Source of the DNA: Bacteroidota bacterium
GTDB taxonomy: Bacteria; Bacteroidota; Bacteroidia; B-17B0; Aurantibacillaceae
NCBI GenBank assembly: GCA_013816615.1
Contig: JACDED010000005.1
Location: forward strand, 1-64,000
Length of the DNA: 64,000 nt
Reading direction: 5' to 3'
Numbering within the stretch: position 1 is the stretch's first letter; each line of letters starts with the position of its first letter. Positions 1-64,000 of this stretch are shown one piece after another. A program made the position numbers and the translations under genes. Below the pieces are notes generated by a model. It was not told the DNA's origin. It saw only the letters and a list, made by a program, of their open reading frames with translations, and ran no database searches.

Positions 1-80
1 CTTTAAGGATTAGTGAACCGAAAGCTAACTATTTTTACCCTGCTCCCCAACTTTTACGGCTGACCCAATTTTTCGCACAG

Positions 81-234
81 CGTTTAGTGAGAATAAATTA
101 TTCATGCGACTAAAGGCGTTATGAATAATAAAAATTACACAAATAAAAACATACAATTTGGATTTATAATTTTGTGAAAATTAGTGCAATTAGTGGCTTA
201 AAAACAAAATAGTGATCGCAATGGAATGCGATAA
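81..234. repeat. Intergenic direct repeat copy A (~154 bp)
   Basis: CGTTTAGTGAGAATAAATTATTCAT...GAATGCGATAA nearly identical to 323-475; contains ATTATTCAT/ATGAATAAT and ATCGCA/TGCGAT hairpins. Confidence 0.9.
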
Positions 235-322
235 GGAAGATTTAAACAGATCAAAATTATTTAAAAAAATTACTATACTTTTTAGCCACGAATTTCACTA
301 ACAAACACTAATTTTTGTATCT

Positions 323-475
323 CGTTTAGTGAGAATAAATTATTCATACGACTTTGTCGTTATGAATAATAAAAATTACACAAATAAAAACATACATTTT
401 GGATTTATAATTTTGTGAAAATTAGTGCAATTAGTGGCTTAAAAACAAAATAGTGATCGTAAGGGAATGCGATAA
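323..475. repeat. Intergenic direct repeat copy B (~153 bp)
   Basis: Near-identical to 81-234; differences cluster in hairpin arms and loops. Confidence 0.9.
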
Positions 476-597
476 TCAGCCTTATTTGCGTTTTATTTAA
501 ACTTACAATTCACAAAGCTTTGTTCGTCACACATTGAAGCGGTTGTTTGAATTAAGCCACTGCACTTCTTCGCCGTCTGTCATGTTTTTTAGTTTTA

Positions 598-1059
598 TCA
601 GTTTTTATAAATATAAACATTTTCTATAACTACTTTTTCTTCATTTTTGTTGATGATCTGCACCAGCATTTTATTTTTTGCATAGGAAGAAGCACCGTTT
701 ATTAAGCTGATGAACTCGAATTCTTTTTTTAATTTTTTATCTCCGGGATCTTTTGTTTCTTTTATAACGTAAAGCGATTCGTACTTTAATCCGGGCAGAT
801 AACTTAATCGGACAATGCTATCATTACCGGATCTAAGGATCTTCCCGTTTTCAACATAAATAGCAATAGATCTTTTTAAAGAATCAGGAACCACTAAATA
901 AAACAGGTCGTTTGAAGTTGAAATAAAAGAATCTGTTTTTGATTCTTTCGGAAAAAAATAAATAAGCGTAGAATTTTTTTGGAATTTTATTTTTTGAGGT
1001 GTTTGAGAGCAGATCGATCCGGAAATGAAAAAGATGAATGCATAAAAAATAACCTTCAT
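598..1059 (-). CDS. Hypothetical secreted protein
   Basis: ORF with N-terminal signal peptide (MKVIFYAFIFFISGSICSQ). Confidence 0.65.
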   Translation of the reverse strand: MKVIFYAFIFFISGSICSQTPQKIKFQKNSTLIYFFPKESKTDSFISTSNDLFYLVVPDSLKRSIAIYVENGKILRSGNDSIVRLSYLPGLKYESLYVIKETKDPGDKKLKKEFEFISLINGASSYAKNKMLVQIINKNEEKVVIENVYIYKN

Positions 1060-1070
1060 CTCTAAAATTT

Positions 1071-1322
1071 TTATTCTTTTTCTATTTCCTTTTTAACTTC
1101 CTGGATGTGTTCGTTAACCTGGTCTGTAAGGCCGCTGGTACTATTTTGAATATCTTTTTGAATACCGCTGGTAGCATCTTTAAACTCACGAATACCTTTC
1201 CCTAATGTTTTTGCAATACTTGGAATGCCTTTACCACCAAATAAAAGCAGTATCACAAATAAAATAATTACTACTTCACCACCACCTAAATTTAAAAATA
1301 ATATAAACTGATCAGTTCCCAT
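1071..1322 (-). CDS. tatA: Twin-arginine translocase TatA/TatE family subunit
   Basis: Short protein: N-terminal TM, FGGKGIPSIAKTLGKGIREFKDA amphipathic helix typical of TatA. Confidence 0.88.
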   Translation of the reverse strand: MGTDQFILFLNLGGGEVVIILFVILLLFGGKGIPSIAKTLGKGIREFKDATSGIQKDIQNSTSGLTDQVNEHIQEVKKEIEKE

Positions 1323-1323
1323 C

Positions 1324-1431
1324 TTAATTTTTCCTCCTCATAAATCTAAATACAACAATTGCGCCTGTAATAAAAATGACAGCAACAAAAGCTGCAATTA
1401 AAATATCACCAAGATCTACTCTGCTATTCAT
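1324..1431 (-). CDS. 35-aa single-TM microprotein directly upstream of tatA
   Basis: Manual translation MNSRVDLGDILIAAFVAVIFITGAIVVFRFMRRKN*; stop lies 1 nt before the tatA start; below the ORF-track size cut-off. Confidence 0.55.
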   Translation of the reverse strand: MNSRVDLGDILIAAFVAVIFITGAIVVFRFMRRKN

Positions 1432-1452
1432 GCTGTAAAGTTAATCATTAAA

Positions 1453-2406
1453 TCAATCTTCATCAATGCCCAAATGAATTAAAGCATCGCCCTGGTTTAC
1501 CACAGGCTGATTGTTAATTCCCACAATATAACCGTTTGTAGGGCTGTAAATTTTATCTTCGGCTTCGCCAAAAGGATTACAAATAACGCCTAAAAGATCG
1601 CCTTTACGCACGTGAGCGCCGTTATTTGCATTCATATGAAAAAGGCCGCTGCTATTGGCGCGTACCCAGGTATCGTCTTTAATTTTTACAGAATGATTTT
1701 GTGGCAGGTCAAAATCGATCATGTCATAAGATTGCATTAAACGCAAACAACCGTTAACACCCTCGTTAATTGCCAGGTAATCAAAACGCATACTCTCTCC
1801 GCCTTCATATACTAAAATTGGCTTGCCTTTTTTTGAAGCCTCCTTTCTAAAAGTGCCATCGCGATAAGAACTGTCAATGATCAAAGACGTTGAGAAACGT
1901 TCAGCCAAAGCCACATTATCCGGGAAATCAAATACACAACGCAATTGCGGGTAATTATTTATTTTGGCGCCACCTGTATGAAAGTCAAATCCAAAATCAA
2001 TGATCGGGACAATGTGTTTCATAAGATCGTAAGCAATACGACTTCCTAAGGATCCGCTTTTTGTTCCGGGAAAACAACGGTTAAGATCACGGCCATCGGG
2101 CAGATCGCGGCTACCATATAAAAACGAAACAACATTAATTACAGGAATGGCAACCAATGTTCCGCATTTTAAATTCTCAACTTCATCGCGCGAAATCACT
2201 TTGCGAATAATTTCAATACCATTTGTTTCTTCGCCGTGCATGCCGGCGCATAATAAAATAGAAGGGCCGGGGTTTTTTGAATGAATAACATGAACAGGAA
2301 TTTCGATCTTTGTTTTTGTATGTAATTCATACGAATTCAAGATCACCGTTTTATTTTCTCCAGGTTCAATTTTTTGCCCGTTTATAGTTATTGTTTTTTG
2401 TGCCAT
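1453..2406 (-). CDS. Succinylglutamate desuccinylase/aspartoacylase family protein
   Basis: AGMHGEETNGIEIIRK zinc carboxypeptidase-like motif, DFHTGG. Confidence 0.85.
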   Translation of the reverse strand: MAQKTITINGQKIEPGENKTVILNSYELHTKTKIEIPVHVIHSKNPGPSILLCAGMHGEETNGIEIIRKVISRDEVENLKCGTLVAIPVINVVSFLYGSRDLPDGRDLNRCFPGTKSGSLGSRIAYDLMKHIVPIIDFGFDFHTGGAKINNYPQLRCVFDFPDNVALAERFSTSLIIDSSYRDGTFRKEASKKGKPILVYEGGESMRFDYLAINEGVNGCLRLMQSYDMIDFDLPQNHSVKIKDDTWVRANSSGLFHMNANNGAHVRKGDLLGVICNPFGEAEDKIYSPTNGYIVGINNQPVVNQGDALIHLGIDED

Positions 2407-2411
2407 TTAAA

Positions 2412-3308
2412 TTACTCTCCCGGTTTACTAAATTCGTTACGCTCTACGTACTCAATTATTTTTCCGGCAATATCAACACCAGTTGCACCTTCAATGCCTT
2501 CAAGGCCCGGAGATGAATTTACTTCCATTACCAATGGGCCACGTTTTGATTGTAAAAGATCAACGCCTGCAATTCCTAATCCTAATTTTTTTGCAGCTTT
2601 TATTGCTGTTGCTCTTTCGTCATCTGTTAATGTAATAACTTTTGCAGAACCACCGCGGTGTAAATTACTTCTAAACTCGCCTGCTTTTGCCTGGCGTTTC
2701 ATAGCACCAACAATTTGCCCGTCTACAACAAACACACGCAGATCGGCGCCTTTTGCTTCTTTAATAAATTCCTGCACCAACATATTTGCTTTTAATTTCA
2801 TAAAAGCCTCTAATACACTTTTTGCCGCTTTTTGATTCTCGGCTAAAATAACACCAATACCTTGTGTGCCTTCTAAAAGCTTTATTACGCATGGTGCGCC
2901 ACCAACACTTTCAATAACGTTATCAATATCTTTATCTTTTGGCGAAGACGCAAAGCCTGTTTTTGGAATTCCCAGCCCGGCGCGCGCTAATATCTGCAAG
3001 CTGCGCAGCTTATCGCGGGAGCGAACAAGTGCCTGAGATTCTACCGCGGTAAATATTTTCATCATTTCAAACTGGCGCACAACTGCAGAACCGTAAAATG
3101 TTGCAGACGCACCAATACGTGGAATTACAGCGTTTACATCTTTTACTTCTTTACCATTAAAATAAATATGTGGCCTGCCTTGTTCAATTACCAAAACACA
3201 TTTCATGTGGTCTAATAACATTACTTCGTGTCCGCGTTTTTCCGCCGCTTCTATCAGGCGTTTTGTAGAATATAAATTTTTGTTACGTGATAATATCGCG
3301 ATCCTCAT
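2412..3308 (-). CDS. rimK: RimK family alpha-L-glutamate ligase (ATP-grasp)
   Basis: [57 protein letters not shown]. Confidence 0.9.
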
Positions 3309-3310
3309 AT

Positions 3311-3781
3311 CTATAATTTATTTGTTTGAGTTAGTTTAATAAATACTTCTTTTATTTTTTTTCCGCCGGTATGAATTTGATTGGCATCGATAATAAATTT
3401 ACCTTTTACCAAGCGGCGGCCGATTAAAACAGGGTAACGCATATTACCACGGTCGGAAAGTGAAACGGTAGATGCGATCTTTTTTTTGCCGATCTTAACA
3501 ACGGTTTTTATAATGTAACGTTCTTCCATTTCGCCAAAAGAGTTTTTTATTTTCTTTTGAGAAAAATCTTCAAAGCGTTGCATTTTATGACCATCATTTA
3601 CCACTGTAAAATATAATACGGTTTTTTCGTTCTCAATTTTTGTAAATATCTCTTCGCAATGAATAGAAGATGTATAAGCGCCGGTATCTATTTTGGCTTC
3701 GATATTAAAAACACCTAATAAAGGAAAATCAACAAACTCCCGCCTGCCAATCAATCTTAATTTATGTTTTTTTACTTGCAT
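3311..3781 (-). CDS. ATP-dependent zinc protease / RimB-like retropepsin family
   Basis: [13 protein letters not shown]...[17 protein letters not shown] aspartyl protease-like motif; adjacent to rimK. Confidence 0.8.
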
Positions 3782-4829
3782 ACAATGAATAGAAGCGGCC
3801 TACATTCACGTCCGTTGGCAATACTTCTTTTTGCAAGTAGAAATTTACGAACTTTTTTGCGAAATAAGGTGCTAACATCACGCCTTTTGTGCCTAAACCG
3901 TTAAAAATAAAGAGGTTCTTATAGCCGGGGTGTTCCCCAATAATTGGCCGCCTGTCAAGTGAAGATGGGCGCACACCCGCCTGGTGAGCAGTGATCTCAT
4001 AATTACAAGAGATCATTTGGTTCAGTTTTTGCTCCAATTCTTCTAAACCTTTTTTGGTTTTTTCCTCTGTAAGATCGCTCCATTCATAAGTAGCACCAAG
4101 CTTATAATTGCCATTTGGCAACTGCATTAAAAAGCCGTTCTTATTTAAAATATGGTTTTTAATTTTTAGTTCTGGGGCCGAAATTTCAAGCGTTTCTCCC
4201 TTTGCAGGCTTAAGCGGGATCCAATTAAAGAATGGATTATCTTTTACAAGATAACCTTCGCAAAAAATAATATGTTTTGCAACTGTACTTTTATAAGAAA
4301 CGGTTTCGTTACTTAATTTTAGCTGTGAATGATCAAACACTTCATTAATTAAATGTTCTTTAAAAAAAACATCTGTTGCTTTTAAAAATTCAGGCACATT
4401 TAAATTACCACTTTGCTTTACGAGCCCGAACTGACCTGAAACTTTACAGTTTTCGAGTTCAGCAGAATTAGCTTCGTGAATTGTTTCATCTAAAAAATCA
4501 TTTAATTCTGAGTTCGCTTTTTTTAGCCAGAGATTTTTTTCCTGCTCTTCAACAAATGGTTTTATGATAGTACGCTGAGTGATCAGTTTTTTATCTACTC
4601 TGCTTTCTACGTTGCTATAAAATTTATTCAGGTAAGGAATTATTTCATCAGCCAACCAGCTTTTTGTCATGCGTTTAAAAACAATAGGATTCCAAATACC
4701 GGCTGCGGCATTAGAACAATTGCTAAGATGGGGATCGCCAATAATTTTAAAAGAGATCTTGTTTTCATAAAGCGTGTGTGCTATAACGCTTGCTGCAAGG
4801 CCTCTTCCAACGATAATAAAATCGATCAT
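3762..4829 (-). CDS. FAD-dependent oxidoreductase (DAO family)
   Basis: IIVGRGLAASVIAHTL Rossmann motif; AGVRPSSLDRRPIIGEHPGYKNLFIFNGLGTKGVMLAP. Confidence 0.85.
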   Translation of the reverse strand: MIDFIIVGRGLAASVIAHTLYENKISFKIIGDPHLSNCSNAAAGIWNPIVFKRMTKSWLADEIIPYLNKFYSNVESRVDKKLITQRTIIKPFVEEQEKNLWLKKANSELNDFLDETIHEANSAELENCKVSGQFGLVKQSGNLNVPEFLKATDVFFKEHLINEVFDHSQLKLSNETVSYKSTVAKHIIFCEGYLVKDNPFFNWIPLKPAKGETLEISAPELKIKNHILNKNGFLMQLPNGNYKLGATYEWSDLTEEKTKKGLEELEQKLNQMISCNYEITAHQAGVRPSSLDRRPIIGEHPGYKNLFIFNGLGTKGVMLAPYFAKKFVNFYLQKEVLPTDVNVGRFYSLYASKKT

Positions 4830-5455
4830 TTTTTGGGCTCGGGTCTAACGTGAGGGTTATAATTTCTTTTTGCGCCGCGATATGCGCCGGAAAAAAACAA
4901 GAAGAAACGAATGCCTACGAGGCTTTGTTTATGATTTACTTCGCCAAACAATTCGGCACCAATACCAATATCATAAACCAATTTTGTAGCTATTTGTACA
5001 CAACCATAACCGCCAACGCCCTGGTAAAATTCAGGCTTGTATGTGTTACCTGTATCAAGCACACCATACACGCCATAAAAAAGAGTTGGACCGGCAAATG
5101 CAGCGAAATTATATTTTGTAGTTTCTTTGCGGTAACCGTAACCGAATTTAAGTTGCGAGTGATTATTTTCAAGAGCTTTATCACCGCTAATTCCAAAACC
5201 TGCCTGAAAATACTGGCGGCGAATATGAAAATGAAAATCCAGCCCAATACCTTGTTGCATTTCCGCCCTCAGGCTTGAATTAAAGAACGAGGCGCCAATG
5301 GTTAAATAATTATTGTATTTACGATAACGTTTACCATCATGCAGGATCTCTTCTTTTCTGTCATACGGAGGATCTCCAGGGATAAGAATTGGTTCCTGGG
5401 CTAAAAGGCCGAGGCCATAAAAAAGTGCAAATATGAGTGCGGTTTTTCTGATAAT
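4826..5455 (-). CDS. Hypothetical secreted protein, probably outer-membrane-associated; N-terminus extended with an ATT start
   Basis: ORF track starts at an internal Met (5260); in-frame extension encodes IIRKTALIFALFYGLGLLAQEPILIPGDPPYDRKEEILHDGKRYRKYNNYLTIGASFFNSSLRAE before the first upstream stop (5474-5476). Confidence 0.65.
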   Translation of the reverse strand: MIRKTALIFALFYGLGLLAQEPILIPGDPPYDRKEEILHDGKRYRKYNNYLTIGASFFNSSLRAEMQQGIGLDFHFHIRRQYFQAGFGISGDKALENNHSQLKFGYGYRKETTKYNFAAFAGPTLFYGVYGVLDTGNTYKPEFYQGVGGYGCVQIATKLVYDIGIGAELFGEVNHKQSLVGIRFFLFFSGAYRGAKRNYNPHVRPEPKK

Positions 5456-5456
5456 A

Positions 5457-5464
5457 CAAAGATA
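5457..5464 (-). promoter_or_regulatory. Putative Bacteroidota -7 box TATCTTTG
   Basis: Exact TAnnTTTG match immediately upstream of the 4826-5455 CDS. Confidence 0.45.
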
Positions 5465-5550
5465 AACAGAATATTAGTTTAGAGGCTAATTTTATATTGT
5501 GAAACTTTGTAAATGGCAGATAATCTTTATATCTGGCGTCTGCATTACAC

Positions 5551-5617
5551 TTTAGCTACAGATTTTGCTGATTAAAAAGATTTTGAATCTGTGCGACTTT
5601 GTGAAATCTGTGGCAAA
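5551..5617. repeat. Intergenic inverted repeat (TTAGCTACAGATTT...AAATCTGTGGCAAAA)
   Basis: Complementary arms seen directly; resembles GCCACAGATT-type Bacteroidota interspersed repeats. Confidence 0.6.
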
Positions 5618-5652
5618 ACGTATTAAAGCTGCGTAGCTGCAAAATGAAATTT

Positions 5653-6291
5653 CTAATTTAAAAACGGATTATTAAGCTTTTCATAGCCAATAGTGGTGGC
5701 AGGCCCGTGGCCACTATACACTTTTACATCATCCGGCAAAACAAATAATTTTTCGCGGATGGACCGCAAAAGCGTTTCATGATTGCCTTTGGGAAGATCA
5801 GTACGGCCAATACTACGTTGAAAAAGAACATCGCCGCTAATTAACAATTTATTTTCTTTATTATAAAAAGAGATACTGCCCGGTGAATGACCCGGTGTAA
5901 AAAGTGTTTCGAATTCATATTGCCCCAAAACAATTTTATCGCCGGGTTCAATATACTTTTCCGGAAAAGGAGATTCTTCAAATGGAACACCATACATGTT
6001 GGCTGTTTGCGGTAAGCGCTCAATAAAAAAAACTTCTTCTTTGTGTGATTCAGGTAAGAGGCCATACGTATCAAAAATAAATTTATTACCAAGAATATGA
6101 TCTATATGCGCGTGTGTTAAAAGCAAGCGTGTAAGGTTTAATTTTTTTTCTTCGATAAAATTTTTGAGTGTCGTATTTTCTGAAGAAGAAGAATTTCCCG
6201 GATCGACAATAAAAGCGGCTCCTTTATCATCATACAACAAATAGGTGTTTTGCTGAAAAGGATTGAATATAAACGATTTTAAATACAACAT
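5653..6291 (-). CDS. MBL-fold metallo-hydrolase (glyoxalase II-like)
   Basis: LLTHAHIDHILGN, TPGHSPGSISFY, SGDVLFQRSIGRTDLP, YSGHGPATTIGYEK. Confidence 0.9.
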   Translation of the reverse strand: MLYLKSFIFNPFQQNTYLLYDDKGAAFIVDPGNSSSSENTTLKNFIEEKKLNLTRLLLTHAHIDHILGNKFIFDTYGLLPESHKEEVFFIERLPQTANMYGVPFEESPFPEKYIEPGDKIVLGQYEFETLFTPGHSPGSISFYNKENKLLISGDVLFQRSIGRTDLPKGNHETLLRSIREKLFVLPDDVKVYSGHGPATTIGYEKLNNPFLN

Positions 6292-6344
6292 AAGATATGA
6301 TTTACAAATTTAAGATTGACAATTGACAATCTTTAAAACATTAT

Positions 6345-7505
6345 TTAAATTATTTTATTGATAAAATTTAACTGACCATTCTCAATTTCCACAAGGTTTA
6401 ATCCTGCGTTCTTGCCAGGTATTAAACTTCCAAATTCATTCTCTAAATTTATTGCAGATGCGTTATTAAATGTCATCATTTGTAAAATAACTTCAACAGA
6501 AAATGTATTTGAATTTTTCAAGATCACATTTGCTTCGGCAATAAGATCAAGATCATCGTTGCTTGCAAGGCTATCTGTGCCAAGACAAAGTGTATTTACG
6601 TGTTCTTTAAATAAAGTGTAATCGGGTAATTTACTTTCGATATATAAATTTGCATTCGGGCAAAAACAGAAAAAACAATTTTTATTTGCAGCCATTTCAA
6701 TATCTTCTTTTGTAGAAAAAGTATTGTGCACCAGCACTATTTTTTGATCCTGAAAAGCTTTTAAATAATATTCTAAACTTGAAACGCGGGGTGCTTTAAA
6801 CCACGAAATATCTGCTTTTAAAAACTCATATAAACCTTTAAAATCATTTTGTTTTCCTAAAAAGAATTTTGTTTCTTCTTCTGTTTCCTGGTTATGAATA
6901 GATAAGGGTAAATTATTTTCGCGATCATATTTTGCAATACGCTTTATTAACTCTAATGATGTGCTATATGGCGCATGAGGCGCAAGACTTCCATTTAACC
7001 CAAGCGATTGTAATAAGTTTAAGAAAGGCAATCCCAGTTCAAACATCATATTTTCATTTGCAGGATTTAAACCCAGGATCTCAACAAATGTGTGGTATTT
7101 TATTTTTGAATTTTGCTTTGTTTTAAAACTATCGTCAGCATTACTAATATCACCAACAGCAACAATACCTTTCTTCCACATTTCAGCATCTGCTTCAAAT
7201 GCTTTTTCGTGAATGTGTTCCTTCGTAAAACCGCCCGTCATTCGCTGCATGATGACCTGCTTGCCAAAGCCAGGTATACCGGTGTGTTTTGAGATCTTGC
7301 CTTTTAAATGGCTCAACTCTAAATGGCAATGTGCATTCACAAAACCGGGTGTAATAATACCATCAAAAAACTCCAGCTTATCTTGTATTTCAAAAGCTGC
7401 AGGAACGATCTCTTTTAACTTATTTTGGCTGTCAACAACCAATACAGAGCCTTCAGGTAGATACTGCCTTCCATCAAAGATCTTATTTGCCCCTAAAAAT
7501 CGCAT
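6345..7505 (-). CDS. Amidohydrolase family protein
   Basis: GFVNAHCHLELSH metal site, LVHNTF, LGTDSLASNDDLDLIAEA. Confidence 0.85.
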   Translation of the reverse strand: MRFLGANKIFDGRQYLPEGSVLVVDSQNKLKEIVPAAFEIQDKLEFFDGIITPGFVNAHCHLELSHLKGKISKHTGIPGFGKQVIMQRMTGGFTKEHIHEKAFEADAEMWKKGIVAVGDISNADDSFKTKQNSKIKYHTFVEILGLNPANENMMFELGLPFLNLLQSLGLNGSLAPHAPYSTSLELIKRIAKYDRENNLPLSIHNQETEEETKFFLGKQNDFKGLYEFLKADISWFKAPRVSSLEYYLKAFQDQKIVLVHNTFSTKEDIEMAANKNCFFCFCPNANLYIESKLPDYTLFKEHVNTLCLGTDSLASNDDLDLIAEANVILKNSNTFSVEVILQMMTFNNASAINLENEFGSLIPGKNAGLNLVEIENGQLNFINKII

Positions 7506-7538
7506 CGGGTAAAGTTAGTTATTTATAAGTTTCTATGG

Positions 7539-7546
7539 TATCTTTG
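7539..7546 (+). promoter_or_regulatory. Putative -7 box TATCTTTG for rlmN
   Basis: TAnnTTTG match 12 nt before the ATG. Confidence 0.45.
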
Positions 7547-7558
7547 TATTCTTAATTA

Positions 7559-8617
7559 ATGGCAAAAAAAGACATAAGGGCTTTATCGGTTGAACAGTTA
7601 ACTGATCTTTTTAAAGAGATCAACGAACCCGCTTTTAGGGCAAAGCAGGTGTATGACTGGTTGTGGGCAAAAAGCGTTACAAATTTCGACAGTATGTCGA
7701 ACCTTTCAAAAAATTTACGAGATTATTTAAATACCAATTTTGCAATTAATAATGTTCAGATAAGTGAATTGCAGATAAGCTCTGACAAAACTATTAAATG
7801 TGCTATGCGCCTGCACGATAATTATGTTGTTGAAAGTGTTTTAATACCTCATCAAACACGTTTTACAGCTTGTATCTCATCTCAGGTGGGTTGCAGCTTA
7901 ACCTGTAAATTTTGCGCAACCGGTAAATTAAAACGCATGCGTAATTTAAATGCAGATGAAATTTACGACCAGGTTGTTTTAGTGAAGAACACTGCGCTGG
8001 AAAAATACAATTCGCCTTTAACCAATATTGTTTACATGGGTATGGGCGAACCGTTATTGAATTATGCTGAAGTATTAAAATCTGTAGATAAAATAACCAG
8101 TCCGCAAGGCCTTGGCATGGCTGCTAAGCGCATTACTGTTTCAACAGCAGGCGTTGCAAAGATGATCACCAAACTGGCAGATGATAATGTAAAATTTCAT
8201 TTGGCTTTATCGTTGCACGCTGCAAGTGATGAAAAACGCAATCACATTATGCCCATTAACGAAACCAATTCGTTAGAGAATTTAGCGGGCTCTTTAAATT
8301 ACTTTATTGATAAAACGGGCACACGCCCAACCTTTGAATATATAGCCTTTAAAGATTATAACGATTCTATTGCCGATGCACAGGATCTTGTAAATTTTTG
8401 CAAAAAGGTAAAAAGCAAAGTAAATATTATTGAATACAACCCAATTGATGATGGTGAGTTTAAACAAACCACAAGAGAGCGTTTAAAGGCTTTTACCGAT
8501 CATTTGGAAAAAAATGGCATTATATGTAACGTTCGTCATAGCCGTGGTAAGGATATTGACGCTGCCTGCGGCCAGTTGGCAAATAAAAACAAGCTGGCCA
8601 TGGAACAATTAAAATAA
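7559..8617 (+). CDS. rlmN: 23S rRNA (adenine(2503)-C(2))-methyltransferase
   Basis: Radical SAM CxxxCxxC (CKFCATG), QVYDWLW, NIVYMGMGEPLLNY, RHSRGKDIDAACGQLA. Confidence 0.95.
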   Translation: MAKKDIRALSVEQLTDLFKEINEPAFRAKQVYDWLWAKSVTNFDSMSNLSKNLRDYLNTNFAINNVQISELQISSDKTIKCAMRLHDNYVVESVLIPHQTRFTACISSQVGCSLTCKFCATGKLKRMRNLNADEIYDQVVLVKNTALEKYNSPLTNIVYMGMGEPLLNYAEVLKSVDKITSPQGLGMAAKRITVSTAGVAKMITKLADDNVKFHLALSLHAASDEKRNHIMPINETNSLENLAGSLNYFIDKTGTRPTFEYIAFKDYNDSIADAQDLVNFCKKVKSKVNIIEYNPIDDGEFKQTTRERLKAFTDHLEKNGIICNVRHSRGKDIDAACGQLANKNKLAMEQLK

Positions 8618-8639
8618 AAAGTTTAAATTTAAGACCATT

Positions 8640-9617
8640 GTGTCTAAAGCAATAAACGAAATAAAACAACCGGTAGCAGAACATATGCTGGCCTTTGAAG
8701 AAAAGTTCAAAGACGCTATGAAAAGTACTGTACCTCTTTTAGATAAGATCACTAATTACATTGTAAAACGAAAAGGGAAACAGATCCGTCCGTTGTTTGT
8801 TTTTTTGAGTGCGCAAAATACCGGCACTATTAATGAAAGCACTTATCGCGCAGCAGCGCTTATTGAATTATTACATACGGCTACTTTGGTACACGATGAT
8901 GTTGTGGATGACAGTAACGAGCGCCGTGGATTTTTTAGTGTAAATGCTTTATTTAAAAATAAGATTGCCGTTTTAATTGGTGATTTTTTATTATCAAAAG
9001 GTTTATTGCTTTCGTTAGATAATAATGATTTTCATTTATTAAAAATTGTAAGTAATGCTGTTCGCGAAATGAGCGAGGGTGAATTATTGCAAATAGAAAA
9101 AGCCCGCAGGCTGGATATTTCGGAAGAAATTTATTTTGAGATCATCACTAAAAAAACAGCAACTTTAATTGCAGCTTGTTGTGCGGCAGGCACGGCTTCG
9201 GTAAGTGATGATAAAAAAATGATCGAGCTGGCAAAAGAGTTTGGTACTTTAACCGGTATTGCCTTTCAAATAAAAGATGATCTTTTTGATTACGGAAACG
9301 ATGATCAGATAGGCAAGCCAACCGGTATTGATGTGAAAGAGAAAAAAATGACCTTGCCTTTAATTTACGCTTTAAATAATTGCAGTTGGTTAGAGAAACG
9401 AAAAATAATAAATATCATTAAAAATCATAACGAAGAAAGCGAACAGGTAAAAATTGTTATTGATTTTGTAATAGAAAAAGGTGGTATTGCTTATGCTAAC
9501 AAAATAATGCATGAGTATAAGAACCAAGCGCTAAGTGTATTGGCAAACTTACCAAAGAACGATGCTCGCGATAGTTTAGAGCGATTACTTATTTATGCTA
9601 TTGAACGAAAAAATTAA
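8640..9617 (+). CDS. Polyprenyl diphosphate synthase
   Basis: LLHTATLVHDDVVDDSNERRG and FQIKDDLFDY Asp-rich motifs. Confidence 0.92.
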   Translation: MSKAINEIKQPVAEHMLAFEEKFKDAMKSTVPLLDKITNYIVKRKGKQIRPLFVFLSAQNTGTINESTYRAAALIELLHTATLVHDDVVDDSNERRGFFSVNALFKNKIAVLIGDFLLSKGLLLSLDNNDFHLLKIVSNAVREMSEGELLQIEKARRLDISEEIYFEIITKKTATLIAACCAAGTASVSDDKKMIELAKEFGTLTGIAFQIKDDLFDYGNDDQIGKPTGIDVKEKKMTLPLIYALNNCSWLEKRKIINIIKNHNEESEQVKIVIDFVIEKGGIAYANKIMHEYKNQALSVLANLPKNDARDSLERLLIYAIERKN

Positions 9618-9627
9618 TATTAAACAA

Positions 9628-10128
9628 ATGAAAAAAACAGTACTTATATTTTTATCTATTTTGATCATTGTTTCCTGCAATACTAAAACAGAGGTTGAAA
9701 ATCCGGAAGTTAAAAGCCATGTTGCCGACTCTATTTCAAAAGTGCAGCAAAAAATTGTTGTTGATTCTTTAAAAGCAAAAAATCCATTATTGATCCTGCC
9801 ACCGGATAGTAATTATACCGGGGAGTACGTAGATAAATATGACGGTGGTATTACTAAGTTTAAAGGCACTTTTCGTTTTGGAAAACGTCACGGCCAGTGG
9901 GTGTCTTTTTACCCAACAGGTATACCCTGGAGCGAATTACATTTTGATAAAGGGCTTCGCCATGGCATAAACGTTAGTTATTATGAAAACGGCAAAATAA
10001 GATATACTGGTATTTATAAGAATGATGTGCGCGACAGTGTTTGGTCGTATTACGATTCAATAGGAAATATTGCCGAGAAAGTTTTATTTAAGGATGATAA
10101 GATGGTAAAAAAATTACCTGCAAAGTGA
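9628..10128 (+). CDS. MORN-like repeat lipoprotein (YwqK-like)
   Basis: Lipoprotein signal MKKTVLIFLSILIIVSC; repeats GTFRFGKRHGQWVSFYPTG, YYENGKIRYTGIYKNDVRDSVW; start moved from 9595 to the ATG at 9628. Confidence 0.75.
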   Translation: MKKTVLIFLSILIIVSCNTKTEVENPEVKSHVADSISKVQQKIVVDSLKAKNPLLILPPDSNYTGEYVDKYDGGITKFKGTFRFGKRHGQWVSFYPTGIPWSELHFDKGLRHGINVSYYENGKIRYTGIYKNDVRDSVWSYYDSIGNIAEKVLFKDDKMVKKLPAK

Positions 10129-10130
10129 TT

Positions 10131-11135
10131 TTACTTTCCTGATTTACTGCCATCATAGGCCCATTTTAAATACACGGCACCCCAGGTAAAACCACCACCA
10201 AATGCAGCTAAAATAATATTGTCGCCTTTTTTAAGCTGTTTTTCGTAATCCCAAAGTAAAAGCGGTATAGTGCCAGCCGTTGTATTACCATAACGCTCAA
10301 TGTTCATCATTACTTTATCTGAACTAACACCCATACGTTGGGCAGTAGCATCTATAATGCGTTTATTGGCCTGGTGCGCGGCTAACCAGGTAACATCTTT
10401 ATCAGTAAGATTGTTCTTCTCCATTATTTTTGCACTCACCTCAGCCATATTATACACGGCGTGTTTAAAAACAGCCTGACCTTCCTGGTACACAAAATGC
10501 ATTTTATTATCAACCGTTTCGTGGCTTGCAGGTCTTAACGATCCACCGGCTTTCATATGTAAATGCGTGCAGCCGTTGCCGTCTGCATGTAAAATAAAAT
10601 CTTTTATACCAACATCTTCTGTAGTCGGCTCTAATAAAACAGCGCCTGCACCATCTCCAAAGATCACGCAGGTTGTTCTATCAGTATAATCAATAATGCG
10701 GCTCATCATATCTGCACCAACTACTACAACTTTTTTGTAGCGGCCAGATTCAATAAATTGAGTGCCTGTTGTAAGTGCATAAATAAAACCAGAGCAAGCT
10801 GCACCAAGATCAAAGCTCCAGGTGTTTTTTGCGCCAATTTTTGCTGCAATAAGATTTGCTGTAGCCGGAAAAACCATATCAGGTGTAACGGTTGCGCAAA
10901 TTAAAAGATCTATCTCGTTGGGATCAATGCCGCGTTTTTTACATAATAATTTTACGGCTTCGGCTCCCATATCGGAAGTAGCTTTATTAGGGTTATTCTC
11001 TAAATGACGTTGCTTAATACCCGTGCGCGTTGTGATCCATTCATCAGTAGTGTCGATTATTTTTTCAAGGTCGGCATTGGTTACAATGTTATCTGGTAAA
11101 AATCCTGCTACTGCTGTTATGGCGGCTCTGATCAT
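10131..11135 (-). CDS. fabH: Beta-ketoacyl-ACP synthase III
   Basis: TTDEWITTRTGIKQRH, DLGAACSGFIYAL, HQANKRIIDA, GNTTAGTIPL. Confidence 0.95.
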   Translation of the reverse strand: MIRAAITAVAGFLPDNIVTNADLEKIIDTTDEWITTRTGIKQRHLENNPNKATSDMGAEAVKLLCKKRGIDPNEIDLLICATVTPDMVFPATANLIAAKIGAKNTWSFDLGAACSGFIYALTTGTQFIESGRYKKVVVVGADMMSRIIDYTDRTTCVIFGDGAGAVLLEPTTEDVGIKDFILHADGNGCTHLHMKAGGSLRPASHETVDNKMHFVYQEGQAVFKHAVYNMAEVSAKIMEKNNLTDKDVTWLAAHQANKRIIDATAQRMGVSSDKVMMNIERYGNTTAGTIPLLLWDYEKQLKKGDNIILAAFGGGFTWGAVYLKWAYDGSKSGK

Positions 11136-12074
11136 TTATTGAAACGTTTGTTGTATTTTTTCTGTTAACTTAACATCTACAAGGTCTTTTGCTAATATTA
11201 AAGAATTTTTAAAAGCTAAAGGGGTTGAAATGCCATGGCAAATAATTACGTTAGAGTTTATTCCTAAAATTGGTGTTCCACCGTATAATTCATAATTAAA
11301 TTTATCAAAATATTCGTGCGATACTTTTAATTTTTTAGTTACAGTATAAAACGCTTCTGCCATTTTGAGCACTACGTTTCCAACAAAACCTTCACACACA
11401 ACAACGTCCGCAGAATCTTTAAAAAGATCGCCGCCTTCTATATTTCCAACAAAATTAAAATCTTTAGAATCTTTCATTAGCGAGTGTGTAGCCTGTGATA
11501 CTAAATTTCCTTTTTCCGGTTCTTCGCCAATATTTAACAAACCTACTCTTGGATTGTTTATTTTGTAGATCTCTTTTGCAAGAATGGATCCTAAGATACC
11601 AAATTGATAAAGCACATCTGGCTTGCAATCTGCATTAGTGCCAACATCTAATAACAATCCAAAACCGCCGTTTTCTTTTGGCAAAATGGAAGTGATGCAG
11701 GGACGAATAACACCCGGCACAGCCTTAACAGTGAACATAGAGCCCACAAGCATGGCACCAGTATTACCTGCGCTGATAAAAGCATCCAGCTGGGCTTCTT
11801 TTAATAATTTAAAACCTAAATTAATCGTGCTGTTTGGTTTTTGCGAAAAAGCTTTTGTAGGGTGCTCAGCCATTTCAATTACCTCAGTTGTATGAACGTA
11901 ATCAAAACTATCAGCATCTACATTATGCTTTTTAAAATATTCTTTGGCCATATTACTATCGCCAATTAAAACAAGTCGTGCGTGCGAGGGAAGTTCTTTT
12001 AATGCCAGAATAGCACCATCCAAACAATTGTTCGGAGCAAAATCACCACCTAAAATATCAAAGCCAATTTTCAT
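11136..12074 (-). CDS. plsX: Phosphate acyltransferase PlsX
   Basis: IGFDILGGDFAPNNCLDGA, SAGNTGAMLVGS, EGFVGNVVLK. Confidence 0.95.
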   Translation of the reverse strand: MKIGFDILGGDFAPNNCLDGAILALKELPSHARLVLIGDSNMAKEYFKKHNVDADSFDYVHTTEVIEMAEHPTKAFSQKPNSTINLGFKLLKEAQLDAFISAGNTGAMLVGSMFTVKAVPGVIRPCITSILPKENGGFGLLLDVGTNADCKPDVLYQFGILGSILAKEIYKINNPRVGLLNIGEEPEKGNLVSQATHSLMKDSKDFNFVGNIEGGDLFKDSADVVVCEGFVGNVVLKMAEAFYTVTKKLKVSHEYFDKFNYELYGGTPILGINSNVIICHGISTPLAFKNSLILAKDLVDVKLTEKIQQTFQ

Positions 12075-12166
12075 ATAATTATATCGTCAAATCGAAATTT
12101 TAACAAATTACAATAATACAATTTTATATGCTTAAAATCACCTGAAAAAGGCGATTTATTAATAAA

Positions 12167-13420
12167 TTAATTGTTGGGAAAATTAATCTCAATTTTAGCG
12201 CCGTTACTATTGGAAAAATGCACTTTTCCATCAATTTGTTCGGTTAAAGAGCGGATCAAAACAATACCTAAAGAACTGGTTTCCAAATCAGTATTAAAAT
12301 CTTTATTAAAGCCTAAACCCGAGTCTTTTACAGTGAGTAAAACCCCATTATTGGCATTTTTAATGCTTACCGAAAACTGTTTACCCTTGGTATCATCATT
12401 GTTAAGCCCGTATTTAATACTGTTTGTTACAATTTCGTTTAAAATAAGCCCCAATGGGATACATGTATTAATTGACAGGTTAATTGCTTCGTATTCTTCT
12501 TTGATCTGCACTTCTTCTAAAAGATTATAAGAGTTAAAAAGCTCGTTTATTAATTCGGAAGAATACTTACCAAAATTAATGGTTTTAAACTCCGGGTTTT
12601 TAAAAAGCATTTTATGTACCAGGGCCATGCTCATTATACGTGCTTTAGTTTCGCTTATAATTTGTTTTGCCTCGGCATTATTTACAGCGTCTTCCTGCAA
12701 ATTTAAAAGGCCCGAAATAATAGCTAAATTATTTTTTACGCGGTGATGCAATTCTGCGAGCAATACTTCTTTTTCTTTTAAAGAAACGTTTACTTCTTCT
12801 TTGGTTTTTTTAATGTCATCTATTTGATTAAGGATCTCTTTGTTTTGATTAAAAATAGTTTTGTTCAATAAAAAAGTTAACAACCCTGTAAGAAAAACTG
12901 AAAGAAAAACATTGTAATGCCATAGTACTTGCAACTGCGATGCGTCAAGGGTTTTTATCTGCCTCCCCGGATTATCCATTACCAAATTTAAAGTGAAGGA
13001 TAAAGCACATACTGAAAAATGAAAAATCGAACATTTATCAATTCGCGAAGGATTATTTAATAAAACGATACTTACTATTGCCGGAAAATAAAAAAGATAT
13101 GTGCCGGTTTCGGATGGATAATATTCGCCAATAAAAAATAAAGAGCAGTTAACATACACTGTAAATAAAGCAAAGGCAATGTTTACGTATTTTTTATAAC
13201 TTAAATAAATAGATATTAATGCTGTTGCCATAAACAGCAGTTCTATTTTTACAGGGAAACCAGCTTTTATATAAAACCAGTTGGTTAAGCCGATCAATAA
13301 AAAGAAGATAACTATAAGGTTTAAGAGATTAACGCTTTTAACACGCCTTCTGTCATGAAAAGATTGATCATCCCGCACTCCAAAATTAAGTATCCGAAAA
13401 AAGAGTGCTTTTAAGTTCAT
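12167..13420 (-). CDS. Membrane sensor histidine kinase (HisKA_2/HWE-like)
   Basis: Multi-TM N-terminus; LLAELHHRVKNNLAIISGLLNLQ phospho-acceptor; LNEIVTNSIKYG N-box; DSGLGF. Confidence 0.88.
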   Translation of the reverse strand: MNLKALFFRILNFGVRDDQSFHDRRRVKSVNLLNLIVIFFLLIGLTNWFYIKAGFPVKIELLFMATALISIYLSYKKYVNIAFALFTVYVNCSLFFIGEYYPSETGTYLFYFPAIVSIVLLNNPSRIDKCSIFHFSVCALSFTLNLVMDNPGRQIKTLDASQLQVLWHYNVFLSVFLTGLLTFLLNKTIFNQNKEILNQIDDIKKTKEEVNVSLKEKEVLLAELHHRVKNNLAIISGLLNLQEDAVNNAEAKQIISETKARIMSMALVHKMLFKNPEFKTINFGKYSSELINELFNSYNLLEEVQIKEEYEAINLSINTCIPLGLILNEIVTNSIKYGLNNDDTKGKQFSVSIKNANNGVLLTVKDSGLGFNKDFNTDLETSSLGIVLIRSLTEQIDGKVHFSNSNGAKIEINFPNN

Positions 13421-13455
13421 AAAATTTTGAAGGAGTTACTGTATGGTAAAAATAT

Positions 13456-13484
13456 AAAAAGCAGGTAATAGTTACCTGCTTTTT
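13456..13484. terminator. Hairpin AAAAAGCAGGTAA-TAG-TTACCTGCTTTTT
   Basis: Perfect 13-bp stem with T-run, just after rpmF. Confidence 0.85.
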
Positions 13485-13507
13485 AAAAAATATATAAAAT
13501 GTTATGC

Positions 13508-13690
13508 TTATGCTTTTTCCATAACTACTTTACCTTTATAGTAAAGTTTTCCTTCAAACCAGTGTGCACGGTGCATTAAGTGCGCCTCGCCAGTAGTTGA
13601 ATCTTTTGAGATTGTCATTGCAGTAGCTTTGTATGTTGCACGACGTGAGTCTCTGCGTGAACGGGATAGTTTTCGTTTTGGATTTGGCAT
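13508..13690 (-). CDS. rpmF: 50S ribosomal protein L32
   Basis: [22 protein letters not shown]...[18 protein letters not shown]. Confidence 0.93.
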
Positions 13691-13701
13691 GATTTCTTAT
13701 T

Positions 13702-14238
13702 TTAATTTTTGTTGATCTTTTTTAATTTATTTAGTTGCTCCCATAAAGGGTTATTTTTATTTTCCTCTTCATCCGAATCGGAAGTTAAACTCTCCAGCTT
13801 ATCCTTTGTTTCGTAATCGCATATGAACTCCTCTTCATCAAGTTCGCATGGTACACGGCGCGCAGGAATTGCCAAAATAATGTATTCGTATAAATAGTGT
13901 GCAATATCAAATTCTTCATCTCCTTCTTCAATAACTAAAATTTCGTCATTGCTTTCTTCCGGATTTCCGAATTTAATTACCAGGTTCTCTTCTCCTTCAA
14001 TAGGAAAATCAAATCCTTTTAAACACCTGTCGCAATCAGTCTTTACAGTACCTTCAAAATTAAAAGTCATTTGCAACAAATGATTTTGTTTTGTTAGTAT
14101 TGCTGTAACGTCTATATCGCCACTTTGCACTTCACTATTTTCAATTCTACTAAAGAACGTGTCGTTTACTTTGAATTCATATTCGTGTAAACCAACGGGT
14201 AACCCTCCAAACTGTATAACATACTCACTCTTACCCAT
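13702..14238 (-). CDS. DUF177/YceD family protein
   Basis: CDRCLKGFDFPIEGEENLVIKFG, PARRVPCELD, CNPLWEQLNKLK-like C-terminus, upstream of rpmF; start set to MGKSEYVIQF because a TATATTTG box overlaps the longer ORF start. Confidence 0.85.
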   Translation of the reverse strand: MGKSEYVIQFGGLPVGLHEYEFKVNDTFFSRIENSEVQSGDIDVTAILTKQNHLLQMTFNFEGTVKTDCDRCLKGFDFPIEGEENLVIKFGNPEESNDEILVIEEGDEEFDIAHYLYEYIILAIPARRVPCELDEEEFICDYETKDKLESLTSDSDEEENKNNPLWEQLNKLKKINKN

Positions 14239-14259
14239 ACCTCTTTTTAAAAAGGACTG

Positions 14260-14267
14260 CAAATATA
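14260..14267 (-). promoter_or_regulatory. Putative -7 box TATATTTG for yceD-rpmF
   Basis: TAnnTTTG match. Confidence 0.5.
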
Positions 14268-14381
14268 GGTCTTTTGTTTGAGATTCAAAACTTTATTAAC
14301 AATTTAGGGTGCAAAAAGTGCTATTTTAGGCAAAAATATCATTTTTCAAGCATAAAAAAACCGGTTTCTTGGCTGATAAGA

Positions 14382-15104
14382 TCAACGTTTCTTAAACAAA
14401 AAATTAGGATTCTGGTCAATTAATTCATACCCCGGATTTTCCATCATTTCTTTTATAAATAATGCAGAACCGAATTTCATTTTTTTGGAAGAATCATCAA
14501 ACAAAACAAAACCTTTATTGATCAAATGCTTATCTATATTAATAAAGTCTTTCTTACATTGTTCATAGCTATGCCCCCCATCAATATATGCAAAACCAAT
14601 AGCCGGTAATTTTACCTTTCTGTCAAACAGGTCAATACATTCGTTTTTATTATTAATGCGATTAAAAAATTCGTCAGAAGTTAAAGCAACGGTATAAGGC
14701 AATTTTTCAGGGTGAAATAATTTCACAGCTTCCTGGTAATTGGCTTTTACATAATTCATAAAATCTTCTCTTTTTAGTGATGTATAGCCATCAAAATGAT
14801 CCTCAATTTTTCCGGTGTGATCATTAAACCCCTCGTAAACCCAGCAATCACAAGCATAAAGATCTGCACTACGCTTATGCTTTTTAATAAGATGAAGAAG
14901 TCCAACTGAAGAATGGCCGCCAAAACATCCAATTTCAAAAACGCAGCTGTTTTCGGGCATATTTTTAATAGCATGATCCATCAAAAATATATTACCATCT
15001 AATAACATATTTCCGCCTAACACCGAAGAACTTAAACGTTTAAAAAAAGGGTCGTTAATTCTTTTATACTTTGGCTTAAATAGTTGAGTTAAATCCATAT
15101 TCAA
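14382..15104 (-). CDS. Class I SAM-dependent methyltransferase (Methyltransf_24-like)
   Basis: CVFEIGCFGGHSSVGLLHL, FAYIDGGHSYEQCKKDF. Confidence 0.75.
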   Translation of the reverse strand: MNMDLTQLFKPKYKRINDPFFKRLSSSVLGGNMLLDGNIFLMDHAIKNMPENSCVFEIGCFGGHSSVGLLHLIKKHKRSADLYACDCWVYEGFNDHTGKIEDHFDGYTSLKREDFMNYVKANYQEAVKLFHPEKLPYTVALTSDEFFNRINNKNECIDLFDRKVKLPAIGFAYIDGGHSYEQCKKDFINIDKHLINKGFVLFDDSSKKMKFGSALFIKEMMENPGYELIDQNPNFLFKKR

Positions 15105-15126
15105 TTATAGGTAAATAAATTTCAAT

Positions 15127-15160
15127 AAAAAAGCCGTTTGGGCGTACCAAACAGCTTTTT
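15127..15160. terminator. Hairpin AAAAAAGCCGTTTGG...CCAAACAGCTTTTT
   Basis: Inverted repeat with T-run downstream of rpmH. Confidence 0.75.
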
Positions 15161-15182
15161 CAAATATTGAAAGAAAAATAGC

Positions 15183-15338
15183 TTATTTATGAGTTTTTTC
15201 GCTGCTAACAGTCAGTTTTTTACGTCCACGTGAACGTCTTGCTGCTATAACACGGCGACCGTTTGCTGATGCCATGCGCTCTCTGAATCCATGTTTGTTT
15301 TTTCTTTTACGTTGCGATGGTTGAAAGGTCCTTTTCAT
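15183..15338 (-). CDS. rpmH: 50S ribosomal protein L34
   Basis: Manual translation [51 protein letters not shown]; absent from the ORF track because short. Confidence 0.95.
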
Positions 15339-15380
15339 GATATTAAATATTTATTGTTATTTACTTTTAAAAATGGAGTG

Positions 15381-15388
15381 CAAATATA
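15381..15388 (-). promoter_or_regulatory. Putative -7 box TATATTTG for rpmH
   Basis: CTATATTTGCA context shared with the yceD-rpmF promoter. Confidence 0.5.
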
Positions 15389-15500
15389 GAGGTAATTTTT
15401 GTTCCGACAAACTTTATTTAAAAATTGGCTGATTTTTACCTCATTTAATTACAATTTAATGACAAGATAAGCCATTTTATACATTAATTTTACAGTTTTT

Positions 15501-17342
15501 ATGGCAAAGCAAGAGCGCAGGGGCGCAGGCCCCAGTAATAGTGAGACAGACGATCTTCCAAAGGCAAAATTGACATTAGCTAATTTTAAGCGCTCCATGC
15601 GCCTTTTTGGCTATTTAGGCAAGCACAAGTGGAAATTTATACTTGGTATGTTCTTTTTAGTTGGCAGCGCTGGTGTGGGCCTTATTTTTCCAATGAAATC
15701 GGGGCAAATGCTTGGTTATTTAGCCGAAAATACAAAACCGGCCCCACAGGTAAGTGGTGAGTTAATGCAGATTGGCCTTGTATTATTAATTATTTTATTG
15801 GTTCAGGCGGCCTTTTCTTTTGGTCGCGTTTATTTATTTGCGCAGGTTACCGAAAACGTTTTAAAAGCCCTTCGGCAAGATACATTTAAGCGTTTGATAC
15901 AAATGCCCATGAGCTTTTTTTCGAAGAACCAGGTGGCAGAATTAAGCAGTAGAATGGCAACAGATATTACCGTTATCTCTGATGCGTTTACAATAAATAT
16001 TGCAGAATTAATTCGTCAAACAATTGTTGGCGTTGGCGGTTTAATCCTTTTGATCTGCACTACCGAATGGGCCATTACAAAATGGTTTCTTTTTATCATT
16101 CCACCACTAACAGTTGCGGCAATTTTATTTTCAAAAAAAATAAGAAAATTTTCAAAAACGTACCAGGAAAAAATTGCAGAATCAAATGTTGTTGTTGGCG
16201 AAGCATTAACCGGTATTACAAACGTAAAAACATTTACCAACGAAGAATATGAAATAAATAAATACGATAAGATCTCAGATACCATTCGCGAGTTTGGTTT
16301 AAAATATGGCATTTTCAGAGGTTTGTTCTTTTCATTTGTAATGGTGTTTGTTTTTGGATCTATCTTTTTTATTTTATGGCAAATGTTGTTTGCTTTAAAA
16401 GTAGATGGAACAATAACGGCCGAAGATTTTGGAACTTTTATGATGTTATCCTTATTTGTTGCAGGCTCTTTAGGGGGTTTGCCCGAACAGATCGCATCCA
16501 TACAACGCGCACTGGGTGCCACCGACAGGGTGTTTGAATTAATTGATGGTGATATTGAGAACATAGAATTTTTGAAAGATAATGTTGTTGCCAAACAAAC
16601 AAAAGGTGAAATTGAATTTAATTCGGTTTTATTTAACTACCCTTCCCGTCCCGATTTTAAAGTATTAAATAATGTTTCTTTTAAAGCAAATGCCGGCGAA
16701 ACTGTTGCCCTCGTAGGGTCCAGCGGTTCAGGTAAAACAACTATTGCTTCTTTAATATTACGTTTTTATGACCCAACAGGTGGAAGCATTGTAATTGACG
16801 GTATTGATTCACGCTCGATGTCGCTTACCGAATTAAGAAAAAAAATTGCCTTAGTACCGCAAGATGTAATTTTATTTGCGGGAACTATTAAAGATAATAT
16901 TGCATACGGAAAACCTAACGCAACAGATGCAGAGATTGAAGAAGCTGCGCGAAAAGCCAACGCATATAATTTTATAGAATCTTTTCCTGATAAATTTGCA
17001 ACGCTTGTAGGTGAAAGAGGTATACAGCTTAGTGGCGGACAAAGACAACGTATTGCTATTGCCCGTGCGGTTTTAAAAGACCCGAGCATTTTAATTTTAG
17101 ATGAAGCAACAAGTAGTTTAGATAGCGAAAGCGAACATTTGGTACAGGAAGCTTTGGATAAATTAATGGTAGGTCGTACCAGCATTGTAATAGCGCATAG
17201 GTTGGCAACAATAAGAAACGCCGATAAAATTGTTGTTCTTCAAAATGGCGCAGTACAGGAAGTTGGTCCGCACCAACAATTAATTCAAAACGAAAATGGT
17301 TTGTATCACAAACTAAGTAAAATGCAATTTGAATTAATTTAA
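15501..17342 (+). CDS. ABC transporter, fused permease/ATP-binding (MsbA/BmrA-like exporter)
   Basis: TM domain plus Walker A GSSGSGKTT, LSGGQRQR signature, ILILDEATSSLD. Confidence 0.92.
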   Translation: MAKQERRGAGPSNSETDDLPKAKLTLANFKRSMRLFGYLGKHKWKFILGMFFLVGSAGVGLIFPMKSGQMLGYLAENTKPAPQVSGELMQIGLVLLIILLVQAAFSFGRVYLFAQVTENVLKALRQDTFKRLIQMPMSFFSKNQVAELSSRMATDITVISDAFTINIAELIRQTIVGVGGLILLICTTEWAITKWFLFIIPPLTVAAILFSKKIRKFSKTYQEKIAESNVVVGEALTGITNVKTFTNEEYEINKYDKISDTIREFGLKYGIFRGLFFSFVMVFVFGSIFFILWQMLFALKVDGTITAEDFGTFMMLSLFVAGSLGGLPEQIASIQRALGATDRVFELIDGDIENIEFLKDNVVAKQTKGEIEFNSVLFNYPSRPDFKVLNNVSFKANAGETVALVGSSGSGKTTIASLILRFYDPTGGSIVIDGIDSRSMSLTELRKKIALVPQDVILFAGTIKDNIAYGKPNATDAEIEEAARKANAYNFIESFPDKFATLVGERGIQLSGGQRQRIAIARAVLKDPSILILDEATSSLDSESEHLVQEALDKLMVGRTSIVIAHRLATIRNADKIVVLQNGAVQEVGPHQQLIQNENGLYHKLSKMQFELI

Positions 17343-17350
17343 AATTAAAC

Positions 17351-17408
17351 TGTCATCCCGAGGAACCAGGGATCTAAAAACGAGATGCTTCCTTTCGTCA
17401 GCATGACA
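17351..17408. repeat. TGTCATCCCGAGG...CAGCATGACA interspersed palindrome
   Basis: Imperfect inverted repeat TGTCAT/ATGACA. Confidence 0.7.
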
Positions 17409-17434
17409 TGAAACAAAAAAATCAAAATTATTTT

Positions 17435-17616
17435 GGGCGCCTTAACGGGCTGCTACAGGCTCCGCTTCGCTACGGCTTTTTGCCTTAACAGGCAAAAGAG
17501 CTAAACCTTTCGCATCCCTGGCGCAAGATCCGGAACCTGCGCCAGGGATTGCAGCGGAAATCCTTTTTAGCTTTTTCAGCTAAAAAGATTGGAGCGTAAA
17601 GCCCGCTCGGGCGCCC
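17435..17616. repeat. Multi-hairpin interspersed element, complete copy
   Basis: Terminal GGGCGCC/GGCGCCC and CGGGCT/AGCCCG, plus three internal perfect hairpins (17478-17497, 17514-17549, 17563-17587). Confidence 0.85.
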
Positions 17617-17644
17617 ACATAATATAAAAAAGTGACTTTTAAAT

Positions 17645-18349
17645 TTAAAAATTAAACGCTTTTACGGTCTTATCTTCTAAAGAAAAATACTGCGTTGTAA
17701 TTTTTCTTTTTTCTGCAATGTACTTTGCATAAGCAGGAGAATAATTTTTACGCTCTGTGATTACAGCATCATAATTATCGTTTAAGCCAATTAAAAGCTC
17801 TGTAGTTTCGCGCACAGCAAAATCACCGCCTGATGAAGAGGATAAATAATCAACCAAATTATTTTTAACACAATAATCGGCAAACAAAGGATTTGATTTT
17901 TGGTTTACCATTATGCGCAGGCCACACACCTCAGCAATAGAGAGATCCAGCACATCGTCGAAAAAATAAGCTATTTCTTCGGGCTTAATATTTTCTTTTT
18001 CGCAAATAAAATTAAGCGCCGTTATTTTATCGGCTGCTTTTGAAAATGAATAATGAAAAGCTTCGCGTTTACAAAAATAAAAAGCTGTATCGTTCTTCTC
18101 ACCACTAATAATAGCAATTAAAGGCAATTTATCGTGCCGCATATAATGAGAATAGCGCAGTAAATTAGTTCCCATGCTATCTACTTCACTAAAATTACTA
18201 CTGCCACCATCTATCTTTTGCCCGTTATTAAAAACACCATCCCAATCAAAAATAAATGCTTTTATTCTGCTTAATTTATTTCGTAGTTCACGTACAGGTG
18301 TAACAAATTTGCCACCAATGTATGCGTATTTATTTTCAATTTCTTCCAT
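17645..18349 (-). CDS. HAD-superfamily KdsC-like phosphatase
   Basis: IKAFIFDWDGVFNNG, IAIISGEK, EEIAYFFDDVLDLS, GLRIMVNQ, GGDFAVRETTELLI. Confidence 0.75.
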   Translation of the reverse strand: MEEIENKYAYIGGKFVTPVRELRNKLSRIKAFIFDWDGVFNNGQKIDGGSSNFSEVDSMGTNLLRYSHYMRHDKLPLIAIISGEKNDTAFYFCKREAFHYSFSKAADKITALNFICEKENIKPEEIAYFFDDVLDLSIAEVCGLRIMVNQKSNPLFADYCVKNNLVDYLSSSSGGDFAVRETTELLIGLNDNYDAVITERKNYSPAYAKYIAEKRKITTQYFSLEDKTVKAFNF

Positions 18350-18355
18350 AAAAAA

Positions 18356-18373
18356 AAGCCCTTTTCAGGGCTT
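18356..18373. terminator. Hairpin AAGCCCT-TTTC-AGGGCTT
   Basis: 7-bp perfect stem between the two same-strand genes. Confidence 0.5.
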
Positions 18374-18384
18374 GTTATTTTAGA

Positions 18385-19395
18385 TTAAGATTTTAAATCC
18401 TGGATATCCAACATACCAACAGGTTTTCCGCCATCGGTAACAACTATTGTATCTACATTTGTTTTCTTAAATAATAGATTAGCTTCATTTAATAAAACGT
18501 TGCCATCAATAGTAATTGGTTCGCGGTATTCAAGATCGCTTAATTTTTTAGATAAGATGTCGCGGCCTTTATCACCTAATAATTTACGAAGGCTTCCATC
18601 GGTAAATACACCTTTAATGCTGCCATCTTTTTTAACTACTGTTATAGCACCAAAATTAAATTCAGTTAATTTAATAATAGCATCAGTAATGTTAGTGTCT
18701 TCTGAAACTATAGGATTAACACCATTGATAGCTTCTTTTACTTTTACCATCATTAAGCGGGTATCCATAATAAACTGATCGGTACCAACGGTTGTAAAAT
18801 TATTTTCAGTTAATTGTTTTAATATTTTTAGTGGTACAGTAATAGTGTGTACGCCAATATTAATGGCATTACGCACATGCTCAACCGTTCTAACAGATGA
18901 GAACATGATCTTTGTATCGTAACCATAAATATCAACCGCGTCAACGCATTGCTCAACTAAAGCCAATGCATCATGACCCTGATCCTGTAAACGGCCAACT
19001 AAAGGGCAAACATAAGTAGCACCTGCCTGCATAGCCATATAAGCTTGCTGAAGCGTATAAACCAAATGTACATTTACTAAATAACCTTTATCACGCAGCA
19101 TTTTACAGGCACGAACACCTTCTAATGATACAGGGATCTTAAATACTGTTTTATTAGGGTCAAGGCCCAGTTTAATCTGGCGCTCAGCTTCAGCCAAAAC
19201 TTCTTCTGCTGTATTTCCTAAGGCCTCGATCTGAAGCACAGGAACTATTTTACTAAGCTTTACAATTGTGCCGTCAATATCGGTAATCCCTTCTTTTTGC
19301 ATAAAAGTTGGGGTGGTGGTTAAACCGTTCAAGAAGCCTAATTTAAAACCTTCTTCAATTTCTTTTAAGTTGGCTGAGTCTAAATATAATTCCAT
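18385..19395 (-). CDS. Transaldolase/fructose-6-phosphate aldolase-like protein fused to a C-terminal CBS pair
   Basis: MELYLDSANLKEIEEG, TVFKIPVSLEGVRACKML, AGATYVCPLVGRLQDQGHD; then IKGVFTDGSLRKLL / VDTIVVTDGGKPVGMLDIQDL CBS motifs. Confidence 0.85.
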   Translation of the reverse strand: MELYLDSANLKEIEEGFKLGFLNGLTTTPTFMQKEGITDIDGTIVKLSKIVPVLQIEALGNTAEEVLAEAERQIKLGLDPNKTVFKIPVSLEGVRACKMLRDKGYLVNVHLVYTLQQAYMAMQAGATYVCPLVGRLQDQGHDALALVEQCVDAVDIYGYDTKIMFSSVRTVEHVRNAINIGVHTITVPLKILKQLTENNFTTVGTDQFIMDTRLMMVKVKEAINGVNPIVSEDTNITDAIIKLTEFNFGAITVVKKDGSIKGVFTDGSLRKLLGDKGRDILSKKLSDLEYREPITIDGNVLLNEANLLFKKTNVDTIVVTDGGKPVGMLDIQDLKS

Positions 19396-19465
19396 TTTAG
19401 TGTATTAAATTAAAGTGTAAAGAAACTAAAAAAAATTGGATTTTTTAGCATTGCTTATAAATAAG

Positions 19466-19491
19466 AAAACCCCGGAAAATTCCGGGGTTTT
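19466..19491. terminator. Hairpin AAAACCCCGGAA-AA-TTCCGGGGTTTT
   Basis: Perfect arms with flanking T-run. Confidence 0.85.
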
Positions 19492-19512
19492 ACAGTAAAA
19501 TTTAAAAAATAT

Positions 19513-20280
19513 TTATTTTATGATCAACTTTTTTGTAACAGAGTTGTTTGCGGTTTTTATTTGTGCAAAATAAACTCCAGAGCTTAATCCATCTACATTA
19601 AGATCGATCTTGTTCTTTCCTTCTGCCATGTTTACATTCTTTTCTGAAACAACAGCGCCAAGAGCATTATAAATAACCACTTTAGCATTTGTTGCTTTTT
19701 GCGAATTAACTTTTATAACCGTTGCATCTGTAGCAGGATTAGGAAATAATTCGAAAGAAGAAAGCACGTTTGCACTCACTTCATTAACTCCTAAAGGACC
19801 ATTGTATTTAATGCTAAACTCTAACGAGTCGTTATGATTAGCTACGTTATAAAAACAATATTTTACATAACTGTAACCAACAGCTGTTGCTTCTGCAAGA
19901 TCTGTAGTTAAAATATTATATGAACCTATTACCTGCGAAGCGCTTTGACCTGAATTTAAAGTTAAAGCCATTAAAGATGTATCCACCTCAGCACCATAAC
20001 ACTGGCTACCAAAGCAAAAATGCGCATCGGCAGTTGTTGAAGTTGCAGCAACTACGTTTAACATAATATCGCGACGAACAACATGGTATGATTTTGTACT
20101 TGCACTAGTATTTGTAAGATCAAAATCAATACTTGTTATTGTGTTTGGGGTTGTATTAGATTCAATAATAGTATTAGCAGCAACTGTAGCAGATGTTGCC
20201 ATATTTGTAACTAAAATACTGTTTTGAGAAAGGCCTTTTAAACAAAAAAGAGAAATTAAAATAAATAAAGATTTTTTCAT
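19513..20280 (-). CDS. T9SS-secreted hypothetical protein
   Basis: Signal peptide; C-terminal FELFPNPATDATVIKVNS...GVYFAQIKTANNSVTKKLIIK sorting domain. Confidence 0.85.
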   Translation of the reverse strand: MKKSLFILISLFCLKGLSQNSILVTNMATSATVAANTIIESNTTPNTITSIDFDLTNTSASTKSYHVVRRDIMLNVVAATSTTADAHFCFGSQCYGAEVDTSLMALTLNSGQSASQVIGSYNILTTDLAEATAVGYSYVKYCFYNVANHNDSLEFSIKYNGPLGVNEVSANVLSSFELFPNPATDATVIKVNSQKATNAKVVIYNALGAVVSEKNVNMAEGKNKIDLNVDGLSSGVYFAQIKTANNSVTKKLIIK

Positions 20281-20294
20281 TTTTTAAATTTTAA

Positions 20295-20326
20295 AAAGCC
20301 TTGCCAGCCTTAACCGGCAAGGCTTT
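20295..20326. terminator. Hairpin AAAGCCTTGCC...GGCAAGGCTTT
   Basis: 11-bp perfect stem between same-strand genes. Confidence 0.75.
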
Positions 20327-20338
20327 AATTAATACAAA

Positions 20339-22291
20339 TTATTTAGTAACAGTTAATTTTTTAACCATTGAACCATTTTTTGATTCAACCATTACATTAT
20401 ATAAACCGCTAGCAAATTGGGTAGCATCTAATTGAATAGCATTAACACCTACGTTTAAGTCAACTTGTTTGTTTAAAACAATTTGTCCTAAAGCGTTTAA
20501 TACTGTAACGTTTGCTTTTCCTTCAACAACAGCAGTGATGTTTAAATTAGTTTCACCTTTAGTTGGGTTAGGATACACTTCAAAACTTACTTCGTTTGTA
20601 GCGTTAGCTTTAATAGCAGTTGGATTAGCTTGCGTTAAGTTGATATTATCAACATACATATTATTTCCATAATCAGATGTTGCAACAAATTTAACTAACA
20701 GATTTGGATTGCTAGCATAAGCTGACATATTTACCAAAACTGATTTCCATTGTGTGGCAGTTGGAATGAAAGCAGCAGTTGTTAATGGAGCAGTAGCTAA
20801 AACAGTTCCAGCCTGGCTGAATACAGTTGTCCAGTTTGCACCACAATCAATTGAAGCTTTAACTTCTAATTTATCATTTTCGTTATTTGGAGAAGCAGTA
20901 TAATAAGTATAAGCTACATCAAAACCTAATACAGGCGCAGTCATAGCAGTAAGATCTGTTGGTGGCAAATAAAGATCATCAGCATCACCGATTACACCAT
21001 TGTTGTAGAAATCGTATTTAGAAGCTCCTGTGTTAGTACCATAAGCACCAACAGTTCCTAATCTTGACCAAGTTGGGCCATTATCGTTATTTACTCTTGT
21101 CCAGTTTGTTGGAGGAAAAGTTACCCCAGTAAATGCTTCAGTTACAGGTAAAGCAAAATAAGTTGGTGAACAAACAAAAATTGTTTTAGCCGTATTGTTA
21201 GCAAGGTTGTTTTCGCCACCGCTTACAGCAGTAATGTTATAAGTGTAAGTATGAGAACCCGCAGTTGTAGTAAGTAAGTTCATTGGAATAGTAGTAGAAG
21301 CGCCAGCTGCTAAGTTACCAGTCCAAACTACGTTCGCGCCAACAACAGCATCTAATGCCGGAGAAACTGTAAAAGCAGTAATTGCATTTGAACCAATGTT
21401 TTTAACAGTTACCGTTGGAATTAATGTAGTTGAACAAACTACCGCATTAATGTTAGCTGTAATTGCTTTAGCATCGTTAGTTAAAGCAGCAGGTTGAGCC
21501 ATTGCAGCTTGTGCTACTTTTTTGTTACCATCATCCTGGATAAAACCTACAAAAGCAACTTCAGATTTATCTCTGATGTATGAAGGTAATACACAGTTAA
21601 TTGTAAAAGTTTGGTTTTGTCCAACGATCCAAGAAGAAGCCATTGGCGTACCCGCTTGAATAGAAGGGAAAGATTTAACTGCTACATCCTGGAAATACGT
21701 TTCACCGTTAGTTCCTGGTTGTGTTGCGAATTGAATATTTCTTTCAGTCATAACTAAACGGTAAATTAAAGAGCCTGTTGCTGTAAAAGCAGCAGTAGCT
21801 GTAATGTTTACTGTTAATGTAACTGATGAAAAAGTTGGATCCCATGCACGTGCCATTGTAATATTAAAAGCAGATGTGTATGAAGATGCAGTAGTAATAA
21901 CTCCATTTGTTAAGTTAGCCGGATGATCAGAGATCGCACCGAAAACAGTTGCATTTTGACCGTCAATTCTGCTTGAAGGTGCAGAGCTGATAGCATAACC
22001 GTAACCACCATTTGCAACTGATTTATAACGCCAGTCGATTTCTGTTTGGTTAGTTTTATATAAAGACCATGTTGGAGTTGGAGCCGAAGGAATTGGCACC
22101 TGCCATTTAAGAGGAATTATTTTAGTAACGTTTGTTGGCGATAATAAAAGTAAGTTCAAACCAGGGTTAGTAGATGCACACGGAGGACACGTTTCTCCTG
22201 TGAACTCTTCGTATAATGACATACGTGGAGATTGAGCTACAGCTACAACTCCTGCAATCATTAATCCAAATGTTAGTAGATTTTTTTTCAT
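20339..22291 (-). CDS. T9SS-secreted Omp28/thioredoxin-like protein, paralog 1 (CPPC)
   Basis: RMSLYEEFTGETCPPCASTNPGLN; cleaved-adhesin-like DDLYLPPTDLTAM; T9SS CTD FEVYPNPTKGE...MVKKLTVTK. Confidence 0.85.
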   Translation of the reverse strand: MKKNLLTFGLMIAGVVAVAQSPRMSLYEEFTGETCPPCASTNPGLNLLLLSPTNVTKIIPLKWQVPIPSAPTPTWSLYKTNQTEIDWRYKSVANGGYGYAISSAPSSRIDGQNATVFGAISDHPANLTNGVITTASSYTSAFNITMARAWDPTFSSVTLTVNITATAAFTATGSLIYRLVMTERNIQFATQPGTNGETYFQDVAVKSFPSIQAGTPMASSWIVGQNQTFTINCVLPSYIRDKSEVAFVGFIQDDGNKKVAQAAMAQPAALTNDAKAITANINAVVCSTTLIPTVTVKNIGSNAITAFTVSPALDAVVGANVVWTGNLAAGASTTIPMNLLTTTAGSHTYTYNITAVSGGENNLANNTAKTIFVCSPTYFALPVTEAFTGVTFPPTNWTRVNNDNGPTWSRLGTVGAYGTNTGASKYDFYNNGVIGDADDLYLPPTDLTAMTAPVLGFDVAYTYYTASPNNENDKLEVKASIDCGANWTTVFSQAGTVLATAPLTTAAFIPTATQWKSVLVNMSAYASNPNLLVKFVATSDYGNNMYVDNINLTQANPTAIKANATNEVSFEVYPNPTKGETNLNITAVVEGKANVTVLNALGQIVLNKQVDLNVGVNAIQLDATQFASGLYNVMVESKNGSMVKKLTVTK

Positions 22292-22480
22292 GATTTTTAA
22301 ATTGATTTAGTTATTAATAGTCTAACAAATATAATCATCCACGTTTAATATATCAAGCAGAATTGTGTTAAAAACAAAAGTTTCATTATGGGCTTCAACT
22401 CGCCCGCTAATTCATGCATTTAGCCACTTTTAAACATTCAAAAAACTCATTTTTGAGGTTCATCTAAATAATCTAAAAAC

Positions 22481-22516
22481 AAAAAAGGCTGCTTTTTAAA
22501 GAAAGCAGCCTTTTTT
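22481..22516. terminator. Hairpin AAAAAAGGCTGCTTT...AAAGCAGCCTTTTTT
   Basis: 15-bp perfect stem. Confidence 0.88.
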
Positions 22517-22534
22517 AGAAAAAATTAAAATTCC

Positions 22535-24523
22535 TTACTTTGAAATGATCAGTTTTTTAGTCTGTTTTTTGTTTTCAGATTGTAAAGTTATAATGTAAAC
22601 ACCTGCTGCTAAATTTTTGCAATCAAAATTTACATTATTTGATCCAATATTTAATTTATGATCGTTACTATAAACTAATTGCCCTATCGAATTCATAACA
22701 CTTATTTTTACTTCTGCATTTACAGCCGCTTTTACAAAAACAGTTGCTTCATCAGTTGCAGGATTTGGATAAATTTCAAACTCTAAATTAACAGCTTCTG
22801 TGTTTTTTACTGATAAAGGACTGGTTTGTTGTAAATTAATATTATCTAAAAACAAACGATTACCTACATTACTCTTACCCCAAAATTTTACTAATACCTG
22901 TGGTGCATTTGCATAAGCTGCTAAAGGTATAGCCGTGGTTGACCATTGTGCGGCTGTTGGAACAAAGAATGTAGCACCGTTAACTGGCGCTGTAGCCATT
23001 GTACTTCCACCGTTTGAATAAATAGTAGTCCAGGTGTTTCCACAGTCTGTTGAGATCTTAGCTTTTAACGAATCTTTTGAAGATGCTGAGATCTGGCAAT
23101 ACGAAATATCAAATCTTAATTCAGGATTTGTAATTCCCGTAAGATCAGTTGGTGGTAAATAAATTTCATCAATATCTCCATTTGTAATTGAATTTACCTG
23201 GAATAACATTGATTCACCACTTAAACCATACCCCCCCGCTAATGTACTTCTTGTAAATGTATTAACGCCATTGTCAAGATTAAATAACGCCCAGTTTGTT
23301 GGAGGGAAAGTAGTACTTACAAAACCTTGATTTACCGGACCCGCGAAATAAGTTGTAGGTGTAATAAAGAATAACTTTTTAGTGTTATTGCTTGATACAA
23401 CATCGCCACCACTAACGCCAGAAATATTATAAGAATAGGTATGCGCTCCGGCAGAAGTGTTGATCAAATTCATAATAACACCTGTAGTTGCTGTTGGCGC
23501 TAAGCTTCCTGTCCAAAAAATATCTGCACCCGGAACACCATCTAACACCGGTGTTATAGTCATTGCTGTAATAGCATTTACACCATTATTTTTAATACTG
23601 ATGTTTGGAACTAAAGTAGAAGTACATCCTACAGAAGGAATTGAAATAGATAATGCTTTAGCATCGTTTGAAATTTGAGGCTGCAATGTTCTTGCTGCTT
23701 GGTAGATTTTTTTTGTTCCGTCTTCCTGCACAAAACCTACAAAAGCCATTTGGCCTTTATCATAAATATATGAAGGTATAGCACAGTTAACTACAAAAGT
23801 TTGTGTTTGTCCTGCTATCCATGTGCCCGGTAATAATGTACCCATGCTGGTTAAAGCTGTACCTGTACCAACTGTAGTTGGATAGGATTTTCTAACCGGA
23901 TCAGCAAAATCTTTTTCGCCATTAGTTCCTGAGGGCGAATCAAAATTGATCAAACGTTCAACTAAACATAAACGGTAAACTAAATTACCCGAAGCGGTAA
24001 ACGCTGTTGAAGATTGTACCGTAACAGTAACCGCGCAGTTGTTGAATAAAGGATCCCAGGCAGTAGTCATGTTAATTGAAAAATTTGTTGTTTGAGATTG
24101 CGCGCTGCTAATAACTGCATTGCTGATATAAAAAGGATGATCTTGTGGTGCACCAAAATCCCATTGATGTCTTCCATCTAAACGGCCCGCAGGCGCAGAG
24201 TTAATACCATTGGTAATTGAACTAGTGGGTGTGTTTTGACTTGGATAATTATATCCTGTAGATTTATAACGCCAGTCTATTTCTGCCTGATTTGTTTTGT
24301 ATAATGACCAGGTGTTTGACGGGGCTGAAGGAATTGGCACCTGCCATTTAATAGCAATAACTTTAGCACTGTTATTTGCCAAAGTTACATTTAACGCAGG
24401 ATTGGTTGATGCACATGGCGCGCAATTCTCTCCTGTAAATTCTTCAAATAACGACATACGCACTTGTGCATTTGTGCATAAAGCTGTTATTAGTAATGCT
24501 AAAATTAAGTAAGTTTTTTTCAT
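22535..24523 (-). CDS. T9SS-secreted Omp28/thioredoxin-like protein, paralog 2 (CAPC)
   Basis: RMSLFEEFTGENCAPCASTNPALN; same layout as paralog 1; CTD FEIYPNPATDEA...QTKKLIISK. Confidence 0.85.
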   Translation of the reverse strand: MKKTYLILALLITALCTNAQVRMSLFEEFTGENCAPCASTNPALNVTLANNSAKVIAIKWQVPIPSAPSNTWSLYKTNQAEIDWRYKSTGYNYPSQNTPTSSITNGINSAPAGRLDGRHQWDFGAPQDHPFYISNAVISSAQSQTTNFSINMTTAWDPLFNNCAVTVTVQSSTAFTASGNLVYRLCLVERLINFDSPSGTNGEKDFADPVRKSYPTTVGTGTALTSMGTLLPGTWIAGQTQTFVVNCAIPSYIYDKGQMAFVGFVQEDGTKKIYQAARTLQPQISNDAKALSISIPSVGCTSTLVPNISIKNNGVNAITAMTITPVLDGVPGADIFWTGSLAPTATTGVIMNLINTSAGAHTYSYNISGVSGGDVVSSNNTKKLFFITPTTYFAGPVNQGFVSTTFPPTNWALFNLDNGVNTFTRSTLAGGYGLSGESMLFQVNSITNGDIDEIYLPPTDLTGITNPELRFDISYCQISASSKDSLKAKISTDCGNTWTTIYSNGGSTMATAPVNGATFFVPTAAQWSTTAIPLAAYANAPQVLVKFWGKSNVGNRLFLDNINLQQTSPLSVKNTEAVNLEFEIYPNPATDEATVFVKAAVNAEVKISVMNSIGQLVYSNDHKLNIGSNNVNFDCKNLAAGVYIITLQSENKKQTKKLIISK

Positions 24524-24613
24524 CGATTATTATTTAAAGGTTATTTCTTTTAGAGCCTAGACATCTAAGTTAAATATCAATTATTGAAAAATCAATATTA
24601 ATATGTTAAAATA

Positions 24614-24643
24614 AAAAGGCTGCCCCAAAACGGGCAGCCTTTT
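24614..24643. terminator. Hairpin AAAAGGCTGCCC...GGGCAGCCTTTT
   Basis: 12-bp perfect stem. Confidence 0.88.
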
Positions 24644-24661
24644 AAATGTATTAAAGAAAAA

Positions 24662-26578
24662 TTATTTAGAAATAATTAATTTTTTTGTGCTTGAATTTTT
24701 ACCTGATTCAACAATTAAAAAATAAACACCGTTTGCAAATTCTTTAGTATCTAATTTAATATTTGTAGATCCTGCATTAACCGTTGCTTGTTTTATGTAA
24801 ACAACTTGCCCAATAGCATTCATTACTTTAATTGTTGAAGTTCCTGAGTTAGCAGAAGTAATTTTTAAAGTAGTTTCATTTGCTGCAGGATTTGGGAAAA
24901 CAGAAAGGTTTGCGTCTTCGCGATTTATGATAGCAATACCTGATGGGTTAGGCTGCGAAAGATTAATATTATCTAAGTAAAGATTATTTCCGTTATCGTT
25001 GGTAACTTTAAATTTGATCAACACATTTGGCATAGCAAATCCAGTTAATGCTATAGTTTCGCTAATCCAATCAGATGATTGTAGTGCATTAAACACCGAA
25101 GTAGTTGCGCCTGTTGTAGCTAATACCGATCCTGCTTTGCTATAAACATTTGTCCATGTTGCCCCGCAATTACTCGAAACAAGAATATCTAATTTATCAT
25201 TCTCACTATTACGTTGTGCTTTTGCAATATCAAATTTCAATACAGGCACACCCGATCCGTCTAAATTTGTTGGCGGCAAGTATAACTCATCCTCATCGCC
25301 AATTACAGTGTTTGTATAAAAATCAAATTTAACAGCTCCAAAATCATTTGAATTGGCAAAAGCACCGGTATTTACTACTCTGCTAAAAGTTGGGCCGTTG
25401 TTTGAGTTTACCCTTGTCCAGTTTACCGGAGGAAAAGTAGCAAATGCAAAATCTTCATTTATTGTTCCTATTTGAGAATTCGTAGCCACTAAATAATTTA
25501 CTTTATTAGAAACAACAAATAAATTATAGGGATTCGCCATTACTAATGTATAAGAAAACGTGTGAACTCCTGAAGCAGTTGGAGTACTGGTTGCATCTAA
25601 AACCAAAGTATTGGTTGCACCAGCAGCTAAATTACCTGTCCATTGTGTAGGAGTTCCGGCAATACCATCATTATATGGTGTTACTGTAAAAGCAGTGATA
25701 GGATTTGCGCCATTATTTTTAATAATGATTTGTGGTGTAATGGTTGAAGCACATGTTACATCAACTTTAGCATCTAAAGCTGTTAAAGCATCTGTAGGTA
25801 TAGCAACTTTATCTGCCATTGCTGCTTGTAAAACATTTTTATTTGCTTCGTTTTGAATAAAACAAACAAGTGCTACTTCACTTTTTTTTCTTGTATATGC
25901 AGGCATTGGGCAATTAAGTGTAAAAGTTTGTGTTTGGCCTGTAGTCCAGTTATTACCAATACTCATACCACCTAAAGTTGGGAAAGATTTAATAGCTGCA
26001 TTTTCAAAATTCTTTTCACCATTGGTACCCGGCTGTACGCTAAACTGTATAAGCCTTTCAACCATTACTGTTTTTAAATTTAAAGCGCCTGTAGTTGCAA
26101 AATTAGCACTTGCCTGGATAGTAACAGTTAAGTTTACCGAGCTACAGGTTGCATCCCATGCACGTACCATTGTAATTGCAAATGGTGAAGTAATTGCCTG
26201 CGAAGTATTAATTAAAGATGGTGTACAATAAACAGCGTGATCTGATGTTCCACCAAAAACCGTAAGGCTTTGTCCGTCCATTCTGCCTTGTGGTGCAGAG
26301 TTAACAGAATAATAACTCAAACGTGCATTTGCTTCGGCAGCATTTGTTTGGTATAAAGACCATGTAGTTGTTGGCGCACTTGGAATTGGCACCTGCCATT
26401 TAATCGCAACAACTTTTGAAGCATTAGCAGTTAAAGTAGCATTTAGGCCTGGGTTTGTACTGGCGCATGGCGGACAGGTTTCCCCGGTAAATTCTTCAAA
26501 CAAAGATAAACGCGGCGTTTGTGCAAAAACAGTCATGCCAGCAATCATCAATGTTGTTATAAGTAAACTTTTTTTCAT
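24662..26578 (-). CDS. T9SS-secreted Omp28/thioredoxin-like protein, paralog 3 (CPPC)
   Basis: RLSLFEEFTGETCPPCASTNPGLN; same layout; CTD LSVFPNPAANET...STKKLIISK. Confidence 0.85.
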   Translation of the reverse strand: MKKSLLITTLMIAGMTVFAQTPRLSLFEEFTGETCPPCASTNPGLNATLTANASKVVAIKWQVPIPSAPTTTWSLYQTNAAEANARLSYYSVNSAPQGRMDGQSLTVFGGTSDHAVYCTPSLINTSQAITSPFAITMVRAWDATCSSVNLTVTIQASANFATTGALNLKTVMVERLIQFSVQPGTNGEKNFENAAIKSFPTLGGMSIGNNWTTGQTQTFTLNCPMPAYTRKKSEVALVCFIQNEANKNVLQAAMADKVAIPTDALTALDAKVDVTCASTITPQIIIKNNGANPITAFTVTPYNDGIAGTPTQWTGNLAAGATNTLVLDATSTPTASGVHTFSYTLVMANPYNLFVVSNKVNYLVATNSQIGTINEDFAFATFPPVNWTRVNSNNGPTFSRVVNTGAFANSNDFGAVKFDFYTNTVIGDEDELYLPPTNLDGSGVPVLKFDIAKAQRNSENDKLDILVSSNCGATWTNVYSKAGSVLATTGATTSVFNALQSSDWISETIALTGFAMPNVLIKFKVTNDNGNNLYLDNINLSQPNPSGIAIINREDANLSVFPNPAANETTLKITSANSGTSTIKVMNAIGQVVYIKQATVNAGSTNIKLDTKEFANGVYFLIVESGKNSSTKKLIISK

Positions 26579-26691
26579 GTAATTTCTTTTTAGATTTTAG
26601 CTCTAACAAATATAGTAAACTCTTCTCATAACGGAATTGCACAAACCGTTAATTTTTTGGTACAAATCAACTCAAACCCACAATTTATAAG

Positions 26692-26699
26692 TAATTTTG
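26692..26699 (+). promoter_or_regulatory. Putative -7 box TAATTTTG for mfd
   Basis: TAnnTTTG match 8 nt before ATG 26708. Confidence 0.4.
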
Positions 26700-26707
26700 C
26701 AACCGAA

Positions 26708-29700
26708 ATGATCCTGAATAAAAGGCTGGAGGGGATTTTTAATTCAAAAATACAGGCATTAAACCTTAACCAAAACCATTGGATACAGGGTTTGAACGGA
26801 TCCGCTTTGTCCTTTTTTATCCAATCGCTTTACAATTCTCAAAAAAGAAATTGCATTGTTGTAGCTTCCGATAAAGAAAAGGCCGCCTATTTATTAAACG
26901 ATCTGGAGACATTATTGCCAAACGATAAGGTCTTGTTTTTTCCTGAATCGTATCGCCAACCTTATCAATTAGAGAAAACAACCAATGCCAATATCCAGGA
27001 AAGGGCTGAGGTATTAAATCTTTTATCTAAAGATAGTTTTACGGGTATTGTAATTACTTATCCGCAGGCTTTGGCAGAAAAAGTAACTCTAAAACAAAAG
27101 CTTCATCAAAACACTTTACAAATTAAAAAAGGAGAAAAATTATCTATCGATTTTATTTCTGAATTTTTATTGTCGTACGATTTTGAAAATGTTGATTTTG
27201 TTTATGAACCCGGCCAGTTTAGTATTCGTGGTGGTATTATCGATATTTTTTCTTTTGCCAATGAGTTTCCTTACCGTGTTGAATTGTTTGGAAACGAAGT
27301 TGAAGCTATAAAAACATTTGAGCCAAGCGACCAATTATCAACTGCAAAATTTGATTTTGTTACTATTATTCCAAATATAAATTCTACCATTTTTACAGAA
27401 GAAAAAGTAGTGCTGTTAAATTATTTTCACAACACAAATTCTTTTTTATTTATGGAAGATACGTCTTATGCCTTAGACGTTTTAGACAAAAAATTTGAAA
27501 CGGCAACAAAAGCATTCGATCAGTATAGTGGTGAAATAAAACAAATAGCTCCTGAAAAACTTTACGCAATATCTGATGAATTAAAAGAACACTTTAAAAA
27601 TTTTACCTGTTTTGAATTTGGCCTGCGCGGCATTCTTTCATCCTCAACTATCCAGTTCAATCAAAAACCACAGCCTTCTTTTAATAAGAATTTTGATCTG
27701 CTTATTGCCAATTTAAAAGAAAATAAAGCAAAAGGTTACGAGAATTTTTTCTTAACGGATAATGTAAAACAAGCCGATCGTTTAATAAGTATTTTTAACG
27801 ATCTGCTTGCAAAAGAACACCGCACCTATGATACAGTAATTGATTATTTGCAATTAGATATTCACGAAGGTTTTATTGATGATGATCTTAAATTAGCTGT
27901 TTATACCGATCACCAGATCTTTGAACGTTATCACCGTTTTAAATTAAAAGAATTAAAACACAAAAGTGCCGAAGCTTTCACCATAAAAGAATTGCTCACT
28001 TTAAATCCCGGCGATTATGTTACACATATCGATCATGGTGTTGGCCGCTTTGCAGGTTTACAAAAATTAAACATCAACGGTAAAGAGCAGGAAAGTGTAA
28101 AATTATTATTTCGCGATAATGATGCCCTGTATGTTAGCATTCACAGCTTACACCGCATTAGTAAATTTAGCGGTAAAGAAGGTCATGTGCCCCGCATTGA
28201 TAAATTAGGAAGTACGAACTGGGCCACTCTAAAATTAAAAACAAAACGCAATGTAAAAGAACTAGCGTATGATCTTATAAAATTATACGCTGAAAGAAAA
28301 GCAAAACCCGGTCATGCTTTTCCAAAAGATAATTATTTGCAACATGAATTAGAAGCATCTTTTATTTATGAAGATACACCCGATCAGATAAAAGTTACCA
28401 AAGATGTAAAACGTGACCTGGAAAAACCACACCCAATGGATAGATTGGTTTGTGGAGATGTTGGCTTTGGTAAAACAGAAATTGCCATTCGCGCAGCTTT
28501 TAAAGCTGTGTGTGATAGTAAACAAGTAGCAATCTTAGTACCAACAACTATTTTAGCCTACCAGCATTTTAAAACATTTAAAGATCGTTTACAGGATCTG
28601 CCATGTAATGTGGATTACATTAACCGTTTTCGCTCTGCAAAACAAGTTAAAGAAACCTTGCAACGCCTGGCAGAAGGAAAAGTAGATATTATTATCGGCA
28701 CACATAAATTGGTTGGAAAAGATGTGAAATTCAAAGATCTTGGTTTATTAATTATTGATGAAGAACAAAAATTTGGCGTAGGTGTAAAAGATAAATTAAA
28801 AACCTTTAAAAGCAATGTAGATACACTTACATTAACCGCAACGCCAATTCCACGTACTTTACAATTTAGTTTAATGGGTGCGCGCGATCTTTCTGTTATC
28901 TCTACTCCCCCACCCAACCGCTATCCTGTTCAAACAGAATTACACACCTTTGATGAAGAGTTGATTCGTGATGCTGTAGCGCATGAATTAAACCGCGGCG
29001 GACAAGTCTTTTTTGTGCACAATAAAGTGCAGAATATCACTGATATTGCCGGCATTATTCAACGCCTTGTACCTGATGCAAGAATTGCAATTGGACATGG
29101 GCAGATGGATGGCGACAAGCTGGAAGACGTTATGCTTGGTTTTATGGAAGGTGATTATGATGTTTTGGTTGCCACAACAATTATTGAAAGTGGCCTGGAT
29201 ATCAGTAATGCAAATACAATCATCATTAACGATGCGCAAAATTTTGGCCTGAGCGACTTACATCAAATGCGTGGCCGTGTTGGGCGAAGCAACAAAAAAG
29301 CTTTTTGCTATTTATTAGCGCCTTCGCACATTATGCTTACCAGCGAAGCCCGCAAACGCTTAAAAGCTATTGTGGATTTTAGTGATCTTGGCAGTGGCTT
29401 TCAAATTGCTATGCGCGATCTGGATATTAGAGGTGCCGGAAATTTATTGGGCGGCGAACAAAGCGGTTTTATAAATGATATGGGTTTTGATACCTATATG
29501 AAAATATTAAACGAAGCTATTGAAGAGTTAAAAGAAGAAAAATGGTATAAAGAAGTTATTGGCGAAGAAGAAACGGACAAGTCTGTTTTCTCACGCCAGT
29601 TTGTAAAAGAAACGGTTGTAGAGACCGATCTGCCATTATTAATTCCCGATACCTATGTTACAAGCTTAACGGAGCGCTTATTGTTGTATAGAGAATTGGA

Positions 29701-30094
29701 TAACATTACCAAAGAGGAAGACCTTACTTTATTTGAGAATAATTTAAAAGACAGGTTTGGCCCTGTGCCTGCGGAAGCAATTGAGTTGGTAAATGTAGTG
29801 CGCATGCGTTGGAAAGCCATGAAGCTTGGATTTGAAAAACTAACTTTAAAGAACAAAAAACTATTGGCTTATTTTTTAAATAAACAAGAGAGCGATTATT
29901 TTTCAAGCCCGATGTTCCAGGCAGCTTTGCTATTTGCGCAAAAATATCCCAACCTTTGTACCTTAAAAGAACAAAATAAAAAATTATATTTAACTGTTGA
30001 AGATGTTGATTCGGTAAAACGATCAGCAGAAGTATTAACCCAGATAGAAGATCTTATTGAGTTTCCGCAGGTGGTACCCGGGGAAACAGATTAA
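26708..30094 (+). CDS. mfd: Transcription-repair coupling factor
   Basis: GDYVTHIDHGVGRFAGL, GDVGFGKTEIAIRAAFKA, LTLTATPIPRTLQFSLMGARDLSVI, DLHQMRGRVGRS; start revised from 26657 to MILNKRLEGIFNS. Confidence 0.96.
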   Translation: MILNKRLEGIFNSKIQALNLNQNHWIQGLNGSALSFFIQSLYNSQKRNCIVVASDKEKAAYLLNDLETLLPNDKVLFFPESYRQPYQLEKTTNANIQERAEVLNLLSKDSFTGIVITYPQALAEKVTLKQKLHQNTLQIKKGEKLSIDFISEFLLSYDFENVDFVYEPGQFSIRGGIIDIFSFANEFPYRVELFGNEVEAIKTFEPSDQLSTAKFDFVTIIPNINSTIFTEEKVVLLNYFHNTNSFLFMEDTSYALDVLDKKFETATKAFDQYSGEIKQIAPEKLYAISDELKEHFKNFTCFEFGLRGILSSSTIQFNQKPQPSFNKNFDLLIANLKENKAKGYENFFLTDNVKQADRLISIFNDLLAKEHRTYDTVIDYLQLDIHEGFIDDDLKLAVYTDHQIFERYHRFKLKELKHKSAEAFTIKELLTLNPGDYVTHIDHGVGRFAGLQKLNINGKEQESVKLLFRDNDALYVSIHSLHRISKFSGKEGHVPRIDKLGSTNWATLKLKTKRNVKELAYDLIKLYAERKAKPGHAFPKDNYLQHELEASFIYEDTPDQIKVTKDVKRDLEKPHPMDRLVCGDVGFGKTEIAIRAAFKAVCDSKQVAILVPTTILAYQHFKTFKDRLQDLPCNVDYINRFRSAKQVKETLQRLAEGKVDIIIGTHKLVGKDVKFKDLGLLIIDEEQKFGVGVKDKLKTFKSNVDTLTLTATPIPRTLQFSLMGARDLSVISTPPPNRYPVQTELHTFDEELIRDAVAHELNRGGQVFFVHNKVQNITDIAGIIQRLVPDARIAIGHGQMDGDKLEDVMLGFMEGDYDVLVATTIIESGLDISNANTIIINDAQNFGLSDLHQMRGRVGRSNKKAFCYLLAPSHIMLTSEARKRLKAIVDFSDLGSGFQIAMRDLDIRGAGNLLGGEQSGFINDMGFDTYMKILNEAIEELKEEKWYKEVIGEEETDKSVFSRQFVKETVVETDLPLLIPDTYVTSLTERLLLYRELDNITKEEDLTLFENNLKDRFGPVPAEAIELVNVVRMRWKAMKLGFEKLTLKNKKLLAYFLNKQESDYFSSPMFQAALLFAQKYPNLCTLKEQNKKLYLTVEDVDSVKRSAEVLTQIEDLIEFPQVVPGETD

Positions 30095-32085
30095 TGATAA
30101 TTAACCAGAATTTTTTTAGAAACGGTTTGCGTGCCAAAATCAGCAACCACTATATACACGCCTTCTGCATAGTTAAAAGTGTTTATATGGTAACTAGGGC
30201 TTTGGTCTAATTTTATCTCTTCGATAAACTGACCCAACACATTGTATATCCGAACTTTATTTGGTTGCCTGTTAAAGTGCACGTCCATTCCATAATTCAT
30301 GGCTACGGTAAAATCATAATAAGAATTGGCAAGGCATTTACCGATAATGATAGATGAGTAACTCACAGTATTATCAAAGCCAATCCGTTTTAGTCTGTAA
30401 TAAACCAACGGCCAACTATTAAAAGAATTATCTTTTATAGAATAATTATTGTACCCAGGCAAATTTATAGCGGTTATTGACGTAAGGTCTATCCACGAAA
30501 TAGCATCCTGTGATTTTTGTACGCCAAAACTGCTCATATTCTTTTCATCAACCGTTTGCCAGGCAATTTCAGTGTAATTTAAAAAACAAGTAGTTTTAAA
30601 TTCTATTAATTTGACTGGTAAAGGAATAATCACATTGGTTTGTACCGTACCATTTGCTGTAGGGGTTACGGCACAATAAAGCAGGTTACTTACACATATG
30701 AGCGTGTTTGTGGAAGGTGGTACTCCGCCGCATACGGCGGAAGAACTGCATATTACCGAACCTGCGGTTCCGCTAAGAACGTTTGTAGTTAAATTGGTAG
30801 GTGTGGCCGTTAACCCGTTAATCCATATAAGTCCGCCGCCGCCGCCACCGCCTGGACCACGGCAATTTACAATGTTGGTTGTGGCATTACCGCCGTTACC
30901 ACCCGAAGCTGAAATGGTTATAGCGTTATTAAAATTATTTGTTTGAATTAGAATTGAACCCCCCGCCCCGCCGCCGCCGGCGCCTTCATTACCTGTAGTA
31001 TTAGCGGCGCTGCTTCCATTTGCCCGTATTGCATCTGTAAAACCACTATTATTAATAACAGTATTAGTTACAACAATAACTATTCCGCCACCGTTTCCGC
31101 CGCCACTTCCACCTGCAGCATTCTGCTGACCACCACCACCACCACCGCCCATAAAAATCTTATTATTCGAACTTCCAGAAGTAAGAGCTCTGCCGCCCAT
31201 GCCCCCTACCATTACATCAGACGTGGATGTTGTGACGGCTGAACAGGTGTTTGTTTGAATAGTTCCGGGAGCAGGCGTATTGCAACTGGCACCTGTATTA
31301 TTTCTTCTATATCCACAATCGCTGATCTGGCGACCGCCGTTGCCGCCAGCAGAAACATTGCCGCCACCACCGCCGCCGCCGTTGTGCTCTCCTGCCCCAC
31401 CACCGCCATTTACAAGCGGGCCACGGCCATAATCATTACCGCTGTCTTCACCAATACCCTCGCCTTTTTGCGCATAAATTCCCTGATAACAAACCGTAGT
31501 AATATTGGTACTTCTAAAATCGCTCCAGTTACACCAGGCAGAACCATCGGAAATACCACTTACGGCCCCTCCCTTAAACCCAAAGCCTGTGGCGTCTATC
31601 CTAAAGCCTGCATTTATAGTTAAAGATCCTAAAATTTCAAGTACTACCACGCCGCCAACAGTGCCGTTCCAAGCCGCGGGTGTAACGTTACCCGTAACTG
31701 TGGCGTTACTCGTAACTGTTCTTACGCTTACAATTTGTACACGGTTAGCGCCGCCTGTAGTAAACACAACTGATGTGGCAGACGTAGTAACAATGGTGCT
31801 TGCAGTAGGTTTTGACAAAATAGTAAGAAAGGCGAAATTACCTGCATTATTAATTGCAGAGGGTGTGCCGTAATTGCTGGTGTTTGTAATATCAATGGTT
31901 GCACCTTTCATTTGGATGAGAAGGATCTTGCCTCCCACGCTAAAAGATGCGCTGCTACCAACTGTAAGCGTAGTGCCGGAAATGGAGGTAACATCGGAAT
32001 ACACATTTACCGCCCCCGTAAGCTGGGCGAAGGATAACTTAACAAAAAATAAACATAAAACGATTATATAATTTATAATCTTCAT
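30091..32085 (-). CDS. Glycine-rich T9SS-secreted protein
   Basis: Signal peptide; GGGGAGEHNGGGGGGGNVSAGGNGG-type tracts; C-terminal YNVLGQFIEEI...GVYIVVADFGTQTVSKKILV. Confidence 0.8.
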   Translation of the reverse strand: MKIINYIIVLCLFFVKLSFAQLTGAVNVYSDVTSISGTTLTVGSSASFSVGGKILLIQMKGATIDITNTSNYGTPSAINNAGNFAFLTILSKPTASTIVTTSATSVVFTTGGANRVQIVSVRTVTSNATVTGNVTPAAWNGTVGGVVVLEILGSLTINAGFRIDATGFGFKGGAVSGISDGSAWCNWSDFRSTNITTVCYQGIYAQKGEGIGEDSGNDYGRGPLVNGGGGAGEHNGGGGGGGNVSAGGNGGRQISDCGYRRNNTGASCNTPAPGTIQTNTCSAVTTSTSDVMVGGMGGRALTSGSSNNKIFMGGGGGGGQQNAAGGSGGGNGGGIVIVVTNTVINNSGFTDAIRANGSSAANTTGNEGAGGGGAGGSILIQTNNFNNAITISASGGNGGNATTNIVNCRGPGGGGGGGLIWINGLTATPTNLTTNVLSGTAGSVICSSSAVCGGVPPSTNTLICVSNLLYCAVTPTANGTVQTNVIIPLPVKLIEFKTTCFLNYTEIAWQTVDEKNMSSFGVQKSQDAISWIDLTSITAINLPGYNNYSIKDNSFNSWPLVYYRLKRIGFDNTVSYSSIIIGKCLANSYYDFTVAMNYGMDVHFNRQPNKVRIYNVLGQFIEEIKLDQSPSYHINTFNYAEGVYIVVADFGTQTVSKKILVNYH

Positions 32086-32157
32086 TTATAAACAAACACC
32101 ATATACGAATATAATCAAATTCTCGTTAATTTGTTCATAGTTATGGGGTTTATGTCG

Positions 32158-32165
32158 TAATTTTG
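32158..32165 (+). promoter_or_regulatory. Putative -7 box TAATTTTG
   Basis: TAnnTTTG match upstream of the histidine kinase gene. Confidence 0.4.
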
Positions 32166-32184
32166 TCTTAACTCAGCTAAAAAC

Positions 32185-33153
32185 ATAAAATCGCGCTCTA
32201 TATTCATTCTGTTAGTTTTATTCGGATACATTCTGTTGCAGTTTTTATGGTGGGAGGTCTTATTGGTGCGTCAAACCGACCAGATCATTGAGCTGAAACA
32301 AAAAATAGCAGAACTTACTGCTATGAGCGAACCAAAATTAGTTCAGGAAATAGAATTTCTTCATCATAAAAAGAAAATTCAGGTAACCATGATCGTTGGC
32401 GAAGGCACCGTTTTTTTATTATTGCTTTTAATAGGTATTTATAAAATAAAACAAGCACAGGATAAAGAAACGGCTTTAAATAATCAGCAAAAGAATTTTT
32501 TCTTAAGCATTACACACGAATTAAAAACACCAATTGCTGCCACAAAATTACAATTGCAAACATTACAAAAACAAAAGCTGACTGAAGAAATGCAACAAAG
32601 CTTAATTACAAACGCCTTAATAGAAACAGAACGCTTAAACGCATTAATTGACAATGTACTTTTAGCAAGTCGTTTAGATGCAGGTGAATTTGCTTTTAAA
32701 ACCGCTAAACAAAATTTAAGTGAATTAATAACAGGTATTTTAAACCGTTATTACAAAAAAGAAATTATTGCCGGAGAAATTAAATTAAAAATAGACGAAA
32801 ATATTTTTGGAGAGGTAGATGAAAATGCTTTTCCATCCATAATAACTAATTTAGTTGATAATGCTTTAAAATATTCTCCAAACCAAAAAGATATTTTTAT
32901 TGAATTACTAAGCGAAAAAGACGCATGCGTATTAGCAATTAAAGATAAGGGCTGTGGTATTTCAAACGATCATAAGGAAAAAATATTCAATAAATTTTTC
33001 AGGGCTGGTAATGAAGAAACAAGAAATACAAAAGGAACCGGCCTTGGCTTGTACATTGTAAGTTATATTGCAAATAAACATAATGCCGAATTAACCGTAA
33101 AAGACAATTCACCAAAAGGAAGCATTTTTGAGATCCGTTTTAATGAAGCATAA
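32185..33153 (+). CDS. Two-TM sensor histidine kinase (HisKA/HATPase)
   Basis: FFLSITHELKTPIAATK H-box, NLVDNALKYSPN, GTGLGLYIVSYI. N-terminus extended (IKSRSIFILLVLFGYILLQFLWWEV), apparent ATA start; the ORF-track TTG at 32236 cuts through TM1. Confidence 0.85.
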   Translation: MKSRSIFILLVLFGYILLQFLWWEVLLVRQTDQIIELKQKIAELTAMSEPKLVQEIEFLHHKKKIQVTMIVGEGTVFLLLLLIGIYKIKQAQDKETALNNQQKNFFLSITHELKTPIAATKLQLQTLQKQKLTEEMQQSLITNALIETERLNALIDNVLLASRLDAGEFAFKTAKQNLSELITGILNRYYKKEIIAGEIKLKIDENIFGEVDENAFPSIITNLVDNALKYSPNQKDIFIELLSEKDACVLAIKDKGCGISNDHKEKIFNKFFRAGNEETRNTKGTGLGLYIVSYIANKHNAELTVKDNSPKGSIFEIRFNEA

Positions 33154-34300
33154 TTTGTTGAAATACTTTTCTTTTGCAATTATTATAATTTGCATTTCGT
33201 GTTTAGGTCCAACCGAAAAAACATTAAACCCTTTTTCAGATCTTAAAAAAGACACAAGCATTAAATACGCCAAACGCTTTTGCATTTCTCGTAATAAAGA
33301 TCTTACACTTATTTATCTTTTCGGTAATAAAGAAAATTTTGATACTACGGCTACTTATTTAATTTGTAACGACACTACATTAATTAAAACTTTGCCTCAA
33401 AATATTACATTTATAAAAAGTCCTTGTAAAAAAATTGCCGCACTAAGCAGTATCTATGCAACCATGTTTTATGAAATGGGTCTTTTAAATAATATTGTTG
33501 CTATTGATAATGTGGATTATATGAACAATAAAGCTATTATTGACAGATGTGCTTCTAAACAGATACAGCAATTATCAAAAGGGATTGAGCCTGACCTTGA
33601 ACAAACTATTGCATTAAATCCCGATATTATTTTCACCTTCGGCATGGGTGATCCTAAAAAAGATATCAATCCAAAATTATCACAAACCAAAATTCCGGTA
33701 GTAATAAGCCTTGATCATAAAGAAGAAACGCCGTTAGCGCGGGCTGAATGGATAAAATTCTTTGCCGCTTTTGTGAACAAAGAAAATTTAGCTGATTCAA
33801 TTTTTAAAATTGTAGAAAAAAATTATATACGCTTAAAAGCTATTGCAGAAAAAGCAGAAACAACACCTACTGTTTTTAATGATATGAAATACAGCGACGT
33901 TTGGTATATGCCCGGCGGAAAAAGTTATATGGCACAGTTATTAAATGATGCGCATACAGATTATTTATGGAAAGAAGATGATAAATTTGGAAGTATTCCA
34001 TTAAGCTTTGAGCAGGTTTATGTAAAAGCAAAAGATGCACAATTCTGGATAAATGTTTCTACACTAAAAACAAAAAAAGATCTTTTAAGCTTTGATACAC
34101 GTTATAATGAATTTGCCGCTTTTAAAAATGATAAGGTTTTTAATAATACAAAATATACCAATAGCCATGGTTATAGTACTTATTGGGAGACAGGTATGAT
34201 CTATCCGGATAAAATATTGAGTGATCTTCTTTTGATATTTCACCCTGAATTAAAAGAACAAATTAAAAACGAGTTGTATTATTACGAGCAATTAAAATAA
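33143..34300 (+). CDS. ABC transporter substrate-binding lipoprotein (BtuF/FepB-like)
   Basis: Lipobox FAIIIICISC; CKKIAALSSIYATMFYEMGLLNNIVAIDN; NPDIIFTFG; start at ATG 33143. Confidence 0.85.
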   Translation: MKHNLLKYFSFAIIIICISCLGPTEKTLNPFSDLKKDTSIKYAKRFCISRNKDLTLIYLFGNKENFDTTATYLICNDTTLIKTLPQNITFIKSPCKKIAALSSIYATMFYEMGLLNNIVAIDNVDYMNNKAIIDRCASKQIQQLSKGIEPDLEQTIALNPDIIFTFGMGDPKKDINPKLSQTKIPVVISLDHKEETPLARAEWIKFFAAFVNKENLADSIFKIVEKNYIRLKAIAEKAETTPTVFNDMKYSDVWYMPGGKSYMAQLLNDAHTDYLWKEDDKFGSIPLSFEQVYVKAKDAQFWINVSTLKTKKDLLSFDTRYNEFAAFKNDKVFNNTKYTNSHGYSTYWETGMIYPDKILSDLLLIFHPELKEQIKNELYYYEQLK

Positions 34301-34303
34301 ATT

Positions 34304-35290
34304 TTGGAAAGAAACACGAACATAAAATTTTTAGTTTTAATTTGCCTGCTCGTCGTTTCCTGCATTTTAAGCCTATTGTATGGTGGCAGCGAGCATATAG
34401 ATCTTGGCGAACTCTCTTCAAATAATTTTATTTTCTGGCACATTCGTTTTCCAAAAACACTTACAGCAATAATTGCAGGTTGCACACTTGCTGTTGCAGG
34501 TTTAATTTTACAGATCATTTTCAGAAATCCATTAGCTGGCCCCTATGTATTAGGCATAAGCTCCGGCGCTTCGTTAATGGTTGCCATGAGTATTTTGGCA
34601 GGCGGCTCTTTACATTTAATGTCAGAGTTTTTTATTGGCAAAACATTTATTGTACTTTCTGCTATTAGCGGTAGTTTTTTAATAACCTTATTGATATTAG
34701 GTATTTCTAAAAAAGTAAACAGCAATGTTGTTTTGCTTTTAATTGGCTTGATGCTCTCTCAAATTTGCGGTGCCATTCAAACAGCTTTAGAATATTTTTC
34801 GGACGCTAACAGCTTAAAAAGTTTTGTTACCTGGGGCATGGGCTCTCTTGCCAACACTACAAATATTGATCTTGCAATTTATTTACCAATTGCACTAATT
34901 TGTTTATTAGCAGTATTGTTTTTTGTTAAACCATTAAACGCTTTATTGCTTGGCGAAAATTATTCGCAAAATATTGGCGTTAATTTTAAAACAAGCCGCT
35001 TTTATTTAATATTGATCTCATCTGTTTTAACCGGCTTAACTACTGCTTTTTGTGGTCCTATTGCGTTTATTGGCACTGCTGTTCCAATTCTTTCACGCAT
35101 GGTCTTTAAAAATTCAAAACAACACTTGCATGTAATTTCATGTTTATTATTAGGAAGTATTATTCTTTTATTATCTGATGCTTTTGCAAATTCGCTCATT
35201 AAAAATATTTCTTTACCAATAAATATGATCACCACATTTATTGGCGCGCCTTTGGTTATCTATCTGATGTTTAAAAACAAAAGCTGGTAA
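34304..35290 (+). CDS. FecCD-family ABC transporter permease
   Basis: RFPKTLTAIIAGCTLAVAGLILQIIFRNPLAGPYVLGISSGA; GPIAFIGTAVPILSR. Confidence 0.93.
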   Translation: MERNTNIKFLVLICLLVVSCILSLLYGGSEHIDLGELSSNNFIFWHIRFPKTLTAIIAGCTLAVAGLILQIIFRNPLAGPYVLGISSGASLMVAMSILAGGSLHLMSEFFIGKTFIVLSAISGSFLITLLILGISKKVNSNVVLLLIGLMLSQICGAIQTALEYFSDANSLKSFVTWGMGSLANTTNIDLAIYLPIALICLLAVLFFVKPLNALLLGENYSQNIGVNFKTSRFYLILISSVLTGLTTAFCGPIAFIGTAVPILSRMVFKNSKQHLHVISCLLLGSIILLLSDAFANSLIKNISLPINMITTFIGAPLVIYLMFKNKSW

Positions 35291-36033
35291 TGGAAAAACG
35301 GGAATGTATAATTTTAAAGAACGCTACACTGGGATACAAAAAAAACCAGGAAGATGTTATTATACTTAAAAATATAGATCTTAGTTTTTATGCCGGTGAT
35401 TTTATAGGCATTGTGGGTTTAAATGGAATTGGAAAATCTACTCTCCTTAAAAGTTTATGTGGTTTGTTACCGGTTTTAAATGGAGAAATACTGATCGATG
35501 AACGCAATGTAAACAGCCTTTTCTTAAAAGATCTCGCAAAAAAAATTGCAATAGTATTAACCGAAAAAATTGGCGGATTTAATTTAACGGCTTATGATGT
35601 TGTGGCAGCCGGGCAAATGCCATATACAAATTCATTTAATCGTTTAGAAAAAGAAAATCTTACTATTATAGAATCTGCCATTAAAATCTGCGGTATAGAA
35701 ACGCACCAGTATAAATTATTGAACGAATTAAGCGATGGCTTATTTCAAAAAACAATTATTGCTAAAGCTTTGGCGCAGCAAACACCAATTATGTTGCTGG
35801 ACGAGCCAAGTGCCTTTTTGGATTATGCTTCAAAACATGATCTTTTTTTATTACTAAAAAAATTAAGTGCCGAAGAAAACAAATGCATCCTTGTAAGCTC
35901 ACACGATCTTGATCTGCTTTTAAAATACTGCTCTAAGCTCCTTGTTATCTCCGACAATTCTATTGAATTAATTGATAATGCAAGCGCAAAAGCAAATAAA
36001 GCCTTTCTTGAAATTGGTGGCGGCTTTATATAA
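35290..36033 (+). CDS. ABC transporter ATP-binding protein (FecE/BtuD-like)
   Basis: Walker A GLNGIGKSTLL, LSDGLFQKTIIAKALAQ, IMLLDEPSAFLD; start overlaps the permease stop. Confidence 0.92.
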   Translation: MEKRECIILKNATLGYKKNQEDVIILKNIDLSFYAGDFIGIVGLNGIGKSTLLKSLCGLLPVLNGEILIDERNVNSLFLKDLAKKIAIVLTEKIGGFNLTAYDVVAAGQMPYTNSFNRLEKENLTIIESAIKICGIETHQYKLLNELSDGLFQKTIIAKALAQQTPIMLLDEPSAFLDYASKHDLFLLLKKLSAEENKCILVSSHDLDLLLKYCSKLLVISDNSIELIDNASAKANKAFLEIGGGFI

Positions 36034-36107
36034 GAGATAACCAGAACTATAAACCACATAGGCCAGAACTTTTTTGTTATTTCTGGTGCCGCAGCAAAGC
36101 GGAGGTA

Positions 36108-36140
36108 TATCGAGAAATGTTTCTAATATACTTCTCGATA
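36108..36140. repeat. Hairpin TATCGAGAA...TTCTCGATA, degenerate TGTCATTTCGAG-type repeat
   Basis: Perfect 9-bp arms; nearby TTGTTATTTC and TCGAAGTGAC remnants. Confidence 0.5.
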
Positions 36141-36274
36141 CACAAATTGAAAAGAACAGCATTTTTTTACTCGAAGTGACTTTGATACGTCTCTGTCTGG
36201 TTTAAAAATTAACTGACAAATTCATTACTTACAAACATTTTTTTAAAAATAGTGTTGTATATATTATTAAAGTA

Positions 36275-36282
36275 TATTTTTG
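36275..36282 (+). promoter_or_regulatory. Putative -7 box TATTTTTG
   Basis: TAnnTTTG match 8 nt before ATG 36291. Confidence 0.35.
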
Positions 36283-36290
36283 TCACCGCT

Positions 36291-36710
36291 ATGGCCCTAA
36301 CAGTTAAAAAATCAAAATTACCAAAAGCCGGAAAAGGCTTGTTTACGGATAAACCAATTAAAAAAGATGCAAAGATCATCGAATATAAAGGCGAGATCAT
36401 TGATTGGAAAGAATACGAAAAAAGAGTTCTTGAAAATAAAGACGGTTATTTGTTTTTCATAAACAAAAAACGTTGCATCGATGCATGGTCAACGCCACAG
36501 CATAAAGCCCGTTACGCAAACGATGCGGCCGGCTTAAGCCGTATTCCGGGAATAAAAAACAATGCCGATTACGAAATTTTTGGAGATAAGTGCTTTATTG
36601 TTGCTTCACGTGATATTAAGGCCGGAGAAGAGATCTATGTAAATTACACTAAAGAATACTGGGATTGTGTGCGCTATAACATCAAGCACGGCCTTAACGA
36701 AAAAAAATAA
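36291..36710 (+). CDS. SET domain-containing protein-lysine N-methyltransferase
   Basis: KSKLPKAGKGLFTDKPIKKDAKIIEYKGEIID ... RYANDAAG ... GDKCFIVASRDIKAGEEIYVNYTKEYW; start set to MALTVKKS. Confidence 0.9.
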   Translation: MALTVKKSKLPKAGKGLFTDKPIKKDAKIIEYKGEIIDWKEYEKRVLENKDGYLFFINKKRCIDAWSTPQHKARYANDAAGLSRIPGIKNNADYEIFGDKCFIVASRDIKAGEEIYVNYTKEYWDCVRYNIKHGLNEKK

Positions 36711-36718
36711 TATATTTG
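36711..36718 (+). promoter_or_regulatory. Putative -7 box TATATTTG for pth
   Basis: TAnnTTTG match 20 nt before the ATG. Confidence 0.45.
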
Positions 36719-36738
36719 ACTGTTGAATAAACGGTTTA

Positions 36739-37305
36739 ATGAGCAAATTTTTAATAGTTGGTTTAGGTAATATTGGTGATGAATACGCCGAAACACGTCA
36801 CAACATTGGCTTTAAAATTGTTGATACTTTAGCCAAAGAAGCAGAAGTAAAATTTACATCTGGCAGATATGCCGATGTTGCCGAACTAAAACACAAGGGC
36901 AAAACCCTTATTTTAATTAAGCCAACTACTTACATGAATTTAAGTGGAAAAGCCGTTAACTATTGGTTACAATCAGAAAAAATTGAAACTGATAACATGA
37001 TGGTGTTGGTAGATGAACTTGCTTTACCTTTCGGAAAAATACGTATTGGCCCAAAAGGTAGCGATGGCGGACATAACGGACTTAAAAACATTCAGGAGAT
37101 CTTAAACACGCCAAATTATCCGCGCATGCGTTTTGGCATTAGCAATGAGTTTAATAAAGGATCCCAGGTAAATTATGTTTTAGGAAAATGGAACGAAGAA
37201 GAATTAAAAACACTGAGCGATAGAATAAAAGTTGCAACTGATGCCATTAAAGCTTTTTCTTTTATTGGGCTTCAGCGTTGCATGAATGAATATAATAATA
37301 AATAA
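36739..37305 (+). CDS. pth: Peptidyl-tRNA hydrolase
   Basis: LIVGLGNIGDEYAETRHNIGF, KPTTYMNLSGKAV, GSDGGHNGLKNI. Confidence 0.96.
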   Translation: MSKFLIVGLGNIGDEYAETRHNIGFKIVDTLAKEAEVKFTSGRYADVAELKHKGKTLILIKPTTYMNLSGKAVNYWLQSEKIETDNMMVLVDELALPFGKIRIGPKGSDGGHNGLKNIQEILNTPNYPRMRFGISNEFNKGSQVNYVLGKWNEEELKTLSDRIKVATDAIKAFSFIGLQRCMNEYNNK

Positions 37306-37314
37306 AACCATGGC

Positions 37315-37383
37315 AAATGGAAGATGTAAAATGGAAAACGGACCGAATTACATTTTCCCTCTTATCTTTTACATTTTCCATTA
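37315..37383. repeat. Inverted repeat ATGGAAGATGTAAAA...TTTTACATTTTCCAT
   Basis: 14 of 15 complementary positions; between pth and holB. Confidence 0.6.
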
Positions 37384-37393
37384 AATTTACACT

Positions 37394-38515
37394 ATGTTAT
37401 ACAATCAGATAGTTGGTCAGCAAGAACCCAAACTTCGTTTACTTAAAATGGTAAATGAAGAACGCGTTCCACACGCCTTACTGTTTGCAGGTAAAGAAGG
37501 AAGTGGAAATTTACCGGCAGCCATCGCTTTTGCACAACATTTATATTGTAAAAATAAAATAGAAACAGGTGCTTGTGGCACCTGTGCATCCTGCAATAAA
37601 GTTTCAAAATTAATTCATCCCGATCTGCATTTGGTTTTCCCCATTGCAAAAAGCAAAGATGTAAAAAGTAGTAACGACCTTGTAAAAGAATTCAGGGAAA
37701 CTTTTTTAGCCAATCCCTACATTAATTTAAATGATTGGTTTAATGAGTTAAGTGCGGAAAATAAACAGCCTATTATTCCTGTTGAAGAAGCCAACGATAT
37801 TTTAAAAAAATTAAGTTATACCAGTTACGAAGGTTCTTATAAAATAATGATCATTTGGCAGCCTGAAAAAATGAATGCAGAAGCTGCCAATAAGCTTTTA
37901 AAAATACTGGAAGAGCCGCCTGATAAAACAATTTTTGTTTTAGTGAGTAACCACACCGAACAATTATTGGCCACTATTATTTCACGTGTACAACAAATAC
38001 CATTTTATAATTGCAGCGAGCAGGAAATTGCCGATGCTTTAGTTTATAATTTTAAAGTAAATACCGATGTTGCAAAACAAACTGCCATACTTGCCAACGG
38101 TAACTACGCCGAAGCTTTAAGCTTATTAACGCACAACGAAGAAAGTGTTTCTTTTCTTGCCCACTTTCAAAGCTTTATGCGTTTGGCTTTAAAGTTTGAT
38201 GCCGGCAAGGCTATTACCTGGATAGATGAAAATGCTTCAACAGGAAGAGAGAAACAAAAACAATTTTTACAATATGGTTTAGAGGTTTTTCGTGACAGCT
38301 TAATGTATAATTTTGGAGACAAAAATTTAGTAAGACTAAGTGGGCAGGAAAAACAATTTCTTGAAAAATTTGCACCCTTTGTAAATCAAAAAAATTACGA
38401 GCGTTTAGTTGAAGAGTTTAATAACAACTATTATTACATTGAGCGTAATGCTAATCCAAAGATCCTTTTCATGGATCTTATTTTAAAAACCAACGAGCTT
38501 ATTAATTTAAAATAA
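37394..38515 (+). CDS. holB: DNA polymerase III subunit delta' (DnaX-like clamp-loader AAA protein)
   Basis: YNQIVGQQEPKLRLLKMVNEERVPHALLFAGKEGSGNLPAAIAFA; CGTCASCNKVSKLIHPDLHLV; KLLKILEEPPDKTIFVLVSN. Confidence 0.88.
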   Translation: MLYNQIVGQQEPKLRLLKMVNEERVPHALLFAGKEGSGNLPAAIAFAQHLYCKNKIETGACGTCASCNKVSKLIHPDLHLVFPIAKSKDVKSSNDLVKEFRETFLANPYINLNDWFNELSAENKQPIIPVEEANDILKKLSYTSYEGSYKIMIIWQPEKMNAEAANKLLKILEEPPDKTIFVLVSNHTEQLLATIISRVQQIPFYNCSEQEIADALVYNFKVNTDVAKQTAILANGNYAEALSLLTHNEESVSFLAHFQSFMRLALKFDAGKAITWIDENASTGREKQKQFLQYGLEVFRDSLMYNFGDKNLVRLSGQEKQFLEKFAPFVNQKNYERLVEEFNNNYYYIERNANPKILFMDLILKTNELINLK

Positions 38516-38518
38516 AAA

Positions 38519-38554
38519 AGAGCCGCCAAAATGCAAAATGGCGACTCTCTTTGT
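38519..38554. terminator. Hairpin AGAGCCGCCA...TGGCGACTCT
   Basis: 9/10 complementary arms between convergent genes. Confidence 0.6.
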
Positions 38555-38576
38555 GGAACTTATAGGTATTATTCGA

Positions 38577-40502
38577 CTATTTATTTATTATTACTTTTTT
38601 AGTGAATTCTTTATTGTTTGAATTTAATTTTATAAAGTAAACGCCGTTTGAAATGTTATTGAGATCAATTGTCTTATTGATAGTATCGATTTCTGTTTCG
38701 TAGATCATTTCACCAATTAAACTATACACTTTGATCTTTACAATTCCGTTTGTTGCAGCATCCAATTTTATCTCAAATCGTCCATTGTTTGGATTTGGAT
38801 AAACAGACCAATCTAAAATTTCGCCGGCATTATCAATTATACCAAGAGGGGTTGATGCTGGAGGTATAACATTTATATATATCATTTGCGCATTTTCAGA
38901 ACCCGAAGTTTTATAAACAAATTGGTTTAAACAACTTGTAGAATTTGCACCGCACGAAACGGTAACAGATAAGCAAATTGAATAGTTGCCCGATGCTGAA
39001 TATGTGTGTGAAGTATAAAGTGTATTAGTAGTGCTGTTATCGCCCCAATTCCACGTTGCTGCAACAACATTCCAAGGTGATACAGGCGTTGCATTCCAAA
39101 CTAAAGTAGTTGTAGTTGGTGCCATTGTAAAATTTGAATTTGCAATACACGGAATACCTGTTACGTTTATAGATTGAATAACCGAGTCTATACATGAACT
39201 ACCAGAAGCAGACATGTATACATTGTATGCGCCAGAACTGGCATAAGTATGTGAAGGTGATTGGCTGACACTTGTAAAACCATCACCAAAATCCCAAAAA
39301 TAATTAGTGTTGGTGCTTGTGCCTGTAGAAGCGTTTGCAAAATTAACATTACCACCTGAACTAACCGTATGTGTATAATTAGCGATCAAACCACAAGGCA
39401 CTGTGCTAACGTTAATTATTTTTGTGATGGATGAAAAACAAGTTAAAGAGTTATTGTAAACTGTTAAAGTTGCCGAATACGCTCCATTCATTGTGTAAGT
39501 ATGTGATGTTGGATTTCCGTTAGCTGTTGTTGCGTCTCCGAATTGCCAATAAAAAATACTGGCCGCTATAGTACCTGTTGATGTACTGGTGAAAGTAACT
39601 TGTCCGTTTGCGCCTTGTGCAAAGTTATAATTAGCGTTTAAAGTACAGGGCGAAAAAGAATTTACAACTATAGGAATAATTAGAGATGAATCTGCACACA
39701 TGATGCTATAGTTATTGTTGGCATATAAGTACACAAAATAAGTGCCGTTTGCCGAATACGTATGAGATGTTGATGGCCCACTGCCACTAGGGCTGGAGTC
39801 TCCAAAACTCCACAAATAAGTGGTGCTCGGGACTGTGCCGGTTGATGTGCTGTTAAAACTTACAAGGCCGTTTGCGCCCTGTGTAAAAGAAAAACTTGTA
39901 TTAAGATTACAGGTGGCATTAGAAACGCTTATTACTTGTGTGGCCGTGCTAATACATGTTGTTAAACTACTCATTGCTTTTAATATAACTGTGTATGTTC
40001 CGTTTCCATAAACATGATTGGTAACGTCTCCGTAATTTGTATTATTATCCCCTAGGGTCCAGGTATAAGTGGTTCCCGAATCGGTTCCAGTAGAAACACT
40101 GTTAAAACTAACAAGGCCGTTTGCTCCTAGTGTGTAGTTAAAGCCTGCTGCTAATGTACAGGGATATGTGCTTACCATAACCGGTATGATTACAGAATCT
40201 ACACAATTTGCAGTAAAATTATTATTGGCAATGAGCACAACATTATAATATCCGTTTGTTGCATAAGTATGAGAGCTTATTGGCCCTGTACCGTAAGTTG
40301 CATCACCGTAGTTCCAGGTATAAGTGGTGCCGGCAACCGTATTGGTTGATGTGCTGCTAAAATTAACCTGGCCACTGACACCTTGCGTATATGAAAAAGC
40401 TGCGTTAAGCCCACAAATCTGGGCACTGCTCTTTGCGGCAATTAGTATAAAACAAAAGCCAAGCAATAAAGGAAGATATGTTGTAATTTTTTTCATGTGC
40501 AT
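38577..40502 (-). CDS. T9SS-secreted PKD-repeat protein
   Basis: Six degenerate Cys-started PKD-like modules (e.g. YLWSFGDSSPSGSGPSTSHTYSANGTYFVYLY); CTD WSVYPNPNNGRFEIKL...EFTKKVIINK. Confidence 0.88.
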   Translation of the reverse strand: MHMKKITTYLPLLLGFCFILIAAKSSAQICGLNAAFSYTQGVSGQVNFSSTSTNTVAGTTYTWNYGDATYGTGPISSHTYATNGYYNVVLIANNNFTANCVDSVIIPVMVSTYPCTLAAGFNYTLGANGLVSFNSVSTGTDSGTTYTWTLGDNNTNYGDVTNHVYGNGTYTVILKAMSSLTTCISTATQVISVSNATCNLNTSFSFTQGANGLVSFNSTSTGTVPSTTYLWSFGDSSPSGSGPSTSHTYSANGTYFVYLYANNNYSIMCADSSLIIPIVVNSFSPCTLNANYNFAQGANGQVTFTSTSTGTIAASIFYWQFGDATTANGNPTSHTYTMNGAYSATLTVYNNSLTCFSSITKIINVSTVPCGLIANYTHTVSSGGNVNFANASTGTSTNTNYFWDFGDGFTSVSQSPSHTYASSGAYNVYMSASGSSCIDSVIQSINVTGIPCIANSNFTMAPTTTTLVWNATPVSPWNVVAATWNWGDNSTTNTLYTSHTYSASGNYSICLSVTVSCGANSTSCLNQFVYKTSGSENAQMIYINVIPPASTPLGIIDNAGEILDWSVYPNPNNGRFEIKLDAATNGIVKIKVYSLIGEMIYETEIDTINKTIDLNNISNGVYFIKLNSNNKEFTKKVIINK

Positions 40503-40542
40503 TTATGTTTTTTTCTTTCAAAGATTTGATGTCCTTTTTAAA

Positions 40543-41664
40543 TCATTTATATGCCACGCAAATTATTGCATCGGCATTATTAATTAAAATAGCAGTAGCG
40601 CCATTATATATAGTACAGGTAAATTTTACGTGAAGTTTTTTTGTTAATTGATTATTATCATTGTTCTTAAAATTCTCTACTGATAAAATATTAAAGTAAC
40701 TGTTAGCAGGTTGTTGCGCGTTTTTTGAGGTGTAGAATGTACCGTTACCATCTATCCAATTGACAACAACATTTGAAAGACCTAAAGCATTTGGCGTTTG
40801 CGAAACAGCATTTACAGAATAGTTCGCAGCGCATGAGGAAATATCGTTTTGTGTAACTGTATTGTATTTAGCATACGCGGTGTCATTATTGCCATCAATT
40901 ACTCTTAAAGTTACCGGGTATGCGCCTGTGTATTGATAAGCATGCGTGGGATTTGCTAACGTTGAAGTTGGTGTGCCGTCACCAAAATTCCATAAATACT
41001 GATAGGGGCCGATGCCTTGCGAATTTATAGAAGAAAAATTGATCGAAGTTCCCATGGTTGAATCTGCGTCAATCCTGGTTCTGAATTTGTAATTAACAGT
41101 GCCAATGTTTTGAACGTTATAAATACTACTTTCACACGAATTTAAACCGGTTACTGTTAAGCTGATATTATATTTTCCGCTTTTTTTATAAATATGATTT
41201 GGATTAATTGATGTTGATGTTACGCCATCACCAAAATTCCAAAGGTAAGAGGCCGCGGGTTTATTGTAACTGGATTGAAATTGTGCAAAATAAAATGAAG
41301 CTGCGTTACTAGCTAGGTAATTATAATTTCCGGGAATTAAAGACGAATCAATTTGTGTGATTGAATTTGTAGCCGAAACTTTAAAATCATTGATTTGGAT
41401 CTGTAAACTATTAGGGCAGTTTGTGCAATTGGTTTGTTTTAAACCTGCTATAAATCCATAAACATTATTCGAATCTTGCTGAAAAGAAGAATACATATAA
41501 TAATTATTAACTCCAGCTTCAATTGATGTTGGTACTCCGTTCATAGACATTGTACAATTAAAAACCGGACTACCTTCAGTGGTAGATGGAGGGTATTCTT
41601 TTTTTCCGCATGAGATGCAAGCGATAAGCAGCAATACAATTATACAGTTATAGAAATTCTTCAT
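40543..41664 (-). CDS. PKD-domain lipoprotein
   Basis: Lipobox IVLLLIACISC; two PKD units (YLWNFGDGVTSTSINPNHIYKKSGKYNISLTV; YLWNFGDGTPTSTLANPTHAY). Confidence 0.82.
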   Translation of the reverse strand: MKNFYNCIIVLLLIACISCGKKEYPPSTTEGSPVFNCTMSMNGVPTSIEAGVNNYYMYSSFQQDSNNVYGFIAGLKQTNCTNCPNSLQIQINDFKVSATNSITQIDSSLIPGNYNYLASNAASFYFAQFQSSYNKPAASYLWNFGDGVTSTSINPNHIYKKSGKYNISLTVTGLNSCESSIYNVQNIGTVNYKFRTRIDADSTMGTSINFSSINSQGIGPYQYLWNFGDGTPTSTLANPTHAYQYTGAYPVTLRVIDGNNDTAYAKYNTVTQNDISSCAANYSVNAVSQTPNALGLSNVVVNWIDGNGTFYTSKNAQQPANSYFNILSVENFKNNDNNQLTKKLHVKFTCTIYNGATAILINNADAIICVAYK

Positions 41665-41667
41665 TTG

Positions 41668-43092
41668 TTACTTTTTAAATAAATTATATATTAATGTTAG
41701 CTTTAAACCCATATTTCTTTCAAAAACATTTGAGTTAAAAAATTTATTGTCTTTTACATCTGTTAAACCATAAATGAATTCAGTATTTAACCAAAGATCT
41801 TTACCAAGTTTTCTTCTGTAAAATAGTGAAGCCTGGGAATCTAATGTTTTAAAGCCTTGCGTATATCCTGATGTTTTTAAAACAGTTGCATTACCTTTTT
41901 TATCAGCAGTTTGCGCGTATAATTCTACATTACTATTCACATTAAATAAGTAAGCTGCATTATAACCAATACCAATAATATTTTTTTCTTTAAACGTATA
42001 ACCAAATTTAATTGGCGCTAAAAGATAATGCATGGTTGTTGGTGTAAATACCATTACATCCGTTTCTTCACCAAAATTGTAGCGTGTTGTTGTAACAACA
42101 TGATTGCTGTATGAAAGATTGCGAACCATTGTATAATGAATACCCATTGAAAAAATAAACGGTGTATTTAATGTGTTTGAATAATTTAAACCAACAATTG
42201 GATTAACGCCATTCGCATCACGCTTGCCCGGGTTATTCCAGCCAAATAAATAACTGGTTCCTGCTTCAAAAGAAACAAAATGCGCGGGCTCTTTCAATTT
42301 TAATGTTGAATCTCTTTTAACTGGTTCGGCTACAGCAACCACACTTTTTACAGGATCAACACTAATTGTGTTTGTTTCAGGAACATATGTTACAACTTCT
42401 TCCGCTTTGGCTTCATTAACGGTAGTTTTAGTTTCTGCAACTGTATTACTTTCAACAACTGTTGGAAGAACAATTGTATTTACTTGTGTTTGTTTCTCGG
42501 GTTCGTTATTTTGTTTTACCGGTACGGTATTTTCTTTTTCTTGGTTAGGCGTAAAAACAACTGCATTTTTTATAATCGTAGTTTTTTGCTTTTTAGATCG
42601 GATATTTATTGTTGATGTGTTTTTTGTTTCTTCCGCTTGATTTTTTACACTGTTTTGAGAAATTGATTTTTCTGTATTAGTTGTTTCTATTTTCTCGTTT
42701 AATACAGCAAGTTCCGTTTTTTCGTTTACAGGTTTTGTTTCTGTATTTGTTTTTTCTTCTGTTACATAAATATTCTCGTTTTGTTTTTGATAAGCGGTTA
42801 TTTCGTTATTAGAGGCTTGTTTTGTTTCAGGTAATTGCGTGTTTGTATTTGTAGCTGCAGTTTCTTTTACGGCAGTAGTATGATCTGAAAATTTATAAAT
42901 TACAAAACTGCCAATCGTTACAAATAATAAAATACCACTTACCAAAAAATATGGAAAAGGGCGTTTTTTCTTTTCTTCGCGCGTAGCATCTAGCATGCCG
43001 CTGGCTTTTAGCCAATTAACTTCATCAAACTGAAATTCTTTTGCATTCAGTTTTTCTTTTAACGCGTCTTTAAATTCCTTTTCACTACTCAT
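41668..43092 (-). CDS. Single-TM protein with cytoplasmic N-terminus, low-complexity linker and beta-barrel-like C-terminus
   Basis: FPYFLVSGILLFVTIGSFVIYKF TM after ~45 aa; K/T/N/E-rich linker; aromatic-alternating C-terminus VSFEAGTSYLFGWNN...GLKLTLIYNLFKK. Confidence 0.7.
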   Translation of the reverse strand: MSSEKEFKDALKEKLNAKEFQFDEVNWLKASGMLDATREEKKKRPFPYFLVSGILLFVTIGSFVIYKFSDHTTAVKETAATNTNTQLPETKQASNNEITAYQKQNENIYVTEEKTNTETKPVNEKTELAVLNEKIETTNTEKSISQNSVKNQAEETKNTSTINIRSKKQKTTIIKNAVVFTPNQEKENTVPVKQNNEPEKQTQVNTIVLPTVVESNTVAETKTTVNEAKAEEVVTYVPETNTISVDPVKSVVAVAEPVKRDSTLKLKEPAHFVSFEAGTSYLFGWNNPGKRDANGVNPIVGLNYSNTLNTPFIFSMGIHYTMVRNLSYSNHVVTTTRYNFGEETDVMVFTPTTMHYLLAPIKFGYTFKEKNIIGIGYNAAYLFNVNSNVELYAQTADKKGNATVLKTSGYTQGFKTLDSQASLFYRRKLGKDLWLNTEFIYGLTDVKDNKFFNSNVFERNMGLKLTLIYNLFKK

Positions 43093-43094
43093 GA

Positions 43095-43703
43095 TTATAA
43101 AATATTTAATTCTTGTAGGTCATTTTTTTTTATAAGTTCTTTTAATTTTTCTTTGGCGGAGTTTAAATGCCATTTTGATGTGCCTTCGCTAATATCCAAC
43201 ATATTACCTATTTCCTTGTGCTTGTATCCGTCAACAAAATAAAGATTAAATACCTGCCGCGTAGCGGCAGGTAATTGGGCAATAAATGAATATATTTGCT
43301 CTGTATCAATTTTTGAGATCACAGCATTTACATCAGCATATTTATCCGTTTCGTAATAATCTTCCACATACAATACGTTATCGTAATGTATTTTTTCTTT
43401 TTTAAATTCGTTTATCAGCGTGTTGATCATTACTCTTCTTATCCAGGCTTTAAAAGGAACTTCTATTTTATATTTATCAAGATTAGTGATAATCCTTAAA
43501 AAACCAATATTTAAAACTTCTTTTGCCCTGTCTTCATTTTTTGTATAACGGATACATATACTCATCAAATAACTGTACGTAAGTTTATACAATTCGTATT
43601 CAGCCCTACGGTCACGATCAATGCACTCATTAATCAGTTTTTGCTGAATATCCATGTAATTACTTATAAGTTCTCTATTAACCATTACAAAATAAAGGTA
43701 CAA
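43095..43703 (-). CDS. ECF-type RNA polymerase sigma factor
   Basis: FKAWIRRVMINTLINEFKKEK; QLPAATRQVFNLYFVDGYKHKEIGNMLDISEGTSKWHLNSAKEKLKELI region 4. Confidence 0.93.
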   Translation of the reverse strand: MYLYFVMVNRELISNYMDIQQKLINECIDRDRRAEYELYKLTYSYLMSICIRYTKNEDRAKEVLNIGFLRIITNLDKYKIEVPFKAWIRRVMINTLINEFKKEKIHYDNVLYVEDYYETDKYADVNAVISKIDTEQIYSFIAQLPAATRQVFNLYFVDGYKHKEIGNMLDISEGTSKWHLNSAKEKLKELIKKNDLQELNIL

Positions 43704-43765
43704 AAGGTTGGGTGAACACCCGCTTTTAATAATATATAACTACTTGATTTTTAAGTAGACACAAA

Positions 43766-43793
43766 AAAAGGCGAGGTTTTAGCCTCGCCTTTT
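43766..43793. terminator. Hairpin AAAAGGCGAGG...CCTCGCCTTTT
   Basis: 11-bp perfect stem with T-run. Confidence 0.88.
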
Positions 43794-43806
43794 ATTAGGG
43801 TAAACC

Positions 43807-46014
43807 CTAAGGTTTTATTTTTACGATCTTAAATTCCGTTCTACGGTTTTGAGCGTGTTGCTCTTCACTACAAGGCACAACAACGGTACCTTCGCATTTA
43901 CAATCGTTAATTAGTTTGGATTCGCCATAACCTTTTCCATAAATACGGGCACCGCTAACACCTTTTGACATTACGTAACCTGCAGATGCTTTAGCACGTT
44001 TGTCAGATAAAGCTAAATTACCGGCTGCTCCTCCTCTACAATCAGAATGTGAGCTTAACTCAATAGTAATACTTGGGTTTTGCGTTAATAACTGAACGAT
44101 CTTATCTAACTCAATTTTTGCATCAGGTCTTACAGTTGCTTTTCCAAGATCAAAATAAATTGGTTGCAAGTCAACAACCTTTCCAATATCCGCGCCCAGT
44201 TTTATTTTATACATTTTAGTATTTAAATAATCATGTAATAAAACATAGCCTTCTTTTTTAATGGTAATGTCAACCGGTACTATCTTGGTTAAGTAACCAT
44301 CTTTTTCTAATTTAATAATATATGAAAGATCATCGCCTACTTTTTTATCTTTATAAATATGACGGAAATCACCTTCTTTATCCGTTGTAAAAGTTAAAAA
44401 ATCATTTTTATTAAATCCATCAGTGATCGTAATTTTTACACCTTCAATTGGCGAAAGATCATCAGCATCAGCAATTAAGCCTAATAAACCAATAATTTTT
44501 TTCTCAACTAATACTTCTTTTTTGTCGTTTGCTAATAAGGTTAATTCTGCTTCTTTTATTACGCCAACACTTTCTTTATACCCTTGCTTATTTGCTTTGA
44601 TCTTATAATCCTTACCAGGAATAACATTCAGCTTGATCTCCCCTTTACTGTCGGATTTTGCTTCGTAAACAGGCTTACCTGTTTCATCAATTAAAACTAC
44701 AGTTGCATCGGCAATAATTTCTTTAGATAAATTATCCTTTACAATTAAATTAATAGCGCTGCTAATAATCGGGCGCTTTGCAACAAAACTATAAATATCG
44801 TCCTTGGTAGTTCCCCTGTTAGAAGTTAAATATCCGGTTGTTGTTGTTTTTGCGTAAAAACCAAAATCATCAAATTGTGAATTTACAGGGTAGCCTAAAT
44901 TTTGTGCTTCAAAATATGAATCTTCTGCAGGCACAGTATAAAAAACATCTAAGCCGCCGATTCCAATCTTTCCATCACTGGAATAAAATAAAATTTCATC
45001 TTCAAATAATTGAGGAAACATTTCTCTTCCTTCTGAATTTACAGATTGTCCAAGATTTTCAGGTTTTGTCCAACTGTTATTTTCAAATCTTGTCACCCAA
45101 ACATCGGTTAAGCCTAAAGTGCCGGGCATATCCGAAACAAAATATAATGTTTTTCCATCGCTACTAATTGCCGGGTGTCCGCATGAATAATCATCGCTAT
45201 TATAAGAAAACTCCATCCAATCGCCCCAATTTTCACCTTCTTTTTTTCTGCTGAAAATTTTAAGGTTCACGCGGCCATCTTTACTTTTTTGATATTTATT
45301 TTTAATAAAATTGTTACGTGTAATAAATTGTACCATTCCGTCTTTTGTAAAACAGATTGGTCCTTCGTGCACTTTAGTTTTTAATCCTTCCTTTACCGCG
45401 TGCTCATTTTTTACATCTGTACCTTCAATATATCCTTTGTAAACATCTAAATAATATGAATCGTCCCAACCGTATTTACGGCCGGTAACTGATGTATTTC
45501 TTCTTGAAGACAGAAAGTACATTTCATTATTTACAACGTAAGGACAAAAATCATTATCATCTGAATTGATAGATAATTTTTTTAATGAATAGTTACTCGA
45601 ATCTTTTTTTAATTCTTCAACTACCAGTTTTTTTCTATTGATATTATCACGTATCAGTTTGTATTGATTATCGTTTATCTTAGAAAACACTTCAGAAGCT
45701 TTAGGATAATTTGAATTGTATTTTAAAACCTGGTAGTAGTTATAAAGATCCTGATCGGTCATACCGGTATTAGTATACGCTTTATCATAATACACTTGTG
45801 CTTTACGATAATCGCCCATGTTTAAATTACTTTCGCCTGCGCGAACATAATATTTAATTTTTGGGTGTTTGCTGCGCGAAAGCTCTTCATACATTTCTGA
45901 TGCAGAAACGAATTCAAGATCTGCAAAACGCTTATCGGCAATTTTTTCTTTAACCGATTGCGCCTTTGTTACCAATGTTGCAAAAATTAAAAGAGATGCA
46001 ATTATATTTTTCAT
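43807..46014 (-). CDS. OmpA-family protein with PD40/WD40-like and carboxypeptidase-regulatory-like domains (PorE-like)
   Basis: HPAISSDGKTLYFVSDMPGTLGLTDVWV; C-terminal IELSSHSDCRGGAAGNLALSDKRAKASAGYVMSKGV OmpA motif. Confidence 0.88.
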   Translation of the reverse strand: MKNIIASLLIFATLVTKAQSVKEKIADKRFADLEFVSASEMYEELSRSKHPKIKYYVRAGESNLNMGDYRKAQVYYDKAYTNTGMTDQDLYNYYQVLKYNSNYPKASEVFSKINDNQYKLIRDNINRKKLVVEELKKDSSNYSLKKLSINSDDNDFCPYVVNNEMYFLSSRRNTSVTGRKYGWDDSYYLDVYKGYIEGTDVKNEHAVKEGLKTKVHEGPICFTKDGMVQFITRNNFIKNKYQKSKDGRVNLKIFSRKKEGENWGDWMEFSYNSDDYSCGHPAISSDGKTLYFVSDMPGTLGLTDVWVTRFENNSWTKPENLGQSVNSEGREMFPQLFEDEILFYSSDGKIGIGGLDVFYTVPAEDSYFEAQNLGYPVNSQFDDFGFYAKTTTTGYLTSNRGTTKDDIYSFVAKRPIISSAINLIVKDNLSKEIIADATVVLIDETGKPVYEAKSDSKGEIKLNVIPGKDYKIKANKQGYKESVGVIKEAELTLLANDKKEVLVEKKIIGLLGLIADADDLSPIEGVKITITDGFNKNDFLTFTTDKEGDFRHIYKDKKVGDDLSYIIKLEKDGYLTKIVPVDITIKKEGYVLLHDYLNTKMYKIKLGADIGKVVDLQPIYFDLGKATVRPDAKIELDKIVQLLTQNPSITIELSSHSDCRGGAAGNLALSDKRAKASAGYVMSKGVSGARIYGKGYGESKLINDCKCEGTVVVPCSEEQHAQNRRTEFKIVKIKP

Positions 46015-46047
46015 TTTATTAAGTTCTTTATTTATGCTTTTTATTCT

Positions 46048-46977
46048 TTAGAAATAACGTGGTGATTTAAGTGCTTTTTGATTTGAAAGAAAATCAAAGC
46101 CAATGATTACTTCGTGCGTGCTTGGACTATATTTTCCCATATTATTAATTGAATAATCGTAAGCGTATCCAACACGTAATTGTTTTGTAAAGTTGTAAGC
46201 AATGTTTGCGCCTGCAGCAGAACCATGACGGTACATTACGCCGAACCACATCTTCTCATTAAACAAAGCAGATAAGTTAGCGTCGATAGATACTGGTGCA
46301 TTTGGCGTGTACTTAAGTGCGCAGCCGGGTTTAAGATCCCAAAGGCTGTTTAATTTAAATACATAACCCGAAATAAAATAATAATGTAATACTTGTTTTG
46401 AAGCAGAGAAGTTTGCATCGTTACTTAATTTATTAGGGATAATTTTTGGAGCCGTTAAGCCTACAAAAAAACGTTTACCATAATAATAAACACCTGCACC
46501 TGTATTAAATGCATTGGTATTAAAGTTTGGATTATTTACAACTAATGGATCTGTTTCATCATTAACAGCTAAGCCATGCAAATTATTTCTGATAAGATCG
46601 GCTCCGGCACGAATACCAAAACACAAACGATCGTTACCCTTATTTAATTTAATGCGATAGGCAAAATCGGCAAACACTGCCGTTTTATTTGTTGGCCCAA
46701 TAATATCATTTACAACATTTATACCCACACCAATTGATTCGTTCATTAATGGTGTGTGCATAATAAAACTATTTGTTTTAGGTGCACCTTTCCATCCTGT
46801 CCATTGGCTACGCGCATCGAGCACAACGCTTAACGCATCGCGACTACCGGCATACGCAGGATTTAAGATAGAAGAATTGAACATATAAAAAGAGTTTTGA
46901 ACCTCTTGCTGCGCAGATAATGAAAGGCTTAAACACGCTGTTGCGATTAATACTGCTATTTTAGATTTATTGATCAT
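46048..46977 (-). CDS. PorP/SprF family type IX secretion membrane protein
   Basis: FYMFNSSILNPAYAGSRDALSVVLDARSQWTGWKGAPKTNSFIMHTPL signature. Confidence 0.93.
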   Translation of the reverse strand: MINKSKIAVLIATACLSLSLSAQQEVQNSFYMFNSSILNPAYAGSRDALSVVLDARSQWTGWKGAPKTNSFIMHTPLMNESIGVGINVVNDIIGPTNKTAVFADFAYRIKLNKGNDRLCFGIRAGADLIRNNLHGLAVNDETDPLVVNNPNFNTNAFNTGAGVYYYGKRFFVGLTAPKIIPNKLSNDANFSASKQVLHYYFISGYVFKLNSLWDLKPGCALKYTPNAPVSIDANLSALFNEKMWFGVMYRHGSAAGANIAYNFTKQLRVGYAYDYSINNMGKYSPSTHEVIIGFDFLSNQKALKSPRYF

Positions 46978-46995
46978 TTTATTCTCCTCTAACTA

Positions 46996-49900
46996 TTAAT
47001 ATTGTAATTGTATATAGCCCCTTATAATATCACTGGCTTCACCCGTACCCAGATCTAAGATATAGAAGTAAGTACTTGTTGGTAATTTGCTTGAACCTGT
47101 TTTACCCGCTGTGTTTGGTGAGCCATCCCAATCATTTTTATAAGGCTTGGCATTATAAACAGGATTACCCCAACGGTTAAATATCTGTAAGCTGTTGTTT
47201 GGATAAGAATCTAATCCCGATATCTCGAACACATCGTTTTTTCCATCACCGTTTGGTGTGAATATTTCAGGGATGATACCAATTGTGTTTTTAACGATGA
47301 TCACAATATCTGCAGTTGATGTACATGCACCATTCATCGATACTAATGTAACTGTGTAAGTTCCTGCAGGGAATGTATTGCTTGGATCTGTTTGTGTGGA
47401 TGTGCCGTTACCAAAATTCCAGGTGTATGAAATTGCTCCTGTACTTTGATTGGTAAAATTAATAGTTAATGGTGCAACACCAGTTATAGTATTTTGAGTA
47501 AATGCAGCAAGTACTGATGTACTGTTGACGCTTACTGTTTGTGTTGCACTGCAACCTGTAATATTATCGGTAACCATTACCGTATAAACACCTGCTGATG
47601 CTACTTCAGGGCTGGCAGTGTTAGAACCGTTAGTAATAGCCGGGCCATTCCAAATATAGCTTACGTTGCTGTTTGTAGTGGTTGCGTTTAAGGTTGTGGT
47701 ACCTGCTCCTCCACATGGTAAGTTACCCGATGCGCTTGCATTTAAAGTTGGGATGATAGTGTTATTGGCAACGGCTACTGTTTGCGAAGCTGAACACCCT
47801 GAGTTACCATCAGTAACTGTTACAGTATATGTGCCCGCATTGGATGTAGTAATGCCCGGTGTGGTTGCGCCTGTGTTCCAGCTATAAGTTACTGCTCCTG
47901 ATGAATTAGCTGTTAATGTTACTGTGCCTGAGTTGGGTTGACAACTGATACCAATGCTTGAAGTGCTAGCAACGTTTAGTGTTGGTGGCACATTAGTGCC
48001 TACTACTGGTACTGTAATAGAAGTGCTGCTACAACCTGTTAATGTATTTGTAACTGTTAAGCTGTAGGAGCCGTTTTGATTTACCTGTACATTTGCATTG
48101 TTTGAGCTGCCTACAATACCCGGGCCTGACCAGGTATAGGTTAAGTTAGCTGCCGGTGTAAATGTAGGGGCAATGGTTACGATCGTATTTGTACACGATA
48201 TCGTTTGTGCGGTGCCTGTTCCTGCTACAACGCTTGGCGCAATAGTAGCATTGGCAACAGAAACGGTTGAAGTAGATAAACAACCGTTAGTGGCTTCAAC
48301 AATTACAGTATAAAGACCTGCTGCTGTAAAAGTAGCAGTAGCGCTGTTTGTTGGTCCCGAAATACCTGATGCAGGACTCCAGCTATAACTTTGTATTGTA
48401 ATTGTAGATGTTAAACCTACCGTTACATTTGGCGAGCTGGTTAAACAGGTAATACTCGGTGTTGAATTACTAACCGAAAAAGTTGGTGCGTTTGTGTTTG
48501 GTAATACTGTTACTGTTGCTGCGGCAGACGAGCAACCGTTAGTGCCTGTTGCAATTAAAGAGAAGGTTCCAATACTAGAACTTGTTACTTGCGCTGTCGC
48601 ACTTGTAGCACCGCTTAAAATAGAGCCTCCTGCCGGAGCGATCCACGAATAAGTTGCTGCACCTGTTGCTGATCCGTTAACAAAAGCGGTTTGTGCAGGG
48701 CATGCTAAAGTAATGTTGTTAGGTGTAATATTTACTGCTGTTGGTGCAAGAGTATTGGCTACAACATTTATCGTTTGTGTTCCTGTACAACCATTGGCTG
48801 TATTAGTTACTGTAACTACATAATTTGTATTGGCTGTTGGGTTTACTACAACAGAAGATGTTGTTGCAGTTGTACTCCAGCTATATGTAAATGAAGATGA
48901 TGTTGGTGTAGGCGCCGTTGAAATAGTTGCAGTAGTGTTATTACAATTTACTGTGTTTGTTGCAACTGCATTTGGTGTAATAGCTGTGTTGTTAGCTGCA
49001 AGATTGAAAGACGCTGTTGAATTACAATTGTTACTGGTGTTTGTTACTGTTAGGTTGTAAACACCTGCTAAGCTACCGGTGATCGCTGATGTGTTAGATG
49101 CACCTACAATGCCGGGGCCTGTCCATGCATATGTTACGCCTGTTGATGGGTTAGAGGTAACTGTAGCGGATTGTGTAGTGTTGATACACGTTAGTGTGCC
49201 GTTGGCAGATGATACTGCTAAGGTTGGTTGATTCACTGAAGGGCTAACTGTAAATACTAATGAAGAGGTACAGCCTGTTACAGGATGTGTTGAGTTTAAA
49301 GTATAGGTTGTTGCGCCGTTAACTGCAACGGTAGAGTTATTTACCCCACTTGAAAAGCCTCCGCTGGATGCCCATGTATAGGTACTTCCTGCCGGTGTAG
49401 CTGTTCCTGATAAAATAACGATACTGCTTGTACCGCAACCCGATGATGCTGTCTGACTTCCTATGGCCGATAATGCCGGTGTTGCTAAGTTAGATGTAAT
49501 GTTAACCGTAGCAGCTGTGGTAGATGTACATCCGTTACTTGTGCTGGTAACCGCTAACGAGTATACGCCAGCTGCAGTTACGTTGACGTTAGCATTATTC
49601 GCTGATCCTGATATTGCTGTGCCCGTCCATGTATATGATACCGTCGATGCCGGGCCTCCATTTATAGTTACTGTTGGTGTGGTACACGTAATTACTGGTG
49701 TTGAATTTATGACTGCTATTGGCTTTACTGTTTGTGTGGTTACTGCTACTACATTTGTATTGGTGCAGCCGTTAACTGCATTGGTAACATTTAAGGTATA
49801 GGTTCCCCCGCCACTGCCTGACGCGCTTGCTGTGTTACCTCCACTACTGATCGATGAGCCCGATGGCGCTACCCATGTATAGGTTACTCCCGAAGTAGAC

Positions 49901-51876
49901 GAACTTAAGTTAACCGCATTACTTGCACAGGTAACAGTTCCTGTAGATGTAGTATTTGGTACACCTTGCACAGTATTTACATTGGCTGCAATAGTTCCGA
50001 GTTGAAAACAACCATTTGTTGTATTATAAACACTTACTGAATAAGTTCCGGAGTTAGATCCTGTAGCAGCAGCGGAGTTTGCACCCGCTGTAATTGCTGC
50101 ACCACTTGGCGCTGTCCATGTATAATTCTGACCGGCTTGATTAGTTGTTGTAAGATTAATTATTTTGTTGATACACGTTACACTTCCTGTTGTAGCAGGA
50201 AAAATAGCAATAGAAGTATTTGGCGCAGCAATAGCAATTGTAGTTCCACTTGAACAACCATTTATGGTTGAAGTCACGCCCAAACTATAAGTGCCTCCGG
50301 CATTAATTAAAGGAGATGCTGTTGAGCCTCCCGAAACAACTCCGGGCCCTGACCATGTATAAGTAACACCGCTTCCGGGTGTACAACTTAAGTTCATTGA
50401 AAGGATAGCGCAATTTAAAACTGTTGGACTTGAAACAGATGGTGTTGGTGATACAGTATTTACAGGCACGCTAACGGTTGTCACATTGGTTGAAGTACAA
50501 CCTGCACCCGAAGTAACCGTTAAAGAAAAAGGGCCTGGACCGTTTACAACAGGGTTAGCTGTTGTTCCTCCGCTTACAATTCCCGTTCCGCTCCATACAT
50601 AAGTACCACCACCTGAACCTCCAAGAGATTGGGTTGGATTAGCGCAGGTTATAGATGCGGGTGTTGTTCCTGCGTTAGCAGTGGGTAAAGCATTTAATGT
50701 TAATTGACGCGTATAACTTTGCACAGCGCACCCGTTTGGTTGAGTAATAGTAACAGTGTAGATCGTATTTCCTACTACTGTTGGGGTTGCTGTAATACTT
50801 AATGATGTTGCAGAACCACCAATTGCTCCTGCCGTACTGGCAGTCCATGAATAGGTTGAACCGGCGACGGAATTACTTGTGGTTAAAACAGTTGTCTGAT
50901 TCTGACATATTGAGGCGGAGCCCGCATTTAATGTAGCTACCTGCACACCTGTCATTGGTGTAACCGTGTAATCACAATAGTTTCCAGCATATCCGTCTAT
51001 CATAATATAATAATCGGTGCCAGGTGTAAGAGCAGTTGATGCGCCCAGCGTAAATGAAGTAGCTGATGTGCTCTGGCTGATACAACTTGATATGGGAGAA
51101 AAAGTATTGCAGTTGGTACTTGCTAATAATAACATTTGTATCCCACTACTTGTTGAGGCACAGTTGCCTACATTAACTGAAAAGGTTGGAGAAGGACTAT
51201 TGGCTGTAAATACCAACCAACTATTGTTTTCTATACTTCCACAAAATGTATTATTTGTAGTAAATGTATTTGGGAAGTTATTTACTTCAGCATTGGTTGC
51301 CGCAATATTTTCGTGATCTGCAGTAAACCAGCCCCCTGTGTTTCCACAATATGGATCTGTATCGCATATCCTTGTTGTACTTGCACAATCATCACCCGCA
51401 GGTAAATTACCTGCACAGCCTACCGGCGGACAACCTACAATTGCAGAATAACCATCGCCAACAGCGTTATCAAAATTTGTTGTAAATCGAATAGTTATAA
51501 TTCCTGTTGTAGAAGTAACAGCCGATCCTAATGTAGTATATGTATTTGTGAATGTTGCTAATAAAGGGCCGCCGGTACCAGTACCCTGATAAACCCTTAC
51601 AAAATCCCCTGTATTCAAATCCAAATAAGTAAAATTTATCCTGATAGGCATACCCGGTGTACCACTTTGAAATGTATTAAAGTGATTATCTCCCTGGCAA
51701 TAATAAATAACTGTACAAAATGGTGAATCATAACAACAAAGATCATTTTGTATAAAACCTTTACAGGTTGTAAAAACACTTCCACCCGGAGGTGTGAGAA
51801 TGTATGATTGTGATTTTAAATTGTTTACTGTAAACAGTAAAATAAAAAAAGAGATAAAATATAATTTCAGTTTCAT
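46996..51876 (-). CDS. Giant repetitive adhesin with gliding-motility-type C-terminal domain
   Basis: 1626 aa; CUB-like N-terminus (RVYQGTGTGGPLLATFTN); about 14 Ig-like Cys-containing modules; PKD module; IPEIFTPNGDGKNDVFEISGLDSYPNNSLQIFNRWGNPVYNA CTD. Confidence 0.92.
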   Translation of the reverse strand: MKLKLYFISFFILLFTVNNLKSQSYILTPPGGSVFTTCKGFIQNDLCCYDSPFCTVIYYCQGDNHFNTFQSGTPGMPIRINFTYLDLNTGDFVRVYQGTGTGGPLLATFTNTYTTLGSAVTSTTGIITIRFTTNFDNAVGDGYSAIVGCPPVGCAGNLPAGDDCASTTRICDTDPYCGNTGGWFTADHENIAATNAEVNNFPNTFTTNNTFCGSIENNSWLVFTANSPSPTFSVNVGNCASTSSGIQMLLLASTNCNTFSPISSCISQSTSATSFTLGASTALTPGTDYYIMIDGYAGNYCDYTVTPMTGVQVATLNAGSASICQNQTTVLTTSNSVAGSTYSWTASTAGAIGGSATSLSITATPTVVGNTIYTVTITQPNGCAVQSYTRQLTLNALPTANAGTTPASITCANPTQSLGGSGGGTYVWSGTGIVSGGTTANPVVNGPGPFSLTVTSGAGCTSTNVTTVSVPVNTVSPTPSVSSPTVLNCAILSMNLSCTPGSGVTYTWSGPGVVSGGSTASPLINAGGTYSLGVTSTINGCSSGTTIAIAAPNTSIAIFPATTGSVTCINKIINLTTTNQAGQNYTWTAPSGAAITAGANSAAATGSNSGTYSVSVYNTTNGCFQLGTIAANVNTVQGVPNTTSTGTVTCASNAVNLSSSTSGVTYTWVAPSGSSISSGGNTASASGSGGGTYTLNVTNAVNGCTNTNVVAVTTQTVKPIAVINSTPVITCTTPTVTINGGPASTVSYTWTGTAISGSANNANVNVTAAGVYSLAVTSTSNGCTSTTAATVNITSNLATPALSAIGSQTASSGCGTSSIVILSGTATPAGSTYTWASSGGFSSGVNNSTVAVNGATTYTLNSTHPVTGCTSSLVFTVSPSVNQPTLAVSSANGTLTCINTTQSATVTSNPSTGVTYAWTGPGIVGASNTSAITGSLAGVYNLTVTNTSNNCNSTASFNLAANNTAITPNAVATNTVNCNNTTATISTAPTPTSSSFTYSWSTTATTSSVVVNPTANTNYVVTVTNTANGCTGTQTINVVANTLAPTAVNITPNNITLACPAQTAFVNGSATGAATYSWIAPAGGSILSGATSATAQVTSSSIGTFSLIATGTNGCSSAAATVTVLPNTNAPTFSVSNSTPSITCLTSSPNVTVGLTSTITIQSYSWSPASGISGPTNSATATFTAAGLYTVIVEATNGCLSTSTVSVANATIAPSVVAGTGTAQTISCTNTIVTIAPTFTPAANLTYTWSGPGIVGSSNNANVQVNQNGSYSLTVTNTLTGCSSTSITVPVVGTNVPPTLNVASTSSIGISCQPNSGTVTLTANSSGAVTYSWNTGATTPGITTSNAGTYTVTVTDGNSGCSASQTVAVANNTIIPTLNASASGNLPCGGAGTTTLNATTTNSNVSYIWNGPAITNGSNTASPEVASAGVYTVMVTDNITGCSATQTVSVNSTSVLAAFTQNTITGVAPLTINFTNQSTGAISYTWNFGNGTSTQTDPSNTFPAGTYTVTLVSMNGACTSTADIVIIVKNTIGIIPEIFTPNGDGKNDVFEISGLDSYPNNSLQIFNRWGNPVYNAKPYKNDWDGSPNTAGKTGSSKLPTSTYFYILDLGTGEASDIIRGYIQLQY

Positions 51877-51896
51877 AACTATATACTTTTAATTTT

Positions 51897-52361
51897 TTAG
51901 TTTGTTCTTACTTGCTTCCCCGAATTCCGTTCTGGAGTAACAATAGGTTTATTTGGAAGGTCATTTACACTAATTACAGCGTTATCGTATTTTACCTGCG
52001 AAAAACCCAGGTATTTTAATAATGAATGAATATCCAATAAATTAAAAGCTTTTGATGAAGAATAATAAAGTGAGCCGATCTTGTATTCCAAAGAATAACC
52101 ACTCTTGAAATTATTAAATAAAGTAAACTCCTTTGATTTTTTATAGTAATTTTCAAAATCCGTTTCATTTACATCCAGTATTCTAAAATAAAATGAACTC
52201 CCTTTTTCTGAATTATGAATTCTTCCACTATAAACTTCCGCTACAGGATTTTGAGCAAATGCAAATACACTTAAAAAGAAAAAAAATGTTAAAATAAAAA
52301 CACTTTTTTTGCCAATTAAACCCGTTCCCAGGTTAAAAAACTTACTAAGATCATGAACCAT
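51897..52361 (-). CDS. Hypothetical secreted protein upstream of the adhesin
   Basis: Signal-like VFILTFFFFLSVFAFAQ; 20 nt upstream of the adhesin start, same strand. Confidence 0.65.
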   Translation of the reverse strand: MVHDLSKFFNLGTGLIGKKSVFILTFFFFLSVFAFAQNPVAEVYSGRIHNSEKGSSFYFRILDVNETDFENYYKKSKEFTLFNNFKSGYSLEYKIGSLYYSSSKAFNLLDIHSLLKYLGFSQVKYDNAVISVNDLPNKPIVTPERNSGKQVRTN

Positions 52362-52486
52362 TGTTAATTTTTTTTAAATTATGATTTACGAAAATAGTAA
52401 ATAAAATGGCATAGCAATGCCTAAAAGGTGTTTAGTAGGCCACTAATTCAATTTAGAGGGTAAATTTTAACAAATCGACGAAAATT

Positions 52487-53749
52487 CTAAATGCTTTTTA
52501 GAATGAATTTTCTCAAGATGTTTAAAGCGAAATTTGCAGACATTAGGATATTTACCTGCCTGATATCACCAAATATAAATTTAAAAGCCAGGGTTTTTTC
52601 TTTTGAGGCTACTGCTATCCAAACAGTACCTACCGGTTTTTCGGCCGTTCCGCCTGTGGGGCCCGCTATACCTGAGATCGAAAGTGCAAAATCGCTATCA
52701 AATTTTTCACGTATGTTTTGTGCTAATTGCTCTACACATTCTTTGCTTACTGCGCCAACAGTTGTAAAAACGCTTTCGTCAACTTGTAAAAGCTCATGCT
52801 TAGCTTTATTGGTATAGGGCACAATGGCACCTTTAAAAATATCCGAAGCACCTGCGATGCCTGTAAATAAAGAAGAAACATAACCTCCGGTACAACTTTC
52901 GGCAAGCGCTAATGTTTGTTTATTCTCTCGCAATAGTTGACTTACAATGCTTGCTAATGAGGGTGTTTCTTCGCCGTAATTTTCATACCCAAAAATATAA
53001 GTATCAATTATAGCTTTTAATTTTTCGATCTCTTCATCAATGTTTTTTTTAAGCAGATCTTTATTTTCGCCAGAGGTAGAAAGCCTTAAACGAACCATAC
53101 CCGGCTGCGGCAAATAAGCCAGCTTAATATTTTTTGTAACTAAATTATCTTCCCAGCTTTCTATAAGTTCTGATAAAGCGCTCTCGCCTATTCCATTCGT
53201 TAAAACTGTTTTATGATAAATGTGCGGCAAATTATTTTCGCTTTTTATTTTTGGAAGAATGATGTCGCGCATCATTATTTTCATTTCGTAGGGCACACCA
53301 GGCATACTTATAAAAATGGTTTTATTTTTTTTCATCCACATGCCGGGTGCGGTGCCATTTTTATTATGAATTACAGTACCGCCTTTTGGTATCAAAGCTT
53401 GATTGCGGTTTATCTCAGTTACTTCTTTACCGCGTTTTATAAAAAAAGATGAAACATGTTTTAAAACATCTTCATCCATTATTAACTCTGCTCCAAAATA
53501 TTTTGAAAATGTTTTTTTTGTAATATCGTCTTTTGTAGGACCAAGTCCGCCTGTTATAAATACAAAATCGGCCCGCGTTAAGGCATCATCAAAAGCTTTT
53601 ACAATAGCCTCTTCATCATCAGCAACACTGGCCATGTGCACGATCCTAATGCCCATTAAATTTAACTCCTGCGCTATCCAAACGCTGTTGGTATTAGTAA
53701 TTTGTCCAATTAAAATTTCGTCGCCAATAGTTAGGATCTCTGCTTTCAT
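52487..53749 (-). CDS. cinA: CinA family nicotinamide-nucleotide amidohydrolase
   Basis: MKAEILTIGDEILIGQITNTNSVWIAQELN; FITGGLGPTKDDITK; LALAESCTGGYVSSLFTGIAGAS. Confidence 0.95.
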   Translation of the reverse strand: MKAEILTIGDEILIGQITNTNSVWIAQELNLMGIRIVHMASVADDEEAIVKAFDDALTRADFVFITGGLGPTKDDITKKTFSKYFGAELIMDEDVLKHVSSFFIKRGKEVTEINRNQALIPKGGTVIHNKNGTAPGMWMKKNKTIFISMPGVPYEMKIMMRDIILPKIKSENNLPHIYHKTVLTNGIGESALSELIESWEDNLVTKNIKLAYLPQPGMVRLRLSTSGENKDLLKKNIDEEIEKLKAIIDTYIFGYENYGEETPSLASIVSQLLRENKQTLALAESCTGGYVSSLFTGIAGASDIFKGAIVPYTNKAKHELLQVDESVFTTVGAVSKECVEQLAQNIREKFDSDFALSISGIAGPTGGTAEKPVGTVWIAVASKEKTLAFKFIFGDIRQVNILMSANFALNILRKFILKSI

Positions 53750-53804
53750 AAATTAAAGAAAAATTATTTCACATTTTTTAAAACCATCAATTCCTTCAAT
53801 AGTT

Positions 53805-53812
53805 TATATTTG
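53805..53812 (+). promoter_or_regulatory. Putative -7 box TATATTTG
   Basis: TAnnTTTG match upstream of the 53852 CDS. Confidence 0.4.
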
Positions 53813-53851
53813 TTATAAATTTATTAAACTTAATCCAAATACAAACATTAT

Positions 53852-54604
53852 ATGAAAAAAGTAATTTTAATTGGCTGTGTGTTTTTTTCACTTTCAGTTT
53901 CATCTCAAACAATGATGGAAAAATTAAAGCACAAAAAAGATAGTATTGAAAAAGCAGCAAAAAATAAAATACATACAGCTACAGCAACAACACCTACTTT
54001 AACTAATGAAGAAGTAATTAAAGGATTGAAAGAAGCATTAACGGTTGGGACAAATAACTCTTCGGGGGTTGCCAGCAAGTTGGATGGTTTTTATAAGAAT
54101 CCTAAAATATTTATTCCGTGGCCTGAAGAAGCAAAAGACATGAAAGTAAAGCTAACCAAAATGGGCATGCAAAAGAAAATTGCAGAGTTTGAAACCAGTC
54201 TTAACCGTGCTGCAGAAGAAGCCGCATTAAAAGCAGCCCCTGTATTTATAGATGCTATTACCAACATGAGCTTACAGGATGGTTTTGCAATTTTAAAAGG
54301 TGTTGATACCGCTGCAACTAACTATTTACGCAAAACAACTTACAATCCTTTAAAGGAAAAATTTATGCCTGTTGTTAAAGAGGCTGTTGCAAAAGTAAAA
54401 GTAACCAGCTACTGGCAACCTTTGGCTACGGCCTATAACAAACTGCCGGGCGTTAAAAAACAAAATCCAAATTTAGATGAATATGTAACCAACAAGGCTA
54501 TTAATGGTTTAATGTTATTGATCGCAGACGAAGAAATTAAAATTCGTAAAGACCCAATGGCGCGCGTTACAGATCTTTTGAAAAAAGTTTTTGGAAATCC
54601 GTAG
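53852..54604 (+). CDS. DUF4197-like secreted protein
   Basis: Signal peptide; EVIKGLKEALTVGTNNSSGVASKLDGFYKNPKIFIPWPEEAK; DGFAILKGVDTAATNYLRKTTY. Confidence 0.8.
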   Translation: MKKVILIGCVFFSLSVSSQTMMEKLKHKKDSIEKAAKNKIHTATATTPTLTNEEVIKGLKEALTVGTNNSSGVASKLDGFYKNPKIFIPWPEEAKDMKVKLTKMGMQKKIAEFETSLNRAAEEAALKAAPVFIDAITNMSLQDGFAILKGVDTAATNYLRKTTYNPLKEKFMPVVKEAVAKVKVTSYWQPLATAYNKLPGVKKQNPNLDEYVTNKAINGLMLLIADEEIKIRKDPMARVTDLLKKVFGNP

Positions 54605-54619
54605 ATCAAAAAAATAGAT

Positions 54620-54677
54620 TGTCATTTCGAGCGGAGTCGAGAAGCATAATGAAGTCTCGACTCCGCTCGACCTGACA
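54620..54677. repeat. TGTCATTTCGAGCGGAGTCGAGA...TCTCGACTCCGCTCGACCTGACA palindrome
   Basis: 21/23 complementary positions, between convergent genes. Confidence 0.88.
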
Positions 54678-54683
54678 CATTGA

Positions 54684-56525
54684 TCAGGCCCACTTTTCTA
54701 AACTTCCACCTTTTTTAAAAAAACGTTCAATTGCTTTTTCAGTCTCCGGTAAAATTTTTAATTCAGGTGCGTGATGCGGTTTTTTACGCGCATCAATAAT
54801 CATTGGCCCTTTACAGCCCCAATGCTTATTCTCAATAAATTCATCAACACCATAGATATCATGGCTCGGGTTGCTTCTTGTATATGTTACCCAAACGTAA
54901 TCGTTTAAATTTTTTGGATTCGCCACAAATTTAAAATCATCATAAATAACAATTTGCACAATGCCGTTAAAATCATTTTTACTTTGAGAAATAAATACTG
55001 CTAATTGCTGAATTTCTTTTTTCGCATTTTCGTAAGTAGAAAATTTATTTAATGATAACCCGATCACACCTTCCATTAAAATTATAGCATCAAAAATAAA
55101 ATCAGCAGAAAAAATTATTTTTGGCAACTCCTTACTCAATTCTCTTTTTTTATCGCCGTAAGCGGCAATAATTAATTTACTGCCCTCGTTTATTCCATCT
55201 CCACTGTAATCCAGTGTGTCAATAGTTGTTTTGGTTTGAAAGTGAAGATCTCTTGTAAGATCTATTCTTTCAAAAACATGTTTAAAAAAATCACGCACAT
55301 CATGGCAATTAATATCCTTAGTATCATCACCACTTATAAATAAATATTTTGCCAGGCTTAATTGTCCCGTTCCTAAAATACGATTAGCCTGCGTTAATAA
55401 TTCCTGCGGACGTTTATTTTTTAAATACGGTGTGTAACGCTCACTGCCAATTGCCAATAATAAAGGATGAACACCTGCTGCATCAACTGCATGCACTTCT
55501 TTCACTCCGGGAATCTCGTTTGGGATCGCGCTTCCACTAATTTCATGGATCAATGCACCAAAAGCTGTATCTTCTTGTGGCGGCCTTCCAACAACCGTAA
55601 AGGGCCAAATAGCATTTTCTTTTGCGTACACTTTATGCACTTTCATTAATGGAAAATCGTGTGCCAAACTATAATAACCCAAATGATCGCCAAAGGGGCC
55701 TTCAGGTTTATTTTCGTTCGGAAAAACTTCTCCGGTAATTACAAAATCTGCATCCAGCGAAATACAAAATCCATCCACGTATGCGTATTTAAATCTTTTT
55801 CCGCCCAACACACCCGCAAACGTTAGTTCGCTGAGGCCTTCGGGTAAAGGCATTACAGCCGCTAAAGAATGTGATGGTGGTCCGCCAACAAAAATGCTAA
55901 CCTTAAGCGGCACATTTTTTTTATTCGTCTTATTTTGATGAATACCAATACCGCGATGTAGTTGGTAATGTAATCCTATCTCTTTATTTAATTCGTAATT
56001 ATTTCCATTTAATTGAATGCGGTACATACCAACATTAGAATTCATTACGCCTGGCTTATCAATATCTTCAGAATAAACCTGTGGCAACGTAACAAAAGCG
56101 CCACCATCCATTGGCCAGTGCTTTATTAAAGGCAGGTCAGAAATTTTTATTTCTTTAAATCCTGCTGAAGAAAAAGATCCTTTTTTTGGTAATGCTTTAA
56201 TTGCGGCTATACCTATTGATGCGAATTTAAACGGGCTTTTTAATGCAACAATGGGATTATTACGAAGCTCTACCATCTTCTGCACTTTTTCAAACGTATC
56301 TCTGAACATAAATTTACTACGTTCTAAAGTGCCAAATAAATTACTTACGGCTTTATATTTTGTGCCTTTTACATTTTCAAACAAAACAGCAGGGCCGTTT
56401 TTTTCAAATAATTTTAAATGAATGGCGGCCATCTCCAAATTTGGATCAACTTCTTCCTTCACGCGCACAAGCATTCCGTTCTTTTCGAGATCGTTAATAC
56501 ATTCGTTTAAATTTTTATAACTCAT
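54684..56525 (-). CDS. UbiD family decarboxylase
   Basis: YKNLNECINDLEKNGMLVRVKEEVDPNLEMAAIH; VGGPPSHSLAAVMPLPEGLSELTFAGVLGGKR; EVFPNENKPEGPFGDHLGYYS. Confidence 0.93.
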   Translation of the reverse strand: MSYKNLNECINDLEKNGMLVRVKEEVDPNLEMAAIHLKLFEKNGPAVLFENVKGTKYKAVSNLFGTLERSKFMFRDTFEKVQKMVELRNNPIVALKSPFKFASIGIAAIKALPKKGSFSSAGFKEIKISDLPLIKHWPMDGGAFVTLPQVYSEDIDKPGVMNSNVGMYRIQLNGNNYELNKEIGLHYQLHRGIGIHQNKTNKKNVPLKVSIFVGGPPSHSLAAVMPLPEGLSELTFAGVLGGKRFKYAYVDGFCISLDADFVITGEVFPNENKPEGPFGDHLGYYSLAHDFPLMKVHKVYAKENAIWPFTVVGRPPQEDTAFGALIHEISGSAIPNEIPGVKEVHAVDAAGVHPLLLAIGSERYTPYLKNKRPQELLTQANRILGTGQLSLAKYLFISGDDTKDINCHDVRDFFKHVFERIDLTRDLHFQTKTTIDTLDYSGDGINEGSKLIIAAYGDKKRELSKELPKIIFSADFIFDAIILMEGVIGLSLNKFSTYENAKKEIQQLAVFISQSKNDFNGIVQIVIYDDFKFVANPKNLNDYVWVTYTRSNPSHDIYGVDEFIENKHWGCKGPMIIDARKKPHHAPELKILPETEKAIERFFKKGGSLEKWA

Positions 56526-56556
56526 AATTAGTAAACCAATTTAATGGTATAAGGTT

Positions 56557-57648
56557 CTAGATAGCGAGATAAAATCTTGTCTGTTGGAATTTTTTATAAA
56601 ACTCCGGTGTTTTTGAATTGAACCTGATACCAAATGTAAAGTTACCTGTTATTGATTTATTTAACAGGCCAACAAATTTGCTATTGTAAACAGAAAAATC
56701 AGTTATACTTGAACCGATAATATAAAAATGTTTAAAATTCATACCTAAAGATAACCTGCCATCACCCGACCAGGCAACATAAGAAATAGGCGAAGTTGTA
56801 TTTTCATAACTATATGTTCGCCATTGTTGCTCAGGGCCAATAATAAATAATCCACTCACAAAAAGTGTTTTAAAAAGAACAATAGTTGCTGCCGCTCCTA
56901 CGTTTGCAGATATTCCAATTACTTTTAATCCTTTCATGCTTCCGTAATCTCCATAATAAGATCTTGATGGTATTGGAAAGAAAGAACTATCACTTCGCAA
57001 ATTATTATAGCTAACATTACCACCTAATACCCATGTGCCCGCCGACCTTATTTGGCGATACCCGCAAGCATAGCCAGACCTGAAAGCGAATTTTTTGTGA
57101 TTCGTAAAATATAAAAATTTACTTCTGAATAATGTATTCTCAAGCGCCGGCTCCTGATAGTAAACACCAGTTCTTTTAAATGAAGTATCATACTTGGCTG
57201 TATTTTTATCATAAAAACCTTTAAAATACCTGAAAGAATTTTCGAGATACCAAATGTTGCCGCCAATATTAAAATTGGTTGTAAATGTTTTTGTATTTCC
57301 TTTACCTTCGCTTTGGGTTGGTGGCGATGTTCTTAAACCAACAGCAAGACTAAATTTATCGTAATTAACCTCTATTCCACTTATTAAGCGTGACTCTGCA
57401 AAATAATTTGTCTTTGATAACCCAAGCGAATCTTTTTCTTTAAATTGTTGAAATTCGTTATTAAAATTTCGATAAGATTGAAAGTAACCAACGATCAATC
57501 TTGAGTCATACCTAAGATATTTTGTGGTATCCCAATCCGCACGTTTACGCGCCTTTCTCAAATTTGCAGTGTCAGGCTTAAAAAGGCCCTGGGCAAACGT
57601 TGAAAATGTAAGTAATAAACAAATACAAATTAACGGTAAGGTTTTCAT
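56557..57648 (-). CDS. DUF4421-like outer-membrane protein
   Basis: YDSRLIVGYFQSYRNFNNEFQQF; signal peptide; beta-rich. Confidence 0.7.
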   Translation of the reverse strand: MKTLPLICICLLLTFSTFAQGLFKPDTANLRKARKRADWDTTKYLRYDSRLIVGYFQSYRNFNNEFQQFKEKDSLGLSKTNYFAESRLISGIEVNYDKFSLAVGLRTSPPTQSEGKGNTKTFTTNFNIGGNIWYLENSFRYFKGFYDKNTAKYDTSFKRTGVYYQEPALENTLFRSKFLYFTNHKKFAFRSGYACGYRQIRSAGTWVLGGNVSYNNLRSDSSFFPIPSRSYYGDYGSMKGLKVIGISANVGAAATIVLFKTLFVSGLFIIGPEQQWRTYSYENTTSPISYVAWSGDGRLSLGMNFKHFYIIGSSITDFSVYNSKFVGLLNKSITGNFTFGIRFNSKTPEFYKKFQQTRFYLAI

Positions 57649-57656
57649 TTTTTATT

Positions 57657-57664
57657 TAGCTTTG
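57657..57664 (+). promoter_or_regulatory. Putative -7 box TAGCTTTG for the mscS-like gene
   Basis: TAnnTTTG match 22 nt before the ATG. Confidence 0.4.
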
Positions 57665-57686
57665 TGAAGGTATAAAATTTTATAAT

Positions 57687-58586
57687 ATGTTATATTTTTT
57701 AGAGGCAGTAGACGAAATAAATAAAATAATTCCAACAGCCGAAGGTGTAAAAGAAACCATTGTTGTTCAACAAAGCAGGCTCAGCTCTTTTATAGATACA
57801 GTATTGGGCCTTATAGCTGACTATACACCTAAAGTGATCTCATCGATCGTTGTGCTTTTACTTGGGATATGGATCATTAGCAGAGTTGCTAAGATTGCCG
57901 AAAAAACAATGGCAAAACGCAACCTGGATATAAGCCTTAGAACATTTTTAAAAAGCTTATTGAGCATTGGCTTAAAAATTATTTTAATTGTAACCGTTGC
58001 CGGCATGATCGGTATTGGTACTGCCAGTTTTGTAACTATTTTGGGTGCGGCGGGTTTAGCTGTAGGCTTAGCGCTTCAAGGTTCGCTTTCTAATTTTGCC
58101 GGTGGCGTTTTGATACTGATCTTTAAGCCCTTTAAAGTAGGCGATACAATTGAAGGGGGTGGACAAATTGGAGAAGTAAAAGAGATCCAGATCTTTAATA
58201 CCATTCTTTTAACAGCCGATCATAAAACTGTGATCTTACCAAACGGCCCTTTATCAAATGGCACCATTGTAAATATTTCGCGTTACGGAAGTTTAAGGCT
58301 TGAAATAAATTTAGCGGTTAGCTCTGAAAACAATTTAGACAATGTGAAACAAGTAATAAAAACTGTTTTAGATCAGAATCAAAAAGTTTTGGTTTCGCCT
58401 GAACCAGGAATTTTTATTGGAAAGGTAACGGATGGTGCTGTAAATATTACCGTAAGACCTTATTGCAATCCTGAAGATAATGCACAACTCACCAGCGAAT
58501 TATATAATGATGTAAAAGCGGCGTTTGATAAGAACAAGGTCAAAGCACCAATACAACAACGTTTAATTCACAATGTAGCTAATTAA
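57687..58586 (+). CDS. Small-conductance mechanosensitive channel (MscS family)
   Basis: GTASFVTILGAAGLAVGLALQGSLSNFAGGVLILIFKPFKVGDTIE; VILPNGPLSNGTIVN. Confidence 0.95.
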   Translation: MLYFLEAVDEINKIIPTAEGVKETIVVQQSRLSSFIDTVLGLIADYTPKVISSIVVLLLGIWIISRVAKIAEKTMAKRNLDISLRTFLKSLLSIGLKIILIVTVAGMIGIGTASFVTILGAAGLAVGLALQGSLSNFAGGVLILIFKPFKVGDTIEGGGQIGEVKEIQIFNTILLTADHKTVILPNGPLSNGTIVNISRYGSLRLEINLAVSSENNLDNVKQVIKTVLDQNQKVLVSPEPGIFIGKVTDGAVNITVRPYCNPEDNAQLTSELYNDVKAAFDKNKVKAPIQQRLIHNVAN

Positions 58587-58592
58587 TAGTGT

Positions 58593-58919
58593 ATGGAAAT
58601 TTCGGAAGCACAAAAACAGGTTGATGATTGGATAAAAAAATACGGCGTTCGTTATTATAATGAATTAACCAATATGGCTATTTTAACCGAAGAGGTTGGA
58701 GAAGTAGCGCGAATAATGGCGCGCCGTTATGGCGAACAAAGTGAAAAAGAAAGCGACAAGCAAAAAAACCTCGATGATGAAATTGCAGATGTGTTATTTG
58801 TTTTAATTTGCATTGCCAATCAAACGGGAATTAATTTAGATGAAGCACTCAAAAAAAATCTTACTAAAAAAACCGAACGTGATTCTGAAAGGCATTTAAA
58901 TAACGAGAAGCTGAAATAA
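58593..58919 (+). CDS. MazG-like nucleotide pyrophosphohydrolase
   Basis: MAILTEEVGEVARIMARRYGEQ; LDDEIADVLFVLICIANQTGINLDEAL. Confidence 0.9.
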   Translation: MEISEAQKQVDDWIKKYGVRYYNELTNMAILTEEVGEVARIMARRYGEQSEKESDKQKNLDDEIADVLFVLICIANQTGINLDEALKKNLTKKTERDSERHLNNEKLK

Positions 58920-58964
58920 TTCAGAACAAAAAAATCAAATCAAAAATTGATCGAGTTTTATTTG

Positions 58965-59061
58965 GGCGTTGCCTCCGGCCCGGGCCGCTATGGACTCCGC
59001 TTCGCTTCGGTTTTTTGCCTTAGCAGGCAAAAGAACTAAACCCTTCGCATCCCTAACGCAA
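58965..59061. repeat. Multi-hairpin interspersed element, truncated copy
   Basis: GGGCGTTGCC...CTCCGCTTCGCTTCGGTTTTTTGCCTTAGCAGGCAAAAGAACTAAACCCTTCGCATCCCTAACGCA aligns with 17435-17524. Confidence 0.8.
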
Positions 59062-59104
59062 TTCTCCGAAATTTTTTCACACGATTGCATGAGCGATTTA
59101 AAGA

Positions 59105-60049
59105 TCAATAAAACAAATTTGCATTCGAAAAAATATTCCAGTAAAATTCAGGCTTTTTAATTTTCTGTTCTTCATTAAATAAATACTGCTCGCCTTTATC
59201 ATCTATCATTGGTATATGACAGTTATGTGTTTTATTTAATTTTTTAGGAATGAAACGCATATTATGGATAAAACGATTTTGGACCGCATTTCTAACCTGC
59301 TCTGCATCTACACCAATATTAACCTGTACATTTTGCATCAACCCAATATTGTATTTGAATTGCGCACTCAACAAACCATGAGAGATCTTTGAATACAAAC
59401 CACTTGTTGTATCCATATAACATTTAGTGTAAATTTCTTTGTGATCAATATCTACTATCTTCCCCATTCGCCCTGTCCATAAGGTACAGTTAACACCTGC
59501 CTGGAAAAGATCTTTATATTGGTATTGAATTAAAAATGCACCCGTTCTAAACCTATCGAGAATTGGTTTAGCAAGAATATCATTTTCAATAATAAAACTG
59601 ATACCATTAAATTGAAAAGCAGCAATACCTGTAACCTGTGTTGTTTTAATTTTGTTTATGTAATAGTTATACGAATAAGCAACAGAGTTTTTGTAACCGG
59701 TTTGGTTTGAAACGGAATTAATAAATGGATTATAAAAATTTTGTTTTCCGCTGTAACCAAAAGTTAGTCCCTGGGCCAAAACCATTTCTTCATAAATAAA
59801 TTTTGGGCCAAGGTTTTTAAAACTAAAATACATTCTAACTTCTGAGTTGGTTTGAATGAATTTATTTACATAAAATAAATTAAAGTTTAAACCAAAGCGC
59901 TGAAAGTGTGTACCAAAAGCGAAGTTAGCGCCAATATTAAATCCTATGTTCTTATTTTGATAAACCGCTTCTTGTGCTTTAACTGGTTTAAAGAAAATAA
60001 GGCAGGAAATTAAAAGTATTGATTTGATTATATTATTTCCAATATTCAC
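59105..60049 (-). CDS. Hypothetical beta-rich secreted/outer-membrane protein
   Basis: Signal-like IIKSILLISCLIFFKPVKAQ; alternating aromatic strands. Confidence 0.65.
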   Translation of the reverse strand: MNIGNNIIKSILLISCLIFFKPVKAQEAVYQNKNIGFNIGANFAFGTHFQRFGLNFNLFYVNKFIQTNSEVRMYFSFKNLGPKFIYEEMVLAQGLTFGYSGKQNFYNPFINSVSNQTGYKNSVAYSYNYYINKIKTTQVTGIAAFQFNGISFIIENDILAKPILDRFRTGAFLIQYQYKDLFQAGVNCTLWTGRMGKIVDIDHKEIYTKCYMDTTSGLYSKISHGLLSAQFKYNIGLMQNVQVNIGVDAEQVRNAVQNRFIHNMRFIPKKLNKTHNCHIPMIDDKGEQYLFNEEQKIKKPEFYWNIFSNANLFY

Positions 60050-60563
60050 TTATTGCGTGTTCTAATCGGTGTGGTGTTAAATTAATTCCTGATATTTTTA
60101 TATCAGCTTGCTCATAAAATTTTGTACGTTCAGCTAACTTTTCGTTTATAAATTTAACAAGCTCTTCACCCGTTTTGTTCTTTAAAAGCGGCCGTTTTAT
60201 TTTTGAATTTTCCAAACGTTGCGCTAAGGTTATAGCAGGCGTATCAATAAAAATAAGACAGCCGGACTGTTTTATTTTTTCAAGATTATCACCAAAACAA
60301 ATTGTTCCTCCACCTAAAGCGATAACGGTTTTTTTTTCTTTGTCAAGCAATTCCCGTAAACATGACTGTTCTATTTTACGAAAAGCAGCTTCGCCAAAAT
60401 TTTCAAATATGGATGAGATGGATATTTTTTCCTTTTTTTCGATGTATTGGTCAAGATCAATAAAAGGACGGTGTAATGCCCTGGCAAGCTTTGCGCCATA
60501 CGTAGTTTTACCGCTTCCCATAAAGCCGGTTAAAAAAACATTATCTGCAAAATTTATCTGCAT
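60033..60563 (-). CDS. aroK: Shikimate kinase
   Basis: VFLTGFMGSGKTTYGAKLARAL, FIDLDQYIEKKEK, IALGGGTICF, RPLLKNKTGEEL. Confidence 0.94.
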   Translation of the reverse strand: MQINFADNVFLTGFMGSGKTTYGAKLARALHRPFIDLDQYIEKKEKISISSIFENFGEAAFRKIEQSCLRELLDKEKKTVIALGGGTICFGDNLEKIKQSGCLIFIDTPAITLAQRLENSKIKRPLLKNKTGEELVKFINEKLAERTKFYEQADIKISGINLTPHRLEHAISEYWK

Positions 60564-60603
60564 ATTTTTAATGACAAAAAAATTGTAATCGGTTTTAAGG
60601 GTC

Positions 60604-61131
60604 TTAAGATGTTGTATTGATCTTAAAATTTATGCTGAATAAAAAATTCTCGCCGTACTCTTTAAAATGAAAATTAAAATTGTTTGTTTTTAAAACAAGA
60701 TCAACCATGCCTAAACCTTCGTTACTTATTTCTTCAGAGCGGCCTGTAGTAAGGATATGTGATTTGATATTCATTAACTCAGCTTTTGTTTTACTGTTCA
60801 AAAAAGTAAGCTTCTCAATAATTGCTTGCTTTTGAATTGCGTTAACAACATTTATTGTATCAATGAGGTAACATTTTTCGCCCATTGAAATAAGTAAAAG
60901 CGATTTGTAATGCAAAAGCGCATCGTCAGGAAAAAAATTATGTTTAATTACATTTTCAACACACTCGTTAATTGCATTATAAACTCTTTGAACAACCACT
61001 TCGTTTTCTTTATTACCTTCTAATTTACTTTTAGTAATATTTAAAACTTGCGCTAAAACCTTACTATCAATAAAGCCATAATAGCTAAAAAGCACATTGT
61101 TGGTATATAATATTTTACTGAGTGATCTCAT
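60604..61131 (-). CDS. SiaB-like family protein kinase
   Basis: VVVQRVYNAINECVENVIKH N-box-like motif; YLIDTINVVN; NEGLGMVDLVLKTNN. Confidence 0.7.
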   Translation of the reverse strand: MRSLSKILYTNNVLFSYYGFIDSKVLAQVLNITKSKLEGNKENEVVVQRVYNAINECVENVIKHNFFPDDALLHYKSLLLISMGEKCYLIDTINVVNAIQKQAIIEKLTFLNSKTKAELMNIKSHILTTGRSEEISNEGLGMVDLVLKTNNFNFHFKEYGENFLFSINFKINTTS

Positions 61132-61143
61132 ATAATCTCTTTT

Positions 61144-62121
61144 TTATTTTTTTGATAAGGCAAATTCTTTTGCGAAGTAAGTTAATATCACCGATGCGCC
61201 CGCACGCTTCATGCTTAATAAAATTTCATCTCTTACCTTATCACCATCAATCCATTTTTTTTCCGCTGCCGCTTTTATCATTGCATACTCTCCACTCACA
61301 TTGTAAGCAGCAATTGGTAGGGTAAAATTATCGTTCAATAATTTAATAACATCCAAATAGCTTAAAGCAGGTTTTACCATTAAAAAGTCTGCACCCTCAT
61401 TCAGATCAAGGTCCGCTTCCAATAATGCTTCCTTGCTATTTGCAGGGTCCATTTGATATGTTTTTTTATCACCAAATTTTGGCGCGCTATCTAAAGCGTC
61501 TCTAAACGGGCCATAAAAAGCACTGGCGTATTTTGCGGTATAACTCATTATTGATACCTCTGTAAAACCTGCATCATCTAATGCTTCGCGAATAAAACCA
61601 ACTCTGCCATCCATCATATCGCTTGGCCCAATAATATCCGCACCTGCTTCCGCTTGCACCAATGCCATTTTTGCCAGGATATCTAATGTTTCGTCGTTTA
61701 ATATCTTACCATTCTTTACATAACCATCATGTCCGTCACTGCTATAAGGATCCATAGCAACATCAGTCATGATGATAGCTTCAGGAAAACGTTTTTTTAT
61801 TTCGCGAATTGTTGAAGGATATAATCCTTTTTTATTTAATGACTCGGTTGCCTTTTTATCTTTTAATTTATCATTAAGACTTGGAAAAATATCAAACGAC
61901 ATAATTCCCAATTTCATACAGCTTTCAATTTCTTTTAAAAGAAGATCCTGGCTAAATCTGAAAATACCCGGCATAGAAGCAACTTCGGTCTTTTTATTTT
62001 TCCCATCAATTAAAAATAAAGGAAATATCAGATCGTTTACGGTAACAGAATTTTCCTGTACCATGTTTCTTATAACTGAATTTTTACGATTTCGGCGAGG
62101 ACGTTGTGGTAAATTTATCAT
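61144..62121 (-). CDS. hemB: Porphobilinogen synthase
   Basis: RPRRNRKNSVIRNMVQE, SMPGIFRFS, IIGPSDMMDGRVGFIREALD, MVKPALSYLDVI, YNVSGEYAMIKAA. Confidence 0.96.
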   Translation of the reverse strand: MINLPQRPRRNRKNSVIRNMVQENSVTVNDLIFPLFLIDGKNKKTEVASMPGIFRFSQDLLLKEIESCMKLGIMSFDIFPSLNDKLKDKKATESLNKKGLYPSTIREIKKRFPEAIIMTDVAMDPYSSDGHDGYVKNGKILNDETLDILAKMALVQAEAGADIIGPSDMMDGRVGFIREALDDAGFTEVSIMSYTAKYASAFYGPFRDALDSAPKFGDKKTYQMDPANSKEALLEADLDLNEGADFLMVKPALSYLDVIKLLNDNFTLPIAAYNVSGEYAMIKAAAEKKWIDGDKVRDEILLSMKRAGASVILTYFAKEFALSKK

Positions 62122-62190
62122 AAAATAATTTAGATAAAATTACGTCATTTTCTTTAAATAATAGAGGAATTTATTTTAGCCTAAAAGCTA

Positions 62191-63180
62191 TTAGTTCTTA
62201 GCGAGCAATGCTCTCTCGTTCATTTCGAGCATTGCAGCCAATACAAGCTGCGAATAGTTTTGAGAAGCGTTTTTAAACCTTGCCGTTTGTGCCTGCCAAA
62301 GTTTATAGATAAGATCCATGTTGCCTTGTGTTGGCTTAAAAGTAAATAAAGCGCTTTGCACATTGTAAGAACCCGCATGATATACATGCATTACTAATAA
62401 TCTAAACCAAAGGTCTTGTTCGCTATAACCTGTTATATTAAGTGAATCCAACATTTTACGCGCCTTAGGTATACAAACTGTTTTTATTAAGCTGCTTGAT
62501 GCATATGCGCTTCTTTCAAAATCAGCGCGCTCATCCATTTGCTTGTTTACTTTTAATCCAAAAAGTCTTGCTACATCTTTCATCAATTGAAAAGAGCCGT
62601 AAGCACCTGCATTTGATTTTTGTAACTTGTTTGGACTTTCAATTAATAAAATTGCTTGTGCAAACCATGGATCTACGCCATTCTCCACAAAACAATTAAT
62701 TCCTTTATGAAAATTTTGAGAAGTTTTATCGAAATCGTAAAAGAATTTTTTTCCGGTTGTAATTAAAACACGATTTGTAGAATCAAGATTAAATGACATT
62801 CTTACGCTATCGCGGTATTGCTTTTTTAATGAATCGGATCTCAAATTCCATTCTTTTATACTTATTTTTTGAATTACTGTTCTTGAATTGGCAAAATTTA
62901 CAATAGCACTGTCTTCGTGCAATTTCATAATATTTCTCCAAAATTTAACCTGGGCAACTGTATCTAATTTTAAATTATATATAGATCTGTCTAAAACATA
63001 ATTCTCATTTAGTTGGGTTTTTGGATTTAAAAAACCTACAACATTATGGCATAAAGTTTTTGGTTCTTCTATCGTTTTTTCAACTAACGTATCGTTTTTT
63101 TCGCCAATAGGTTCAGGGTACGCGCTAACATTATTGCTGCACGAAAACAAAAAAATAGATATCAATACCAAAAACCTCAA
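62191..63180 (-). CDS. Lytic transglycosylase (SLT)-domain lipoprotein
   Basis: Lipobox LISIFLFSC; DPWFAQAILLIESPNKLQKSNAGAYGSFQLMKDVARLFGL. Confidence 0.85.
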   Translation of the reverse strand: MRFLVLISIFLFSCSNNVSAYPEPIGEKNDTLVEKTIEEPKTLCHNVVGFLNPKTQLNENYVLDRSIYNLKLDTVAQVKFWRNIMKLHEDSAIVNFANSRTVIQKISIKEWNLRSDSLKKQYRDSVRMSFNLDSTNRVLITTGKKFFYDFDKTSQNFHKGINCFVENGVDPWFAQAILLIESPNKLQKSNAGAYGSFQLMKDVARLFGLKVNKQMDERADFERSAYASSSLIKTVCIPKARKMLDSLNITGYSEQDLWFRLLVMHVYHAGSYNVQSALFTFKPTQGNMDLIYKLWQAQTARFKNASQNYSQLVLAAMLEMNERALLAKN

Positions 63181-63339
63181 CTTTATAAGTCTAAATTTAA
63201 GAATTTATACTTATAATTCAAACTGAATTTAGGTTAAAAAATTAAAAGGTAGTTGTTAGTATATTATTAATGCAAGAAATAGATCAAAAAGACTTCCCTT
63301 AATTGCCAAAAGCATGGGAAATACCTTGATTAGAGAATC

Positions 63340-64000
63340 TTATGCCTTTTTGCCAAAAGCAATAAGCTCTTTTCCAATGCCTGTAAATGATACAACGTTT
63401 AACGGGAATTCTAAAAATACATGTAAAAAGCTTAAAAAGAAAAGTACCTGTAAGCCCAAATTGTAATCGTAAATGTATAATGAAATTGAAATTAACCAGG
63501 CACCAATTGTTGCAGCAAGAACTTTTTTTGGAACCATGTGCCATTTGATAACTGATGTTTTTGAGAACCAGTTAAGATAATGATACGTATAAGCAAATGC
63601 AATAAAACGCATAATCACAAAACCGGCATTTGTTGTAAAAATTTGCTTGATACTTGTAAGCTGATCAATATTAAAAAAATTAATGAGGCGGTAATTTAAC
63701 TCACCAAACTGTGTGTAGCTTTTTTGAGAATAATCACTTACAGTATAAAATAAATTCCCCGGCTGCACTACAATAATTATTATTGAACAGGCTATTAAAG
63801 CAATTATGGAAATAAGGCCGGCCCATGATCTTTCTTTTAAAACGCCATACAACATAAACGCCCAGGTAAAAATAAATACATGAATAATAGTTGGTAAAAA
63901 AACCGCTACCCAGGTAAAGAACATGGGTGAATTATTCAAAAACCCTATAAAGACCAGGGCCAATGCAATAATTACAAAACGATATAACCAGTCCTTTATA
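63340..64000 (-). CDS. Hypothetical multi-TM protein, 5' end outside the window
   Basis: Reading frame stays open past the ORF-track TTG start (63963) to the window edge (IKDWLYRFVIIALALVFIG...). Confidence 0.75.
   Translation of the reverse strand, partial: IKDWLYRFVIIALALVFIGFLNNSPMFFTWVAVFLPTIIHVFIFTWAFMLYGVLKERSWAGLISIIALIACSIIIIVVQPGNLFYTVSDYSQKSYTQFGELNYRLINFFNIDQLTSIKQIFTTNAGFVIMRFIAFAYTYHYLNWFSKTSVIKWHMVPKKVLAATIGAWLISISLYIYDYNLGLQVLFFLSFLHVFLEFPLNVVSFTGIGKELIAFGKKA

What the first reader, a model, noticed from the sequence alone, without database searches (positions are those of the whole stretch)
17645..19395. Transaldolase/F6P-aldolase fused to a KdsD-like CBS pair, next to a KdsC-like phosphatase
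Seen: 18385-19395 has a full transaldolase-type barrel (LYLDSAN, KIPVSLEG, AGATYVCPLVGRLQDQGHD) followed by two CBS motifs (GVFTDGSLRKLL; GKPVGMLDIQDL). Established: this CBS style (GxFTDGDLRR) is characteristic of KdsD arabinose-5-P isomerase, and KdsC is the Kdo-8-P phosphatase. Inference: the sugar-isomerase domain has been swapped for an aldolase domain under the same regulatory module, with a KdsC-like HAD enzyme acting downstream. This suggests a non-canonical Kdo or related deoxy-sugar/nonulosonate-like branch with CBS-sensed feedback. A terminator-like hairpin lies between the two genes.
Basis: partly seen in the sequence, partly recalled or inferred. Interest (0 to 1): 0.66.

Follow-up and report, generated by a model that had tools for sequence, protein, structure and literature searches.

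The report
Aldolase-CBS fusion replacing KdsD in Kdo synthesis
In about a fifth of sampled Bacteroidia genomes the enzyme that makes arabinose 5-phosphate, the first building block of the endotoxin sugar Kdo, is missing, and a transaldolase-like enzyme carrying the same regulatory tail sits in its place, so it very probably makes that building block by a different chemistry.

Summary
Gene 18385-19395 (-) is a complete TAL/FSA barrel joined to a KdsD-type CBS pair, followed by a KdsC-like HAD gene.

What it is: a non-orthologous replacement of KdsD, the D-arabinose-5-phosphate (A5P) isomerase of Kdo synthesis.
- Of 287 KdsA-bearing Bacteroidia genomes, 213 have KdsD only, 65 the fusion only, 4 both and 5 neither (p about 4e-53, not corrected for phylogeny). 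Eight families hold both types.
- In many relatives it sits inside kdnA-kdnB-kdsA-[fusion]-HAD-kdsB or kdsA-[fusion]-HAD operons.
- One single-contig genome (G250) has the same operon and the same unusual KdsA but no fusion, and carries KdsD instead. So this KdsA can work on KdsD's product, and the fusion most simply supplies A5P.
- The Schiff-base lysine is invariant in 136/136 fusions of the main clade. It is lost in five divergent relatives whose genomes lack a detectable KdsA.
- Donor-pocket residues are switched as a set: N28T, T110H, S130C, F132L.
- The CBS pair is the nearest group to KdsD's CBS pair (support 92/80, not decisive).

The chemistry is inferred. Most likely glycolaldehyde + glyceraldehyde-3-P gives A5P, which E. 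coli FSA does in vitro. A Ru5P isomerase or R5P epimerase on the same scaffold is not excluded. CBS feedback was not tested.

The parts
18385..19395 (-). TAL-CBS fusion gene (336 aa), proposed KdsD replacement
18745..19395 (-). TAL/FSA barrel (residues 1-217); K86 Schiff-base Lys codon 19138-19140, D6, E57, N108, R135, S167, R169 kept; T28 (19312-19314), H110 (19066-19068), C130 (19006-19008), L132 switched
18394..18744 (-). KdsD-type CBS pair (residues 218-334) with GVFTDGSLRKLL and GKPVGMLDIQDL
17645..18349 (-). KdsC-like HAD phosphatase (234 aa) with N-terminal IGGxFVTP extension; D35, D37, K108, D131, D132, D135 conserved
18350..18373 (-). Terminator-like hairpin and T run between the two genes, abutting the HAD start codon

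Best explanation
The fusion replaces KdsD as the cell's source of D-arabinose 5-phosphate (A5P), the acceptor that KdsA condenses with PEP to Kdo-8-P. The HAD then (in at least some genomes) removes the phosphate, and KdsB activates Kdo (often converted to Kdo8N by KdnB/KdnA). Mechanism proposed: K86 forms a Schiff base with glycolaldehyde, E57/H110 handle the proton and water steps that Q59/T109/Y131 handle in FSA, and the enamine adds to glyceraldehyde 3-phosphate (held by R135, S167, R169) to give A5P. The KdsD-type CBS pair would adjust activity to a nucleotide or CMP-Kdo signal. Shown: architecture, residue conservation, mutual exclusion with KdsD, operon context, swap in G250. Inferred: the product (strongly), the aldol chemistry (moderately), CBS feedback (untested).
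For: Mutual exclusion: 43 of 44 fusion genomes lack KdsD while 43 of 44 have KdsA; 68 of 69 fusion-free Bacteroidia have KdsD or a single-domain SIS match; in the 395-genome class sample, KdsA+ genomes split 213 KdsD only / 65 fusion only / 4 both / 5 neither. Eight families hold both types. Operons place the fusion between kdsA and the HAD. G250 has kdnA-kdnB-kdsA*-HAD-kdsB with the same KdsA subfamily, no fusion, and KdsD elsewhere. K86 is in 136/136 main-clade fusions and lost in 5/5 divergent fusions from genomes without a KdsA match. The genome has a separate canonical transaldolase. WaaA is present in all 17 fusion + KdsA genomes tested. E. coli FSA makes A5P from glycolaldehyde and GA3P (PMC9947464). 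N28 and A129, which contact the donor in FSA (PMC13259622), correspond to the positions that are switched.
Against: No biochemical data. Glycolaldehyde supply in these bacteria is unexplained. Genus g259 (G556, G577, G650) and G631 carry both KdsD and the fusion, so they are not strictly exclusive. FSA's proton-shuttle Tyr131 is Leu here and Thr109 is His, so FSA chemistry cannot simply be copied over. KdsA partners of the fusion carry their own active-site switches, though G250 shows these do not depend on the fusion.
Confidence: 0.6

Rival explanations
1. The fusion replaces KdsD but keeps its reaction: the TAL barrel has become a ribulose-5-phosphate to A5P isomerase, with H110 and E57 as base/acid.
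For: Drop-in replacement needing no glycolaldehyde; same CBS module; invariant T110H and E57; loss of the DHA-donor contacts.
Against: The Schiff-base lysine is invariant in the main clade and lost in relatives without KdsA, which suggests imine chemistry; no TAL family member with aldose-ketose isomerase activity is known to me.
Confidence: 0.18
2. The fusion is a ribose-5-phosphate 2-epimerase acting by retro-aldol and re-addition of enzyme-bound glycolaldehyde.
For: TalB F178Y makes both A5P and R5P from glycolaldehyde + GA3P (PMC9947464), so TAL sites can form either epimer; removes the need for free glycolaldehyde.
Against: No precedent as a physiological epimerase in this family that I know of; no direct evidence.
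Confidence: 0.1
3. The module makes a different octulosonate: the fusion supplies another aldose phosphate and the linked KdsA subfamily (KDNRS, R106M, K125H, Q188R in Aquifex numbering, numbering from memory) is matched to it.
For: KdsA linked to the fusion is its own long-stemmed clade with invariant switches at substrate-site motifs.
Against: G250 pairs the same KdsA subfamily with KdsD and no fusion; most fusion genomes have no other KdsA, yet all 17 tested have WaaA; a neighbouring KdsB matches its models over cut-off.
Confidence: 0.08
4. The fusion is a regulatory or unrelated protein and A5P comes from a moonlighting isomerase such as GlmS.
For: Eukaryotic GFAT isomerises Ru5P to A5P and rescues an E. 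coli A5P-isomerase mutant (PMC11301363).
Against: Does not explain the mutual exclusion with KdsD, the operon position or the conserved catalytic lysine.
Confidence: 0.04

Closest known systems
KdsD/KpsF/GutQ D-arabinose-5-phosphate isomerase
   Same: CBS pair of the same kind at the C-terminus, same place in the Kdo pathway, mutually exclusive distribution
   Different: SIS isomerase domain absent; catalytic domain is a TAL/FSA barrel
Fructose-6-phosphate aldolase / TalC-MipB transaldolases (TIGR00875)
   Same: Fold (TM 0.92 to solved transaldolases), Schiff-base Lys, D6, phosphate-site Arg/Ser; FSA makes A5P in vitro from glycolaldehyde + GA3P
   Different: N28T, T110H, S130C, F132L switched; fused to CBS; below the TIGR00875 cut-off; the genome has a separate canonical transaldolase
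KdsC 3-deoxy-manno-octulosonate-8-phosphatase
   Same: HAD motifs kept, found with kdsA/kdsB, best solved-structure matches are KdsC
   Different: About 40-60 residues longer, N-terminal IGGxFVTP extension, below curated cut-offs
Kdo8N genes kdnA/kdnB (Shewanella type, named from memory)
   Same: Aminotransferase and iron-type alcohol dehydrogenase in the same operons
   Different: Optional: missing in 11 of 43 fusion genomes, present in 6 of 25 KdsD genomes

Membership tests
KdsD/KpsF A5P isomerase (TIGR00393) | SIS sugar-isomerase domain | tested here: not met
   Only the CBS region matches (residues 213-329, 54.5 bits vs cut-off 203.7)
KdsD/KpsF A5P isomerase (TIGR00393) | KdsD-type CBS pair | tested here: met
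   Best CBS matches kpsF, KdsD and PDB 4o9k; grouped with KdsD CBS at 92/80 support, not starred
KdsD/KpsF A5P isomerase (TIGR00393) | A5P isomerase activity | not testable with these tools
   Needs an assay or rescue of an E. coli kdsD gutQ mutant
TAL/FSA class I aldolases (PF00923, TIGR00875) | TAL/FSA barrel with Schiff-base Lys and Asp | tested here: met
   PF00923 over cut-off; K86 and D6 invariant in the main clade; TM 0.92 to transaldolases
TAL/FSA class I aldolases (PF00923, TIGR00875) | Donor and water residues of FSA/TAL (Asn28, Thr109, Ser/Ala129, Tyr/Phe131) | tested here: not met
   T, H, C, L in all main-clade fusions
TAL/FSA class I aldolases (PF00923, TIGR00875) | Equivalog score of TIGR00875 (245.95 bits) | tested here: not met
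   161.6 bits
KdsC phosphatase (TIGR01670) | HAD catalytic Asp pair, Lys and DD motif | tested here: met
   D35, D37, K108, D131, D132, D135 in at least 95% of 101 sequences
KdsC phosphatase (TIGR01670) | Score over curated cut-off (106.95 bits) | tested here: not met
   44.7 bits
Kdo biosynthesis pathway | KdsA and WaaA in the same genome | tested here: met
   KdsA at C217, WaaA at C245
Kdo biosynthesis pathway | KdsB in the window's own genome | not tested

The most novel reading that the evidence does not exclude
A natural D-arabinose-5-phosphate aldolase: a CBS-regulated, remodelled FSA-type enzyme that makes the Kdo precursor by C-C bond formation from glycolaldehyde and glyceraldehyde 3-phosphate (or by retro-aldol exchange from ribose 5-phosphate), so that part of the phylum makes its endotoxin sugar without ribulose-5-phosphate isomerisation.
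Probability: 0.5. Interest if true: 0.85.

Novelty: new variant of a known kind. Interest (0 to 1): 0.72.

Why it matters
Kdo is the conserved inner sugar of lipopolysaccharide, and KdsD-type isomerases are the only Kdo-pathway source of A5P I know of in bacteria. A second, unrelated enzyme in roughly a fifth of the sampled Bacteroidia would close a pathway gap that annotation pipelines leave open, give the FSA-type A5P reaction (so far seen in vitro and in synthetic pathways) a physiological role, and offer a natural A5P aldolase of the kind PMC9947464 says is wanted for glycolaldehyde assimilation. The fused CBS pair shows one regulatory module moved between unrelated catalytic domains that serve the same step. 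A standard rescue assay makes it directly testable.

Tried and rejected
(1) Nonulosonate or unrelated pathway: rejected by kdsA/kdsB neighbours and KdsA co-occurrence. (2) Substrate of the linked KdsA is an amino sugar because of its KDNRS and Arg-to-Met switches: rejected because kdnA/kdnB are missing in 11 of 43 fusion genomes and G250 runs the same KdsA with KdsD. (3) Housekeeping transaldolase: rejected, a canonical copy is on contig C107. (4) Dead enzyme: rejected for the main clade (136/136 keep K86); true for the five divergent f53 copies. (5) Extra canonical KdsA copies in G323, G436 and G471, and KdsD in G316 on a 3,276-base contig, may be binning contamination; not used as evidence. 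(7) Literature searches found no report of a TAL-CBS fusion or of KdsD replacement; the library is limited, so absence is weak evidence. Three literature calls led nowhere: one returned nothing, two failed on their wording.

Full report
Observation. The 336-aa protein is a TAL/FSA barrel (PF00923, E 5e-36) with two CBS domains (E 8e-13). Its barrel is nearest to fsa_talC_mipB but under the equivalog cut-off, and its CBS pair is nearest to KpsF/KdsD. The best solved-structure match of the CBS part is PDB 4o9k, an arabinose-5-phosphate isomerase CBS pair. The next gene is a KdsC-like HAD. The hairpin between them is real and recurs in many close relatives with altered sequence, its T run ending at the HAD start codon; in others the genes are 0-3 nt apart. 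I read it as a leaky terminator that sets the ratio of the two products (inference).

Family. A genome-collection scan gave 80 loci at 79% identity or more. In a 395-genome sample of the class, 76 carry a full or near-full-length match. Next come ordinary transaldolases at 40% identity or less. The host genome has one such ordinary transaldolase on contig C107, so the fusion is not the housekeeping enzyme. The AlphaFold model is confident (pLDDT 91) and its barrel matches solved transaldolases at TM 0.92.

Neighbourhood. The HAD lies next to the fusion in most loci (62 of 84 loci hold it, 57 directly after). In several lineages the operon reads kdnA-kdnB-kdsA-fusion-HAD-kdsB, and in isolates G091, G293 and G146 kdsA-fusion-HAD. 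NCBIfam puts the KdsA and KdsB examples over cut-off. kdnA/kdnB are my names for the aminotransferase and iron-type alcohol dehydrogenase, by analogy with Shewanella Kdo8N genes (from memory); no curated model confirmed them.

Mutual exclusion with KdsD. Of 44 fusion genomes, 43 have no KdsD match near the family cut-off (only CBS and weak SIS fragments) and 43 have KdsA. Of 69 fusion-free Bacteroidia, 66 have KdsD over cut-off and two more a single-domain SIS match. In the class sample the fusion is in 76 genomes, KdsD in 225 and KdsA in 287. Among the KdsA genomes: 213 KdsD only, 65 fusion only, 4 both, 5 neither; four of those five are 60-83% complete. The Fisher p of 3.5e-53 treats genomes as independent, which they are not. 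The better argument is that eight families (f3, f9, f11, f52, f55, f61, f84, f95) contain both fusion-only and KdsD-only members. No species tree was built.

The KdsA partner and the swap control. KdsA proteins that go with the fusion form one clade, about 67-80% identical to the reference member but about 42-51% to KdsD-type KdsA, with invariant switches at substrate-site motifs: KANRS to KDNRS, LCRQ to LCMQ, VKKGQF to V/IKHGQF, THSLQ to THxIR. This raised the possibility that their substrate is not A5P. G250, a single-contig 7.03-Mb genome in the same family as fusion carrier G190, settles it as far as sequence can: it has kdnA-kdnB-kdsA-HAD-kdsB with exactly this KdsA (77% identical, same four motifs), no full-length fusion, and an ordinary KdsD next to a RecQ-like gene. 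If that KdsA is fed by KdsD, its substrate is A5P, and the fusion that fills the slot in the sister genomes most simply supplies A5P. Genus g259 keeps both, perhaps a transitional state.

Active site. In 136 main-clade fusions K86, E57, N108, R135, S167 and R169 are invariant, and D6 is kept wherever that column is present (135 of 136; one row has a gap). The positions that in FSA contact the donor or hold the catalytic water (Asn28, Thr109, Ala129, Tyr131; roles in PMC13259622) are T28, H110, C130 and L132, against N, T, S and F in the class's own transaldolases. So the phosphate end and the Schiff base are kept and the donor end is rebuilt. Five divergent fusions (35-40% identity, family f53; loci L186-L190) come from genomes with no KdsA match; there K86 is R or S and most other catalytic residues are gone. 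These copies act as a natural control: loss of the pathway goes with loss of catalysis.

Chemistry. E. coli FSA condenses glycolaldehyde and GA3P to A5P only, with no ribose 5-phosphate, and the same source says TalB F178Y gives both epimers (PMC9947464). An A5P aldolase on this scaffold is therefore chemically precedented, and a donor lacking DHA's hydroxymethyl group fits the rebuilt donor pocket. Against it, the glycolaldehyde source is unknown; an isomerase or a retro-aldol epimerase would avoid that need. I put the replacement of KdsD at about 0.85, A5P as product given replacement at about 0.9, and an aldol or retro-aldol mechanism at about 0.6-0.7 given that; the confidence figure in the Best explanation section covers the whole statement with the mechanism read broadly as Schiff-base aldol chemistry.

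CBS and phosphatase. In a 56-row tree the fusion's CBS pairs and KdsD's CBS pairs form sister groups apart from 14 other CBS proteins, with support 92/80 that the program does not count as decisive. Feedback by CMP-Kdo is plausible but untested. The HAD keeps its catalytic residues. In G091, G293, G444 and G644 no KdsC model match over cut-off exists and the HAD is the best match, while the host genome G000 and several others also have a canonical KdsC. So the HAD is probably the Kdo8P phosphatase in some genomes and its exact role in G000 is open. KdsB in G000 was not searched.

Limits. Distribution outside the phylum was not measured. The literature search covered an open-access subset only.

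Noticed in passing
L186-L190 (genomes G378, G516, G438, G409, G465): Family f53 genomes have WaaA and a canonical KdsC (three tested) but no KdsA match; all but G465 also lack KdsD, and all keep a catalytically degenerate TAL-CBS. How they make Kdo, or what the degenerate protein does, is unknown.
   Followed up: partly
window 20339-26578: Three consecutive 638-662 aa proteins, similar to one another (CPPCASTNPGLN-like motif, C-terminal sorting-like end), lie upstream of the fusion and recur upstream of it in many relatives.
   Followed up: no
window 17431-17630 and 58981-59061: A dispersed repeat downstream of the HAD, with an 18-nt inverted repeat (17514-17549, 89% complementary, no spacer); an 86% identical 81-bp piece recurs at 58981-59061.
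   Followed up: partly
L263 (G250), L128-L156 and linked KdsA loci: A distinct KdsA subfamily with KDNRS, LCMQ, V/IKHGQF and THxIR motifs instead of the canonical ones; worth a kinetic study in its own right.
   Followed up: yes
L066:6083-7306 and L173:1291-2514: The TAL-CBS reading frame runs about 70 residues further upstream than in other members by the mechanical start choice; whether this is a real extension was not checked.
   Followed up: no
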